A DNA stretch of 47,482 bases, taken from a virus. The notes below the pieces were generated by a model. It saw only the letters and a list, made by a program, of their open reading frames with translations. It ran no database searches and was not told where the DNA came from. How positions within the stretch are numbered: the first letter of the stretch is position 1; every line of letters begins with the position of its first letter. The translations under genes and the position numbers were made by a program. This document shows positions 1-47,482 of this stretch, piece after piece. Location: IMG/VR virus record IMGVR_UViG_3300020162_000708, positions 1-47,482 of that record; one strand, given 5' to 3'.

Positions 1-1
1 A

Positions 2-55
2 ATCCTCATCACTGAACTACGCAACAAGAAGAAACTTGCTGAAATTGAAGTATAG
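2..55 (+). CDS. 3' end of a truncated gene (partial)
   Basis: An open frame enters from the left edge and ends at TAG (53-55). The 17 visible residues end in ..RNKKKLAEIEV, which is charged and helix-like. The stop lies just before the first stem-loop/promoter cassette, where a gene end would be expected. Too little is visible to name a family, and a chance open frame of this length cannot be excluded. Confidence 0.4.
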   Translation: MLITELRNKKKLAEIEV

Positions 56-58
56 TAT

Positions 59-122
59 GTGACACTTGTACAACTGGCACTGTAAATGAGCACAGTGCCC
101 ACTTTCATGCTATGATGTCAGT
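59..122 (+). promoter_or_regulatory. Stem-loop/extended -10 promoter cassette, copy 1
   Basis: An imperfect GTGxCA...TGGCAC stem (59-80) is followed by the AAATGAGCAC block (GAGCAC 88-93), a 17-nt spacer and the extended -10 TGC-TATGAT (hexamer 111-116). Six nucleotides later comes the ATG at 123, so a normal start point falls on the A of the start codon. This copy also has a perfect inverted repeat, GGCACTGT (76-83) with ACAGTGCC (92-99), which overlaps the -35 position and could be an operator. Confidence 0.7.
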
Positions 123-308
123 ATGACAAAAACAAAGATGAAGTTTCAAGATTATCCTATTCACAAACCTAGTCAAGAATGGTTTGAGAATAGTTGCAAT
201 ACTTGGGCAGAACATTACAACTGGATTCTTAGTCTCAAGATTTGGAGTGATTCAGATGTAGCATGGTTTGAGGATCAGTTTAATTTCAACAAGATTTACG
301 ATGTCTAA
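123..308 (+). CDS. Small phage protein of unknown function (61 aa)
   Basis: A 61-residue protein rich in Trp and aromatic residues (five Trp; a WAEHYNW segment in the middle). No signal peptide or membrane segment is seen. The ATG lies 6 nt behind the TATGAT hexamer of cassette copy 1, so the message should be leaderless; no Shine-Dalgarno is present or possible. The stop overlaps the ATG of the next reading frame by 8 nt. I do not recognise the family. The perfect cassette in front is the main evidence that it is expressed, probably early. Confidence 0.7.
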   Translation: MTKTKMKFQDYPIHKPSQEWFENSCNTWAEHYNWILSLKIWSDSDVAWFEDQFNFNKIYDV

Positions 309-435
309 TAAAGTTTGGAAAGGTGTCTGCCTTTGTGTTATCCTATTTGTAGGAGATCCTTTCATTAACTTGCCACAGGTTAATGCTAATTATGTGCCAG
401 ATGTAGAAGTGGCACATAACACTTGTAAAACCTGA
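301..435 (+). CDS. Short hydrophobic, possibly exported peptide (44 aa)
   Basis: Starts inside the end of the previous gene (ATGTCTAA overlap), an arrangement typical of translational coupling. Residues 1-18 hold a Lys-flanked hydrophobic stretch (VCLCVILFVG) and residue 29 ends a VNA motif, so an N-terminal signal or anchor is plausible. The last 14 codons run through the stem-loop of the following cassette, so the C-terminus is made of regulatory sequence. That suggests either cassette insertion into an older gene end or a fortuitous frame. Function unknown. Confidence 0.45.
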   Translation: MSNKVWKGVCLCVILFVGDPFINLPQVNANYVPDVEVAHNTCKT

Positions 436-451
436 GTTTATGTGCTATGAT
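391..451 (+). promoter_or_regulatory. Stem-loop/promoter cassette, copy 2 (with a leader)
   Basis: A perfect 9-bp stem, TATGTGCCA (391-399) with TGGCACATA (410-418), precedes a promoter with TTGTAA (423-428), 17 nt, and extended -10 TGC-TATGAT (446-451). Unlike the other copies, no ATG sits 6 nt behind the hexamer. The next gene starts at 476 with a Shine-Dalgarno, giving a leader of about 18 nt. This is the one cassette of the set with conventional initiation. Confidence 0.65.
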
Positions 452-475
452 GATTACATCAACAGTTGAGGAACA

Positions 476-616
476 ATGATTGACACTTGTAAATTGCATG
501 ATGATTTAGAAGATTTTGCATCCTATCTGGGTGTTGATTATGATGACTATTATCAAATGATTTATAGTCTTCCTGATGAAGATGAGTCTATTATTCAAGT
601 AGAACTCACTGTCTGA
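476..616 (+). CDS. Small acidic protein of unknown function (46 aa)
   Basis: ATG at 476 preceded by GAGG (468-471), one of the few good Shine-Dalgarno sequences in this region. The 46-residue product is very acidic (DDLEDF, DYDDYY, PDEDE) and has no membrane segment. It lies directly behind cassette copy 2. Small acidic early proteins of phages often bind host proteins or mimic DNA, but nothing here points to a specific role. Family not recognised. Confidence 0.6.
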   Translation: MIDTCKLHDDLEDFASYLGVDYDDYYQMIYSLPDEDESIIQVELTV

Positions 617-678
617 TTTTATAGGAATGTGTTTGCCTTAAAGTTACACAACTTTGTTCACTTACCACTTTCTTTATC

Positions 679-849
679 ATGTTTACCAACCTATTGTCTC
701 TTGCTGCTGATCTTGCTGATACCAACTTTGCTGCTTCTCAACTGATTATGAGTCTGCAAAATGCACAAACTGGTGCAGAACTTGTTGATGCTCTTGATGC
801 TTATGATAGTTCAGTTCTTGATAGTGTAACTGAACCTGTTGCTGTCTGA
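679..849 (+). CDS. AQTG-motif small protein, paralogue A (56 aa)
   Basis: A 56-residue, Ala/Leu-rich, acidic, helix-prone protein. Its centre reads AQTGAELVDALDA, which matches AQTGDDLLNVLDA in the protein at 6115-6303; both end with a Pro-Val segment. The two are therefore paralogues within one phage. Similar short proteins occur, as far as I recall, in many marine cyanophages; function unknown. The start is set by the only sensible ATG; no Shine-Dalgarno is seen. The stop is followed at once by a late-promoter-like box. Confidence 0.6.
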   Translation: MFTNLLSLAADLADTNFAASQLIMSLQNAQTGAELVDALDAYDSSVLDSVTEPVAV

Positions 850-850
850 T

Positions 851-858
851 AATAAATA
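851..858 (+). promoter_or_regulatory. T4-type late promoter-like box
   Basis: AATAAATA, one mismatch from the T4 late consensus TATAAATA, placed just after the stop at 849 and about 80 nt upstream of tRNA-Arg. It could give late transcription of the tRNA and the genes behind it. An AT-rich 8-mer alone is weak evidence. Confidence 0.35.
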
Positions 859-936
859 AGGCATCAAAGGTCCAAACTTTGAGTAAGTCCTTTACCCCTC
901 CATGCCTCTTAATAATGCACAAACAGGAGGGTATCT

Positions 937-1009
937 GGGCACATAGCATAATGGATAATGCATCATCCTTCTAAGATGTTGATTGGGGGTTCGAGTCCCT
1001 CTGTGCCCG
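937..1009 (+). tRNA. tRNA-Arg (anticodon UCU)
   Basis: A complete cloverleaf of 73 nt. Acceptor GGGCACA (937-943) pairs with TGTGCCC (1002-1008); D stem GCAT/ATGC (946-949/958-961); anticodon stem 963-967/975-979 with loop CTTCTAA, giving anticodon TCT (970-972); T stem 985-989/997-1001 with loop TTCGAGT; discriminator G1009. The top anticodon-stem pair is T-T. No CCA is encoded. It reads AGA/AGG; AGA is by far the commonest Arg codon in the structural genes of this window. Confidence 0.95.
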
Positions 1010-1024
1010 TTATACTTAAGAACA

Positions 1025-1150
1025 ATGAAGACTCCAAACTGGATACACAATTCTGGTAAACAAAAAAATACTAAAGGAACCTGCAAAGGTAAGATTAAAG
1101 CACGCAGACAAGTTTTACAACACCTAAAAGAAAAATATAAAGTAAAATGA
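1025..1150 (+). CDS. Small basic protein of unknown function (41 aa)
   Basis: A 41-residue, strongly basic protein (pI clearly high: GKQKNTKGTCKGKIKARR, then HLKEKYKVK). This looks suited to binding nucleic acid, which is inference only. It begins 15 nt behind tRNA-Arg, and its stop overlaps the next start as ATGA (1147-1150). The four-base overlap and the biased composition support a real gene despite its size. Confidence 0.6.
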   Translation: MKTPNWIHNSGKQKNTKGTCKGKIKARRQVLQHLKEKYKVK

Positions 1151-1359
1151 TACATCAACATACTCTACAAACAGCAGCAGCATTTGATAGACTTGATGAT
1201 GCTTTGCTGGGTAAAACTGATGACACTTTAAGTGAACTTATAGAGGATCTTGAGTACCTATTGTATAAGGCAAAGGAGATTCAAGGTGTTAGTGCATCAA
1301 TAAATGATGGATATGACTATGATCCTGTGCCACATTGTGACCTCCCTGAGTGTTACTGA
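1147..1359 (+). CDS. Small acidic protein of unknown function (70 aa)
   Basis: Coupled to the preceding gene by an ATGA overlap. The 70-residue product has a long predicted helix (LSELIEDLEYLLYKAKEI) and an Asp/Tyr-rich C-terminus with two Cys (HCDLPECY). No membrane segment. The stop is followed directly by the stem of the next cassette. Family not recognised. Confidence 0.65.
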   Translation: MIHQHTLQTAAAFDRLDDALLGKTDDTLSELIEDLEYLLYKAKEIQGVSASINDGYDYDPVPHCDLPECY

Positions 1360-1360
1360 T

Positions 1361-1424
1361 GTGCCAGTTGTAGAACCGTCACACTAAATGAGCACAGACC
1401 CCAAAAGTGTGCTATCATACATGT
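1361..1424 (+). promoter_or_regulatory. Stem-loop/extended -10 promoter cassette, copy 3
   Basis: A degraded stem (1361-1383) is followed by AAATGAGCACAGACCCC, a 17-nt spacer counted from GAGCAC (1390-1395), and extended -10 TGC-TATCAT (1413-1418). The ATG at 1425 comes 6 nt later. This is a class I cassette, nearly identical over about 45 nt to copies at 3440-3486 and 5570-5616. Confidence 0.75.
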
Positions 1425-1841
1425 ATGAAAAATCAAACCACTGAAATGACTGAAAAAGTTATTGATAAGATTGAAGAAATGTGCCAAGTTCTTCGCACTA
1501 ACTATCAATCCTATTCTATTGCAAGGCACAGAGATTATATTGCTAAAGGTGATAGTGTAGAATGGCATCAACAGCAGATTGAGAAACTCTGTGAAGGTGA
1601 AGGTGTTGATGAGTATAATTATACCAAAGGCAGAAAGTATGCTAAAATTATTCATGTTACCAATGATAGTAAGCAACGCAGTGCTCATGCTTTTGTGGAC
1701 CTGAATACTGGTGATGTGTACAAATCTGCTACTTGGTCTGCACCTGCACTGAATGGTGTAAGGTATAATCTTCTTGATGATCAATCTCGTCAAGATATGT
1801 ACAAACGTGCAGATTGGGCAGGTTCTTATCTCTACAAATGA
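1425..1841 (+). CDS. Phage protein of unknown function, GDVYKSA-type (138 aa)
   Basis: A 138-residue soluble protein. The N-terminal half is helical and charged. The C-terminal half (about 88-125) has a compact motif series, GRKYAKIIHV, HAFVDLNTGDVYKSATW and APALNGVRYNL, which I recall from small proteins of many tailed phages, though their role is not known to me. ATG at 1425 is preferred to an in-frame GTG at 1407, because the 6 codons between them are the promoter itself. The stop overlaps the next start as ATGA. Confidence 0.8.
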   Translation: MKNQTTEMTEKVIDKIEEMCQVLRTNYQSYSIARHRDYIAKGDSVEWHQQQIEKLCEGEGVDEYNYTKGRKYAKIIHVTNDSKQRSAHAFVDLNTGDVYKSATWSAPALNGVRYNLLDDQSRQDMYKRADWAGSYLYK

Positions 1842-1915
1842 TTACATTCATTCTTTGGTGGTTATTTGCAATGGTTATTGCAGTGTTTATTAACTATTCC
1901 TTACATTTGAAATGA
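1838..1915 (+). CDS. Single-pass membrane peptide (25 aa)
   Basis: A 25-residue peptide that is almost all transmembrane helix (FILWWLFAMVIAVFINYSL), ending in LHLK. It is joined to its neighbours by ATGA overlaps on both sides (1838-1841 and 1912-1915). Such a double overlap is unlikely by chance and suggests a coupled operon with the exported protein that follows. It could act on the host inner or thylakoid membrane; that is inference. Confidence 0.5.
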   Translation: MITFILWWLFAMVIAVFINYSLHLK

Positions 1916-2058
1916 AAGCAACTGTTTTTTGTATTTTGTGCCTTGTGGTTGGTGTTGTTGTGAGTGCAAATGCTGATCACCAAATGAAACAAGAAACTGC
2001 GAAGGAAAAGTATTGCAAAACCCTAGCATATTGGCACCCTGATTGTAATGTTGAGTGA
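1912..2058 (+). CDS. Small exported protein with two cysteines (48 aa)
   Basis: An N-terminal hydrophobic segment (VFCILCLVVGVVV) ends in SANA, a fitting signal-peptidase I site (cut after residue 21, before DHQM). The mature part of about 27 residues has two Cys in KYCKTLAYWHPDC, able to form a disulfide outside the cytoplasm. It is the third gene of a chain coupled by ATGA overlaps. Family not recognised; a periplasmic or envelope role is likely. Confidence 0.6.
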   Translation: MKATVFCILCLVVGVVVSANADHQMKQETAKEKYCKTLAYWHPDCNVE

Positions 2059-2118
2059 CACTTGTAGAACTGTCCACTAATGCTTGACTTTTTAGTAAAT
2101 CTGTGGTATCATACATGT
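2055..2118 (+). promoter_or_regulatory. Stem-loop/promoter cassette, copy 4 (with a -35 box)
   Basis: A weak stem (2055-2077) overlaps the preceding stop. The promoter has TTGACT (2084-2089), a 17-nt spacer and extended -10 TGG-TATCAT (2107-2112), followed after ACATGT by ATG at 2119. It keeps the -10/ATG junction of the other copies but carries a classical -35 box instead of GAGCAC or TTTACC. Confidence 0.75.
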
Positions 2119-2268
2119 ATGAAAGATAAGTTTATGACTGATTCCACTCTTGATCTCTTCTGTGACCATGCAGATACACAAATGGCAGAAGAGTATGCTA
2201 TGGAACTTGAATCAAAAGCAGCAGAATTAGAAGTTACTGTAGATTACTACATGGCAGAGTTTCTCTGA
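2119..2268 (+). CDS. Small acidic helical protein (49 aa)
   Basis: A 49-residue acidic protein, mostly helical (AEEYAMELESKAAELEVT), with no membrane segment. ATG at 2119 is chosen because it lies 6 nt behind TATCAT; a longer frame from 2080 would translate the promoter. It precedes the nuclease gene by a short gap and is probably co-transcribed with it. Function unknown. Confidence 0.65.
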   Translation: MKDKFMTDSTLDLFCDHADTQMAEEYAMELESKAAELEVTVDYYMAEFL

Positions 2269-2305
2269 TTCTTTGACTACAAACAACAACATTATTAACA
2301 ACAAA

Positions 2306-2986
2306 ATGCTGACTATCTCTCAACCTTTCAATCATCTTGATCTGCCTAAACTTGCAGACATTCCTACTGAAACTGTAAATGGTTCTCGTAAATATGTGGT
2401 GAATGGTAAACTATTGCCTTCTATCACCACAGTTACTTCCTATCAGAATCGCAAATCTATTGCAGAGTGGAGGGAACGTGTTGGTGCTGATGTTGCAAAT
2501 AAGATTAGTCAATTTGCATCTACCAATGGCACTAAGTTTCACAGTATTGTAGAGCAATATGTGAACAATTCCATTGACTTTGCAGAGTATGAAGGCAATG
2601 AACAGTATGAAGTTTCCCTGAAACTTTTCAATCAATTTCAACACTTGCTTGATAGGATTAACAATGTTCACTATCAAGAATGTGCATTGTATTCTCAACA
2701 ACTTGGCATTGCTGGTCGTGTAGATTGTATTGCAGAGTTTGATGGTGAATTGTCTATCATTGACTTCAAGAGTTCTTCTAAACCAAAGTATGAATCTCAG
2801 ATTCTTGGTTATTTTGTGCAAGAGACAGGTTATGCTAAAATGTATGAAGAAATGACTGGTAAGAAAGTTACTCAAATTGTAACTCTGATTTCTTGTCATT
2901 CAGGTGAAACACAAGTTTTTGTTAGAAACCCTGATGATTATGTTGACACTCTCAAGCAGTATATTGTAGAATACAACAACAAATAA
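2306..2986 (+). CDS. PD-(D/E)XK (RecB-like) nuclease
   Basis: A 226-residue cytoplasmic nuclease. The visible motifs follow the family order: GTKFHSIVE (about 75-83, with His79), GRVD (Asp140), IIDFK (Asp153 and Lys155, the D...DXK core) and the later Tyr of YAKMYEE (about 176-182). RecB-like nucleases of this size in T4-like phages act in DNA degradation or recombination; the exact substrate cannot be read from sequence. ATG at 2306 is preferred to a TTG at 2273, because the extra 11 residues are a low-complexity Asn run. It shares the cassette promoter at 2084-2112 with the small gene before it. Confidence 0.85.
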   Translation: MLTISQPFNHLDLPKLADIPTETVNGSRKYVVNGKLLPSITTVTSYQNRKSIAEWRERVGADVANKISQFASTNGTKFHSIVEQYVNNSIDFAEYEGNEQYEVSLKLFNQFQHLLDRINNVHYQECALYSQQLGIAGRVDCIAEFDGELSIIDFKSSSKPKYESQILGYFVQETGYAKMYEEMTGKKVTQIVTLISCHSGETQVFVRNPDDYVDTLKQYIVEYNNK

Positions 2987-2987
2987 T

Positions 2988-3299
2988 ATGCAAGATTGGA
3001 AATGTAGCATAAGGATGCCCTCAAACCACATACAAACTGTGTGGGTTGAGGCATACAATTATAGTGATGCTGTGTTAAGTGCAGAATCTAGCACTGGTGG
3101 AAAGTGTATCAATGCAACTCCACAGTTCTCATCATCATCTTCCGCATCTCAATCTAGTGGTGATACGGAAATCAATGGAGGTTTAGTACTAGTTGGTCTT
3201 GCACTGATGATGTTAATCTATGCCTGGAAGTGGATTCTACTTATTGGTGCCATTTCTTTGGCAATTTGGTTCATTATTGCAATTTGCAAAGAAGATTAA
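2988..3299 (+). CDS. Two-pass membrane protein, phage conserved type (103 aa)
   Basis: The N-terminal part (1-60) has a small soluble domain (CSIRMPSNHIQTVWVEAYN, then GGKCINATPQF) followed by a Ser-rich linker. Residues about 65-98 hold two adjacent hydrophobic segments joined by AWKW, so the protein should be a hairpin in the membrane with the N-terminal domain on one side. I recall similar small proteins in cyanophages, without known function. It starts 2 nt behind the nuclease stop, and tRNA-Thr follows 9 nt later. Confidence 0.75.
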   Translation: MQDWKCSIRMPSNHIQTVWVEAYNYSDAVLSAESSTGGKCINATPQFSSSSSASQSSGDTEINGGLVLVGLALMMLIYAWKWILLIGAISLAIWFIIAICKED

Positions 3300-3308
3300 C
3301 TCTTTTTT

Positions 3309-3380
3309 GCCTCAGTAGCACAATGGTAGTGCATCTCACTTGTAATGAGAAGGTTGCAGGTTCAAATCCTGTCTGGGGCT
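3309..3380 (+). tRNA. tRNA-Thr (anticodon UGU)
   Basis: A complete cloverleaf of 72 nt. Acceptor GCCTCAG (3309-3315) pairs with CTGGGGC (3373-3379); D stem GCAC/GTGC; anticodon stem TCTCA/TGAGA with loop CTTGTAA, anticodon TGT (3341-3343); T stem GCAGG/CCTGT with loop TTCAAAT; discriminator T3380; no encoded CCA. It reads ACA and, by wobble, ACG. Confidence 0.95.
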
Positions 3381-3412
3381 TATACCTACCACAAATGTAT
3401 GGCATTTGGATG

Positions 3413-3483
3413 ATACCATGTGCCACATGTACTAGTGTCACACGAAATGAGCACAGACCCCAAAAGTGTGCTATCATACATGT
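3413..3483 (+). promoter_or_regulatory. Stem-loop/extended -10 promoter cassette, copy 5
   Basis: It begins with the conserved ATACCATGTGCC, continues with a rearranged stem (CAC...GTG, 3424-3440), then AAATGAGCACAGACCCC with GAGCAC at 3449-3454, 17 nt, and extended -10 TGC-TATCAT (3472-3477). ATG follows at 3484. It is class I and nearly identical to copy 3 in the last 45 nt. Confidence 0.75.
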
Positions 3484-3726
3484 ATGAAAAATCAAATTGC
3501 ATCTGAGATCTTCCACTATCACACTAACTGGAAGGAAGGTAAAGTTAATCAAATGTGGATTCAACAAATCACTCCTGAGCATCAAGAATGTGATCACAAA
3601 TATGTTGCTATTGCTTTCAATCCTGAGAAGAATGTGAGCATGGTGATGAGCAATCCTCGCAGTCATTATGATACTCTGCTGTGGGTTCGCAAGTTCTGTG
3701 GTTCTTTCTCTATTCTCCCTGTTTGA
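3484..3726 (+). CDS. Small protein of unknown function (80 aa)
   Basis: An 80-residue soluble protein with several His and Trp (FHYHTNWKEG, CDHKYVAIAFN). A short beta-rich segment KYVAIAFNPEKNVSMVMS is visible in the middle. ATG at 3484 is set by the promoter; an in-frame GTG at 3466 would translate the -10 region. Two more small genes follow closely and are probably co-transcribed. Family not recognised. Confidence 0.7.
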   Translation: MKNQIASEIFHYHTNWKEGKVNQMWIQQITPEHQECDHKYVAIAFNPEKNVSMVMSNPRSHYDTLLWVRKFCGSFSILPV

Positions 3727-3728
3727 TA

Positions 3729-3890
3729 ATGAAAACTTACAAAGTTACAGTTGATACTAATGATGGATGTAGGACCATTTGGTATGAAAAATCAAGTGCA
3801 AAGAAAGCACCTACAATTATATGTAATAGGGTCTTTTCTCAACTTCAAGGATTAAATCTCAAAGACATTTCTGTTGATCTTTTTGTATAA
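3729..3890 (+). CDS. Small basic protein of unknown function (53 aa)
   Basis: A 53-residue protein of alternating beta and helix character. The first strand, MKTYKVTVDT, and the pattern of a short strand, a basic helix (KKAPTIICNRVFSQL) and a last strand (ISVDLFV) suggest a small alpha/beta fold. The ATG is 2 nt behind the previous stop, and the next gene begins directly after this one's TAA. Family not recognised. Confidence 0.6.
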   Translation: MKTYKVTVDTNDGCRTIWYEKSSAKKAPTIICNRVFSQLQGLNLKDISVDLFV

Positions 3891-4028
3891 ATGAAAACTT
3901 TCTTTGCTGGTCTTGTTGTTGCTACTGTTGGTTTCAGTGGTATTGCTAACATTCTGAATGTTGGTCTCAATATTGTACAAACTCATGCACAACAACTTAA
4001 CTCTCAAATTGAACAAATCAATGAATAA
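3891..4028 (+). CDS. Small membrane-anchored or exported peptide (45 aa)
   Basis: ATG directly abuts the preceding stop. Residues 4-27 are hydrophobic (FFAGLVVATVGFSGIANILN), then an amphipathic Gln/Asn-rich tail (HAQQLNSQIEQINE). A single N-terminal anchor with a cytoplasmic or periplasmic coil is the simplest reading. The stop overlaps the next ATG (ATGAATAA, 4021-4028). Confidence 0.55.
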   Translation: MKTFFAGLVVATVGFSGIANILNVGLNIVQTHAQQLNSQIEQINE

Positions 4029-4281
4029 AGTTAAATCTGAAACTATGATGATTGCCTCCACTGGGCACATCAAACTAGCAGATAATGAGTGGGCAAAAGA
4101 TAATTCACACATGAAAAGTGACTTTTCTTACCTATTCTCAGTGCCACAGGTTGAGTATGAAGAAAACATGCCACAATCCATTGCATTTCTGTTAGGAATT
4201 GCTGCATCTAATGGGTATGAATGGTTGATGCTAGATTCTGATGCTGATGTAATTGAAGGCATCCCAAGTTATGACTGGTGA
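4021..4281 (+). CDS. Small phage protein of unknown function (86 aa)
   Basis: An 86-residue soluble protein. Its motifs are STGHIKLADNEW near the start and ASNGYEWLMLDSDADVIEGIPSYDW at the end; the last, ending in a conserved-looking YDW, resembles small proteins of bacterial mobile elements (DUF5983-like, from memory), a weak link. ATG at 4021 overlaps the upstream stop and is preferred to a longer frame from 3958, which would lie mostly inside the previous gene. The class II cassette follows a few bases later. Confidence 0.65.
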   Translation: MNKVKSETMMIASTGHIKLADNEWAKDNSHMKSDFSYLFSVPQVEYEENMPQSIAFLLGIAASNGYEWLMLDSDADVIEGIPSYDW

Positions 4282-4284
4282 ACT

Positions 4285-4355
4285 ATACCATGTGCCAGTT
4301 GTGAAACTGGTCGCTATATTTACCAAAACACCTAAATCCATGCTATCATACATGT
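4285..4355 (+). promoter_or_regulatory. Stem-loop/extended -10 promoter cassette, copy 6
   Basis: A perfect 6-bp stem with tetraloop, CCAGTT-GTGA-AACTGG (4295-4310), then TCGCTATATTTACCAAAAC, and extended -10 TGC-TATCAT (4344-4349) with ATG at 4356. TTTACC (4319-4324) lies 19 nt upstream of the hexamer. This is the first of four class II copies (4285, 4815, 6310, 6624). Confidence 0.75.
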
Positions 4356-4631
4356 ATGATAAATCAAATGACTGACTTCCCCACAATTCAATCTAAAGAT
4401 GGCACAATGATTGTGTCATTTTATCCTGTTAAAACTCCATTTGGTGATGTATCAAAAGAGTGGTGTTTGCAGGTATTAGAATGGGATGGCATTGAAACAA
4501 TGTCTAAAAAGTATCTCAACAGGGTAGAAAAAACACTTGCAATTCGCGATAGAATTGCACATGGTTATGTGTTTGTGAAAGATAACACTGAACTTCCGCA
4601 ACTTGGCAATCCTTTCTATGGTGCAGTTTGA
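4356..4631 (+). CDS. Small protein of unknown function (91 aa)
   Basis: A 91-residue soluble protein with a beta-rich N-terminal half (GTMIVSFYPVKTPFGD, EWCLQVLEWDGIE) followed by a basic helix (KKYLNRVEKTLAIRDRIAHG). ATG at 4356 lies 6 nt behind TATCAT. The last base of the stop is also the first base of the next start (TGATG). Family not recognised. Confidence 0.7.
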   Translation: MINQMTDFPTIQSKDGTMIVSFYPVKTPFGDVSKEWCLQVLEWDGIETMSKKYLNRVEKTLAIRDRIAHGYVFVKDNTELPQLGNPFYGAV

Positions 4632-4834
4632 TGATTGATACTAACATTCAAATGATGATTGATGAAAAACTGAATAATATTATTGAGGTACTTGAGAGGG
4701 CAATATGTGAATCAGAGACTGCAATAGATGATCCTGAGAAAGGTTATCCCTATGCTTGTGGGTATAGTAGAGCAGCAATGAAAGGTGTACTAAATGATGT
4801 TCATTGGGTAAGTGATACCATGTGCCAGTTGTAG
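4631..4834 (+). CDS. Small acidic helical protein; stop codon lies in the next cassette's hairpin (67 aa)
   Basis: ATG at 4631 overlaps the previous stop; a TTG at 4628 is a less likely start. The protein is helical and acidic (LNNIIEVLERAICESETAIDD). Its last codons, ATG-TGC-CAG-TTG-TAG, are the 5' arm and loop of the stem-loop 4825-4840, so the C-terminal MCQL is encoded by the cassette. This suggests that the cassette arrived in, or replaced, the original gene end. Confidence 0.6.
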   Translation: MIDTNIQMMIDEKLNNIIEVLERAICESETAIDDPEKGYPYACGYSRAAMKGVLNDVHWVSDTMCQL

Positions 4835-4885
4835 AACTGGTCGCTATATTTACCAAAACCCTTGAAAACGTGCTATCATACAGGT
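4815..4885 (+). promoter_or_regulatory. Stem-loop/extended -10 promoter cassette, copy 7
   Basis: Perfect stem CCAGTT-GTAG-AACTGG (4825-4840), then TTTACCAAAACCC and extended -10 TGC-TATCAT (4874-4879), with ATG at 4886. Class II. The junction reads ACAGGT rather than ACATGT, but the 6-nt spacing is kept. Confidence 0.75.
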
Positions 4886-5359
4886 ATGGAAAAAAACAAA
4901 ACATTCTCAAAACTCATTTACAACATCTCAAACCCCAAATGTGTAGTGTTTGATCTAGATGCCACATTGTGCCATCATGGTGATCAATCAGGGTTTGAAG
5001 AATGTGATCAATTCCCTGCTATTGATGCTGTTGTAGATGTTGCAAAGCACTGCAAATCTATGGGTTTTGATCTAGTCATTGCTACTGCCAGACCTGATAC
5101 ATTTGCAGATGGCACAGCATACTGGTTGCAGGAACATTTGCCTGAGTTTGATGCACTCTACATGAAAAATGCAGATGATGATGCAACTGGTTCCACTGCT
5201 AAAGGTCATCAACTGATGGACATTCTGCGTTTTTGGGATGATATTCAGTTCTGGGTTGATGATAGTCCATTCAATGCAAAAGTCATTGAGGATCATGGTG
5301 TGCACTGCATTCGTCCTTCTCACAATGATGCTTTCTGGGCAGACTATGGGGATCAGTGA
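4886..5359 (+). CDS. HAD-superfamily phosphatase
   Basis: A 157-residue cytoplasmic hydrolase of the haloacid dehalogenase fold. Motif I is VFDLDATL, with Asp23 as the nucleophile and Asp25 as the acid/base; motif II is IATARP (Thr67); a Lys for motif III is offered by TAKGH (Lys106); motif IV is WVDDSPFN (Asp125, Asp126). The set resembles the 3'-phosphatase domain of phage Pnkp-type enzymes and phage nucleotide phosphatases, but no kinase domain is attached. The substrate cannot be told from sequence. ATG at 4886 is placed by cassette copy 7. Confidence 0.85.
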   Translation: MEKNKTFSKLIYNISNPKCVVFDLDATLCHHGDQSGFEECDQFPAIDAVVDVAKHCKSMGFDLVIATARPDTFADGTAYWLQEHLPEFDALYMKNADDDATGSTAKGHQLMDILRFWDDIQFWVDDSPFNAKVIEDHGVHCIRPSHNDAFWADYGDQ

Positions 5360-5540
5360 GTTAGAATCTCCTGGTAACATTGCCTATTTTCTTTACATCA
5401 GACAAGCATACAAACCTCATACTGCTATACCTACCAGACAAGAGTTGTTGATAAGAAATCCTCATTATCTTATCAAACTAGAACTAGAGAAACTGGAGAG
5501 GAGAAAAGGTATGGCAAGATTCAAACTTAGGGAAGATTGA
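5346..5540 (+). CDS. Small basic protein of unknown function (64 aa)
   Basis: Starts 14 nt inside the end of the HAD gene. A longer frame from 5238 lies within the HAD gene and gives a poor protein, so ATG at 5346 is preferred. The product is helical and basic, with ELEKLERRKGMARFKLRED at the C-terminus. It is probably translated from the HAD message. Family not recognised. Confidence 0.6.
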   Translation: MGISELESPGNIAYFLYIRQAYKPHTAIPTRQELLIRNPHYLIKLELEKLERRKGMARFKLRED

Positions 5541-5542
5541 CT

Positions 5543-5613
5543 ATACCATGTGCCACTTGTAGAACTGGCACACTAAATGAGCACAGACCCCAAAAGTGTG
5601 CTATCATACATGT
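5543..5613 (+). promoter_or_regulatory. Stem-loop/extended -10 promoter cassette, copy 8
   Basis: Stem GTGCCA (5550-5555) with TGGCAC (5566-5571), then AAATGAGCAC with GAGCAC at 5579-5584, 17 nt, and extended -10 TGC-TATCAT (5602-5607). ATG follows at 5614. Class I, nearly identical to copies 3 and 5 downstream of the stem. Confidence 0.75.
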
Positions 5614-6072
5614 ATGAAAGATCAAAAAACACAAACCAATCAAATGATTTCTCTCAAAACTCCTGAAATGTCTACTAATTCAGTTATCACTTTCCCTCAA
5701 GATGTGCAGGACAAAATTGATGATCTGACTGATGCACGTTATGCTCAAGATGATATGGTTGCCTTCATTGAAGAATATGGCAATGATAATTTCATTCAAT
5801 TCTATGATGAATATGTAGAGAATGGTGAGAACTATTGTTATGAAGCAGTGGATGCTTTCATTGATGAGTTTGGTATTGAAAACATTGAACATTTCACTGA
5901 TGCCTATTATGGACAGTATGACAGTGAGGAACAATTTGCAGAGCAATATACTGGTGATGTGTATGGTGAACCCCCTTCACATCTTGTGATTGATTGGCAA
6001 CAAACTTGGGCAACTAATTTGTCCTATGATTATGCCTTCAATGATGGTTATGTTTTTGTTAGCAACTTCTAA
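5614..6072 (+). CDS. ArdA-like antirestriction protein (DNA mimic)
   Basis: A 152-residue, very acidic protein. The C-terminal half (about 78-152) follows the ArdA pattern: AFIDEFG, then AYYGQYDSEEQFAEQY, a PPSHL segment, IDWQQTWATNL and DGYVF at the end. ArdA proteins mimic bent DNA and inhibit type I restriction enzymes. Residues 50-68 and 81-99 look like an internal duplication (FIEEYGNDN and FIDEFGIEN, each followed by FxDxY). The usual ArdA N-terminal domain is not recognisable; instead the first 30 residues are polar. ATG at 5614 lies 6 nt behind TATCAT; early, leaderless expression fits a protein needed at once after DNA entry. Confidence 0.7.
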   Translation: MKDQKTQTNQMISLKTPEMSTNSVITFPQDVQDKIDDLTDARYAQDDMVAFIEEYGNDNFIQFYDEYVENGENYCYEAVDAFIDEFGIENIEHFTDAYYGQYDSEEQFAEQYTGDVYGEPPSHLVIDWQQTWATNLSYDYAFNDGYVFVSNF

Positions 6073-6076
6073 ATCA

Positions 6077-6100
6077 CACTTTTTCATTAACACTTTTTCA
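6077..6100 (+). repeat. Short direct repeat
   Basis: CACTTTTTCA occurs twice (6077-6086 and 6091-6100) in the 42-nt gap between the ArdA-like gene and the next one. No promoter or hairpin is evident in the gap. It may be a binding site or simply low-complexity sequence. Confidence 0.4.
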
Positions 6101-6114
6101 CTCTAATTAACATC

Positions 6115-6303
6115 ATGACTGCTACTCTCAACCTGCCTAAAACTGCTGCTATGGTTATGCTTGCAAAGGCACAAACTGGTGATGATCTTCTCAATGTACT
6201 TGATGCAGTTGTAGATACTCAAGAGGATCAAGTTCCTGTGGTTGAGTATCCCACTGATGCCTACATCATGGAGAATGATTATGATGATAGCATTGATTTC
6301 TGA
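6115..6303 (+). CDS. AQTG-motif small protein, paralogue B (62 aa)
   Basis: A 62-residue acidic protein whose core AQTGDDLLNVLDA matches the protein at 679-849. It begins with an Ala/Leu-rich helix (LPKTAAMVMLAKA) and ends in an Asp-rich tail (ENDYDDSIDF). No membrane segment is likely. It follows the ArdA-like gene without a cassette between them and is probably co-transcribed with it. Function unknown. Confidence 0.7.
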   Translation: MTATLNLPKTAAMVMLAKAQTGDDLLNVLDAVVDTQEDQVPVVEYPTDAYIMENDYDDSIDF

Positions 6304-6309
6304 TCCTAG

Positions 6310-6383
6310 ATGACGTCATGTGCCACTAATCAAAGTGGCACAAACATTTACCAAAACCACTGAATTCGTGCTATCATACAAGT
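6310..6383 (+). promoter_or_regulatory. Stem-loop/extended -10 promoter cassette, copy 9
   Basis: It has a perfect 8-bp stem, GTGCCACT-AATCAA-AGTGGCAC (6320-6341), whose loop differs from every other copy, so pairing rather than sequence is kept. A perfect palindrome ATGACGTCAT (6310-6319) sits just before it. Then TTTACC, and extended -10 TGC-TATCAT (6372-6377), with ATG at 6384. Class II. Confidence 0.75.
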
Positions 6384-6620
6384 ATGATGAATGAGAAAAG
6401 CAACCAAATGCAAGTTTATGTCGTGATTGGTGGGCATGATTATGAAGGCGAATCCCTTGATTCTTTGCAACTCTTTGATTGCAAATCTACTGCTGAAATG
6501 TATAGCAAAGACCTAGAAGATGGTGAGAACAATTCTGGTCTAAATGTGGTCATAATCAAACATGATTATGTAAAAATGAGGTTGCAAGGTGTAGTGATGC
6601 ACTCAATGATTGCTGCCTGA
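6384..6620 (+). CDS. Small phage protein, GGHDYEGE type (78 aa)
   Basis: A 78-residue soluble protein. It opens with a beta strand and turn, QVYVVIGGHDYEGE, followed by SLQLFDCKSTAEMYSKDL and a last strand LNVVIIKHDYVKM. The pattern is that of small alpha/beta proteins common in phages and plasmids; no function is known to me. ATG at 6384 is set by cassette copy 9; a second ATG follows directly. Confidence 0.7.
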   Translation: MMNEKSNQMQVYVVIGGHDYEGESLDSLQLFDCKSTAEMYSKDLEDGENNSGLNVVIIKHDYVKMRLQGVVMHSMIAA

Positions 6621-6623
6621 GTT

Positions 6624-6694
6624 ATACCATGTGCCACTTGTAGAACTGGCACAAACATTTACCGAAACCCCTGAATCCGTGCTATCATACTTGT
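6624..6694 (+). promoter_or_regulatory. Stem-loop/extended -10 promoter cassette, copy 10
   Basis: Stem GTGCCA (6631-6636) with TGGCAC (6647-6652), then TTTACCGAAACCCC and extended -10 TGC-TATCAT (6683-6688), with ATG at 6695. Class II. It is the last copy; the seven genes up to 7852 have no cassette between them and probably form one operon from here. Confidence 0.75.
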
Positions 6695-6982
6695 ATGATG
6701 AATGAGACACAAATGACTGAGACCCAAACTTACAATGGTTGGGCAAATTATGAGACCTGGAATGTATCCCTGTGGATTCAGAATCGTCAGTTTTTGTATA
6801 ACAGTGCTGTTGCATGTGTAGAGTACAAAGCAGACAATGAACTGCCCTACACTAAGTTCATCAGGTGTATGCACAATGGGGATAATTTTACCACCAATGA
6901 TGGTGTTAGTTGGGATGATGAACTTGTTAACCAAGATGAGATCAATGAAATGATGTTTGATATGCACAAAGAAGAAAACTGA
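6695..6982 (+). CDS. NGWxNYETW-motif protein (95 aa)
   Basis: A 95-residue acidic protein with YNGWANYETWNVSLWIQN near the N-terminus (about 13-30). That signature is typical of a widespread group of small proteins in phages and plasmids (DUF7249-like, from memory), with no established function. The C-terminus is acidic (DDELVNQDEINEMMFD). First gene of a run of closely packed genes; start set by cassette copy 10. Confidence 0.75.
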   Translation: MMNETQMTETQTYNGWANYETWNVSLWIQNRQFLYNSAVACVEYKADNELPYTKFIRCMHNGDNFTTNDGVSWDDELVNQDEINEMMFDMHKEEN

Positions 6983-6983
6983 T

Positions 6984-7160
6984 ATGAACAATCTTGTAGA
7001 TAAGTGCCTGAATCTTGCTGATCAAATGGCACAAGAAATCAATGGTGATCTGTTTTATGTTCCTGATGAAGATCTCCAACAATGCCTAAACTTTCTTAGT
7101 GAAGATAACCTCTTTGAGGTTGCATCTGAAATTGCACAATTAGCACACTTCTATAACTAA
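6984..7160 (+). CDS. Small acidic helical protein (58 aa)
   Basis: A 58-residue acidic protein of two helices separated by FYVPDEDL. ATG at 6984 starts just behind the preceding stop; a longer frame from 6957 lies in the previous gene. No membrane segment and no Shine-Dalgarno. Family not recognised. Confidence 0.6.
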   Translation: MNNLVDKCLNLADQMAQEINGDLFYVPDEDLQQCLNFLSEDNLFEVASEIAQLAHFYN

Positions 7161-7164
7161 CCAA

Positions 7165-7290
7165 ATGACTATTAAGTACACTTTTGACATCAAGACTAAG
7201 CAACCTGTTTATGCTGTTTGTGAGCATGATGTTTGTATTCTTTTGACAACTTCTATTCTCACTGCTATTAACAAGATCCAAAATGTTTAG
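7165..7290 (+). CDS. Small protein of unknown function (41 aa)
   Basis: A 41-residue protein of beta-strand character with two Cys (YAVCEHDVCILLTTS). It starts 4 nt behind the previous stop and overlaps the next gene by 8 nt (ATGTTTAG). The tight packing is the main support. Family not recognised. Confidence 0.5.
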   Translation: MTIKYTFDIKTKQPVYAVCEHDVCILLTTSILTAINKIQNV

Positions 7291-7411
7291 TCAAATCCTT
7301 AACATTCTAGACCAGTATGGTGATGATGTAGATGATGATTTTGTAATCAACATTCTTGACCCCAACATCATTCATCAACTCCAAGTTATCCAACAACATA
7401 ACAACAAATGA
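7283..7411 (+). CDS. Small acidic protein of unknown function (42 aa)
   Basis: A 42-residue acidic protein (YGDDVDDDFVINILD) with a Gln/Asn-rich C-terminus. It overlaps the previous gene by 8 nt and the next by ATGA (7408-7411), so it fits a coupled operon. No membrane segment. Family not recognised. Confidence 0.55.
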   Translation: MFSQILNILDQYGDDVDDDFVINILDPNIIHQLQVIQQHNNK

Positions 7412-7620
7412 AGTTCCAAGTTACATACATTGAGTTTGATCTTTCAACTGATGATGATAGTATCCCAGAGCATATTCATGAGCAAGTTCAACAAGAATTA
7501 AGAGATGAATACATAGGAACAAATTGGGATGCAGATGATGTAGATGATCTAGTTGAAGAGATCACATGTGCATCTGGTTGGTGTATTAAATCCATTGATT
7601 ATGTTCATGTGCTAAGTTAG
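7408..7620 (+). CDS. Small acidic protein of unknown function (70 aa)
   Basis: A 70-residue, strongly acidic protein beginning with a strand (MKFQVTYIEFDL), then helices rich in Asp/Glu (DADDVDDLVEEI) and two Cys near the end (CASGWC). It is coupled to the upstream gene by ATGA. Family not recognised; the charge would fit a DNA mimic or protein-binding role, which is speculation. Confidence 0.65.
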   Translation: MKFQVTYIEFDLSTDDDSIPEHIHEQVQQELRDEYIGTNWDADDVDDLVEEITCASGWCIKSIDYVHVLS

Positions 7621-7621
7621 T

Positions 7622-7852
7622 ATGAAAGAGAATAAAGTGTTTGAACTTGAGTTATGTCAAGAGGATGCTATTCGTATCCTGAAAGGTGTATGGGAATTGC
7701 GGATACATGAGTATAGCAAGGCAAGACAAGTAGATCCCAATGGTGATAAGGAAAGTGCCTGGATTGAGTATGAATATGTCAGTGCATTATGGGGTGAGTT
7801 AGATGAGAAGTTTTCCACAGTTTATGATAGTTTTCCACAGATATTGTGTTGA
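7622..7852 (+). CDS. Small acidic protein; 3' end overlaps two DnaA-type boxes (76 aa)
   Basis: A 76-residue acidic helical protein (ELELCQEDAIRILKGVWELRIHEY). The ATG is 2 nt behind the previous stop. Its last codons carry two TTTTCCACA boxes (7811-7819, 7831-7839), so the C-terminal FSTVYDSFPQILC is partly dictated by these sites. It is the last gene before the long non-coding stretch. Family not recognised. Confidence 0.65.
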   Translation: MKENKVFELELCQEDAIRILKGVWELRIHEYSKARQVDPNGDKESAWIEYEYVSALWGELDEKFSTVYDSFPQILC

Positions 7853-8193
7853 ATTGTTAATAAATTAAATGTGTTAATAAATGTAGTGGTGTGATGTATA
7901 GTGTTTGTGTTAATTAGTGTATGTACCTGTAAATGGTGTATTTTCTAGTGATCTTGGCCCCCATTCTATCACAAACTCTCTGAAAAGTCAAGCACCCCCA
8001 GTCACTCTGAGAACTGGCACAATGCCCCTTGACAGTATAGTTTTCCACAGGTCTTAAGTGAGAATCAGTGAGAACACAGTGAGGGACTAGGATTATAGTG
8101 AAACACAGTGAATATGCCTGTGGAAAACTATAGTCAAACCTGTGGAAAACCCTGTGGAAAACTATAAGAATTGTGGAAAAATAGTTTTCCACA
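7811..8193 (+). other. Cluster of eight cyanobacterial-type DnaA boxes: candidate replication origin
   Basis: TTTTCCACA occurs perfectly at 7811, 7831, 8041 and 8185 on + and, as TGTGGAAAA, at 8119, 8141, 8153 and 8172 on -. A 9-mer is expected less than once in the whole window. TTTTCCACA is the DnaA-box form reported for cyanobacteria such as Synechococcus and Prochlorococcus. Several boxes are embedded in a longer unit, ATAGTTTTCCACAGG. The stretch is non-coding from 7853 and includes AT-rich direct repeats, as an origin would. A binding site for a phage protein, or a sink for host DnaA, is also possible. Confidence 0.65.
7855..7882 (+). repeat. AT-rich direct repeat (possible unwinding element)
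   Basis: TGTTAATAAAT occurs at 7855-7865 and 7872-7882, a 17-bp period, beside the DnaA-type boxes. Such AT-rich repeats are usual next to origin boxes. AATAAAT also resembles part of a late-promoter box, so a regulatory meaning is an alternative. Confidence 0.45.
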
Positions 8194-8195
8194 GG
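8151..8195 (+). repeat. Perfect 15-bp inverted repeat around DnaA-type boxes
   Basis: CCTGTGGAAAACTAT (8151-8165) pairs perfectly with ATAGTTTTCCACAGG (8181-8195); the 15-nt loop carries a further box (8172-8180). The same 15-mer also occurs at 8037-8051 (+) and 8117-8131 (-). It could form a cruciform or, as RNA, a strong hairpin; no T tract follows, so it is not a standard terminator. Confidence 0.8.
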
Positions 8196-8240
8196 TTATA
8201 ACTAACTGTGAGAATGTGTGAGAATGACAGTGTATAGGGG

Positions 8241-8269
8241 TTGACAAAGTGCAGTGTTTATGGTATAGT
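8241..8269 (+). promoter_or_regulatory. Strong sigma70-type promoter
   Basis: Perfect -35 TTGACA (8241-8246), a 17-nt spacer and -10 TATAGT (8264-8269). It is the best match to the vegetative consensus in the window. It points into the operon beginning at 8376 and leaves a leader of about 100 nt, unlike the leaderless cassettes to the left. Confidence 0.8.
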
Positions 8270-8302
8270 GAATTAGCAGTTGTTTTGTTATATTATGTGG
8301 GG

Positions 8303-8341
8303 GGTTGTGGGGTAATGCGAAAAAACAAGACTCCCCTAACC
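8303..8341 (+). promoter_or_regulatory. GC-rich hairpin in the leader of the 8376 operon
   Basis: GGTT-GT-GGGG (8303-8312) can pair with CCCC-T-AACC (8333-8341), with an A-rich loop. It is preceded by a run of six G, so it stands out in AT-rich DNA. It lies between the promoter at 8241 and the first gene, where it could act on translation, attenuation or as a small RNA. Confidence 0.45.
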
Positions 8342-8375
8342 TACAGAGGTGACAATTTGAGAGAACGATATAAAG

Positions 8376-8552
8376 ATGATTAAAAAAATTCTGAGGTCAA
8401 AAAAATCCCCCATAAGGTTAATCTATGAGGGTCTGTATGGAACTACAATTGGTCCCAAGGATGAAGTGAGATATATTGTGAGTTGCCTCAGAGAAACATT
8501 AAATATAGTTGGGTCCCATTATAGAAAAAAAATTCTCCCAGGAAAAAAATGA
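8376..8552 (+). CDS. Small basic protein of unknown function (58 aa)
   Basis: A 58-residue, very basic protein (IKKILRSKKSPIRLIYEG at the start, HYRKKILPGKK at the end), with no membrane segment. It is the first gene behind the strong promoter at 8241. Its stop overlaps the next start (ATGA, 8549-8552). Nucleic-acid binding is conceivable from charge; family not recognised. Confidence 0.55.
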   Translation: MIKKILRSKKSPIRLIYEGLYGTTIGPKDEVRYIVSCLRETLNIVGSHYRKKILPGKK

Positions 8553-8725
8553 AATATAAGTTGATTGCAAGAGATAGGATATTTTGTGAGGGTACATTAG
8601 CAGAATGCAAGGAAGCACTCACAGGAGTTTCCAACATGATTAGTGCAGGATTCTCTACCTCATTTCAGTTAGAAGAGTTTGTGATAGTTAGTATTGGTTG
8701 CCAGAGTTGTAATTGTAAGGTATGA
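8549..8725 (+). CDS. Small cysteine-containing protein (58 aa)
   Basis: A 58-residue protein coupled to the previous gene by ATGA and preceded by AGGA (8540-8543). It has five Cys, three of them in CQSCNC at the C-terminus, which might bind metal. The N-terminal half is alpha/beta (YKLIARDRIFCEGTLAECKEAL). Family not recognised. Confidence 0.55.
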   Translation: MKYKLIARDRIFCEGTLAECKEALTGVSNMISAGFSTSFQLEEFVIVSIGCQSCNCKV

Positions 8726-8749
8726 TAGTACATTGAGGGAGCTTGCAGA

Positions 8750-8902
8750 ATGAATAGGTATGCAGTGACTTTGTATAGTATTGTGGATGGTGCAACAGTA
8801 TGGATTTCCTTTCCAGTTAATAGTCCAATGAGTTCAAAGCAACTCAGATCATATTATGAATGTCAGAGCGTCAGTATTAGTAAGGTTGAGGTATTTGGAT
8901 GA
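8750..8902 (+). CDS. Small protein of unknown function (50 aa)
   Basis: ATG at 8750 has a good Shine-Dalgarno, GAGGGAG (8735-8741). The 50-residue product is beta-rich (YAVTLYSIVDGATVWISF). The next gene starts directly behind its stop. Family not recognised. Confidence 0.55.
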   Translation: MNRYAVTLYSIVDGATVWISFPVNSPMSSKQLRSYYECQSVSISKVEVFG

Positions 8903-9121
8903 ATGAAAAAGAATAAGAATACCCTGTGGAGGATTGTGGCAAAGTCCCTAGGGGAAAAGAGTGGTAATACAGACAAAGAAGCAGATCAGGTTGCAGTGCT
9001 TCGTATGGTGATGTTTCTGTCAATTTTTATAACTAATGCATTTATTGTATACAATGCACTTAGGACGCATCACTTTCCAAATTATGAAATTCAATGTAAG
9101 AGGTATCATGATGGAAATTAA
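8903..9121 (+). CDS. Single-pass membrane protein, cyanophage-conserved type (72 aa)
   Basis: A 72-residue protein starting KKNKNTLWRIVAKSLGEKSG, then NTDKEADQVAVLR and one transmembrane helix (MVMFLSIFITNAFIVYNAL, about 36-54), with a short polar tail. This start, helix and tail pattern is one I recall from many marine cyanophages, always without assigned function. It overlaps the next gene by 14 nt. Confidence 0.7.
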   Translation: MKKNKNTLWRIVAKSLGEKSGNTDKEADQVAVLRMVMFLSIFITNAFIVYNALRTHHFPNYEIQCKRYHDGN

Positions 9122-9557
9122 TCAAGTACTTGCAACTGATAAAACTAAGACCACACTCAATTGGTTTGAGTATTGGATTGGTCATTGTTGGATGACAGGA
9201 TGGCAAAGTATCAGAGGGTCTTATAGAATATGGGCAGACCTTATGACTAGCAATTATAAGGATTATACCCTCCTTCATGATGATGACCCATTTGCAGAGT
9301 GTTATGGATGGTTCTGGGTGTCTCTCAATGAAGATGATACCTATCCCAGATCCTTTCTAGAATATCTGATGCAGCTGGCAGAAGATGTGAGGACTGGAAA
9401 AGAAGAGTTGATTCCCTTTGATAATCTTGATGATCTTATGAAGGATCTTGAAGATGATCAGTTAAATCCAGATACAATGTATTTGAGTAACGATGAGGCG
9501 AGTTTCTCTCAAAATATTGGACCTACCCCGAATTTCTCTCATAATAAAGAGGATTGA
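9108..9557 (+). CDS. Acidic phage protein of unknown function (149 aa)
   Basis: A 149-residue soluble protein. The N-terminal half is rich in Trp and aromatics (WFEYWIGHCWMTGW, then YGWFWVSLNEDD); the C-terminal half is acidic and helical (FDNLDDLMKDLEDDQLNP). ATGATG at 9108 or 9111 follows AGAGG (9100-9104); a longer frame from 9036 lies in the previous gene. Last gene of the operon from the promoter at 8241. Family not recognised. Confidence 0.65.
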   Translation: MMEINQVLATDKTKTTLNWFEYWIGHCWMTGWQSIRGSYRIWADLMTSNYKDYTLLHDDDPFAECYGWFWVSLNEDDTYPRSFLEYLMQLAEDVRTGKEELIPFDNLDDLMKDLEDDQLNPDTMYLSNDEASFSQNIGPTPNFSHNKED

Positions 9558-9562
9558 CACCA

Positions 9563-9594
9563 AATAAATAGTGTAGTATCATTTGAGGTGATAC
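9563..9594 (+). promoter_or_regulatory. Late promoter-like box and leader hairpin
   Basis: AATAAATA (9563-9570) resembles the T4 late promoter. A 6-bp stem GTATCA (9576-9581) with TGATAC (9589-9594) would lie at the 5' end of the transcript of the glycosyltransferase gene. This marks the left edge of the late-gene side of the window. Confidence 0.55.
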
Positions 9595-9621
9595 GTAAGT
9601 ACATCACAACTTGAAATTTTT

Positions 9622-10377
9622 ATGTCAAAAGGATTTACCGTAAAGGCAAAGCAACAAGAAGAAGAAACTCCTCTTTTTAACATTCAAGAATGTTTAGAGA
9701 GAATTAAAGGTAAAACAATTGTATTCTGTTTACCTGGAAGAGGTGTATCATATATTTTCCTGAAGAACTTTGTTCAACTGTGCTTTGATTTAGTACAGGC
9801 AGGAGCAAGTATTCAAATCTCCCAGGACTACTCTAGCATGGTTAACTTTGCTAGATGTAAGGTACTAGGTGCAAATGTGCTTGCAGGACCAGATCAAGTG
9901 CCCTGGCAAGGCAATCTTAACTATGATTATCAACTATGGATTGATAGTGATATTGTATTCAATACAGATGCTTTCTGGGCACTGGTTCAAATGGATAAGG
10001 ATATTGCCTGTGGTTGGTATGCAACAGAAGATGGTAGAACTACATCAGTTGCACACTGGGCAGATGAAGCCAACTTTAAGAATAATGGTGGCGTCATGAA
10101 TCATGAGATGGTAGATACCATTGGTAATAGAAAGAGACCATTCACTGCAGACTATACTGGGTTTGGTTGGGTACTGCTTAAGAAAGGGGTCTTTGAGCAC
10201 CCTGAAATGAAGTATCCATGGTTTGCACCACAGATGCAAGTCTTTGAGTCTGGAGAGGTCCAGGACATGTGTGGAGAGGATGTTTCATTCTGTCTTGATG
10301 CTACTCGTAAGTGTGGTTTTGAGATTTGGTGTCATCCACAGATTAGAGTTGGACATGAGAAAACCAGAGTCATCTGA
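9622..10377 (+). CDS. Glycosyltransferase (GT-A type)
   Basis: A 251-residue cytoplasmic protein. It begins with an alpha/beta nucleotide-sugar fold (GKTIVFCLPGRG, about 30-41) and has the metal/nucleotide motif DSD in QLWIDSDIVF (108-110). Later come GFGWVLLKKGVFE and the GEDVSFC motif (Glu219, Asp220) with a His at 245, which fit the catalytic base and metal ligand of GT-A enzymes. Phage enzymes of this kind modify phage DNA, virion proteins or host surface sugars; the acceptor is unknown here. Confidence 0.75.
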   Translation: MSKGFTVKAKQQEEETPLFNIQECLERIKGKTIVFCLPGRGVSYIFLKNFVQLCFDLVQAGASIQISQDYSSMVNFARCKVLGANVLAGPDQVPWQGNLNYDYQLWIDSDIVFNTDAFWALVQMDKDIACGWYATEDGRTTSVAHWADEANFKNNGGVMNHEMVDTIGNRKRPFTADYTGFGWVLLKKGVFEHPEMKYPWFAPQMQVFESGEVQDMCGEDVSFCLDATRKCGFEIWCHPQIRVGHEKTRVI

Positions 10378-10380
10378 TTC

Positions 10381-10536
10381 ATGAACAAGTATCGCATTCT
10401 TTGTAATGATAGAGTGATTTATAGCAATCTTTCAGAAGAAGACATGTTTGAGGTAATGGATGAACTGTCTCAACAATATTATGAGACAGGGGTTCCCAAA
10501 CCAGAAGACCTTGTGGTAGAATGTCTAAGACCCTAA
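10381..10536 (+). CDS. Small acidic phage protein (51 aa)
   Basis: A 51-residue protein starting MNKYRILCNDRVIYSNLSEED, followed by a helix (MFEVMDELSQQYYETG) and a last strand LVVECLRP. It starts 4 nt behind the glycosyltransferase. Short proteins of this plan are, as far as I recall, common next to structural genes of cyanophages; function unknown. Confidence 0.65.
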   Translation: MNKYRILCNDRVIYSNLSEEDMFEVMDELSQQYYETGVPKPEDLVVECLRP

Positions 10537-10548
10537 GGAGATAAAATC

Positions 10549-10692
10549 ATGGCAAAGCGTCCCTCACTGACCAATAAACTCATTATTGAAGGTAAACCAA
10601 AGAAGACACGTCAAGGAATGTCCCAACATACTAAACTGTCTTCTACCTCTAGTAATGGTGCAAAGAAAAAATACAGAGGACAAGGTAGATAA
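10549..10692 (+). CDS. Small basic conserved phage protein (47 aa)
   Basis: Strong Shine-Dalgarno AAGGAG (10535-10540) 8 nt before ATG. The 47-residue product (MAKRPSLTNKLIIEGKPKKT at the start, KKKYRGQGR at the end) is highly basic and polar; I recall near-identical small proteins in many marine T4-like phages. Function not known; it may bind nucleic acid. The terminator follows directly. Confidence 0.75.
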   Translation: MAKRPSLTNKLIIEGKPKKTRQGMSQHTKLSSTSSNGAKKKYRGQGR

Positions 10693-10700
10693 TATAGATA

Positions 10701-10725
10701 AAGCAGGGGCAACCCTGCTTTTTTA
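10701..10725 (+). terminator. Rho-independent terminator
   Basis: A perfect 8-bp stem AAGCAGGG (10701-10708) and CCCTGCTT (10713-10720) with a GCAA tetraloop, followed by TTTTTATT. It closes the transcription unit that carries the glycosyltransferase. Confidence 0.9.
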
Positions 10726-10756
10726 TTAGATATAGGGATGGCAACCCCTTAAAAAG

Positions 10757-10780
10757 TTCTAATTCATCAGAATTAGGAGC
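10757..10780 (+). promoter_or_regulatory. Hairpin next to the ribosome binding site
   Basis: CTAATTC (10759-10765) pairs with GAATTAG (10770-10776) around an ATCA loop. The 3' arm runs into AGGAG (10775-10779), the Shine-Dalgarno of the gene at 10785. The stem would partly hide the ribosome binding site. Confidence 0.55.
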
Positions 10781-10784
10781 AACT

Positions 10785-11030
10785 ATGTCAAACTTACATA
10801 CAGACAGAGATCAAAATTACATGTATCAGATGTGGGGGACTACAAAATTAGTCACTGATTACAATAAACCCACAAATTTAAAGACAATTCAAGAAATTAT
10901 GCATGATGATGTTCCAAAAAGCAAGCATTTTTTGAAAGAACAGGCAGATATTCATGAAAAAATTAGAAACGATGAAGATTATGATGATTGGGAGTATGGA
11001 ACTGAGCCTGTGTATGGAAAACCACAATAA
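10785..11030 (+). CDS. Small acidic protein upstream of gp25 (81 aa)
   Basis: An 81-residue soluble protein, basic-to-acidic from N to C (NDEDYDDWEYGTEPVYG at the end), preceded by AGGAG. It stands between the terminator at 10701 and gp25. A virion role is likely from place only. Family not recognised. Confidence 0.65.
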   Translation: MSNLHTDRDQNYMYQMWGTTKLVTDYNKPTNLKTIQEIMHDDVPKSKHFLKEQADIHEKIRNDEDYDDWEYGTEPVYGKPQ

Positions 11031-11050
11031 ATAAAAATAAATATTAAATA
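11026..11050 (+). promoter_or_regulatory. Tandem late promoter-like boxes
   Basis: AATAAATA at 11026-11033 and 11036-11043 and ATTAAATA at 11043-11050 lie in a row in front of gp25. One of them is probably the late promoter of the baseplate operon; the sequence is too AT-rich to say which. Confidence 0.55.
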
Positions 11051-11055
11051 AAAAA

Positions 11056-11460
11056 GTGCCTTTAGAATCTATTTCCAGAGGATTTAAAGATATTAGTCTT
11101 TCTTTCAAAAGGCATCCTGTTACTAATGATGTTACATCATTGAAAAATGAGGATGCCATTAAAAAATCCGTTATTAACTTAGTAAGAACTAAGGTTGGAG
11201 AAAGGTTTTTTAATTCTTTATTGGGTTCTAATGTAGAAAATTACTTCTTTGAACTAGCTGATAGTAGAATAGTAACACCATTAGAAGATGAAATAAAGAA
11301 TGTCATAAGAAACTTTGAACCAAGAGTTTCATTAAGAAGAGTGGATGTTCAACTATATTTGGATCAAAATGAATTGAATGTTGTAATAGTCTATGACATC
11401 ATTGGTTTAAGTTTACCAACACAGAATATTAGCTTCATATTACAACCTACAAGATACTAA
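11056..11460 (+). CDS. 25: Baseplate wedge protein gp25
   Basis: A 134-residue protein, close to the 132 residues of T4 gp25. It shows the family core: DISLSFKRHPVTNDV near the start, VINLVRTKVGERFF in the middle and the conserved EPR motif (88-90). gp25 is a small core subunit of the baseplate wedge, homologous to T6SS TssE. It starts with GTG at 11056; no ATG gives the expected N-terminus. The last base of its stop is the first of the gp6 start. Confidence 0.92.
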   Translation: MPLESISRGFKDISLSFKRHPVTNDVTSLKNEDAIKKSVINLVRTKVGERFFNSLLGSNVENYFFELADSRIVTPLEDEIKNVIRNFEPRVSLRRVDVQLYLDQNELNVVIVYDIIGLSLPTQNISFILQPTRY

Positions 11461-13340
11461 TGACATTCACTCAATTTACAAACCTGGACTTTGATCAGGT
11501 AAGAATATCAATCAAAGATTACTTAAGAGCAAATTCTACATTCACGGACTTTGATTTTGAAGGATCTAATTTCTCAGTATTGATTGATGTTCTTGCCTAC
11601 AATACTTATTTGACTGCCTACAACACAAATATGGTGGTTAATGAGTCGTTCCTTGACAGTGCCACTATTAGAGAGAATGTTGTATCATTAGTTAGAAATA
11701 TTGGATATGTTCCACTTTCAAGAAGATCAGCAAGAGCAAAAATATCATTTAGTGTTACTGGATTAAATACAAATTACAAAACAATAACCTTGAAGAAAGG
11801 AATTGTTTGCACTGGCAACTTAGATAATACAAGTTATATCTTTTCGATTCCAGAAGATATTACTGTAGGAATTTCAAACAATGAGGCTGTATTCTCACAA
11901 ATTGAAATTTATGAAGGGACTTTACTTTCAAAGACATTCATTGTAGATAATTCTCAGCCAAATCAAAAATATATTCTTCCAAACCCTTACATAGATACCT
12001 CTACAATTAGGGTATCAGTAAAAGAAACAGCACAGTCTACCACAACAGAAGAATATAATGCAGTAGATAATATTATTGGTATAGATAAAAATTCTCAAAT
12101 ATTCTTAGTTCAAGAAATATCAGACGAAAAATATGAATTATTTTTTGGTGATGGAGTTTTTGGCAAACAATTAAGCAATAATAATCAAATTTCCGCAACA
12201 TACCTAACCACAAATGGAAAATCTGGAAATGGAGCATCTGGATTTGACTTTTCTGGAGTAATTCTAACAGATACTGGAGTAGATGTCAGTCCAAATGTTG
12301 GGGTTTTAATCACTGATGAGGTGGCATCTAATGGCGATGATATACAATCAATAGATTCTATCAAATACTATGCTCCTAGAATGTATTCCACACAGTACAG
12401 AGCAGTAACTGCATCTGATTATGAGGCATTACTACCATCCATTTACCCAAATATTGAATCAGTTACTGCATATGGTGGAGAAGAGAATAATCCGCCAGAT
12501 TATGGTAAAGTTTTTGTGGCAGCAAAACCAAAAAATGCGGAATATTTATCACAAAGTACTAAAGAAAGTATAATTCAATCGTTAAAAAAATATACAGTTG
12601 CTGGAATTGAAGTTAATTTTGTAGATGTAAATGTAGTTTATGTGGAATTAGACTCTGTTGTTTATTATAATTCTAATTTTGTGGGATCAGTTAGTGATTT
12701 AAGTGCAAAGGTAACTAGTTCTTTGCAAAAATATTCACAATCTGCTGATTTAAATAAATTTGGAGGAAGGTTTAAGTACAGTAAGTGTCTTAGAGTTATA
12801 GATGCTACTAGTAATTCTATAACATCCAACATCACTAAAATTAAAATCAGAAGAGATGTTGGAGTAATTTTAGATAAACCTACTCAATATAAAGTATGTT
12901 TTGAAAATTCATTTGCAGTTTGGCCAAGAGAACATAATATAAGAAGCACTGGGTTTAGAGTAAATGGAATAGACTCCATAGTTTACATAGGAGATGCAGT
13001 TAAAAATTTATCAGAAGGCACTCTTTTCTTATTTTCACTAGAGGGTGATGAATTGATAACCAGACAACAAAATATAGGAAGAATCAATTATACCACTGGA
13101 GAAATTAATATAGATAATATAAATGTATCTTCTACTGTTTTGCCAAATAACATTATAGAAATTGAGGCAACTCCATTATCTAATGACATTATTGCAAAGA
13201 AATCTGTATATTTGAAACTTGATATTGGAAAAAGTAAAATAAACTTAGTTAAAGATTTAATATCTTCTGGAGAAAATGCCTCTGGAAGTGCGTTTACACC
13301 AGAGCAAAGTTTTTCAACAAGAAACATAATTAGAGTATAA
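11460..13340 (+). CDS. 6: Baseplate wedge protein gp6
   Basis: A 626-residue protein (T4 gp6: 660) placed directly behind gp25 as usual. The N-terminal part (FDQVRISIKDYLRANSTF, then AYNTYLTAYNTNMVVNESFL) is typical for the gp6/gpJ-like family, as is the segment YRAVTASDYEALLPSIYPNI (about 315-334). gp6 dimers join neighbouring wedges into the baseplate ring. Stop and next start are 1 nt apart. Confidence 0.9.
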   Translation: MTFTQFTNLDFDQVRISIKDYLRANSTFTDFDFEGSNFSVLIDVLAYNTYLTAYNTNMVVNESFLDSATIRENVVSLVRNIGYVPLSRRSARAKISFSVTGLNTNYKTITLKKGIVCTGNLDNTSYIFSIPEDITVGISNNEAVFSQIEIYEGTLLSKTFIVDNSQPNQKYILPNPYIDTSTIRVSVKETAQSTTTEEYNAVDNIIGIDKNSQIFLVQEISDEKYELFFGDGVFGKQLSNNNQISATYLTTNGKSGNGASGFDFSGVILTDTGVDVSPNVGVLITDEVASNGDDIQSIDSIKYYAPRMYSTQYRAVTASDYEALLPSIYPNIESVTAYGGEENNPPDYGKVFVAAKPKNAEYLSQSTKESIIQSLKKYTVAGIEVNFVDVNVVYVELDSVVYYNSNFVGSVSDLSAKVTSSLQKYSQSADLNKFGGRFKYSKCLRVIDATSNSITSNITKIKIRRDVGVILDKPTQYKVCFENSFAVWPREHNIRSTGFRVNGIDSIVYIGDAVKNLSEGTLFLFSLEGDELITRQQNIGRINYTTGEINIDNINVSSTVLPNNIIEIEATPLSNDIIAKKSVYLKLDIGKSKINLVKDLISSGENASGSAFTPEQSFSTRNIIRV

Positions 13341-13341
13341 G

Positions 13342-16300
13342 ATGAATAACGAAAAGAAAGTAATTAAAATTTCAGATGTTGTCAAAAATCAACTTCCTGA
13401 ATTTATTTTAGAAGAAAACCCAAACTTTTCTGAATTCTTAAATCAATATTATGTTTCTCAAGAATATACTGGTGGTGTAGTAGATCTATCTGAAAATTTA
13501 ACTGATTATAAAAATGTAGAATCATTTGATAAAGTTAACCTAATAAAAAGTACTACATTAACTTCAGATGCAAGTTTTATTGATTCTGAAATTTATGTAG
13601 AATCTACTAATGGATGGCCTAATTCTTATGGTCTATTTAAAATTAATAATGAAATCATAACATATACTGGCATAACAACTAATTCATTCTTAGGATGTGC
13701 TAGGGGGTTTAGTGGCATAGAATCTCTTTCTAGTGAAGATAATCCAGAAGTACTTGTATTCTCAAAGACTGAAGCAGATTTTCATTCTGAGGGAGACTCT
13801 GTAATTAATCTGAGTAATTTATTTTTAGTAGAATTCTTCAATAAAATTAAATATCAGTTTACTCCAGGGTTTGAAGAAGTAGAACTAGATTCTAAAATTA
13901 ATCCTCAAAATTTTATTTCAAAGGCAAAATCATTTTATCAGAGCAAAGGAACAGACGAGGCATTTCAGATTTTATTCAAAGTCCTTTATGATGAAAATGT
14001 AAAAATCATAAAGCCAAGAGAATTTTGTTTCACTCCCTCTGATGATAAGTGGGTAGTAACAGAAACTTTTGTATGTGATTTAATTAGTGGAGATCCATTA
14101 AAACTAAAAGGACAAACATTATATCAAGATAATGATCCATACAATTCAAATGTATTGGAAGCTACTGGATCAATATATGAAGTAGAGTCATTTAAATTAG
14201 ATAATAATGTATTATATAAGATAAAAATATTTGCTGGATATTCTAATAATGTAAGTCCTAAAGGATCTATTACTGGTGTTTTTGTATCCACCCCAAAAAC
14301 ATATACAGTAGAAAATGTAGATATTGAATCTACTACTATATTTGTAGATTCTACTGTAGGATTCCCTCAAAGTGGGATATTGAATATTAATGGAATAGAA
14401 TACACATATTCAGATAAAACTAATAATCAATTTATAGGCTTGACTGGAATAACTTCCACTACTGTAATTGGAAGGAAATCTGAAATCTATGGATCTAATT
14501 TTGTATATTCATATGAAGATGGAAATACTTCAGCACCAGTTAAACTAAAAGTAAACAATGTTTTATCTGGTATAAGATCATCAGAAACATTGTATGCATT
14601 AGATAATGATCCAATTAGGATTGAAAATATAGGAAATACAGTAGATACTACTTTTACAAAATCTTTATACTATAACCATCCATTAACTATCCCATCTGGA
14701 ATAGCTACAACACAAATAACTGATGCAACAAGAAATTATTTTAAAGAAGGATTTTCTGTTGTAAATGGTTTGGCATTATCCAAATATAACCATAATTTGA
14801 AATTAGGTGATACTGTAAATCTTTTTGTAAAATCTACACAAGGGTATGATTTAATATCATCAGGACTTTCAGTAAATACTAGTCTATCTAAAGAATTTAG
14901 TGTCCAACAAATATCAGATCCTAGTGTTTTAGGGAAAAAGGTTTTATTTAGAAGAAATTTAAGGAAAACAAAAGCAACTCCATTTACCAAACTTTATAAT
15001 AATATTCAAAATAAATTTACTTCTAACATTCAAGATTGCTATGTAGATGATAATTATTATTATGTAACATCTAATGGTCTTCCTGATTATGAAATAAATC
15101 CATACATTAGAGAGTTTTCTTTTACTGTTAATTTATCTACATTAGTAGGATCACATAATTTTTATGATGGAGAAGCAGTAAAGGTAATTTCATATAAAAC
15201 ATCTATTAATTATAACAATACAGTTGGCATTGCCACTGGATCAACTTATTATGTTACTAGATTAAGTCCCAATACTTTAGGGTTAACTGAAAATAGAGAC
15301 AATGTTGGTAAAACATCGGTAAATTTCTTTGAATATGATAATGAAGGCAACTTATCTGGAACCATAGATGAAATAGTTATTATAAGTTCTCCATTATATG
15401 GAAATAATTTTACATCTTCTAAGTTATTTAAGAAAATTCCAAAAAATTTAGAATTTTCTAAAACTAAGACTGAAACTGCTGCTGGTCCAATTGGAATTTT
15501 TGTCAATGGAGTAGAAATTCAAAATTATAAATCATATGATAAAATTTATTATGGGCAAATTGAGACAGTAGATGTTTTAAATGGTGGGACTAACTATAGT
15601 TTAATTAATCCACCATCCTTTAAAATTTTTAATGAGGATGAACAAGATCTTAATACTTTTTTAATTCCTCAAATGAAGGGAGTTTTAACAGGACTAATAG
15701 TAGTAAATCCTGGATATGATTATGAAGATACTCCAATAGTTACTATAACTGGCGGAAATAATGATGAATTATCTGCTCAAGTTAAGATGAAGAGCATAGA
15801 TAAGCAGATTCAATTCAATGCAACAACTAGAGATACTGTAGTAAATACAGTAAATAATGATCTAAGGTTTGGAATAAACCATGGATTCATAACTGGTGAA
15901 CCTATTGTATATGAAACTTTTAATACTATTCCAATAGGAATTGGATCTATAGTTTCAGACGGAACTTTATTAAATAACTCAGTTTATTATGCAGTAAACA
16001 TTGGAGCAGGAACTTCAATTAAATTAGCATTAAACAAAGAAGATGCTATTGCAGAAAGGAATTTAATTAACATAAGAACTACTGGTGGAGGAATTCAAAG
16101 ATTTAAATCTTTGAATAAAATTCAAGTAATAGATAAGGTAAATGTTTTAGGTCAAAATATTAATTTTGAATATAAAAAATTATCTTTTGGTCCAGATGAT
16201 ATCAATGTATATGATAATATTTTTACAGGTATAGATCATCAATTTAATACTAGGGATAAAGTAGTAATTACAGTAGAAGGAACTTATTTAGATGGGGCAA

Positions 16301-19300
16301 CGCCAAATCAAATTTATTATATTTTAAAATTAGATAATGACAGATTCCAACTAACTACTGATCCAGAAGGAAAAAATATATTAAACATTATAAGTACAGA
16401 TTTTGCTACAACTTATTTTGTACAATATCCTCCAATTACTGCTAATGTTTTTGGAAAAATTAAAAAAACTGCATCTGTAGCTATTGGATATGGTGCTACA
16501 ATAATTCCTACAGTTGAAGGATCTGTTACTTCTGTTAGAGTTCAAAGAGGTCTTGCTAAACCAGCTAAACAGTTCTTAGGGTCAAGTAGTGTACTAAACT
16601 ACCATAAACGTCCTACAGTTACTGTTTTAGAAGGAAAGGATGCATCTTTTTCTGCAGTAGTAGAAGATGGAAAACTTATTGATATTATAGTTAAAAATGC
16701 TGGAGAAAACTATTTTAATAATTTTGAACTTAAAGTTACTGGAAATGGATATGGAGCAATTTTACAACCAGTATTAAGTAATGGTGAAATCTATAATGGA
16801 CAAGTAAGTTATGGGCAAATTATAGAAGTTATCATAGCAAATCCTGGAGTTGGATATGCTACCACAAATACTACAATTGAAGTAATTTCTAAGGGAGAGA
16901 ACTTAAAGGTATCAGCTAATTTAACTTCCTGGACAATAAATGAAACTGTTAAATTAGGAATTTCAAATTTAAATAATGGAACTATTTTTGGCAAAAAATA
17001 TTCTTTATTTGGAAATATCTTTGGAACTTTCTTTTTAGATCAAAATCTTAGATCATCTTTTAACATACCAAATACTCCCACAAAACACTCTCCAATAGTT
17101 GGGTGGGCTTATGATGGATGTCCAATTTATGGTCCATATGCATTTGCTAATCCAGATGGAACTGGTAGTGTAGTTAGAATGAAGAGTGGATACTCTAGAT
17201 CAAAGATTAGTCCACCTGCTAATTTGGATTGTATAGAAGATTATATTTTTACAAATTCTGGAACCTTAGATAGAAACAATGGAAGATTTTGCATTACTCC
17301 AGAATATCCAGAGGGCATCTATGCGTATTTTTGCACATTAAATAGCAACAATGTGCCAGAATTTCCATACATTATAGGTAATAATTATGAGTATACCCCA
17401 CAACAAGAAAATTTTGATTTAAAATTTAATCAAAATTTAAATTTTAATAAATTAAACATTGTAAAATATACCAAACCATACAGAATAGAAGATAAGGATA
17501 ATTATTATGAGTATTTTAAATTTGAATCAAATTCTCTAGGCAGTGATGCAATAATCACATCATCATCTTCTGGAAAAGTAGATTCTATAGAGATTATTGA
17601 TTCTGGTCTTAATTATGAAATTGGAGACAAAATATTATTTGATATTGACAATCTTGGTGGAGTAGGAGCTTATGGAGAAGTTGTAGAAGTTGAAGGTGTT
17701 GGTATAACTACTATACAATACTCCACAAATACTTTTCCAGATGTTAAACTATTAAGTATAAACACTGGAATCTTAGGTATAACTACAATACCCCACAATT
17801 TCTCTGATCAAAGTTTTATTACAATTACTGGAATTTCAACAACAGATTATTCTGAAATTGAGGGTACTAGGAAAATCAGAATTAATGTAGAGTATCCAAT
17901 TACTTCTATTGCAAGTACACTTTCAGATTCAACTATTACTGGAATTATTACTGGATTGTCAGTTAAAGAACCTTTATTCTCATATAATATAGATGATCAA
18001 TTTAAAATTGGAAGTGAAACTTTTAAAGTAATAGGTTTAGATCTTACCAATAACATATTAAATGTTTTAAGAGAATCATCATCACCTGGATATGGGATTG
18101 GATCAACTGTTATACCTTTACAAAATAGATTTACATTTGAATATAAGGGATTAGATAAACCATTAACTCAATTAGATGAAACATATTACTTTAATCCAGT
18201 TCAGTCAGTATCTATTGGATTAGGGACTTCTGTGGGATTTGGAAATACTTTAGCAATATATCCTCTAGGTGCAGGAACATCTATAACAAAATACGTTCAA
18301 TATGGTGGATTATATTTACCAAATAATAAGTTTAATACTGGAGATAGGGTAGTATATGAATCAAATGCATCAAGTATAGTAACTAATTTAGGAAATCTTG
18401 CGTCTATATCAAATCTTTTTGTGATCAAATTATCCTCAGATATAGTTGGATTGGTTAACGAAAAGAATAAAATTAATGATGCAACATCTATAATACAGTA
18501 CACATCAGTTGGAACTGGAATATTACATAAATTAAAAACCGTAAGGAATGTTATTACTTGCACAACAATTCAAAATAAAGTAAATGTATCTACTGGAGTA
18601 ACTCATGGGTTATCAGTTAATGATAATATAAAAGTTAGTGTTACTTCTGGTATAGTTACCAACTATACAGTAGGATATTCAACTATAACAAAAAGAGTAT
18701 TAGTTAATTCACAAGGAAGTGTTCCAGTTAATGTATATGCTAATGATACTGTAGTTTTTAATATTTCATCATTAAGTTTAAGTGGAAAAGAATTTGGAAT
18801 TTATACTAATGATTCATTTAATAATGAATATTTTGGAAATGAAGACAATGGGTTAGAAGTCATTAAAACTGCTTCAGAACTTAGATTAACCATTAGTGAA
18901 TTTACTCCAAGAACTCTTTATTATAATTTAAAAAATATTACATCTACTGATGAAATTTATCCAGATATATCTTTGATAGATTATAATAAAATAATAGTAA
19001 ATAATAGCTTATTCAATACAGATGCTTCTATAGGTACTACTACTGATTATACATTTCAATTTGATGTTGCAATTCAACCAGAAAGGCAAAAATATACAAA
19101 TACACTATCAACATTAAAGTATAATGTAAAATCACCAAATATAAAAGGACCAATAGGAAAAGCAAAAGTACTGTTTAATGGATCTAATTATAAAAAACTC
19201 CCATTAATCAAAGAAATAATAACAGAGCAAGGGACTGGTGCTAATTTATTTGCACTTAGTAATACTATAGGAAAACTTAAGAATGCTAAAGTTACAAACA

Positions 19301-21696
19301 CACAATCTATTTTTCCAACAGATACTACATTAAGACCAGTTTCAAATGTATTTTCAACTATAAAATTAACAAATAACTATGAAGTCCTTGATTGTTTGGT
19401 AGAATCTTCTGGATCAAAATATTTAACTTCTCCAACTTTAAAATTATACAATAGAACAGAAGATTTAATTAAAGAAGAATTTACTGCAGTTGCTGTATTG
19501 AAAAATACTTCAATAAATGAAATTAAAATATTAAACCCAGGATCCAATTTAAAGTCTACTGATGATGAAATTTTAGTATTAGATAATAGTAATGGTATTA
19601 GAATATTATCAGCTTCTGTTGCTGGAATAGACCCATACCAAGTAACATTAACATTAGAAACTCCTTTAGTTGGATTTACTACTGAAGCTTCGTTGCCCAT
19701 ACAGGTTGGTGATGAAATTTTAGTTGAAAATATAATAAGTACTTCTGGTGTAGGATTTAATAGCAAAGATTTTAAATATGTTCCATTTAAAGTAATATTT
19801 GTAGATCAAGCATTTAATTCTCAAGATGCTGCTTTGATTAGATATGAAGTAACTCAATTCCCTGGAATCTTTAATGAGGATCTTACCTTTAATGCATCAG
19901 TCATAAAATATTCAGATGTTCCCAAAATTACTCCTATTTTAGGTGAAAGTCAATTTTATAACTCTGAATTTTTAACTGATGATGTAGAAATTATTGACAA
20001 TCCAGATAATGATAAAATTACTAGGGTATTGAAACTTCATAAGTCTACTGGACTATCTATTGGAGATTCTGTTTCTGGAGCATCATCAAAATCAAAAGGA
20101 ACTATATCAGATATAGTAGATTTTCCTGCATTATTTACAATAGATTCTAGTGTTCCAGAGACAATTGGATGGAAAGATTTTAGAGGCAATTTATCCAGCA
20201 TTCTGCAAAAATTACCAGATAATGATTACTATCAAAAGTTTTCATATTCACTTAAGAGCAAGATTCCATATACTGATTGGAATTCTATAGTTTCTGATAT
20301 ATCTCATGTTACAGGATACAAAAAATTTGCAGACTTAAGTGTTGAATCCAATCAAATAGTAGGAATTGGAAGTACTAATAATGATTTAAAAGTTAGATCT
20401 GATTTTACATCTTCTGTTAATGTTGTATTAACATCATATTCTCAAGTAAATACTATCTCAAACTTTGATTTAGTTGTTGAAGAAGATATTGACGAAAGTG
20501 AGGGTGCATATTCTGAATTCATTAAATTTAGAACTAGAAAATTATCAGATTATATTTTATCTAGTGAAAATAGAGTTCTTTCTATTGATGACATTTCTAC
20601 ACTATTTGATACTGATAATGCTCCATTTGTTGCAGTCACTCTAGATGAAGTAGATACTACTGAAAACATTGTATTAAAGTATTTCTTCTTTATTGGAGCC
20701 ACTTCTTCATTCTTTGGAGAATTTGTAAGACCTGAGGTATTAGATTTATTTGTAACCAGAAATAATGACACTATAAATCTATCATCTTATGGATATTATT
20801 ATGATTTCTTCACTTCAAGTGGAGCAGCTGCTCTTCCACTAGGAAATATCCAAGGAGCACTCAGTCCTACCAATGGAGATGAAATAATTATTAACTTTAT
20901 CCCAAGAAATATATTTAATAGTTATGCTGTTAGAGCAGTTAAAGAAACTGCTAATGTTTCTGTTGGTATTGCCACAACTTCTTTTGGATATATTAGAAAT
21001 GTAGAATCTACTGGAATATATACATCTACTCCATCACCAGTTACTAGTACTTTCTATAGTATTCCTTTATCAGATTGTGTTGCTGGGTCTGTATTTTTAG
21101 GAATATCTTCGACTCCAAAAAGAGTTGAAAATGCATTTGAGATAAGTTTTGTCAAAAATCAAAACAACATCATAGATTATAATATTTTTGCAGAACAAAA
21201 ATATAAGGAACTTGGAGTATTTGGTATAACCACTAGTGCTGGAAATATACAATTTACATTTACACCTCCAACTGGAATTGGAGTGACTTTATTTACTAAT
21301 TTCAACTTTATAACCAATACTTATGATGTTCCAAATGAAAAAATTAAAGAATTGAGTAGAGTTAGAAGTAACCAAGTAATATATACTGGATCAAGTGCTG
21401 TATCAATCTCTACAGTAAGTTCTGCATATGCAGCAACAAAATATATAATCGAAGCTACTAAAACTGTAGGATTAAGTACTCAAAAATCTTTAGTTCAAAT
21501 AAATTCTCTTCACTTCCAAGATTATGCTAATAATACAGTTTATGGAATAATTGGAGACTTCCCACAAGATGAGTTAGATTTTGAAACCATATTAAATCCT
21601 TCAACTAGTGAGTATGTATTAACATTTAATCCTACTGTTTCTGCTACTTATAGATTTAGATATCTTGAAAAGAGCGTTCTAAATCCAAACACTTAA
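13342..21696 (+). CDS. Giant baseplate/tail structural protein with a YHYH domain (2784 aa)
   Basis: The largest gene of the window, at the place where T4 has gp7 (1032 aa). The N-terminal 250 residues (LPEFILEENPNFSEFLNQYY, and YQSKGTDEAFQILFKVLYDE) are typical of cyanophage wedge proteins. Residues about 1248-1350 form a YHYH-type domain (SPIVGWAYDGCPIYGPY, NNGRFCITPEYPEG, YAYF, PYIIG). Around it lie repeated beta modules ending in GxxY, such as VNPGYDYEDTPIVTITGG and ANPGVGYATT. Much of the rest is Ser/Thr/Gly-rich beta structure. Likely function: wedge scaffold and fibre attachment; the call as gp7 equivalent is inference. Confidence 0.75.
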   Translation: MNNEKKVIKISDVVKNQLPEFILEENPNFSEFLNQYYVSQEYTGGVVDLSENLTDYKNVESFDKVNLIKSTTLTSDASFIDSEIYVESTNGWPNSYGLFKINNEIITYTGITTNSFLGCARGFSGIESLSSEDNPEVLVFSKTEADFHSEGDSVINLSNLFLVEFFNKIKYQFTPGFEEVELDSKINPQNFISKAKSFYQSKGTDEAFQILFKVLYDENVKIIKPREFCFTPSDDKWVVTETFVCDLISGDPLKLKGQTLYQDNDPYNSNVLEATGSIYEVESFKLDNNVLYKIKIFAGYSNNVSPKGSITGVFVSTPKTYTVENVDIESTTIFVDSTVGFPQSGILNINGIEYTYSDKTNNQFIGLTGITSTTVIGRKSEIYGSNFVYSYEDGNTSAPVKLKVNNVLSGIRSSETLYALDNDPIRIENIGNTVDTTFTKSLYYNHPLTIPSGIATTQITDATRNYFKEGFSVVNGLALSKYNHNLKLGDTVNLFVKSTQGYDLISSGLSVNTSLSKEFSVQQISDPSVLGKKVLFRRNLRKTKATPFTKLYNNIQNKFTSNIQDCYVDDNYYYVTSNGLPDYEINPYIREFSFTVNLSTLVGSHNFYDGEAVKVISYKTSINYNNTVGIATGSTYYVTRLSPNTLGLTENRDNVGKTSVNFFEYDNEGNLSGTIDEIVIISSPLYGNNFTSSKLFKKIPKNLEFSKTKTETAAGPIGIFVNGVEIQNYKSYDKIYYGQIETVDVLNGGTNYSLINPPSFKIFNEDEQDLNTFLIPQMKGVLTGLIVVNPGYDYEDTPIVTITGGNNDELSAQVKMKSIDKQIQFNATTRDTVVNTVNNDLRFGINHGFITGEPIVYETFNTIPIGIGSIVSDGTLLNNSVYYAVNIGAGTSIKLALNKEDAIAERNLINIRTTGGGIQRFKSLNKIQVIDKVNVLGQNINFEYKKLSFGPDDINVYDNIFTGIDHQFNTRDKVVITVEGTYLDGATPNQIYYILKLDNDRFQLTTDPEGKNILNIISTDFATTYFVQYPPITANVFGKIKKTASVAIGYGATIIPTVEGSVTSVRVQRGLAKPAKQFLGSSSVLNYHKRPTVTVLEGKDASFSAVVEDGKLIDIIVKNAGENYFNNFELKVTGNGYGAILQPVLSNGEIYNGQVSYGQIIEVIIANPGVGYATTNTTIEVISKGENLKVSANLTSWTINETVKLGISNLNNGTIFGKKYSLFGNIFGTFFLDQNLRSSFNIPNTPTKHSPIVGWAYDGCPIYGPYAFANPDGTGSVVRMKSGYSRSKISPPANLDCIEDYIFTNSGTLDRNNGRFCITPEYPEGIYAYFCTLNSNNVPEFPYIIGNNYEYTPQQENFDLKFNQNLNFNKLNIVKYTKPYRIEDKDNYYEYFKFESNSLGSDAIITSSSSGKVDSIEIIDSGLNYEIGDKILFDIDNLGGVGAYGEVVEVEGVGITTIQYSTNTFPDVKLLSINTGILGITTIPHNFSDQSFITITGISTTDYSEIEGTRKIRINVEYPITSIASTLSDSTITGIITGLSVKEPLFSYNIDDQFKIGSETFKVIGLDLTNNILNVLRESSSPGYGIGSTVIPLQNRFTFEYKGLDKPLTQLDETYYFNPVQSVSIGLGTSVGFGNTLAIYPLGAGTSITKYVQYGGLYLPNNKFNTGDRVVYESNASSIVTNLGNLASISNLFVIKLSSDIVGLVNEKNKINDATSIIQYTSVGTGILHKLKTVRNVITCTTIQNKVNVSTGVTHGLSVNDNIKVSVTSGIVTNYTVGYSTITKRVLVNSQGSVPVNVYANDTVVFNISSLSLSGKEFGIYTNDSFNNEYFGNEDNGLEVIKTASELRLTISEFTPRTLYYNLKNITSTDEIYPDISLIDYNKIIVNNSLFNTDASIGTTTDYTFQFDVAIQPERQKYTNTLSTLKYNVKSPNIKGPIGKAKVLFNGSNYKKLPLIKEIITEQGTGANLFALSNTIGKLKNAKVTNTQSIFPTDTTLRPVSNVFSTIKLTNNYEVLDCLVESSGSKYLTSPTLKLYNRTEDLIKEEFTAVAVLKNTSINEIKILNPGSNLKSTDDEILVLDNSNGIRILSASVAGIDPYQVTLTLETPLVGFTTEASLPIQVGDEILVENIISTSGVGFNSKDFKYVPFKVIFVDQAFNSQDAALIRYEVTQFPGIFNEDLTFNASVIKYSDVPKITPILGESQFYNSEFLTDDVEIIDNPDNDKITRVLKLHKSTGLSIGDSVSGASSKSKGTISDIVDFPALFTIDSSVPETIGWKDFRGNLSSILQKLPDNDYYQKFSYSLKSKIPYTDWNSIVSDISHVTGYKKFADLSVESNQIVGIGSTNNDLKVRSDFTSSVNVVLTSYSQVNTISNFDLVVEEDIDESEGAYSEFIKFRTRKLSDYILSSENRVLSIDDISTLFDTDNAPFVAVTLDEVDTTENIVLKYFFFIGATSSFFGEFVRPEVLDLFVTRNNDTINLSSYGYYYDFFTSSGAAALPLGNIQGALSPTNGDEIIINFIPRNIFNSYAVRAVKETANVSVGIATTSFGYIRNVESTGIYTSTPSPVTSTFYSIPLSDCVAGSVFLGISSTPKRVENAFEISFVKNQNNIIDYNIFAEQKYKELGVFGITTSAGNIQFTFTPPTGIGVTLFTNFNFITNTYDVPNEKIKELSRVRSNQVIYTGSSAVSISTVSSAYAATKYIIEATKTVGLSTQKSLVQINSLHFQDYANNTVYGIIGDFPQDELDFETILNPSTSEYVLTFNPTVSATYRFRYLEKSVLNPNT

Positions 21697-21702
21697 TTAC
21701 CT

Positions 21703-21710
21703 AATAAATA
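21703..21710 (+). promoter_or_regulatory. Late promoter-like box with a very short leader
   Basis: AATAAATA (21703-21710). With the T4 spacing (start about 6 nt behind the box), RNA would begin only about 4 nt before the ATG at 21720, leaving no room for a Shine-Dalgarno. Confidence 0.5.
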
Positions 21711-21719
21711 TTTCTAAAA

Positions 21720-24700
21720 ATGCCAGCTAACGACATTGGTGCCATTTATACTCCTTCAATCTATGGAAGAACTTCATTTCCATTGAGACATGAAGGAGAT
21801 CCCATATTTTATAAAACATTTGATGGATCAGATTCTCGTATAGTAGGTATAACTTCAGACAAAATAAAAGTAATAAATCATTTCTTCAAAACTGGAGAAA
21901 AATTAGTATATAATTGTGGATCTGGCACCTCTATTGGAATAAGCACTTTAAGTCCAGGTTGGTCTAGTGGAATAGGTACTTTCCTACCAACAGTAGTTTA
22001 TTCAATAGTGTTAGACAAAGATAATATTAGAGTTGCATTGGCTTCAAGTTTAGCTCTAGATGGAAACTATGTTGATTTTAATACTTTAGGAATTGGAACA
22101 GTTCATAGTTTATTAGCAGAAAAACAAACTGCTAAAACTTTAATATCAATAGACAATGTAATTCAATCTCCAATTTCAGTTGGAGCTACTGTAGCAATAT
22201 CAACTTATAATAATACATCTTTAAGAATAGATCAGTTAAAAAATGTTAAATTAGGATCATTTTTGAAAATAAAATCAGAAATAGTAAAAATTTCTGCTAT
22301 TGATTATCAATTACAAACTGGAACCTATCCTGGATACAATGTATCTATTTCCAGAGGAACTGGTGTAATGGGAACCCCACAAATTAATTTTAATGATTCT
22401 ATAAAAAATGAATATGTAAGCGTGTTATCTGGAAATTATAATATAGTCAGGGACATTATTTATTTTGCAGATGCTCCATTAGAAGGAAAACGAATTAATA
22501 TAGTTGTTTCTGTCTCAAGTATAGATTTTGTAACTGATTCATTCTCATACTTTAGTGATGAAATTATTACTGGTTCTCAGTGTGTGTTTTATTCCGAAAA
22601 TCCACCAGTAGAACTTACAAATGGGGGAATATATTATTTAATTAGATCTGCTAATAATACATTCCAATTTGCAGAAAGTTTATTTGATTCATTTAATGGA
22701 GTTTTTGTAGAATTTTCTACTAATACTGGAAATGAATTTACAGTTCAAGATTTCCAACTTTTCTTAGTCCTTCCAAGAGAAAATAGTAGTTTTCATGGAA
22801 GAGTATTTTTAAGATCAAATTATGATGGAAATTATGTATTTGATGATGTATCAGAACAATTTACAGGAATAACAAGTTCATTTGAATTAAAAGTTTCTGG
22901 AATAAGCACTGTTGGAATTACAAGTGATAATGGAATAGTTTTAGTCAACAATGTATTCCAATATCCAGAATCTAGTGAAGCATTTGATTATAGGGAAGTT
23001 GGTATTGGAATTACCCCTACTCAAACTTTTATAGATTTTAAAGGATCAGCAGCATCTAAAACTTATGATGTCAATGTAAAAGGTCTTCCAAGAGGAGGAA
23101 TTATAGTTGGGTATGCAATCTCTAGCGGACTAAATTACTCACCCTTAAGACCAGCATCAGGGGTAGCTGTAGTATCTTCTGCTGGAACTATAACATCAGT
23201 AATTATTGGAAGTCCTGGATCTGGATATAGATCTGGAATTACAACATATTATGTTGAGTTTGAAGATGGAGAAGGTTATGGTAGTGGAGCTTTAGCAATT
23301 GCAACTCCAAATCCAGATGGTTTAATCTCCAGTATTGGAATTTTAACTGGAGGATCTGGATACAGATACAATGGTCTTTCAACATCTTTAACTGCCACAA
23401 TTAATGCATTAGATCCAAATGGAACTCCAATAGGGGTTGGGACAACATCAATATTTGGATCATTTAGAGGATCTCCAGTTAATTTATTAAACCCAGGATT
23501 TGTTAAAATTGAAAATGAAGTAATTCAATATACTGGAATTAATAATTCAACTAGTCAATTAACAGGAACTCTAAGAGGTCAATTTGATACTGTAGGAGCA
23601 GTTCACAACTCAGGAGTAACAGTAGAAAAATTTGAATTCTTCTACACTGCTAAATTTGATGCCCCATCTCCATATGAAAATGTACCATTATCAGGATCTT
23701 CAACTGGAGTAGGAGCTTCAGTTTCCTTTGACATTGATCCTGAAGGAAGAATAAAAGATTTGATATTTACCAATCGTGGATATAACTATAAAACTGAAAA
23801 TGTACTATTTCCATCTGGTACTATTGGAGTTGGAACACAAACCCAAGATGACAAATTAAAAATTACTATAAATGAAGTAGCAAAAGATGATTTTGCTGCT
23901 TGGAATATTGGACAGTTGTATAAATTAAATGATCTTACAGATAAAGTGAATGGAAGAAGAAAAGTATTTGTTCTTACTGAAACTATAGATGGAGAAATTA
24001 GAAGAACTAGTTTGGAGTCAGATCCTGGTTCAGACATAGATTTATCATACAATCTTCTAGTTTTTGTTAATGATATTTTACAGATACCAGATAAATCATA
24101 TACATTTCCAGGAGGATCTCAAATTATATTTACAGAACCTCCATCAAAAGGAAGTACAGTAAAAGTTTATTTTTACTTTGGATATTTTGGGGATGCAAAT
24201 TTATTCCAAAGTCAAACTGATGTTAAGGAGGGTGATAAATTAAGAATTCAAAGAGATATTTTTGAGGCTCCTCCATTTGAACAATTAGATAGAACTGCAA
24301 AAAGAGTAGTAAGCTCAGATACACTAAGAACTGAAGTATATTCTAATATTGGGTTGTCCGAAGAATCCTCTCAATTTAGATCTATTTCTTGGACTCCTCA
24401 GGTTGCTGATAAAATTATTAATGGAGAAATAGTTAGTAAGTCTAGACCAGAATGGAGATCTGGAATTACTAGTATATCAAAATTATCAATAAACACTACA
24501 GTTGGAATAGTTACAGTTGCTATTAGTACATCTCCAGGAACATTTAATGGAATAGGTACAAATATAATTGGAATCAATACTAATGCTGGTATTGGTAGTT
24601 TGGTTCAAGTTGGAGATTATGCAGAAGGATCTTACATTGGGGTTGGAGTAACTATTGTATCAATAGGATCTAGCATTATTAATATAGGATCTCCAGGAAT

Positions 24701-24788
24701 TTCTACTAATTACCTTGGGGATACATCATATTCAAGTTCACCAGCAGGAATCAACACTATTCCTTTAACTTTTTATAGGATCAGCTAA
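21720..24788 (+). CDS. Virion structural protein, tail/baseplate (1022 aa)
   Basis: A 1022-residue, beta-rich, Ser/Gly-rich protein with no enzyme motif. It starts MPANDIGAIYTPSIYGRTSF; proteins with this kind of start are, as far as I recall, structural proteins of marine T4-like phages. About residues 475-560 hold two copies of the GxGY module (ITSVIIGSPGSGYRSG and ISSIGILTGGSGYRYNG). Lies between the giant protein and gp8, so a wedge or fibre-attachment subunit is likely. Confidence 0.7.
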   Translation: MPANDIGAIYTPSIYGRTSFPLRHEGDPIFYKTFDGSDSRIVGITSDKIKVINHFFKTGEKLVYNCGSGTSIGISTLSPGWSSGIGTFLPTVVYSIVLDKDNIRVALASSLALDGNYVDFNTLGIGTVHSLLAEKQTAKTLISIDNVIQSPISVGATVAISTYNNTSLRIDQLKNVKLGSFLKIKSEIVKISAIDYQLQTGTYPGYNVSISRGTGVMGTPQINFNDSIKNEYVSVLSGNYNIVRDIIYFADAPLEGKRINIVVSVSSIDFVTDSFSYFSDEIITGSQCVFYSENPPVELTNGGIYYLIRSANNTFQFAESLFDSFNGVFVEFSTNTGNEFTVQDFQLFLVLPRENSSFHGRVFLRSNYDGNYVFDDVSEQFTGITSSFELKVSGISTVGITSDNGIVLVNNVFQYPESSEAFDYREVGIGITPTQTFIDFKGSAASKTYDVNVKGLPRGGIIVGYAISSGLNYSPLRPASGVAVVSSAGTITSVIIGSPGSGYRSGITTYYVEFEDGEGYGSGALAIATPNPDGLISSIGILTGGSGYRYNGLSTSLTATINALDPNGTPIGVGTTSIFGSFRGSPVNLLNPGFVKIENEVIQYTGINNSTSQLTGTLRGQFDTVGAVHNSGVTVEKFEFFYTAKFDAPSPYENVPLSGSSTGVGASVSFDIDPEGRIKDLIFTNRGYNYKTENVLFPSGTIGVGTQTQDDKLKITINEVAKDDFAAWNIGQLYKLNDLTDKVNGRRKVFVLTETIDGEIRRTSLESDPGSDIDLSYNLLVFVNDILQIPDKSYTFPGGSQIIFTEPPSKGSTVKVYFYFGYFGDANLFQSQTDVKEGDKLRIQRDIFEAPPFEQLDRTAKRVVSSDTLRTEVYSNIGLSEESSQFRSISWTPQVADKIINGEIVSKSRPEWRSGITSISKLSINTTVGIVTVAISTSPGTFNGIGTNIIGINTNAGIGSLVQVGDYAEGSYIGVGVTIVSIGSSIINIGSPGISTNYLGDTSYSSSPAGINTIPLTFYRIS

Positions 24789-24794
24789 TAAATA
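24787..24794 (+). promoter_or_regulatory. Late promoter-like box
   Basis: AATAAATA (24787-24794) overlaps the stop of the preceding gene and lies 20 nt before the gp8 start. Similar place and form to the other late boxes of the structural block. Confidence 0.5.
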
Positions 24795-24814
24795 ACAATA
24801 AAGTATAATATCAA

Positions 24815-26356
24815 ATGTCAGCAATTATAACTGATAACTTAAGATTACTAAACTGCTCTAATTTTATAAATGATGTAAAAACTGGCAGTTATTACATATT
24901 CTTGGGTCTTCCAAATGCATCTGCATTAGATTCTAATTGGGATAATGTTCCTCCAGATCCTATTGATAGTGGTCTATATTTAAATTCTTATAGAGATACT
25001 ATACTTGGTGTTAAAAAGATTACTGCATCTGATATAATTAGAGTAATCCCAAAAAATCAATGGATAGGTGGAAGAAAATATGATATGTATAGGCACGACT
25101 ATAGTGTTTATAATATATCCCCAGTAACTTCAGCTACTAGATTATATGATTCTTTGTATTACATTATTAATAGTGAATTTAGAGTTTATATTTGTATTAA
25201 TAATGGATCTGCCCCATCTAATGCAAACAAAGGAGTAGTCTCAACCGAAGAACCTATTCATACAGATGTATCCCCCAGAAAAGAAAGTGATGGATATGTT
25301 TGGAAATATCTATACACATTAAATCCTGCAGATGTTTTAAAATTTGATTCTACAGATTACATTAGTGTTCCAAATGATTGGACAACTACTACTAATGCAG
25401 AAATCTCTAGAATTAGAAATAATTCATTCAATGGAAAAATAGAAACTATTTTAATAGAAAAACAAGCTCAGTATAATTTTTTTGGAACTTTAACTGGAGT
25501 TCCAATTAAAGGTGATGGATTTGGTGGAGAAGCTAGCGTAACATTTGATGAGGAATCAAGACCTGTTTCAGTTGAAGTTACTAATGGTGGATTTGAATAT
25601 ACTTATGCCACATTAGATTTAGATTCTGTAATTCCACCACTAAGTGGAGAAAAGGCAATTTTTAATGTCATGATTCCTCCATCTGGAGGACATGGAAGAG
25701 ATATCTATAATGAATTGGGTTCAAATAGAGTTTTAATTTATAGTAGAATTGAGAATGATTCAACTAATCCAGATTTTATAGTAGGAAATCAGTTTTCAAG
25801 AGTTGGTATAATTAAAAATGTTAAAACTTTTGGATCTAATTCTAATTTTACAGATAGCACTGGATCTGGAGTATATGCTGCAAAAATGAATATCGCTACT
25901 ATTACTGAATCTTTAGATTCTAAAATGACTCAAGCATCAACCAATGCTCAAGGAAATTTAGTTAGCTTTGATTCCACAACAAAAGTTCTGAGGTACATTC
26001 AACCAAGAACTAATTACATGGATAATTATGTTACTGGAAATGTAATTACAATAGATTATAGTTATTCTAAAAGTGTAAGTGGAATTCAATCTGCCACAAC
26101 ATATGACCAGAATGAATTTGATAACTCAACTCCAATTCAAATAGGAAGTAATTTATATTCAATAGATACTACATTTACTGGAAGTTCTGTAACTGTTGGA
26201 TCTGTCACATATTATCTTGGTCAAAGTTTTGGATCAGGTCTATCTGGACCAGACATAAATATAAAGAGTGGTGAGATTATCTATGTTGACAATAGATCTT
26301 CAGTAACTAGAGCATCACAGCAAAGAGAAGACATTAAAATTGTTTTAGAATTCTAA
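24815..26356 (+). CDS. 8: Baseplate wedge protein gp8
   Basis: A 513-residue protein, longer than T4 gp8 (334). The N-terminal half, with YYIFLGLPNASALDSNWDN and ESDGYVWKYLYTLNPADVLKF, is typical of cyanophage gp8. A GxxY module (VEVTNGGFEYTYA) lies in the middle. gp8 dimers connect gp7/gp10 with gp6 in the wedge. The gene has a late box in front and a 4-nt gap to the next gene. Confidence 0.85.
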   Translation: MSAIITDNLRLLNCSNFINDVKTGSYYIFLGLPNASALDSNWDNVPPDPIDSGLYLNSYRDTILGVKKITASDIIRVIPKNQWIGGRKYDMYRHDYSVYNISPVTSATRLYDSLYYIINSEFRVYICINNGSAPSNANKGVVSTEEPIHTDVSPRKESDGYVWKYLYTLNPADVLKFDSTDYISVPNDWTTTTNAEISRIRNNSFNGKIETILIEKQAQYNFFGTLTGVPIKGDGFGGEASVTFDEESRPVSVEVTNGGFEYTYATLDLDSVIPPLSGEKAIFNVMIPPSGGHGRDIYNELGSNRVLIYSRIENDSTNPDFIVGNQFSRVGIIKNVKTFGSNSNFTDSTGSGVYAAKMNIATITESLDSKMTQASTNAQGNLVSFDSTTKVLRYIQPRTNYMDNYVTGNVITIDYSYSKSVSGIQSATTYDQNEFDNSTPIQIGSNLYSIDTTFTGSSVTVGSVTYYLGQSFGSGLSGPDINIKSGEIIYVDNRSSVTRASQQREDIKIVLEF

Positions 26357-26360
26357 GAAA

Positions 26361-29300
26361 ATGCCCCAAAGTACAAATTTAAATAGAAGTCCATATTATG
26401 ACGACTTCAATGCATCTAAGAACTATTATAAAGTTCTTTTTAAGCCAGGTGTTACAGTACAGACAAGGGAATTAACAACTTTACAATCAATTTTACAAAA
26501 CCAAATCGAAAGATTTGGAAGTAAATTTTTTAGTAATGGTGGAGTTGTAGTTCCTGGAGCAGTTGCTTATGATTCTACATACAATGCAATAGAATTAAAT
26601 AATTCATTCAAAGGACTTGATGTAGAAGAATATTTTAATCAATTAGTTGGGAAAATAATAAGAGGATCTACTACAGGAATAACTGCTAAAGTAGTTAAAG
26701 TACTGTCTAGATTAGAGTCTGATAGAGAAAATACTACATTATATGTAAAATATCAAACTTCTTCTCCTGATAATTTTGAGACTGAAATATTTCAAAATGG
26801 GGAAGAGATTACAACAACAGAAGACATTATATTGGGTGCTGGATTTATTTTTGCTGGTGAATCCGTTGCAAGTCTAGCAAATCCAATTGGAAGAGATGCA
26901 ACTTCAGTTGGATCTGCTGCATCAATAGAGGAAGGAGTATTCTTTATCAGAGGATACTTTGTAAATGTAGAAAAAGAAACTATTATATTAGATCAATACA
27001 CGAATACTCCTACTTATAGAGTAGGTCTAAGTATTTCCGAAATTATAAATGATTCTAATGATGATTCATCATTAAATGATAATGCTCAAGGATTTTCTAA
27101 TTTTGCAGCTCCTGGAGCAGATAGATTTTCTATTAAATTATCATTATCAAAAAAATCAGTAGATGATTATAATGATGATGATTTTGTAGAACTTTTCAGA
27201 GTAGAGAATGGAATAGTAAGAAAAATTAAGGCAGATACTAAAGAAACCTTTATCACTGATGTTTTAGCTAGAAGAACATTTGATGAATCTGGCAATTATT
27301 CAATCACTGGATATTTTGTCAGCGCTTTAGAATCTTTAAATAATGGATATGGAAATAACGGAATTTATTCTGATGGACAAAAAACATCTAGTGGATCAGT
27401 ACCATCAGATGATTTAGCAGTATTAAGAGTTTCGCCAGGAAAATCATATGTTAAAGGATATGAAGTAGGTACTGTAGAAACTATTGTAGATTATCCAAAG
27501 CCAAGAACTACAAAAGCAGTAGAATCATCATCTACCACGTTTTTTGCTGGAGATGTTTTTAGAGTTAATAATGTAATAAATTCTCCTAAGATAGGATTAA
27601 CTACAACTGGAATAATCTCACTATATGATTCTAGATTAGAAAATCAAGTATCTACTGGCACCACTATTGGATTTGCTAGAGTTTATGATTTTGAATCAAA
27701 CAATACTTCTTATGAAAATCCATCAAGTCAATTTAATTTAAGACTTTTTGATATTCAAACATATACTAATATAGTATCAACAACTGGAATTGGATCTGCA
27801 GTTTTAGTAGGTACATATGTAGAAGGGTCAAATACTAGTGCATCAGGATTTGTAAAATCCGTTTCCAACAATCAATTATCTTTATATCAAGTATCTGGCA
27901 AGTTTTCTAAAAATGAAACTTTAGTATTTGATGGTATAACAAGTAGCAATTCAATTGGAACTGTAACTGATTACTCTATTAATGATGTTAAATCAATTTC
28001 AGATTCAAACAATTTTGTATGTGATACTGTATTAACAGAAACTACCCCACTAACTGGACCCTTTGATGTTTCTGTTTATTCTCCAACTGGAATAGCAACT
28101 ATTACAAAAAATAATGGGGATACATTTGCAGGATCATTGAAACTTGGAGATGTTATTTCATATGATACTGCAGGAGCAACAAACTCCATTTTTACTAAGA
28201 TAGTTTCTATTGCTGCTACAAAAAATAAAATTACAGTTACTGGGGTTTCTACAGTAACCAATGTTTGTAGTGGAAATATTGGAGTGGGAACTTACTCACT
28301 ACAAACTTTAAATTTAAAAAGACCTCAAATATTTAATTCTGGAGAATCTTCTTTATATTCTCAATTAAATAATTCTAATATTTCAAATGTAAACTTTTTA
28401 AATTCCAGTGTTTATGTAAAGAGAGAGTATAGTGGTCTTACTAAGTCTGCAACAACTTTAACTTTACCTTCTCTTTCTGGAACTGACTATGTTTATTCTG
28501 GGTTTGACGAAGAAAGATATATTGTAATAAATGCAGATGGAACCCTTGAAAATTTAACAAATTCAACATTTACCATAACTAATGGTGGTAAAAATGCTGA
28601 ATTTACTAATTTAAGTGCAGTATCTGGACCATGCAGAGCAATAACTACTCAAATTAAATCTAATGTTACTGCAAAGCAGAAGAAGTTAAACAGATGCTCT
28701 ACAATAACAATAGATAGAACAAAATATTCAACTCCAAAAAATGTTGGATTGGGATATACTAGCATTTATGGAGTAAGAGTAGAAGACACTCAAATTAGTT
28801 TAAATGCTCCAGATGTAATTCAAATTCAAGCAGTATATGAATCATCTAATACTTCAGCACCAACTGTACCTTGGATAGCTTTAACTGGAATTGAAAGTCC
28901 AAGTAGCACAACCACTGATTTAATATTAGGTGAATTAGTTGTAGGAGAAACCAGTGGAGCGGTAGCAGTATATGCAGAGCAAAGAGGATCAACTCAAATT
29001 TATTTAATTTATAAAACTCAACAAACATTTCAAGTATCTGAAACAGTAAGATTTAAAGAAAGTGGAGTTAGTGCAGTTGTTGGAGTGGTTGAATATGGAG
29101 ACAAAAATATACTAGATGAATTTACTTTAGATAATGGACAAAGGAAGCAATATTATGATTATTCTAGAATAGTAAGAAAACTATCTGCAAAAGAACCTTT
29201 TGGAAGATTGAAAGTTTATTTTGATTACTTTAGTTTTGAACCTAGTGATTCTGGAGATTTAATTTCAGTCAATAGTTATCCAAACTTCATTTATGGAAAG

Positions 29301-32300
29301 TCTATTCCAACATATGATGGTATAAGAAATACTGATACTATAGACATCAGACCTAGAGTTGGTAGTTATGCTATTGAAACAAAGTTAAGTCCTTTTGATT
29401 TTACATCAAGGTCATTTAATTCTAGTGGCAATAATTCATCCCAAATACTGGCATCTGGAGAAAGTATTATCTTTGATTATGATTTCTACTTACCAAGAAC
29501 TGACAAATTAATTTTAGATAGAGAAGGTAACTTTAATATTGTTTTTGGGGATCCAAGTGAGACTCCAATTGCACCATCAGTTTCATTGGAAACTTTAGAA
29601 GTAGCTACTATAATTAGTTCTCCTTATGTTTATGATATAAATTCTGGGAATGAGGTTGTAGTTGTTCTTAAAGATAATAAGAGATATACAATGTCTGATT
29701 TAAGAGACATTGAAAATAGAGTTACTGGACTAGAGTTCTATACCACACTGTCTTTACTAGAAACATCTACTCAAAATTTATTAATTGAGGATGAAAATGG
29801 ACTCAACAGATTTAAATCTGGATTTTTTGTAGATAGTTTTAGAGATTATTCAGCATCAGATACTCAAGATCCTTCTTATAGTGCAGATATTTCTAATGAA
29901 ACTTTAAAACCACAAAAAGAAGGAAATAGAATAGATCTATCACTATTGTCAACTGACAGTGAGTATTCTATAGAAACTATTAATATAAATGATACTCCAT
30001 CAAATAATATCAAAAGAACTGGAACTATATTATCATTAAATTACAATGAAGTAAAATATTTTGAGCAACCTTTTGCAAGTAGAGTTGTCAGTGTGAACCC
30101 ATACAACATTACTACTTGGATTGGAAATCTTAAATTAAATCCAGCATATGATCACTGGCAAGTTTATGTAAATCAAGATAACTGGATTCCAAATTTTGGT
30201 AGACGTGGGCAGGTTGAAGTAGCTGCAGTTCTTTATACTAGCATTCCATATATGAGATCAAGGAACATTAAGTTCACTGCCACTAGATTAAAGCCAACAA
30301 CTAGATTTAATTTTGTATTTGGGGGATTAAATTTTTCAGAAGGATCTACTTCAGTATTTCCAAAATTGATAGAAATAACTAGTGTTTCTGGATCTTTCCA
30401 AGTTGGTGAAACAATTTACATTACCAATGGAGTTGATACTTGTGTTTCTAGATTATGCGCACCAAATCACAAACAAGGTCCAATAGATAATCCTTCCACA
30501 AAGTATGTAATTAATCCATATTCCCCAACTGTAGGAATTTCTACATTATATGGACCCCAATCATCTTTCCTAAACATAGATATAGAAACCTTATCACAAC
30601 CTTTCCCATCTCAATATTGGGGAAATATTAAAAAAGGTTCTAGAATATATGGACTAACAAGTAAAGCAACAGCTATAGTAGCAGATAATAGATTAATTAC
30701 TGACGATAATGGAACTGTTCAGGGGTCAATTTGGATTCCTCCAAATGCACTGACAAGTGGATCAGTTACAGCTAAAATATCCCAACCAATATTAGGAATT
30801 CCAGGAGAATCATCAAGTTCAGCAGAAACTTCTTATTTTACTGCAGGAACTTTAATTACAACTGTTAGAAACATTTTCTATGATCCACTTGCTCAAACTT
30901 TTGTGGTTGATGATGAAAATGGAATCATACCTACTTCTGTAGATGTATTCTTTGCACAAAAAGATTCCTCTGTTCCAGTAACTTTACAAATAAGAGAAAC
31001 TGTAAATGGGTATCCAGGGGGATCAAACAGTATAGTAGGAGGTTTAGGAGGATTAGAAAAAGTATTATTACCAAATCAAGTTAATACTAGTACTAATGGA
31101 TTAACATCAACTACATTTACTTTTGACACCTTGATAAGACTTGAAGGTGGTAAAGAATATGCAATAGTATTGCTATCAGATTCTGATGCTTACACAGTAT
31201 GGCATTCTAGAATAGGGGAAGTTGAAATTAGCACTACTAATCAAAATGAACTTGGTAAAATTATTATCAATAAGCAACCATCTATGGGAACTTTATTCAA
31301 GTCTCAAAATGGTGCAACATGGGTTCCAAGTCCAGAAGATGATCTTAAATTTACATTAAAGAGAGCAGAGTTTATTTTAAATTCTGCAACTGCAAGGTTC
31401 TATAATGCAAAAATATCAACAAGATCTCAAGAAAGAAATCTTCAAAATAATCCTATAGTTGCAATTTCAACTTTAGGAGAATCTCCTGTTAATACTGGAA
31501 GATATGTGTTAGTATTCCATCCAAATCATGGTTTACATGCAGTAGGAAGTAAAGTTGAAATTATAGGGGTACAAAGTGATACTCTTCCTGAAAAATTAAC
31601 AGTTGGTTATGGAATTACTGATACTGGAGCAATTAGTATAGGAAATACATCAATATATGGAACATATAATGGATCTCTAGTTAATGCCACAAATCCAGGA
31701 TACATAAAAATTGACGATGAGATTATTAGATATGAGGCAGTTACAACTAATCAACTACTTAATATTACTAGATCTCAATTTAGCAGTATAAGTTTACCAC
31801 ATGAAATAAATTCATTAGTATATAAGTATGAATTTAATGGTGTTCCATTAACTAAGATCAATACAACACATACAATAGTTTCTTCTCCTAAACCAACATT
31901 AGATAGTTATTATGTTCAAGTTTCTGCAGGAAGCACATTTACTGATATAAAATCTGGAGGAGGTTCTGATGTATATGCCTCAAAGAATCAACAGTTTAAC
32001 ACTCTTTCAATTAATGAAGTTTTCACAACTTCATTTAATAAGACTTCTGTTTCTGGAAGAATTAGAACTATTTCATCTTCTAGTGTTGATGGGCAAGAGG
32101 CGTCTTATGTTGATCAAGGATTTGAAGATATTGATGTGAATGAAACTACTGTGTTCCCAACAGTTAGAATGGTTGCATCAAAGGAAAATGAAACTGATTT
32201 TATCAATCCTACTGAATTCCCTGGATCAAAATCATTTACTTTAGAATTAACTTTAAGCACTCAAGATACTAAACTATCCCCATTAATTGATTTAGAGCAG

Positions 32301-32789
32301 ACTTATGTATCTACTGAAATTAATAGAATTAATCAACCAGTAGGCATTAGCTCATACTCAACAGATTCTAGAGTAAATTCTAATTTAGATGATCCTCATG
32401 CATTTGTTCATGTGTCAACTAGAATAGACCTTCAGGAAAGTGCAAATTCATTAAAAGTTCTTTGTGCTGCAATAAGAGATTCTAATTCAGACTTCAGAGT
32501 TCTATATAAAATCTTCAGAAATGATGTTGCAGATGAAGATCAAGTGTGGCAATTATTCCCAGGATATCTAAATCTAGATGTAAATGGAATAGTTATAGAT
32601 GAAGATAATAATGATGGAAGACCTGATTCAAATGTTCCATCAAGTAGATTGGGAGAATATAGAGATTATTCATTCACTGAAGATAATCTTCCAACATTTA
32701 CTGGATTCCAAATTAAAATTGTTGGAAGTAGTACATCACAAGCAACTGCTCCAATAATCAAAGATTTGAGAGCAATTGCATTAAAATGA
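26361..32789 (+). CDS. Giant tail/baseplate structural protein, DUF4815 type (2142 aa)
   Basis: The N-terminus (NRSPYYDDFNASKNYYKVLF, PGVTVQTRELTTLQSILQNQ, FSNGGVVVPGA) is the signature of the DUF4815 family of phage tail proteins. A later part, about 1500-1680 (YDPLAQTFVVDD, VTLQIRETVNGYPGG, EYAIVLLSDSDAYTVWHSRI), is a typical receptor-side beta domain. It lies between gp8 and the neck genes, where T4 has gp9-gp12; a gp10-like or fibre-base role is inferred. The last bases overlap the next start (ATGA). Confidence 0.75.
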   Translation: MPQSTNLNRSPYYDDFNASKNYYKVLFKPGVTVQTRELTTLQSILQNQIERFGSKFFSNGGVVVPGAVAYDSTYNAIELNNSFKGLDVEEYFNQLVGKIIRGSTTGITAKVVKVLSRLESDRENTTLYVKYQTSSPDNFETEIFQNGEEITTTEDIILGAGFIFAGESVASLANPIGRDATSVGSAASIEEGVFFIRGYFVNVEKETIILDQYTNTPTYRVGLSISEIINDSNDDSSLNDNAQGFSNFAAPGADRFSIKLSLSKKSVDDYNDDDFVELFRVENGIVRKIKADTKETFITDVLARRTFDESGNYSITGYFVSALESLNNGYGNNGIYSDGQKTSSGSVPSDDLAVLRVSPGKSYVKGYEVGTVETIVDYPKPRTTKAVESSSTTFFAGDVFRVNNVINSPKIGLTTTGIISLYDSRLENQVSTGTTIGFARVYDFESNNTSYENPSSQFNLRLFDIQTYTNIVSTTGIGSAVLVGTYVEGSNTSASGFVKSVSNNQLSLYQVSGKFSKNETLVFDGITSSNSIGTVTDYSINDVKSISDSNNFVCDTVLTETTPLTGPFDVSVYSPTGIATITKNNGDTFAGSLKLGDVISYDTAGATNSIFTKIVSIAATKNKITVTGVSTVTNVCSGNIGVGTYSLQTLNLKRPQIFNSGESSLYSQLNNSNISNVNFLNSSVYVKREYSGLTKSATTLTLPSLSGTDYVYSGFDEERYIVINADGTLENLTNSTFTITNGGKNAEFTNLSAVSGPCRAITTQIKSNVTAKQKKLNRCSTITIDRTKYSTPKNVGLGYTSIYGVRVEDTQISLNAPDVIQIQAVYESSNTSAPTVPWIALTGIESPSSTTTDLILGELVVGETSGAVAVYAEQRGSTQIYLIYKTQQTFQVSETVRFKESGVSAVVGVVEYGDKNILDEFTLDNGQRKQYYDYSRIVRKLSAKEPFGRLKVYFDYFSFEPSDSGDLISVNSYPNFIYGKSIPTYDGIRNTDTIDIRPRVGSYAIETKLSPFDFTSRSFNSSGNNSSQILASGESIIFDYDFYLPRTDKLILDREGNFNIVFGDPSETPIAPSVSLETLEVATIISSPYVYDINSGNEVVVVLKDNKRYTMSDLRDIENRVTGLEFYTTLSLLETSTQNLLIEDENGLNRFKSGFFVDSFRDYSASDTQDPSYSADISNETLKPQKEGNRIDLSLLSTDSEYSIETININDTPSNNIKRTGTILSLNYNEVKYFEQPFASRVVSVNPYNITTWIGNLKLNPAYDHWQVYVNQDNWIPNFGRRGQVEVAAVLYTSIPYMRSRNIKFTATRLKPTTRFNFVFGGLNFSEGSTSVFPKLIEITSVSGSFQVGETIYITNGVDTCVSRLCAPNHKQGPIDNPSTKYVINPYSPTVGISTLYGPQSSFLNIDIETLSQPFPSQYWGNIKKGSRIYGLTSKATAIVADNRLITDDNGTVQGSIWIPPNALTSGSVTAKISQPILGIPGESSSSAETSYFTAGTLITTVRNIFYDPLAQTFVVDDENGIIPTSVDVFFAQKDSSVPVTLQIRETVNGYPGGSNSIVGGLGGLEKVLLPNQVNTSTNGLTSTTFTFDTLIRLEGGKEYAIVLLSDSDAYTVWHSRIGEVEISTTNQNELGKIIINKQPSMGTLFKSQNGATWVPSPEDDLKFTLKRAEFILNSATARFYNAKISTRSQERNLQNNPIVAISTLGESPVNTGRYVLVFHPNHGLHAVGSKVEIIGVQSDTLPEKLTVGYGITDTGAISIGNTSIYGTYNGSLVNATNPGYIKIDDEIIRYEAVTTNQLLNITRSQFSSISLPHEINSLVYKYEFNGVPLTKINTTHTIVSSPKPTLDSYYVQVSAGSTFTDIKSGGGSDVYASKNQQFNTLSINEVFTTSFNKTSVSGRIRTISSSSVDGQEASYVDQGFEDIDVNETTVFPTVRMVASKENETDFINPTEFPGSKSFTLELTLSTQDTKLSPLIDLEQTYVSTEINRINQPVGISSYSTDSRVNSNLDDPHAFVHVSTRIDLQESANSLKVLCAAIRDSNSDFRVLYKIFRNDVADEDQVWQLFPGYLNLDVNGIVIDEDNNDGRPDSNVPSSRLGEYRDYSFTEDNLPTFTGFQIKIVGSSTSQATAPIIKDLRAIALK

Positions 32790-33025
32790 TAAATGAAAAC
32801 ATAAAATATGCAAAAGTTGAAGGGCATCCAAATTTATTAAGAGATCTTTCTACTAATGCAATTGTTAATACAGATTCTATTTCATCTGGACATTATACTA
32901 TGTTGAAAAATAGAAAGATCTCAGAGAAAAATAGAATAGACAACCTTGAGTCTGAGTTATTTGAATTAAAATCTTCTATTAATGAAATAAAATGTTTATT
33001 GAAGGATTTAGTTAATGGATCATGA
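32786..33025 (+). CDS. Small coiled-coil structural-block protein (79 aa)
   Basis: Coupled to the giant gene by ATGA. The N-terminal part (KYAKVEGHPNLLRDLSTNAI, then VNTDS) is a pattern I recall from cyanophages between the tail genes and gp13; the C-terminal half is a coiled coil (RIDNLESELFELKSSINEIK). Possibly a virion or chaperone-like small protein; function unknown. Confidence 0.7.
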   Translation: MINENIKYAKVEGHPNLLRDLSTNAIVNTDSISSGHYTMLKNRKISEKNRIDNLESELFELKSSINEIKCLLKDLVNGS

Positions 33026-33206
33026 AGAATTAAAACTTGAAAGCATTAATAAATTATTTGAGTTTGAAAAAATTTCAAGAGAACTTGATACTTGCACTAA
33101 TATAGATTTAATGAGGAATATTTGCAAATGTTATGTTAAACTATATTTGAAACAGCAAGAATCTTTAGTTTCAATTGCTAATGCTTTCCCAGATCTAAAT
33201 AGTTAG
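33015..33206 (+). CDS. Small helical structural-block protein (63 aa)
   Basis: Overlaps the previous gene by 11 nt. The 63-residue product is all helical (LESINKLFEFEKISRELDTC, then CKCYVKLYLKQQESLVSIA). It lies just before gp13; I recall a like-sized helical protein at this place in related phages. Function unknown. Confidence 0.65.
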   Translation: MDHEELKLESINKLFEFEKISRELDTCTNIDLMRNICKCYVKLYLKQQESLVSIANAFPDLNS

Positions 33207-33221
33207 AAAAGTATTGGAATA

Positions 33222-34052
33222 ATGGCAAAACCAGCATCAAGACAACAATTGATTGATTATTGCCTAAGGCAACTTGGTGCCCCAGTTCTTGAAATAAATG
33301 TTGCCGAAGAACAATTAGATGATAGAGTAGATGAAGCCCTTCAGTATTTTCAAGAAAGGCATTTTGATGGCGTTCAAAAAATGTTTCTTAAGTATAAACT
33401 GACAGAAAACGATATACAGAGAGGGAGATCAAAAGGTGGAAATTTTAATACAGGAATAGTAACTACTACTGTTACTACTGGAATAGGGTCTTTTGGTTGG
33501 GAAGAAAATAGTAATTATATACCAGTTCCAGATTCTGTAATTGGTATAGAAAAAGTATTTAAAATAGATAATAGAACAATTGCATCTAATCTTTTTAATG
33601 TAAATTATCAATTATTTTTAAATGACATCTATTGGTTTAGTTCAACTGAAATGGTGAACTATTATATAACTAAAAGATATCTTGAAGATATGGATTGGAT
33701 TATTAATCCACAAAGACAGTTGAGATTTAATAAAAGGCAGAACAGACTTTATATTGATATGAGTTGGGATGCTGTTAAAGGAGATCAATATCTTCTCATA
33801 GAATGTTATAGAATTTTAGATCCATCAGAATCTACCAATGTATGGAATGATTCTTTTCTAAAAAAATATTTGACTTCATTGATTAAAAAGCAATGGGGAC
33901 AGAATTTAATTAAGTTCCAAGGAGTAAAACTTCCAGGAGGAGTAGAGCTTAATGGAAGACAAATATATGATGATGCAGTAAAAGAATTGCAAGATATTAA
34001 GGACAGAATGTTGCTAGAGTATGAAGAACCACCTTTGGATCTAATAGGATAA
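33222..34052 (+). CDS. 13: Neck protein gp13
   Basis: A 276-residue protein (T4 gp13: 309). Recognised by the N-terminal segment PASRQQLIDYCLRQLGAPVL and by DRVDEALQYFQERHFDGVQ, both typical for cyanophage gp13. gp13 binds the portal and closes the filled head before tail joining. A GGA stretch near 33216 is a weak ribosome binding site. gp14 follows after 1 nt. Confidence 0.9.
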   Translation: MAKPASRQQLIDYCLRQLGAPVLEINVAEEQLDDRVDEALQYFQERHFDGVQKMFLKYKLTENDIQRGRSKGGNFNTGIVTTTVTTGIGSFGWEENSNYIPVPDSVIGIEKVFKIDNRTIASNLFNVNYQLFLNDIYWFSSTEMVNYYITKRYLEDMDWIINPQRQLRFNKRQNRLYIDMSWDAVKGDQYLLIECYRILDPSESTNVWNDSFLKKYLTSLIKKQWGQNLIKFQGVKLPGGVELNGRQIYDDAVKELQDIKDRMLLEYEEPPLDLIG

Positions 34053-34053
34053 T

Positions 34054-35430
34054 ATGTTAAATCCATTTTTCATTCAAGGCACAAATACAGAACAAGGTTT
34101 ATTACAAGATCTTGTAAATGAACAATTGAAAATGTATGGTATAGAAGTTTATTATATGCCAAGACAAATCTTTTCGCAGGGAAAGGTTATTAGAGATGTT
34201 TTATTTTCAAAATTCAAAAATGCTTTTCCTATAGAAGCATATTTAATGAGTTATGAAGGATTTGATTCTAATAGCATTTTAATGTCTAAATTTGGAGTTA
34301 AAATTACTGATGAAATGAGTCTTATAGTATCAAAGGAAAGATTTGATACTTATGTTGGCGAATTAATGAAGTCAATAGTAAATGTAAAAAATCCATTGAG
34401 ACCTAATGAAGGGGATTTAATTTATATCCCCCTCTCTGATAGTTTAATGGAAATTAAATATGTAGAGAATAGAAAACCATTCTATCAACTTCAAAAAAAT
34501 TATGTGTATGAATTAAAGTGTGAACTATATGAATTTGAAGATGATGAAGTATCTACTGGAATTGAAAGTGTAGACCAGATGCTGAAACCCATTGGGTATG
34601 GAGCAGAATTAACCCTTGCAGGATTGGGAATTACTGCAACTGCATACACTGGATTAGTTAATGGAGCAGTTCAAAAGATAGATGTAATTAGTGGGGGATA
34701 TAGATATGCATCATCTCCCACATTTGTAATTGATGAACCATATTCTGGCATCAGAGCTTCTGCTGTTGGAATAATGTCAGAATCTAGAGGACTGACAGGC
34801 GGAAAAAGTTTAAAGAAAGTTTATATTCAAAATGCAGGTCTTGGTTATTCAGCATCAAATCCACCATCATTATCATTATTTGGTGGGGGTGGATATGGAG
34901 CTAGCGCAAGGGTTAGCATATCTACAACTGGAAGTATTGGTATAGTTACAGTAACTTATCCAGGAACTGGATATGTGCAACCACCATCAGTTACTTTTTC
35001 TTCTCCAGTATCTGGTGGGACAACTGCTATTGCAGAAGCATTTTTAAATTCTTCTGGTGGAATTTCAACTATTAGAATAGTAAATGCTGGTTTTGGATAC
35101 ACTACTAGACCAACTATAACTATATCTACAGGATCTACTATTTCCTCTGGAAACTTTATATTTGGAGAACAAGTTTCTGGATCTATTTCTGGAGCTATAG
35201 GTTTTGTTAAAGATTGGAATTCTGATACTAAAAAATTAAAAGTATCTGGTATGGCAACTGATTTTGCTATTGGAGATGTAGTTGTTGGGACAGCATCAAG
35301 TGCAAGATATTTCTTAAGGTTATACCAAACATATGAATTACAATCTGCATATGATAATAAAGATGTTATAGAATCAGAAGCAGATTCTATAATAGACTTT
35401 AGTGAAGTAAACCCATTTGGGGAAGTTTAA
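34054..35430 (+). CDS. 14: Neck protein gp14 with a beta-repeat extension
   Basis: Residues 1-175 are a normal gp14 (TEQGLLQDLVNEQLKMYGIE, YYMPRQIF, and RPNEGDLIYIPLSD). The protein has 458 residues against 256 in T4. The extra part, about 205-360, consists of four similar modules (GGYRYASSPTFVI, GLGYSASNPPSLSL, GTGYVQPPSVTFS, GFGYTTRPTITIS). gp14 is part of the head-tail collar; the modules probably decorate it. The C-terminal end (LFRLYQTYELQSAYDNKDVI-like) is again gp14-like, so the modules are an insertion. Confidence 0.85.
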   Translation: MLNPFFIQGTNTEQGLLQDLVNEQLKMYGIEVYYMPRQIFSQGKVIRDVLFSKFKNAFPIEAYLMSYEGFDSNSILMSKFGVKITDEMSLIVSKERFDTYVGELMKSIVNVKNPLRPNEGDLIYIPLSDSLMEIKYVENRKPFYQLQKNYVYELKCELYEFEDDEVSTGIESVDQMLKPIGYGAELTLAGLGITATAYTGLVNGAVQKIDVISGGYRYASSPTFVIDEPYSGIRASAVGIMSESRGLTGGKSLKKVYIQNAGLGYSASNPPSLSLFGGGGYGASARVSISTTGSIGIVTVTYPGTGYVQPPSVTFSSPVSGGTTAIAEAFLNSSGGISTIRIVNAGFGYTTRPTITISTGSTISSGNFIFGEQVSGSISGAIGFVKDWNSDTKKLKVSGMATDFAIGDVVVGTASSARYFLRLYQTYELQSAYDNKDVIESEADSIIDFSEVNPFGEV

Positions 35431-35437
35431 CTAAATA
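35430..35437 (+). promoter_or_regulatory. Late promoter-like box
   Basis: ACTAAATA (35430-35437) begins on the last base of the gp14 stop codon and lies about 20 nt before the next ATG. It would start the collagen-like fibre/protease pair. Confidence 0.45.
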
Positions 35438-35456
35438 AAAATAAACTGTCAACATA

Positions 35457-36155
35457 ATGTCTAGGCAAACAATATCTACTGGGTTTACACCTAATGATGG
35501 AACTGGAGACAGTTTATTCCAAGGTGCTACCAAAATTAATAGCAATTTTAGTGAAATTTATACAACATTTGGAGATGGTACATCTTTAAATGCTGCTGCA
35601 GGAGCTCAAGGTCCTCAAGGTGCTATTGGGTTAAGAGGACCCCAAGGAACTTCTGGATCAGTAGGTCCACAGGGTGTTCAGGGATCTAGTATTGTTGGAC
35701 CACAGGGATCCCAGGGGATTGTGGGTGCAATAGGTCCACAAGGACCTTCTGGAGGTGGAGGTGGTGGAAGTAGTTTACAATCAAGAACTACTGTTTCAAG
35801 TACTACTTCAACATTAAACGCAAATTCTTCTTCTAATGTAGTAATATCTGGATTTAAATCATACTTACTGTTAAAAATTCAAACATCTGTCGCTGCATGG
35901 GTTACAATTTATACTGACACAACATCAAGAGATTTAGATTCTACTAGAACTGAGGGAACTGATCCATTACCAGGATCTGGAGTTGTTGCTGAAGTAATAA
36001 CTACAGGAGCATCTACTCAATTAATAAGTCCAGGAGCTTTAGGATTTAATAATGATGTTTCTGTATCAGGAAACATTTATGCAAAAATTTACAATAAGAG
36101 TGGTTCTCAGCAAGCAATAACAGTTACTTTAACTCTACTTCAATTAGAGAACTAA
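35457..36155 (+). CDS. Collagen-like tail fibre protein (232 aa)
   Basis: The N-terminus (GFTPNDGTGDSLFQGATKIN, then SNFSEIYTTFGDG) is a common virion-attachment motif of phage fibres. Residues about 49-104 are Gly-X-Y repeats (GPQGAIGLRGPQGTSG...), a collagen-like trimeric stalk, followed by a Gly run and a beta-rich C-terminal head domain of about 120 residues. Probably a trimeric fibre or collar decoration. It is followed after 1 nt by the protease gene. Confidence 0.8.
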   Translation: MSRQTISTGFTPNDGTGDSLFQGATKINSNFSEIYTTFGDGTSLNAAAGAQGPQGAIGLRGPQGTSGSVGPQGVQGSSIVGPQGSQGIVGAIGPQGPSGGGGGGSSLQSRTTVSSTTSTLNANSSSNVVISGFKSYLLLKIQTSVAAWVTIYTDTTSRDLDSTRTEGTDPLPGSGVVAEVITTGASTQLISPGALGFNNDVSVSGNIYAKIYNKSGSQQAITVTLTLLQLEN

Positions 36156-36156
36156 A

Positions 36157-38124
36157 ATGAAAGAGTATATTGTATCTCTATCTTCCCATGAAGAATTGGA
36201 GAAATTTTATGATGATATGGAAACCCCAGGAGGAACAGAATTTGTTCCAGAAAGAGAAGTTGAGTGTTCATTAAGAAGACCAATTAGTAGAAATACTCAT
36301 TATAATCTTACTGAAACTGAAGTAAAAAAATTAAAAGAAGATGACAGAGTTCTTGACATATGCCCAGCATCTACATTAACAGATATAGTTACAAAACCTG
36401 TATATACTCAAACATCAACTGAGTGGAATAAAAGTGCTGGCTCAGGAACTAACCAAAAAAACTGGTCTCTTTTGAGATGTGTAGAAGGATCTCAAAGAAG
36501 TAATTGGGGAAGTAATGGAACTGCTCAAGTATCTGGAACAATTAATTTAACTAGTTCAGGAAGGAATGTAGATTTTATTTTAGTTGATGGGCACATAAAT
36601 CCAGATCACCCAGAGTTTGCTAAAAATTCAGATGGCACTGGTGGAACTAGAGTTAACCAATTTAATTGGTATTCATTAACATCTTTAGTTACTGGAGGTG
36701 CAAATGGTACTTATGTGTATACTCCATACACTGATGTTGCAAATCAAGCACTAACTGCTGATAATAATCATGGGATGCATGTTGCAGGATCTGTAGCTGG
36801 AAATAGTCAAGGGTGGGCAAGAGATGTAAACATTTATAATATAAATCCCTATGTTTCAAGTTTAAATTCTTTAGCATCAGGGACCACTTATATCTTTGAT
36901 TATATTAGAGCTTTTCATAATACTAAATCAATAAATCCAGCATTAGGCATAAAAAACCCTACAATTTGTAATAATAGTTGGGCAGCATTTTATCAAGTAA
37001 CTAGATCAACCATAACAAATATCAATTGGAGAGGAACTAATTATACTTCATCATTTACTGATGGATTATTTAATTCAGTTGGACTTAGATATTATGATGC
37101 AACTAATGTGTACATTCCAGCTTTGATACCTGCTTTAATTGTAGATATAGAAGATGCCATAGCAGATGGAGTCATATTTGTTGGAGCTTCTGGAAATGAC
37201 TCAACAAAAATAGATATTCTTGGAGGAGCAGACTATAATAATACTATAACTTGGTCTGGATTTACTATGAATTATAGTAGAGGAAATTATGTAACATCTT
37301 CAGGAAATGCTATATGCGTTGGTGCAGTAAGTGCACTAGTTAATGAATCTAAGGCAACATTTAGTAATTGTGGTCCAAGAGTTAATGTTTATTCTCCTGG
37401 AGATAATATTATTTCCTGTCTTCATAATGGAGTAGTTTATGGTGGATCTATTACTACAGTAAATGATCCTAGAGATTCTGCATATAAACTGGGAAAATAT
37501 GATGGCACTAGCATGGCATCTCCACAAGTATGTGGAATACTTGCATCTGCACTAGAACAATACCCAAGAATGAAACAGTCTGATGCAGTTGATTATATAA
37601 AATATTATGCAAAATCAAATCAAATCACTGAGACTGGAAGAAGTACATTTACTTGGGATGTAACTAATAGTGGATCTAGTGATTATGTGTTTTCTGGATA
37701 TAGTTCTGGTAATGATATTTCCATAACTGCTCAGGAAGGATCCATCCTTGTATTTAATGTAAATGCTGCTGGACATCCTTTTTGGATAAAGACAGCACAA
37801 GTTACTGGCACTGGAAGTCTAGTTACTACTGGAACCATAACTGGAAATGGAAGTGAATCTGATACAGTAACATGGAATACATATGGAGTAAAACCTGGAA
37901 CCTATTATTACATCTGTCAATTCCATTCTACTATGTCTGGAACTATTACCATTACTGCAGCATACACTGACAACACTTCACTTCAAGGATCTGATAACCA
38001 GTTTATATTTTTTCAAAAAGACAGAACTGATTCTGGAGTTCTTCAACCAAGACCAACTTTTAAAAGTAGAAGTGTCTCTGGACAAGTTTGGCCAAGACAG
38101 CAAACTTTATATTATAAAAAATAA
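36157..38124 (+). CDS. Subtilisin-like (S8) protease fused to a cupredoxin-like domain
   Basis: A 655-residue protein. The S8 triad is complete in order: Asp144 in ILVDGHINPDHPEF, His205 in NNHGMHVAG, and Ser452 in YDGTSMASPQ; the oxyanion Asn is Asn347 in VGASGN. Residues about 505-600 look like a plastocyanin/azurin-type fold with all four copper ligands placed as expected: His540 (AGHPFWI), Cys587 and His590 (YYYICQFH) and Met593 (STMSG). The Asp motif reads DGH instead of the usual D(T/S)G. No signal peptide; the first 75 residues may be a propeptide or virion anchor. The place between a fibre gene and gp15 suggests a virion protein acting on host surface protein. Confidence 0.8.
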   Translation: MKEYIVSLSSHEELEKFYDDMETPGGTEFVPEREVECSLRRPISRNTHYNLTETEVKKLKEDDRVLDICPASTLTDIVTKPVYTQTSTEWNKSAGSGTNQKNWSLLRCVEGSQRSNWGSNGTAQVSGTINLTSSGRNVDFILVDGHINPDHPEFAKNSDGTGGTRVNQFNWYSLTSLVTGGANGTYVYTPYTDVANQALTADNNHGMHVAGSVAGNSQGWARDVNIYNINPYVSSLNSLASGTTYIFDYIRAFHNTKSINPALGIKNPTICNNSWAAFYQVTRSTITNINWRGTNYTSSFTDGLFNSVGLRYYDATNVYIPALIPALIVDIEDAIADGVIFVGASGNDSTKIDILGGADYNNTITWSGFTMNYSRGNYVTSSGNAICVGAVSALVNESKATFSNCGPRVNVYSPGDNIISCLHNGVVYGGSITTVNDPRDSAYKLGKYDGTSMASPQVCGILASALEQYPRMKQSDAVDYIKYYAKSNQITETGRSTFTWDVTNSGSSDYVFSGYSSGNDISITAQEGSILVFNVNAAGHPFWIKTAQVTGTGSLVTTGTITGNGSESDTVTWNTYGVKPGTYYYICQFHSTMSGTITITAAYTDNTSLQGSDNQFIFFQKDRTDSGVLQPRPTFKSRSVSGQVWPRQQTLYYKK

Positions 38125-38127
38125 ATC

Positions 38128-38135
38128 ATTAAATA
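38128..38135 (+). promoter_or_regulatory. Late promoter-like box
   Basis: ATTAAATA (38128-38135), 22 nt before gp15. TTAGGA (38143-38148) follows as its ribosome binding site. Confidence 0.5.
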
Positions 38136-38157
38136 CACATAGTTAGGAATTTTTAAA

Positions 38158-39012
38158 ATGCTTGGTAATTATTTTTATCATAACTCAATCAGCAAAACAG
38201 TTGTTGCATTTGGAACTCTCTTTAATAATATTCAAGTGAGGCATAATGATGACGCTGGCAATCCTGTTTCTGCAATGAAAGTTCCATTAGCATATGGACC
38301 AATTCAAAAGTTTCTAGCTAGATTGGAACAAAATCCTTCTGGAGATAGAAAAGTAGCTACTACATTACCAAGAATGTCATTTGAAATGGTATCTATAGAT
38401 TATGATTCTACTAGAAAGTCTGCTGCAATACAATCATTTAGAACCTCATTATCCACAGAAGGATCTGAAATGAGAAAGGTTTTTATGCCAGTTCCATACA
38501 ATATTGGGTTTGAGTTAAACATTATTTCAAAAATTCAAGATGATGTTTTGCAAATAATAGAGCAAATATTGCCATATTTTCAACCATCTTTCAATGTGAC
38601 AGTTAATATGATTCCTGAGATTAATGAGAAAAGAGATATCCCAATAGTATTGAATAGAATTGGTTTTAGAGATGATTATGAAAATGATTATACAACTAGA
38701 AGAATTATAAATTACACATTAAGCTTTACTGCAAAAACATATCTATTCAATGAAATTCCTAAAGATGATCAAGGACTTATTAAAAAAGTCCAAGTTGATT
38801 ATGCTACTGATGCACTTAAAAATGCCAAGAGAGAAGTTAGATATGTTGCTACTCCAAAAGCATTAGAAGATTATAATGATGATGGAATTATAGATTCTAC
38901 TGATGATGGATTAATTCCATTTGGAGATGATTTTGGATTTAATGAAACTAAAGAAGAATTCCAAGACTTTAAAACATTTAGTACATCTCAAGGAATTGAT
39001 GTGGAGCCCTAA
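38158..39012 (+). CDS. 15: Tail sheath stabiliser/completion protein gp15
   Basis: A 284-residue protein (T4 gp15: 272). Typical segments are LGNYFYHNSISKTVVAFGTL at the start, VPLAYGPIQKFLARLEQNP, and VFMPVPYNIGFELNIISK. gp15 hexamers cap the finished tail and connect it to the neck. A late box and an AGGA ribosome binding site precede it. Confidence 0.92.
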   Translation: MLGNYFYHNSISKTVVAFGTLFNNIQVRHNDDAGNPVSAMKVPLAYGPIQKFLARLEQNPSGDRKVATTLPRMSFEMVSIDYDSTRKSAAIQSFRTSLSTEGSEMRKVFMPVPYNIGFELNIISKIQDDVLQIIEQILPYFQPSFNVTVNMIPEINEKRDIPIVLNRIGFRDDYENDYTTRRIINYTLSFTAKTYLFNEIPKDDQGLIKKVQVDYATDALKNAKREVRYVATPKALEDYNDDGIIDSTDDGLIPFGDDFGFNETKEEFQDFKTFSTSQGIDVEP

Positions 39013-39015
39013 TTT

Positions 39016-39426
39016 ATGACTGAAAATTTTAGTGAAATAGAAGAATCATTAAATATAGAAACAAAAATTGTTTCTGTTGAACCTTGTGAGATAAAAAAAC
39101 AAGAAGTTCCAGATGATCCACAAAAAGATTATGAGTATACTAGAGCAAATCTTTATAGTTTAATAAGTAAAGGTCAAGAAGCAATTGATGGCATTTTAGA
39201 GCTTGCTCAACAATCAAATCATCCAAGAGCATATGAAGTTGCTGGACAACTTATCAAATCTGTTGGAGATGTTAATGATAAATTGATGGACCTTCAGAAA
39301 AAAATGAAGGATTTGGATTCCCCACAAAAAGGACCTACTACAGTCAACAATTCTTTGTTTGTTGGATCTACTGCAGAACTATCTAAGATTATAAAGCAAG
39401 GACTTCTAAATAATAAAGAAGAATAA
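39016..39426 (+). CDS. 16: Small terminase subunit gp16
   Basis: A 136-residue helical protein (T4 gp16: 164) between gp15 and gp17, as expected. The core DYEYTRANLYSLISKGQEAI and HPRAYEVAGQLIKSVGDVND, followed by a basic coil (LMDLQKKMKDL) and VNNSLFVGSTAELSKIIKQG, is typical for cyanophage gp16. It forms rings that recognise DNA and stimulate gp17 ATPase. Confidence 0.88.
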   Translation: MTENFSEIEESLNIETKIVSVEPCEIKKQEVPDDPQKDYEYTRANLYSLISKGQEAIDGILELAQQSNHPRAYEVAGQLIKSVGDVNDKLMDLQKKMKDLDSPQKGPTTVNNSLFVGSTAELSKIIKQGLLNNKEE

Positions 39427-39434
39427 TACCTAAT

Positions 39435-40556
39435 ATGAAAGATCCAAAAGGTCCTACAAAACCATACAGGTCTCCAGAGGAAATTGCTAAAAAACATAAA
39501 GTTCCTTTAGATGCAATTATTAGGCAAGTAAAAATGGGAACTAAAGTTGAAGGAGAGCACACTACTAGTAAGAGTGGTGCAAAAATTACTGCGTTGCAGC
39601 ATGTAGATGAACTTCCAGATTACTATACTAAACTTAAGAAAGTAGAAAAAAAGAAACCCATGAAAGAAGAAACTACTTCAGAAGATCAATACGAAAAAGA
39701 CACAAAATATTGTCTCCTCTGCAAAAAGAATGAGAATAGGGAAGAGTGTTCATGGGGTCCTTCTATGTGGGACAAATATACTATTGCTAAAATTAATCCA
39801 GCAAATGAATCAAAGATTCATGAAGATCACAAAGAAATTGCAAGTGGTAAGAAGAAGGATGACGAAGGATACATGGCAAGAGTTGAGTTTGATCAAATTG
39901 AAAGAGCAGTTAATATTTTAAGAAACCACATTAAAAAGAAAGATCAACAAATTCCTGCTTGGGTACAATCCAAAATTACCAGAGCAGCAGACTTTATTGA
40001 TACTGCAGCAGAATATATGTCAAGTGATGAGGAGGTTTCTGAAGGCATGAATATGAAAGACTTTAAAGCACAACGCAGTAAAGTTAACAGAAGTCAAAAA
40101 AGAGCCTCAGAAAAAATTTCACCAGGACGCAGAGCAGGTATTCACAATCCATCAGCATCTCCAGAAAGAGCAGCAAGGCATCGTGCTAATGTAGATCCTG
40201 ACTTTGATGGTAATGATGAAAGAAACTATCCAGGTGGTAATTTAAAAGCAAAGAAAGTTCGTAAAGCAAAGGCATTAGGAGAGTTGGGAGAGGGTATATC
40301 TTATAGTGACTTCATCACAGAAGTTGCTGCATGGCAAAGAAAAGAAGGTAAAAATAAAGAAGGTGGATTAAATGAGAAAGGAAGAAAATCATATGAACGA
40401 GAAAATCCTGGTAGTGATTTAAAAGCACCACAACCAGAAGGTGGTCCTCGTAAAAGATCTTTCTGTGCTCGCATGGGTGGAATGAAAGGTCCTATGAAAG
40501 ATGAAAAAGGACGTCCAACAAGAAAGGCATTAGCACTTAGAAAGTGGAAGTGTTAA
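39435..40556 (+). CDS. Multidomain protein between the terminase genes (DUF5661/DUF6321-like)
   Basis: A 373-residue basic protein. Residues 1-73 (AKKHKVPLDAIIRQVKMGTK, VEGEHT, HVDELPDYYTKLKKV) match what I know as DUF5661. About 103-121 hold CLLCKKNENREEC, a possible metal site. A helical segment around 160-205 (QIPAWVQSKITRAADFIDTA) resembles one found in phage structural proteins. Residues about 298-373 (AWQRKEGKNKEGGLNEKGRK, RKSYERENPGSDLKAPQPEG, FCARMGGMKGP) match DUF6321. Role unknown; the place hints at packaging or head assembly. Confidence 0.7.
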   Translation: MKDPKGPTKPYRSPEEIAKKHKVPLDAIIRQVKMGTKVEGEHTTSKSGAKITALQHVDELPDYYTKLKKVEKKKPMKEETTSEDQYEKDTKYCLLCKKNENREECSWGPSMWDKYTIAKINPANESKIHEDHKEIASGKKKDDEGYMARVEFDQIERAVNILRNHIKKKDQQIPAWVQSKITRAADFIDTAAEYMSSDEEVSEGMNMKDFKAQRSKVNRSQKRASEKISPGRRAGIHNPSASPERAARHRANVDPDFDGNDERNYPGGNLKAKKVRKAKALGELGEGISYSDFITEVAAWQRKEGKNKEGGLNEKGRKSYERENPGSDLKAPQPEGGPRKRSFCARMGGMKGPMKDEKGRPTRKALALRKWKC

Positions 40557-40562
40557 TAATTT

Positions 40563-42215
40563 ATGAGTAATCAAGATATCTATTTGGGGAATCCCCTTTT
40601 AAAAAAGGCAAATACCTCAATTGAATTTACTGAAGAACAAATCAAAGAATTTATTAAATGTAAAAATGATCCAGTATATTTTGCAAAAAATTATGTTCAA
40701 ATTGTAACACTAGATTATGGTCTTCAACTATTCAAACCTTATATCTTTCAAGAGAAGTTAATTAAAAACTTCCATGAACATAGATTCAACATTTGTAAGA
40801 TGCCTCGTCAAACAGGTAAGTCTACAACTGTTGTTTCTTATCTTTTGCATTATGCAATTTTTAATGACAATACAAATATTGCAATTCTTGCCAACAAAGC
40901 ATCAACTGCAAGGGATTTGCTTAATAGATTGCAAACTGCATATGAAAATTTACCCAAATGGTTACAGCAGGGCATTTTAGCCTGGAACAAAGGTTCCATG
41001 GAATTGGAAAATGGATCAAAAATATTAGCTGCTTCTACTTCTGCATCTGCTGTTCGTGGTGGATCTTATAATATTATATTCCTTGATGAGTTCGCATTTA
41101 TTCCAAACCATATTGCAGACCAATTCTTTGCTTCTGTTTATCCTACTATCTCGTCTGGTACAAAAACTAAAGTAATTATGGTTTCAACCCCTCATGGGAT
41201 GAATCATTTTTATAGATATTGGCATGATGCAGAAAGAGGTAAAAATCAATATGTAGCAACAGAAGTTCATTGGTCAGAAGTTCCAGGAAGAGATTCTGAA
41301 TGGAAAAAGCAAACTATTGCAAACACTAGTGAACAACAATTTAAAGTAGAATTTGAATGTGAATTTTTAGGATCAGTAGATACTTTAATTGCTCCAAGTA
41401 AATTAAAAAGTCTAGTATATGATGATCCAATAAAAAGAAATAAAGGATTAGATGTTTATCTAGAATATAAAGAAGGGCATGATTATCTAATTACTGTTGA
41501 TGTTGCAAGAGGAGTTGGTGGAGACTATTCTGCTTTTGTAGTGTATGACATAACTGAGTTTCCACATGTTATAGTAGCAAAATATAGGAATAATGAAATT
41601 AAACCTATGATTTTCCCAAACATTATTCATGAGGTTGCAAAGGCATATAATAATCCATTTATTTTATGTGAGGTGAATGATGTTGGAGATCAAGTAGCAG
41701 CAATCATTCAATATGATTTAGAGTATCAAAACCTTCTTATGTGTTCTATGAGAGGTAGAGCTGGACAAATTGTTGGACAAGGTTTTTCTGGAAAGAAAAC
41801 TCAACTTGGACTTAAGATGTCTAAGACAGTTAAAAAGATTGGATGTCTTAACTTAAAGACAATGATTGAGGAGGATAAACTTATATTCAATGATTATGAA
41901 ATTATTAGTGAACTAACAACTTTTATACAAAAACATAATTCATTTGAAGCAGAAGAAGGTTGTAATGATGACCTTGCTATGTGCTTGGTGATCTATGCTT
42001 GGTTAGTTGCTCAAGATTATTTTAAAGAACTTACTGAGCAAGATGTAAGGAAAAGACTATATGAAGAACAAAAGAATCAAATAGAACAAGATATGTCTCC
42101 ATTTGGATTTATTGTTGATGGGACAGAGAGAACTGCAGTAGAAGTAGATGCTGAAGGTGATGTTTGGCATACAGATGAGTATGGAGATATGGCATATATG
42201 TGGGACTACGGGTAA
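40563..42215 (+). CDS. 17: Large terminase subunit gp17
   Basis: A 550-residue packaging motor (T4 gp17: 610). ATPase: Walker A MPRQTGKST (80-88), Walker B IIFLDEF (171-177, Asp175, Glu176) and the coupling segment MVSTPHGMNHFY. Nuclease: Asp313 in TVDVARGVGGDYSA, Glu370 in ILCEVND and Asp469/470 in GCNDDLAM, the RNase H-like set. It pumps DNA through the portal and cuts concatemers. No intein or intron is present. Confidence 0.95.
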   Translation: MSNQDIYLGNPLLKKANTSIEFTEEQIKEFIKCKNDPVYFAKNYVQIVTLDYGLQLFKPYIFQEKLIKNFHEHRFNICKMPRQTGKSTTVVSYLLHYAIFNDNTNIAILANKASTARDLLNRLQTAYENLPKWLQQGILAWNKGSMELENGSKILAASTSASAVRGGSYNIIFLDEFAFIPNHIADQFFASVYPTISSGTKTKVIMVSTPHGMNHFYRYWHDAERGKNQYVATEVHWSEVPGRDSEWKKQTIANTSEQQFKVEFECEFLGSVDTLIAPSKLKSLVYDDPIKRNKGLDVYLEYKEGHDYLITVDVARGVGGDYSAFVVYDITEFPHVIVAKYRNNEIKPMIFPNIIHEVAKAYNNPFILCEVNDVGDQVAAIIQYDLEYQNLLMCSMRGRAGQIVGQGFSGKKTQLGLKMSKTVKKIGCLNLKTMIEEDKLIFNDYEIISELTTFIQKHNSFEAEEGCNDDLAMCLVIYAWLVAQDYFKELTEQDVRKRLYEEQKNQIEQDMSPFGFIVDGTERTAVEVDAEGDVWHTDEYGDMAYMWDYG

Positions 42216-42226
42216 ACTTGGAAATT

Positions 42227-42234
42227 TATAAATA
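42227..42234 (+). promoter_or_regulatory. Perfect T4 late promoter (tail sheath)
   Basis: TATAAATA (42227-42234) matches the T4 late consensus exactly. It lies 36 nt before gp18 and is followed by AGGAG (42261-42265), the best ribosome binding site of the late block, as suits an abundant virion protein. Confidence 0.8.
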
Positions 42235-42270
42235 CTTTTAGAGCAAAACTGAAGCATTAGAGGAGTCAAC

Positions 42271-44424
42271 ATGGCTTTAAGCTTATCATCTCCAGGGATT
42301 AGCGTAAGAGAAGTAGATCTAACTAGAGGTGGTATTCAAAATACCACTTTAATATCTGCAGGAATTGCAGCGCCTTTCGCTAAAGGACCTGTTAATCAAA
42401 TTATTACTATTAGAAATGAAGATGAATTAAAAAGAGTTTTTGGAACTCCATCTAACAATGATTATCATTATGAGCATTGGTATTCAGCATCAAACTTCCT
42501 TTCATATGGAGGAAGTTTAAAAGTAGTAAGATGTAATGGAACTAATCTCAAAAATGCTAATGCTGGGGTTGGAGTAGGATCTACTGCACTTAAAATTGAA
42601 AATTATGATGTTTATAAAGCATCTTATGAAAATTCAACCTCATTCTATTGGGCAGCAAGAGAACCTGGATATTGGGCAGAAGAGTTAAAAGTTTGTTTCA
42701 TTGACTACCTTGCAGACCAAACTCTTTCTGGAATCAATACTACTGGAGTCAGTGTTGGTTATGGGGTTACTCAAGCATTAACTGGAACTATTGCTGGTGT
42801 TGGAACAACTTCAGTAGCATCTGGGTTCTTAAAGGGAATTATTACTGGAGTGGGATCTTCAGAACTTTATGTTAGAGTAGTTTCTAAAGTTGTTGGTGGT
42901 GTAGAGACTACCCAAAACTACACAGAAAACAGTTCTTATTCATTCGCAGCAACATCATTAAATATAGTTAATAATTCTGGGACCACAGCAACAGCAGCAA
43001 CTCCATCTAATGTTAATGATTGGTATAATAGTCAAAATATCTTAGACATTGCAAAAGGTGATTCTGCAACTATTCCATGGAAGAGTATTGCTCCAAAACC
43101 AACCACTAATGCTTATGTGACAGAAAGAGGTGGTTCTAATGATGCAATGCATATTGTTGTTATTGATAGTAAAAAGTCAGGAAACATTTCAGGAACATCT
43201 CAAACTATTCTTGAAAAGTTTGTAAACCTATCAAAAGCTACAGATGCTACAATTTCTCCATCAACTAAAATCTATTATAGAGATTATATTGGATTAAATT
43301 CTAGATACATTTTTGCAGGCAAATCTCTTGGAAATGCTACAGATTCTTACTGGGGCATAGATCCAGTTGCAGTTAAATTCTCATCTGCATTTACTGTACA
43401 ATCAGAAACTGCAGGATATTGGGGAGTAGAATCAGAAAATACTACATTTAATTCAATTGGTAATGCTTCATTCATTTTAAGTAATGGTAAAGATTATAAT
43501 GGAGCAGAAGGAGGATTCTCTGTATCACTATCAGATCTTACTACTGCATATGATAGATTTGCTAATGATGCTGAAGTAGATATTACTTATTTACTACAAG
43601 GTGGAGCTTCTTTAAGTAAGCAAGAGGAGCAAGCTAAAGCTAACAAACTTATTAGTATTGCAGAATCTAGAAAAGATTGTATTGCATTTATTTCTCCATC
43701 TAGGGATACTGTTGTAAATGTTACTCCACAATCTACACAACTTGACAATGTTCTTTCATTCTTTAGTCCATTAACATCTTCATCATATGCAGTGTTTGAT
43801 AGTGGATATCAATATGTTTATGATAGGTTTAATCAGCAGTTTGTTTACATCCCATGTTCATCAGACATTGCAGGAGTCTGTGTCAGAACTGATATTAATC
43901 AATTCCCTTGGTATTCACCAGCAGGAAAAACTAGAGGTTCTCTGAAATTCACAATTAAATTAGCATACAACCCAGGACAATCTGATAGAGATGAGCTATA
44001 TGCTCAAAGAATTAATCCCATTATTTCTTCTCCAGGGTCTGGAATTATCCTATTTGGAGATAAAACTGCACTATCTTATCAATCTGCATTTGATAGAATT
44101 AATGTTAGAAAACTCTTTATTGCTATTGAGCAAGCAGTTGCATCTGCTGCAGATGATCAATTATTTGAATTTAATGATGCAACCACAAGAGCAAACTTCA
44201 TTAACATTGTTGAACCATACTTAAGAGATGTACAAGTTAAGAGAGGAATTAGTGATTACTTATTAATTTGTGATGAATCAAACAACACTCCAGATGTAAT
44301 TGATAGAAATGAATTTATTGCTGACATTTATGTGAAACCTGCAAGATCAATTAACTTTATTGGTCTTACATTTGTTGCCACCAGAACTGGGGTTTCATTT
44401 GAGACAGTTGTAGGTACAGTTTAA
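42271..44424 (+). CDS. 18: Tail sheath protein gp18
   Basis: A 717-residue protein (T4 gp18: 659). The N-terminus (SLSSPGISVREVDLTRGGIQ), the segment FVYIPCSSDIAGVCVRTDIN and the C-terminal YVKPARSINFIGLTFVATRT are typical of T4-like sheath proteins. It forms the contractile sheath around the gp19 tube. A perfect late promoter and a strong Shine-Dalgarno precede it. A Ser/Thr/Gly-rich part (about 155-245) is probably a surface domain. Confidence 0.95.
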   Translation: MALSLSSPGISVREVDLTRGGIQNTTLISAGIAAPFAKGPVNQIITIRNEDELKRVFGTPSNNDYHYEHWYSASNFLSYGGSLKVVRCNGTNLKNANAGVGVGSTALKIENYDVYKASYENSTSFYWAAREPGYWAEELKVCFIDYLADQTLSGINTTGVSVGYGVTQALTGTIAGVGTTSVASGFLKGIITGVGSSELYVRVVSKVVGGVETTQNYTENSSYSFAATSLNIVNNSGTTATAATPSNVNDWYNSQNILDIAKGDSATIPWKSIAPKPTTNAYVTERGGSNDAMHIVVIDSKKSGNISGTSQTILEKFVNLSKATDATISPSTKIYYRDYIGLNSRYIFAGKSLGNATDSYWGIDPVAVKFSSAFTVQSETAGYWGVESENTTFNSIGNASFILSNGKDYNGAEGGFSVSLSDLTTAYDRFANDAEVDITYLLQGGASLSKQEEQAKANKLISIAESRKDCIAFISPSRDTVVNVTPQSTQLDNVLSFFSPLTSSSYAVFDSGYQYVYDRFNQQFVYIPCSSDIAGVCVRTDINQFPWYSPAGKTRGSLKFTIKLAYNPGQSDRDELYAQRINPIISSPGSGIILFGDKTALSYQSAFDRINVRKLFIAIEQAVASAADDQLFEFNDATTRANFINIVEPYLRDVQVKRGISDYLLICDESNNTPDVIDRNEFIADIYVKPARSINFIGLTFVATRTGVSFETVVGTV

Positions 44425-44444
44425 TTTAAATAGGAGAAACTAAC

Positions 44445-45095
44445 ATGGCTAGATTTCAAGACAGAACTATTGATGCCTTTAAAACAAAATTAAAGGGTGG
44501 TGGTGCACGCAGCAACTTATTTGAAGTTACTTTTGACAGTAGTAATTCTGGAGCAAGTGGTGGTGTTCCCAGTGGAAGATTTTTCCAAGAAATTGGAATT
44601 TCATTTGATCAGGGAGATCTAATGATGATCAAGGCAGCTAGTATGCCTGCATCAACTATTGCTGAAATTCCAGTTCCTTTTAGAGGTAGAACTCTTAAGA
44701 TTGCTGGAGACAGAACCTTTGATGTTTGGACAATCACAGTCATTAATGACACTGATTTCAAATGGAGAAGCTTTTTTGAAAGATGGATGAATTACATCAC
44801 TAAAGTATCTGATGGGTCTGGAACTATCGCTCCTGCTGATTACATGACAGACATGAGTGTTTCCCAACTCTCAAGAGGTCCTGTAGGTGCATTAGCAACC
44901 AGAGGAGAACAGAATGCCACTGAAATTCAAGTTTTGAGAAAGTACACAGTTCATAGTGTATTCCCAACCAGTGTTTCTGCTATTGATTTATCATACAACA
45001 ATGAAAATGAAATTGAAGAATTTACTGTAGATCTTCAAGTTCAATGGTGGGAAGCTAATGATGCTGCAGGATTAGCTAACTCCAGCATAGTCTAA
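44445..45095 (+). CDS. 19: Tail tube protein gp19
   Basis: A 216-residue protein (T4 gp19: 163). Recognised by KAASMPASTIAEIPVPFRGR and TFDVWTITVINDTDFKWRSF, typical for T4-like tube proteins. It follows the sheath gene behind AGGAG (44432-44436). A late-like TTTAAATA overlaps that ribosome binding site and is probably not used. Confidence 0.93.
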   Translation: MARFQDRTIDAFKTKLKGGGARSNLFEVTFDSSNSGASGGVPSGRFFQEIGISFDQGDLMMIKAASMPASTIAEIPVPFRGRTLKIAGDRTFDVWTITVINDTDFKWRSFFERWMNYITKVSDGSGTIAPADYMTDMSVSQLSRGPVGALATRGEQNATEIQVLRKYTVHSVFPTSVSAIDLSYNNENEIEEFTVDLQVQWWEANDAAGLANSSIV

Positions 45096-45098
45096 ATA
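45091..45098 (+). promoter_or_regulatory. Late promoter-like box
   Basis: TCTAAATA (45091-45098) overlaps the gp19 stop and lies 24 nt before the portal gene. One of the CTAAATA variants also seen before the collagen-like gene. Confidence 0.45.
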
Positions 45099-45121
45099 CT
45101 ATTACAGTTTAAAATTATACA

Positions 45122-46777
45122 ATGGCAAGACTTTTTGGGTTTTCACTTGAAGACGACAATAAATTACCAAAGGAAGCTATCTCCCCCGTCGCAGATAATA
45201 ATGAGGACGGGGTTGATTATTATTTAACTAGTGGTTTTTATGGTCAATATGTAGATATTGAAGGCGTTTATAGAAATGAATATGATTTAGTGAAAAGATA
45301 TAGAGAGATGGCACTTCATCCTGAATGTGATAGTGCTATTGAAAATGTCGTCAATGAAGCTATTGTAAGCGATCTTAATGATTCTCCAGTTGAAATTGAA
45401 CTAAGCAATCTAAATGCTAGTGATGGATTAAAGAAAATTATTAGAGAAGAATTTAAATACATTAAAGATCTCATGGATTTTGATAAAAAATCCCATGAGA
45501 TCTTTAAGAATTGGTACATAGATGGAAGAATTTTATATCATAAAGTTATAGATTTAAAAAAACCAGAAGAAGGTATCCAAGATATTAGATTTATGGATGC
45601 TTTGAAAACTAAATTTATCAGAAAGGAAAAGAAAAGATCTGATAATTATGCTTCAGTTTATAACAACAAACAAGAAGCTTCTGATTTCAATGAGCCAGAA
45701 ATAGAAGAATATTTTCTATATTTTCCTCTAGGAACTATTCAAAAAACTGCTGCAGCAAATAAAGGAATTCCAATTGCAAAAGATGCAGTTACCTTTGTAA
45801 CATCTGGTCTTGTAGATAGAAACAGACAACTTACTCTTTCATATCTACATAAAGCAATTAAAGCACTCAATCAATTAAGGATGATTGAAGATGCTCTTGT
45901 TATATACAGAATTTCTAGAGCACCAGAAAGAAGAATCTTTTACATTGATGTTGGCAACCTACCTAAGGTAAAGGCAGAGCAATACCTTAGGGATGTTATG
46001 AATCGCTATAGAAATAAACTAGTGTATGATGCAAGCACTGGTGAGATGAGAGATGATAAGAAGTTTATGAGTATGATGGAAGACTTCTGGTTGCCTCGTA
46101 GAGAAGGTGGCAGAGGGACTGAAATCACTACACTTCCTGGTGGTCAAAATCTAGGAGAACTGACTGATGTTCATTATTTCCAGAAAAAACTATTCAGAGC
46201 ACTGAATGTTCCAGAATCTAGAACTGCATCTGATGGTGGGTTTAATCTAGGAAGATCATCTGAAATTCTTAGAGATGAATTGATGTTTGGTAAGTTTGTA
46301 GGAAGACTAAGAAAGAGATTTAGCAATATCTTTCATGATATGCTTAAAACTCAGTTAATCCTAAAAAATATTGTAACCCCAGAAGATTGGGATAAAATGA
46401 GTGATCATATTCAATATGATTATCTCTATGATGGACATTTCTCAGAATTAAAAGATACTGAGTTAATGAATGAAAGACTTAATCTTATGGTTGCAATTCA
46501 ACCTTATATTGGAACTTACTACTCTAGAGATTATGTAAGGAGAAAAATCTTAAGGCAAACTGATCAAGAAATCTTTGATGAAGATAATCTAATGAAGCAG
46601 GAAATTGAAGATGGATTATATATGGATCCAAAATTAATGCCCCCAGTTGGTCCAGATGGAATGCCTTTAGATCCAATGGCAGCAGGTAATCAAACTATTG
46701 GAGCTAACCCAAAAGAACCTCAAATTACTGGAGCAGATAAAGCAACTTCAATAAATGTCAAGGGAGCTGAGATATAA
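45122..46777 (+). CDS. 20: Portal protein gp20
   Basis: A 551-residue protein (T4 gp20: 524). Characteristic segments are YREMALHPECDSAIENVVNE, IYRISRAPERRIFYIDVGNL and EDFWLPRREGGRGTEITTLP, the last two inside the region used for cyanophage g20 surveys. The dodecamer forms the DNA entry vertex and the base for head assembly. The C-terminus ends in a Pro/Gly-rich tail. Confidence 0.95.
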   Translation: MARLFGFSLEDDNKLPKEAISPVADNNEDGVDYYLTSGFYGQYVDIEGVYRNEYDLVKRYREMALHPECDSAIENVVNEAIVSDLNDSPVEIELSNLNASDGLKKIIREEFKYIKDLMDFDKKSHEIFKNWYIDGRILYHKVIDLKKPEEGIQDIRFMDALKTKFIRKEKKRSDNYASVYNNKQEASDFNEPEIEEYFLYFPLGTIQKTAAANKGIPIAKDAVTFVTSGLVDRNRQLTLSYLHKAIKALNQLRMIEDALVIYRISRAPERRIFYIDVGNLPKVKAEQYLRDVMNRYRNKLVYDASTGEMRDDKKFMSMMEDFWLPRREGGRGTEITTLPGGQNLGELTDVHYFQKKLFRALNVPESRTASDGGFNLGRSSEILRDELMFGKFVGRLRKRFSNIFHDMLKTQLILKNIVTPEDWDKMSDHIQYDYLYDGHFSELKDTELMNERLNLMVAIQPYIGTYYSRDYVRRKILRQTDQEIFDEDNLMKQEIEDGLYMDPKLMPPVGPDGMPLDPMAAGNQTIGANPKEPQITGADKATSINVKGAEI

Positions 46778-46780
46778 ATA
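46773..46780 (+). promoter_or_regulatory. Perfect T4 late promoter (prohead genes)
   Basis: TATAAATA (46773-46780) overlaps the portal stop codon and lies 22 nt before the next ATG. It would start the prohead core/protease operon that leaves the window. Confidence 0.75.
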
Positions 46781-46801
46781 CAATTAAACTACTTATTTTT
46801 T

Positions 46802-46969
46802 ATGGAATCTACTGCTGAATTAATGGATATGGTACTTACTGATGGTTCACCAGAAGAAGTGTCAGATAAAATTAAACAAATTTTATTTTCAAAGTCCTCA
46901 CAAATTATTGATGACTTGAAACCTCATGTTGCTCAAGATATGTTTGGTCAAACTTTTGATCAGGAGTAA
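46802..46969 (+). CDS. Small prohead core protein, gp67-like
   Basis: A 55-residue acidic helical protein directly behind the portal, where T4-like phages encode the prohead core protein gp67. The segment SPEEVSDKIKQILFSKSSQI and KPHVAQDMFGQ fits the family pattern, but the acidic tail of T4 gp67 (80 aa) is missing. It would be a scaffold component cleaved by the gp21 protease. Two stop codons (TAATAA) end it, and the next gene starts in the same frame right behind. Confidence 0.65.
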   Translation: MESTAELMDMVLTDGSPEEVSDKIKQILFSKSSQIIDDLKPHVAQDMFGQTFDQE

Positions 46970-46972
46970 TAA

Positions 46973-47482
46973 GTGGATGAAATTAACAACGAGTTAATTG
47001 AATTTTTTAAGACCATAAAGACTGCTAAAAAAGAAAAGGAAGAAGAAACTAAGTCTCTTATTGGAGATTCTTTAGAAAATTTTTTCACAACAGTAAAAGT
47101 TGCCAAAAAAGAAACCAAAGATGAGTTTCAAGAAATAATTGGCAACTCTTTTCTGGAGGATTTTGTAAAGCCTTTAGCAAAAGATTATAAACAAATTAAA
47201 GAACAAGTTGTAGAGATACAAACAGAAATACAAGAGGAATTAGAAAAGGAAGAAGAAGTTCAAGAAGTACAAGAAGAACCCAAAAAAGAACAGACATTGA
47301 TTGAAAAATCTTTGGGTCTTTTGTCTGAACCTTCTAATAAAAAAATGCAAAATGATCCTCTAACTCCATTAGACCAAAAGTTCGCAACACTTGAAGATTT
47401 ACAAAAACATTACAGCACTTTCCTTTCTCGTATTCAACAACAACTTTCCACATTAGGTGGAGGTGGAGAAACTCGTTTAAGA
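46973..47482 (+). CDS. Virion/prohead structural protein, 5' part (partial)
   Basis: Starts with GTG at 46973 after the tandem stops of the previous gene and runs off the right edge (170 codons visible). It is a charged, helical protein. Residues about 8-60 hold a tandem repeat (EFFKTIKTAKKEKEEETKSL and NFFTTVKVAKKETKDEF). Later come a Glu-rich part, TLIEKSLGLLSEP, DPLTPLDQKFATLEDLQKHY and QQQLSTLGGGGETRL, which I recall from cyanophage structural proteins located between gp20 and gp21. Confidence 0.75.
   Translation, partial: MDEINNELIEFFKTIKTAKKEKEEETKSLIGDSLENFFTTVKVAKKETKDEFQEIIGNSFLEDFVKPLAKDYKQIKEQVVEIQTEIQEELEKEEEVQEVQEEPKKEQTLIEKSLGLLSEPSNKKMQNDPLTPLDQKFATLEDLQKHYSTFLSRIQQQLSTLGGGGETRLR

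Follow-up and report, generated by a model that had tools for sequence, protein, structure and literature searches.

A conserved cluster of cyanobacterial-type DnaA boxes as a candidate DnaA-recruiting replication origin in T4-like cyanophages

In the DNA of a T4-like cyanophage, eight perfect copies of the cyanobacterial DnaA box, i.e., TTTTCCACA, are packed within 383 bp, four on each strand, next to an easily unwound segment and two divergent predicted promoters, and this arrangement recurs upstream of the baseplate genes in related phages. On the whole, we lean, if only slightly, towards viewing the locus as an early origin of replication, conserved among T4-like cyanophages, to which the host DnaA is recruited as initiator. 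While the box array and its anatomy are read directly from the DNA, it is from these features that we infer DnaA binding, priming and origin activity. The best reading of the design is a combination of boxes for host DnaA with the T4-like layout of a promoter directed into an unwinding element, where a host promoter replaces the MotA one. To our knowledge, no replication origin of T4-like cyanophages has been mapped, and we know of no case where T4 borrows the replication-starting protein of its host; a text search of openly available papers returned no description of DnaA boxes or of a mapped origin in T4-like cyanophages. The locus suggests that a lytic T4-like phage may depend on the host initiator, by which phage replication would be tied to the host cell cycle; in light-driven cells, such a tie would bear on the limits that light and growth state set to infection. 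As such, it offers a precise and conserved target in the cultured isolates S-PM2, Syn1, and Syn9.

Architecture of the locus

The DNA analysed, hereafter the window, is a virus record of 47,482 bases, which holds only this 47-kb fragment of the genome. It belongs to a T4-like phage, as the initial annotation proposed: the baseplate, neck, sheath-stabiliser, and terminase proteins together with the neighbour genes are of the T4-like cyanophage type, and the relatives are cyanophages. The gp6 of the closest isolates is only about 50% identical to that of the window, which thus represents a lineage without close cultured member. The early region further carries two phage tRNA genes, namely Arg(TCT) at 936-1010 and Thr(TGT) at 3309-3380.

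All eight boxes listed in the initial annotation were confirmed in start and strand, and no other exact match occurs in the 47,482 bases. They are distributed into an outer pair (7811-7819 and 7831-7839, both on the + strand), a middle box (8041-8049, + strand), and an inner array (8119-8193), the latter with boxes starting at 8119, 8141, 8153, and 8172 on the - strand and at 8185 on the + strand. The boxes have in common a longer motif, about AGTTTTCCACAGGT, extending beyond the 9-mer, and exact inverted copies of 14-16 bp are present; an RNA family search of the locus gave only a spurious sub-threshold match, on the inverted boxes. The array had been placed in the longest gene-free stretch, which is not wholly gene-free, as the two outer boxes lie in the 3' end of an ORF of 76 aa (7622-7852) with no PHROG match. 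The figure of less than one box expected in the window was likewise too low, dinucleotide shuffles yielding a mean of 1.14 matches to TTTTCCACA, with a maximum of 5 and never 8. The Poisson probability of eight boxes in 383 bp, after scanning the whole window, is about 6e-17. Elsewhere in the window, one-mismatch matches to TTTTCCACA are at background level, so base composition does not account for the cluster.

The boxes flank a candidate DNA unwinding element (7842-7921), which is the least stable 80-bp segment of the region from 5 to 11 kb and encloses the AT-rich direct repeats TGTGTTAATAAATGTA (7870-7885) and TGTGTTAATTAGTGTA (7906-7921), correctly noticed beside the boxes in the earlier reading. 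In all 11 relatives tested, the segment of lowest stability next to the leftmost box ranks among the least stable 1.1% of its surroundings. An adjacent and easily unwound AT-rich element, which is one of the features of an oriC-type origin, is found as such in the window and in 11/11 relatives.

In an alignment of 17 arrays, the most conserved block of the gap is GTGATCTTGGCCCMCATTNTATCACAAA (7948-7975), related forms of which occur in marine isolates. A protein-coding reason for this conservation was considered and rejected, since no reading frame is open across the block in all relatives. The alignment combined with a consensus scan points to two predicted promoters of the sigma70 type, divergent, conserved, and absent from the initial annotation, i.e., a leftward one on the - strand (7963-7991; TTGACT-17-TAGAAT, with TG before the -10) and a rightward one on the + strand (8241-8269; TTGACA-17-TATAGT, also with TG before the -10), the latter matching 11 of 12 consensus positions and being missing or broken in one relative (L152). 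The leftward promoter points into the unwinding element; its transcript, expected to start near 7955, would cross 7842-7921, and no conserved ORF lies downstream of it. The same leftward element is present in S-SM2 and S-SCSM1, and near-consensus rightward promoters are found in the same order in Syn9, Syn19, S-SSM5, S-SM2, and S-SCSM1. Because P-SSM2 keeps the promoter pair with no exact boxes and one relative (L201) keeps the leftward promoter, the promoters seem, on comparison of these sequences, to predate the boxes and to be the more essential of the two. A third promoter, based on a TTGACA just left of 8041, was rejected, as a good -10 at the right distance is lacking and several relatives do not have this TTGACA. 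Between the middle box and the inner array lies a partly conserved, iteron-like stretch rich in CAGTGAGAA/ACAGTGA (8056-8118). On the other side, the first ORF after the rightward promoter encodes 22 aa (MRKNKTPLTYRGDNLRERYKDD; 8315-8383, + strand) with no known relatives and overlaps an ORF of 58 aa (8376-8552, + strand) with no PHROG match.

Conservation in relatives and cultured cyanophages

A scan of viral contigs for three close boxes returned at least 120 stretches, and the extended motif recurs in many of them. For a cleaner test of conservation, relatives were collected via the neighbouring gp6 gene and counted when their gp6 was identical to about 66% or more and 3.9 kb or more lay upstream of it (n = 26). 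At least four boxes are present upstream of gp25/gp6 in 22 of them, usually 3-4 kb from gp6 (at -8.3 kb in L140), and boxes are nearly absent elsewhere in the gp6 loci; L126, L139, L143, and L201 are the four relatives outside this set. The geometry is also kept, i.e., an outer pair, a middle box, 78-79 bp, and then an inner same-strand array, where the outer group usually consists of a + box followed by a - box 23 bp apart. Same-strand boxes mostly follow each other by steps of 11, 21, 22, or 32 bp, which are whole helical turns and thus bring them onto one face of the DNA; the phasing amounts to R of about 0.9, the significance of which is only indicative as the arrays are related and not independent. 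A helically phased cluster of consensus DnaA boxes, another feature of oriC-type origins, is therefore found at the locus.

The place of the inner array is taken in L201, at 2270-2900, by a GIY-YIG-like ORF (assigned by eye and not by profile search), and the outer boxes have decayed to TTTTCAACA and TTTTCCCCA, with the leftward promoter block intact; this is a natural loss of the box array. In L189, a phased array mostly of the variant TATTCCACA is located about 4.4 kb upstream of gp6 (at 7008), which suggests that the box sequence may have drifted in another lineage. The contig of a near-identical relative, L124 (IMGVR_UViG_3300032292_000618, 142,782 bases), starts inside the array, a few bases from a box, possibly as the result of an assembly break at the repeats.

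The recurrence of the cluster between the early region and gp25 of related cyanophages, raised in the initial annotation, also holds for cultured isolates. As a rule, whole-genome scans of cultured cyanophages revealed one cluster per genome, smaller than in the window and located in the homologous gap, which lies upstream of gp25 and gp6 and carries small early genes, e.g., at 19,231-19,264 in S-PM2 and at 58,713-58,745 in Syn1; clusters were also found in S-CAM1, S-CAM3, S-RIM44, Sf-FR1, S-MbCM6, and P-TIM68, the cluster of DSL-LC03 has seven boxes, and marine isolates have only 2-3 boxes each. Most of these isolates were picked for matching the array and, as such, provide no measure of frequency. 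In a second set of eleven cyanophages picked by name alone, an exact box pair is present in four (Syn9, with the site at 52.6 kb, S-SM2, Syn19, and S-SSM5) and S-SKS1 exhibits one TTTTCCACA followed, at 21-bp steps, by two TTATCCACA, also a DnaA-box form; no clustered exact boxes were found in the genomes of P-SSM2, P-SSM4, P-HM1, P-RSM4, S-SSM7, and S-RSM4 (6/11). Two box clusters 0.6 kb apart (4374-4417 and 4990-5021) are present in S-CREM1 (L207). The S-PM2 record places a tRNA-Leu over two DnaA boxes (L213 3009-3090, corresponding to S-PM2 19252-19333), an annotation that is doubtful as ARAGORN detected no tRNA anywhere on that 6-kb stretch of S-PM2.

Host DnaA and known replication systems

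As the initial annotation had it, TTTTCCACA is a cyanobacterial DnaA-box form: it is the S. elongatus consensus, and experiments with Anabaena and Cyanothece have tested it as a DnaA box (PMC4674748). In Synechococcus WH7803, the host of S-PM2, domain IV of DnaA aligns to domain IV of E. coli DnaA (1j1v). The residues of the latter known to contact the bases, namely R399, P423, D433, H434, T435, and T436, are all kept in WH7803 DnaA, and the basic loop, LP, and DH[T/S]T are kept in the DnaA of 10/10 picocyanobacterial hosts. No TTTTCCACA cluster was found at dnaN in the picocyanobacterial hosts examined; their dnaN-linked regions have only degenerate boxes, e.g., TTTTCCACC or TTTTCCCCA, and the phage boxes are thus closer to consensus than those of the presumed host origin. 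Throughout the host genomes, exact boxes are near background, with only 14 of them in a 2.4-Mb host.

The minimal origins of T4 are composed of a promoter and a downstream AT-rich unwinding element; at oriF, the leading strand is primed by the transcript, which is present as an R-loop, and oriE contains iterons, its promoter being of the early mode (PMC3016281). Like at oriF, oriG, and oriE, the transcript of a promoter, here a predicted one, enters an AT-rich unwinding element at the cyanophage locus; the early-mode promoter and the iterons of oriE are further points of resemblance. While oriF and oriG have MotA middle promoters, the promoter of the locus is of the sigma70 type. MotA, on which the best-studied origins of T4 depend, is present in T4 and absent in 14/14 cyanophages searched, so the middle promoters of T4 are unavailable to cyanophages. 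Unlike at the locus, no DnaA boxes are described at the T4 origins, DnaA being never mentioned in the review (PMC3016281), and a scan of the T4 genome revealed no box cluster. Clustered TTTTCCACA boxes are shared with cyanobacterial oriC (S. elongatus PCC 7942, Anabaena PCC 7120, and Cyanothece 51142), but the locus belongs to a lytic T4-like phage, lies upstream of baseplate genes instead of beside dnaN, exhibits a divergent promoter pair, and has boxes more perfect than the dnaN-linked ones in those picocyanobacterial hosts that were examined. With E. coli datA and DnaA-titrating loci, it has in common a DnaA-box cluster outside oriC, to which it adds an unwinding segment and promoters, titration being here only a candidate effect. 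Iteron plasmid origins of the P1 and RK2 type similarly bring together DnaA boxes, short direct repeats, and an AT-rich segment, but no Rep gene was identified beside the locus and its AGTGAGAA repeats are irregular.

Proposed mode of action and alternative explanations

As an early origin, the locus would be bound by host DnaA at its boxes soon after DNA entry, which would help to open the AT-rich segment, and host RNA polymerase at the leftward promoter would lay an RNA kept as an R-loop. This RNA would serve as the leading-strand primer, as does the transcript of T4 oriF and perhaps that of oriE, and the phage replisome (gp41/gp59/gp61/gp43) would then take over; with later replication driven by recombination, the origin would matter only for the first rounds. 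Many cyanophages have an annotated gp59 and hence their own helicase loader, which counts against the origin reading; DnaA would not be needed to load the helicase, and a missing gp59 was rejected as a reason to need DnaA. The idea of a DnaA-dependent origin, already put forward in the initial annotation, stands as regards the origin-like anatomy, with boxes, unwinding segment, and promoter all present, and is weakened by several cyanophages without exact boxes, by the relative that lost the array, and by picocyanobacterial hosts without TTTTCCACA clusters at dnaN. The turn in cumulative GC skew anticipated at an origin did not appear at the locus in the complete genomes of S-PM2, DSL-LC03, Syn1, and S-MbCM6. 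With genes running almost one-way and replication mainly by recombination, which could erase the signal, a phage of this kind is poorly suited to the GC-skew test. As the skew does not switch, the locus is said to work like an oriC-type origin and is not filed as a proven member of that class.

That the boxes are a chance or compositional repeat devoid of function is highly improbable: intergenic DNA can accumulate spreading inverted and direct repeats, but the position and spacing kept across many lineages refute this explanation, against which the Poisson probability computed for the window also speaks. A function restricted to transcription deserves more consideration and is still unlikely. 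Host DnaA at the boxes would then regulate the two divergent promoters, coupling, for example, early phage transcription to the host DnaA-ATP level. DnaA is a known transcription regulator, two conserved promoters have boxes next to them and between them, and the promoters of P-SSM2 indicate that promoters and boxes are separable; against it, no box overlaps the promoter hexamers in the window, and both the least stable segment and a noncoding leftward transcript would be superfluous for simple regulation.

Less likely again is a datA-like titration, where boxes on the multiplying phage genome would soak up DnaA and stop host initiation. Such a sink could profit from the perfection of the phage boxes as opposed to the degenerate ones at host dnaN and from the scarcity of exact boxes in the 2.4-Mb host, but the marine isolates have too few boxes to fit it easily, the boxes form one site instead of being scattered, and the conserved unwinding segment and promoters would be left unexplained. 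By a hair the less probable of the two is a phage-coded protein, e.g., an initiator or a repressor, that would happen to read TTTTCCACAGG with DnaA uninvolved. A conserved motif longer than the 9-mer, together with the stricter block at 7948-7975 and the AGTGAGAA repeats, both with no known binder, would suit such a protein, whereas the core is identical to the DnaA box of cyanobacteria, the residues reading it are kept in host DnaA, and the variant boxes of S-SKS1, at their 21-bp steps, again correspond to a DnaA-box form.

Coming back to an early origin recruiting host DnaA, a wider proposal can be made tentatively for T4-like cyanophages as a group, namely that of a hybrid origin, where DnaA would open the DNA and a transcript of the host polymerase would prime synthesis. 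The perfect boxes may then out-compete the weak-box origin of the host, and one element would both start phage replication and stall that of the host.

Regarding the hosts themselves, their oriC was rejected as a direct template for the phage array, given that the dnaN-linked regions have degenerate boxes only. A conserved inverted TTTTCCACAG pair is present in Synechococcus WH7803 (L362 969-1021) and UW140 (L363 1009-1062), with 44-45 bp from one copy to the other; it lies away from dnaN, and the genes on either side are the same in both hosts. Judging from its sequence, this pair is a possible DnaA-binding locus of the host.
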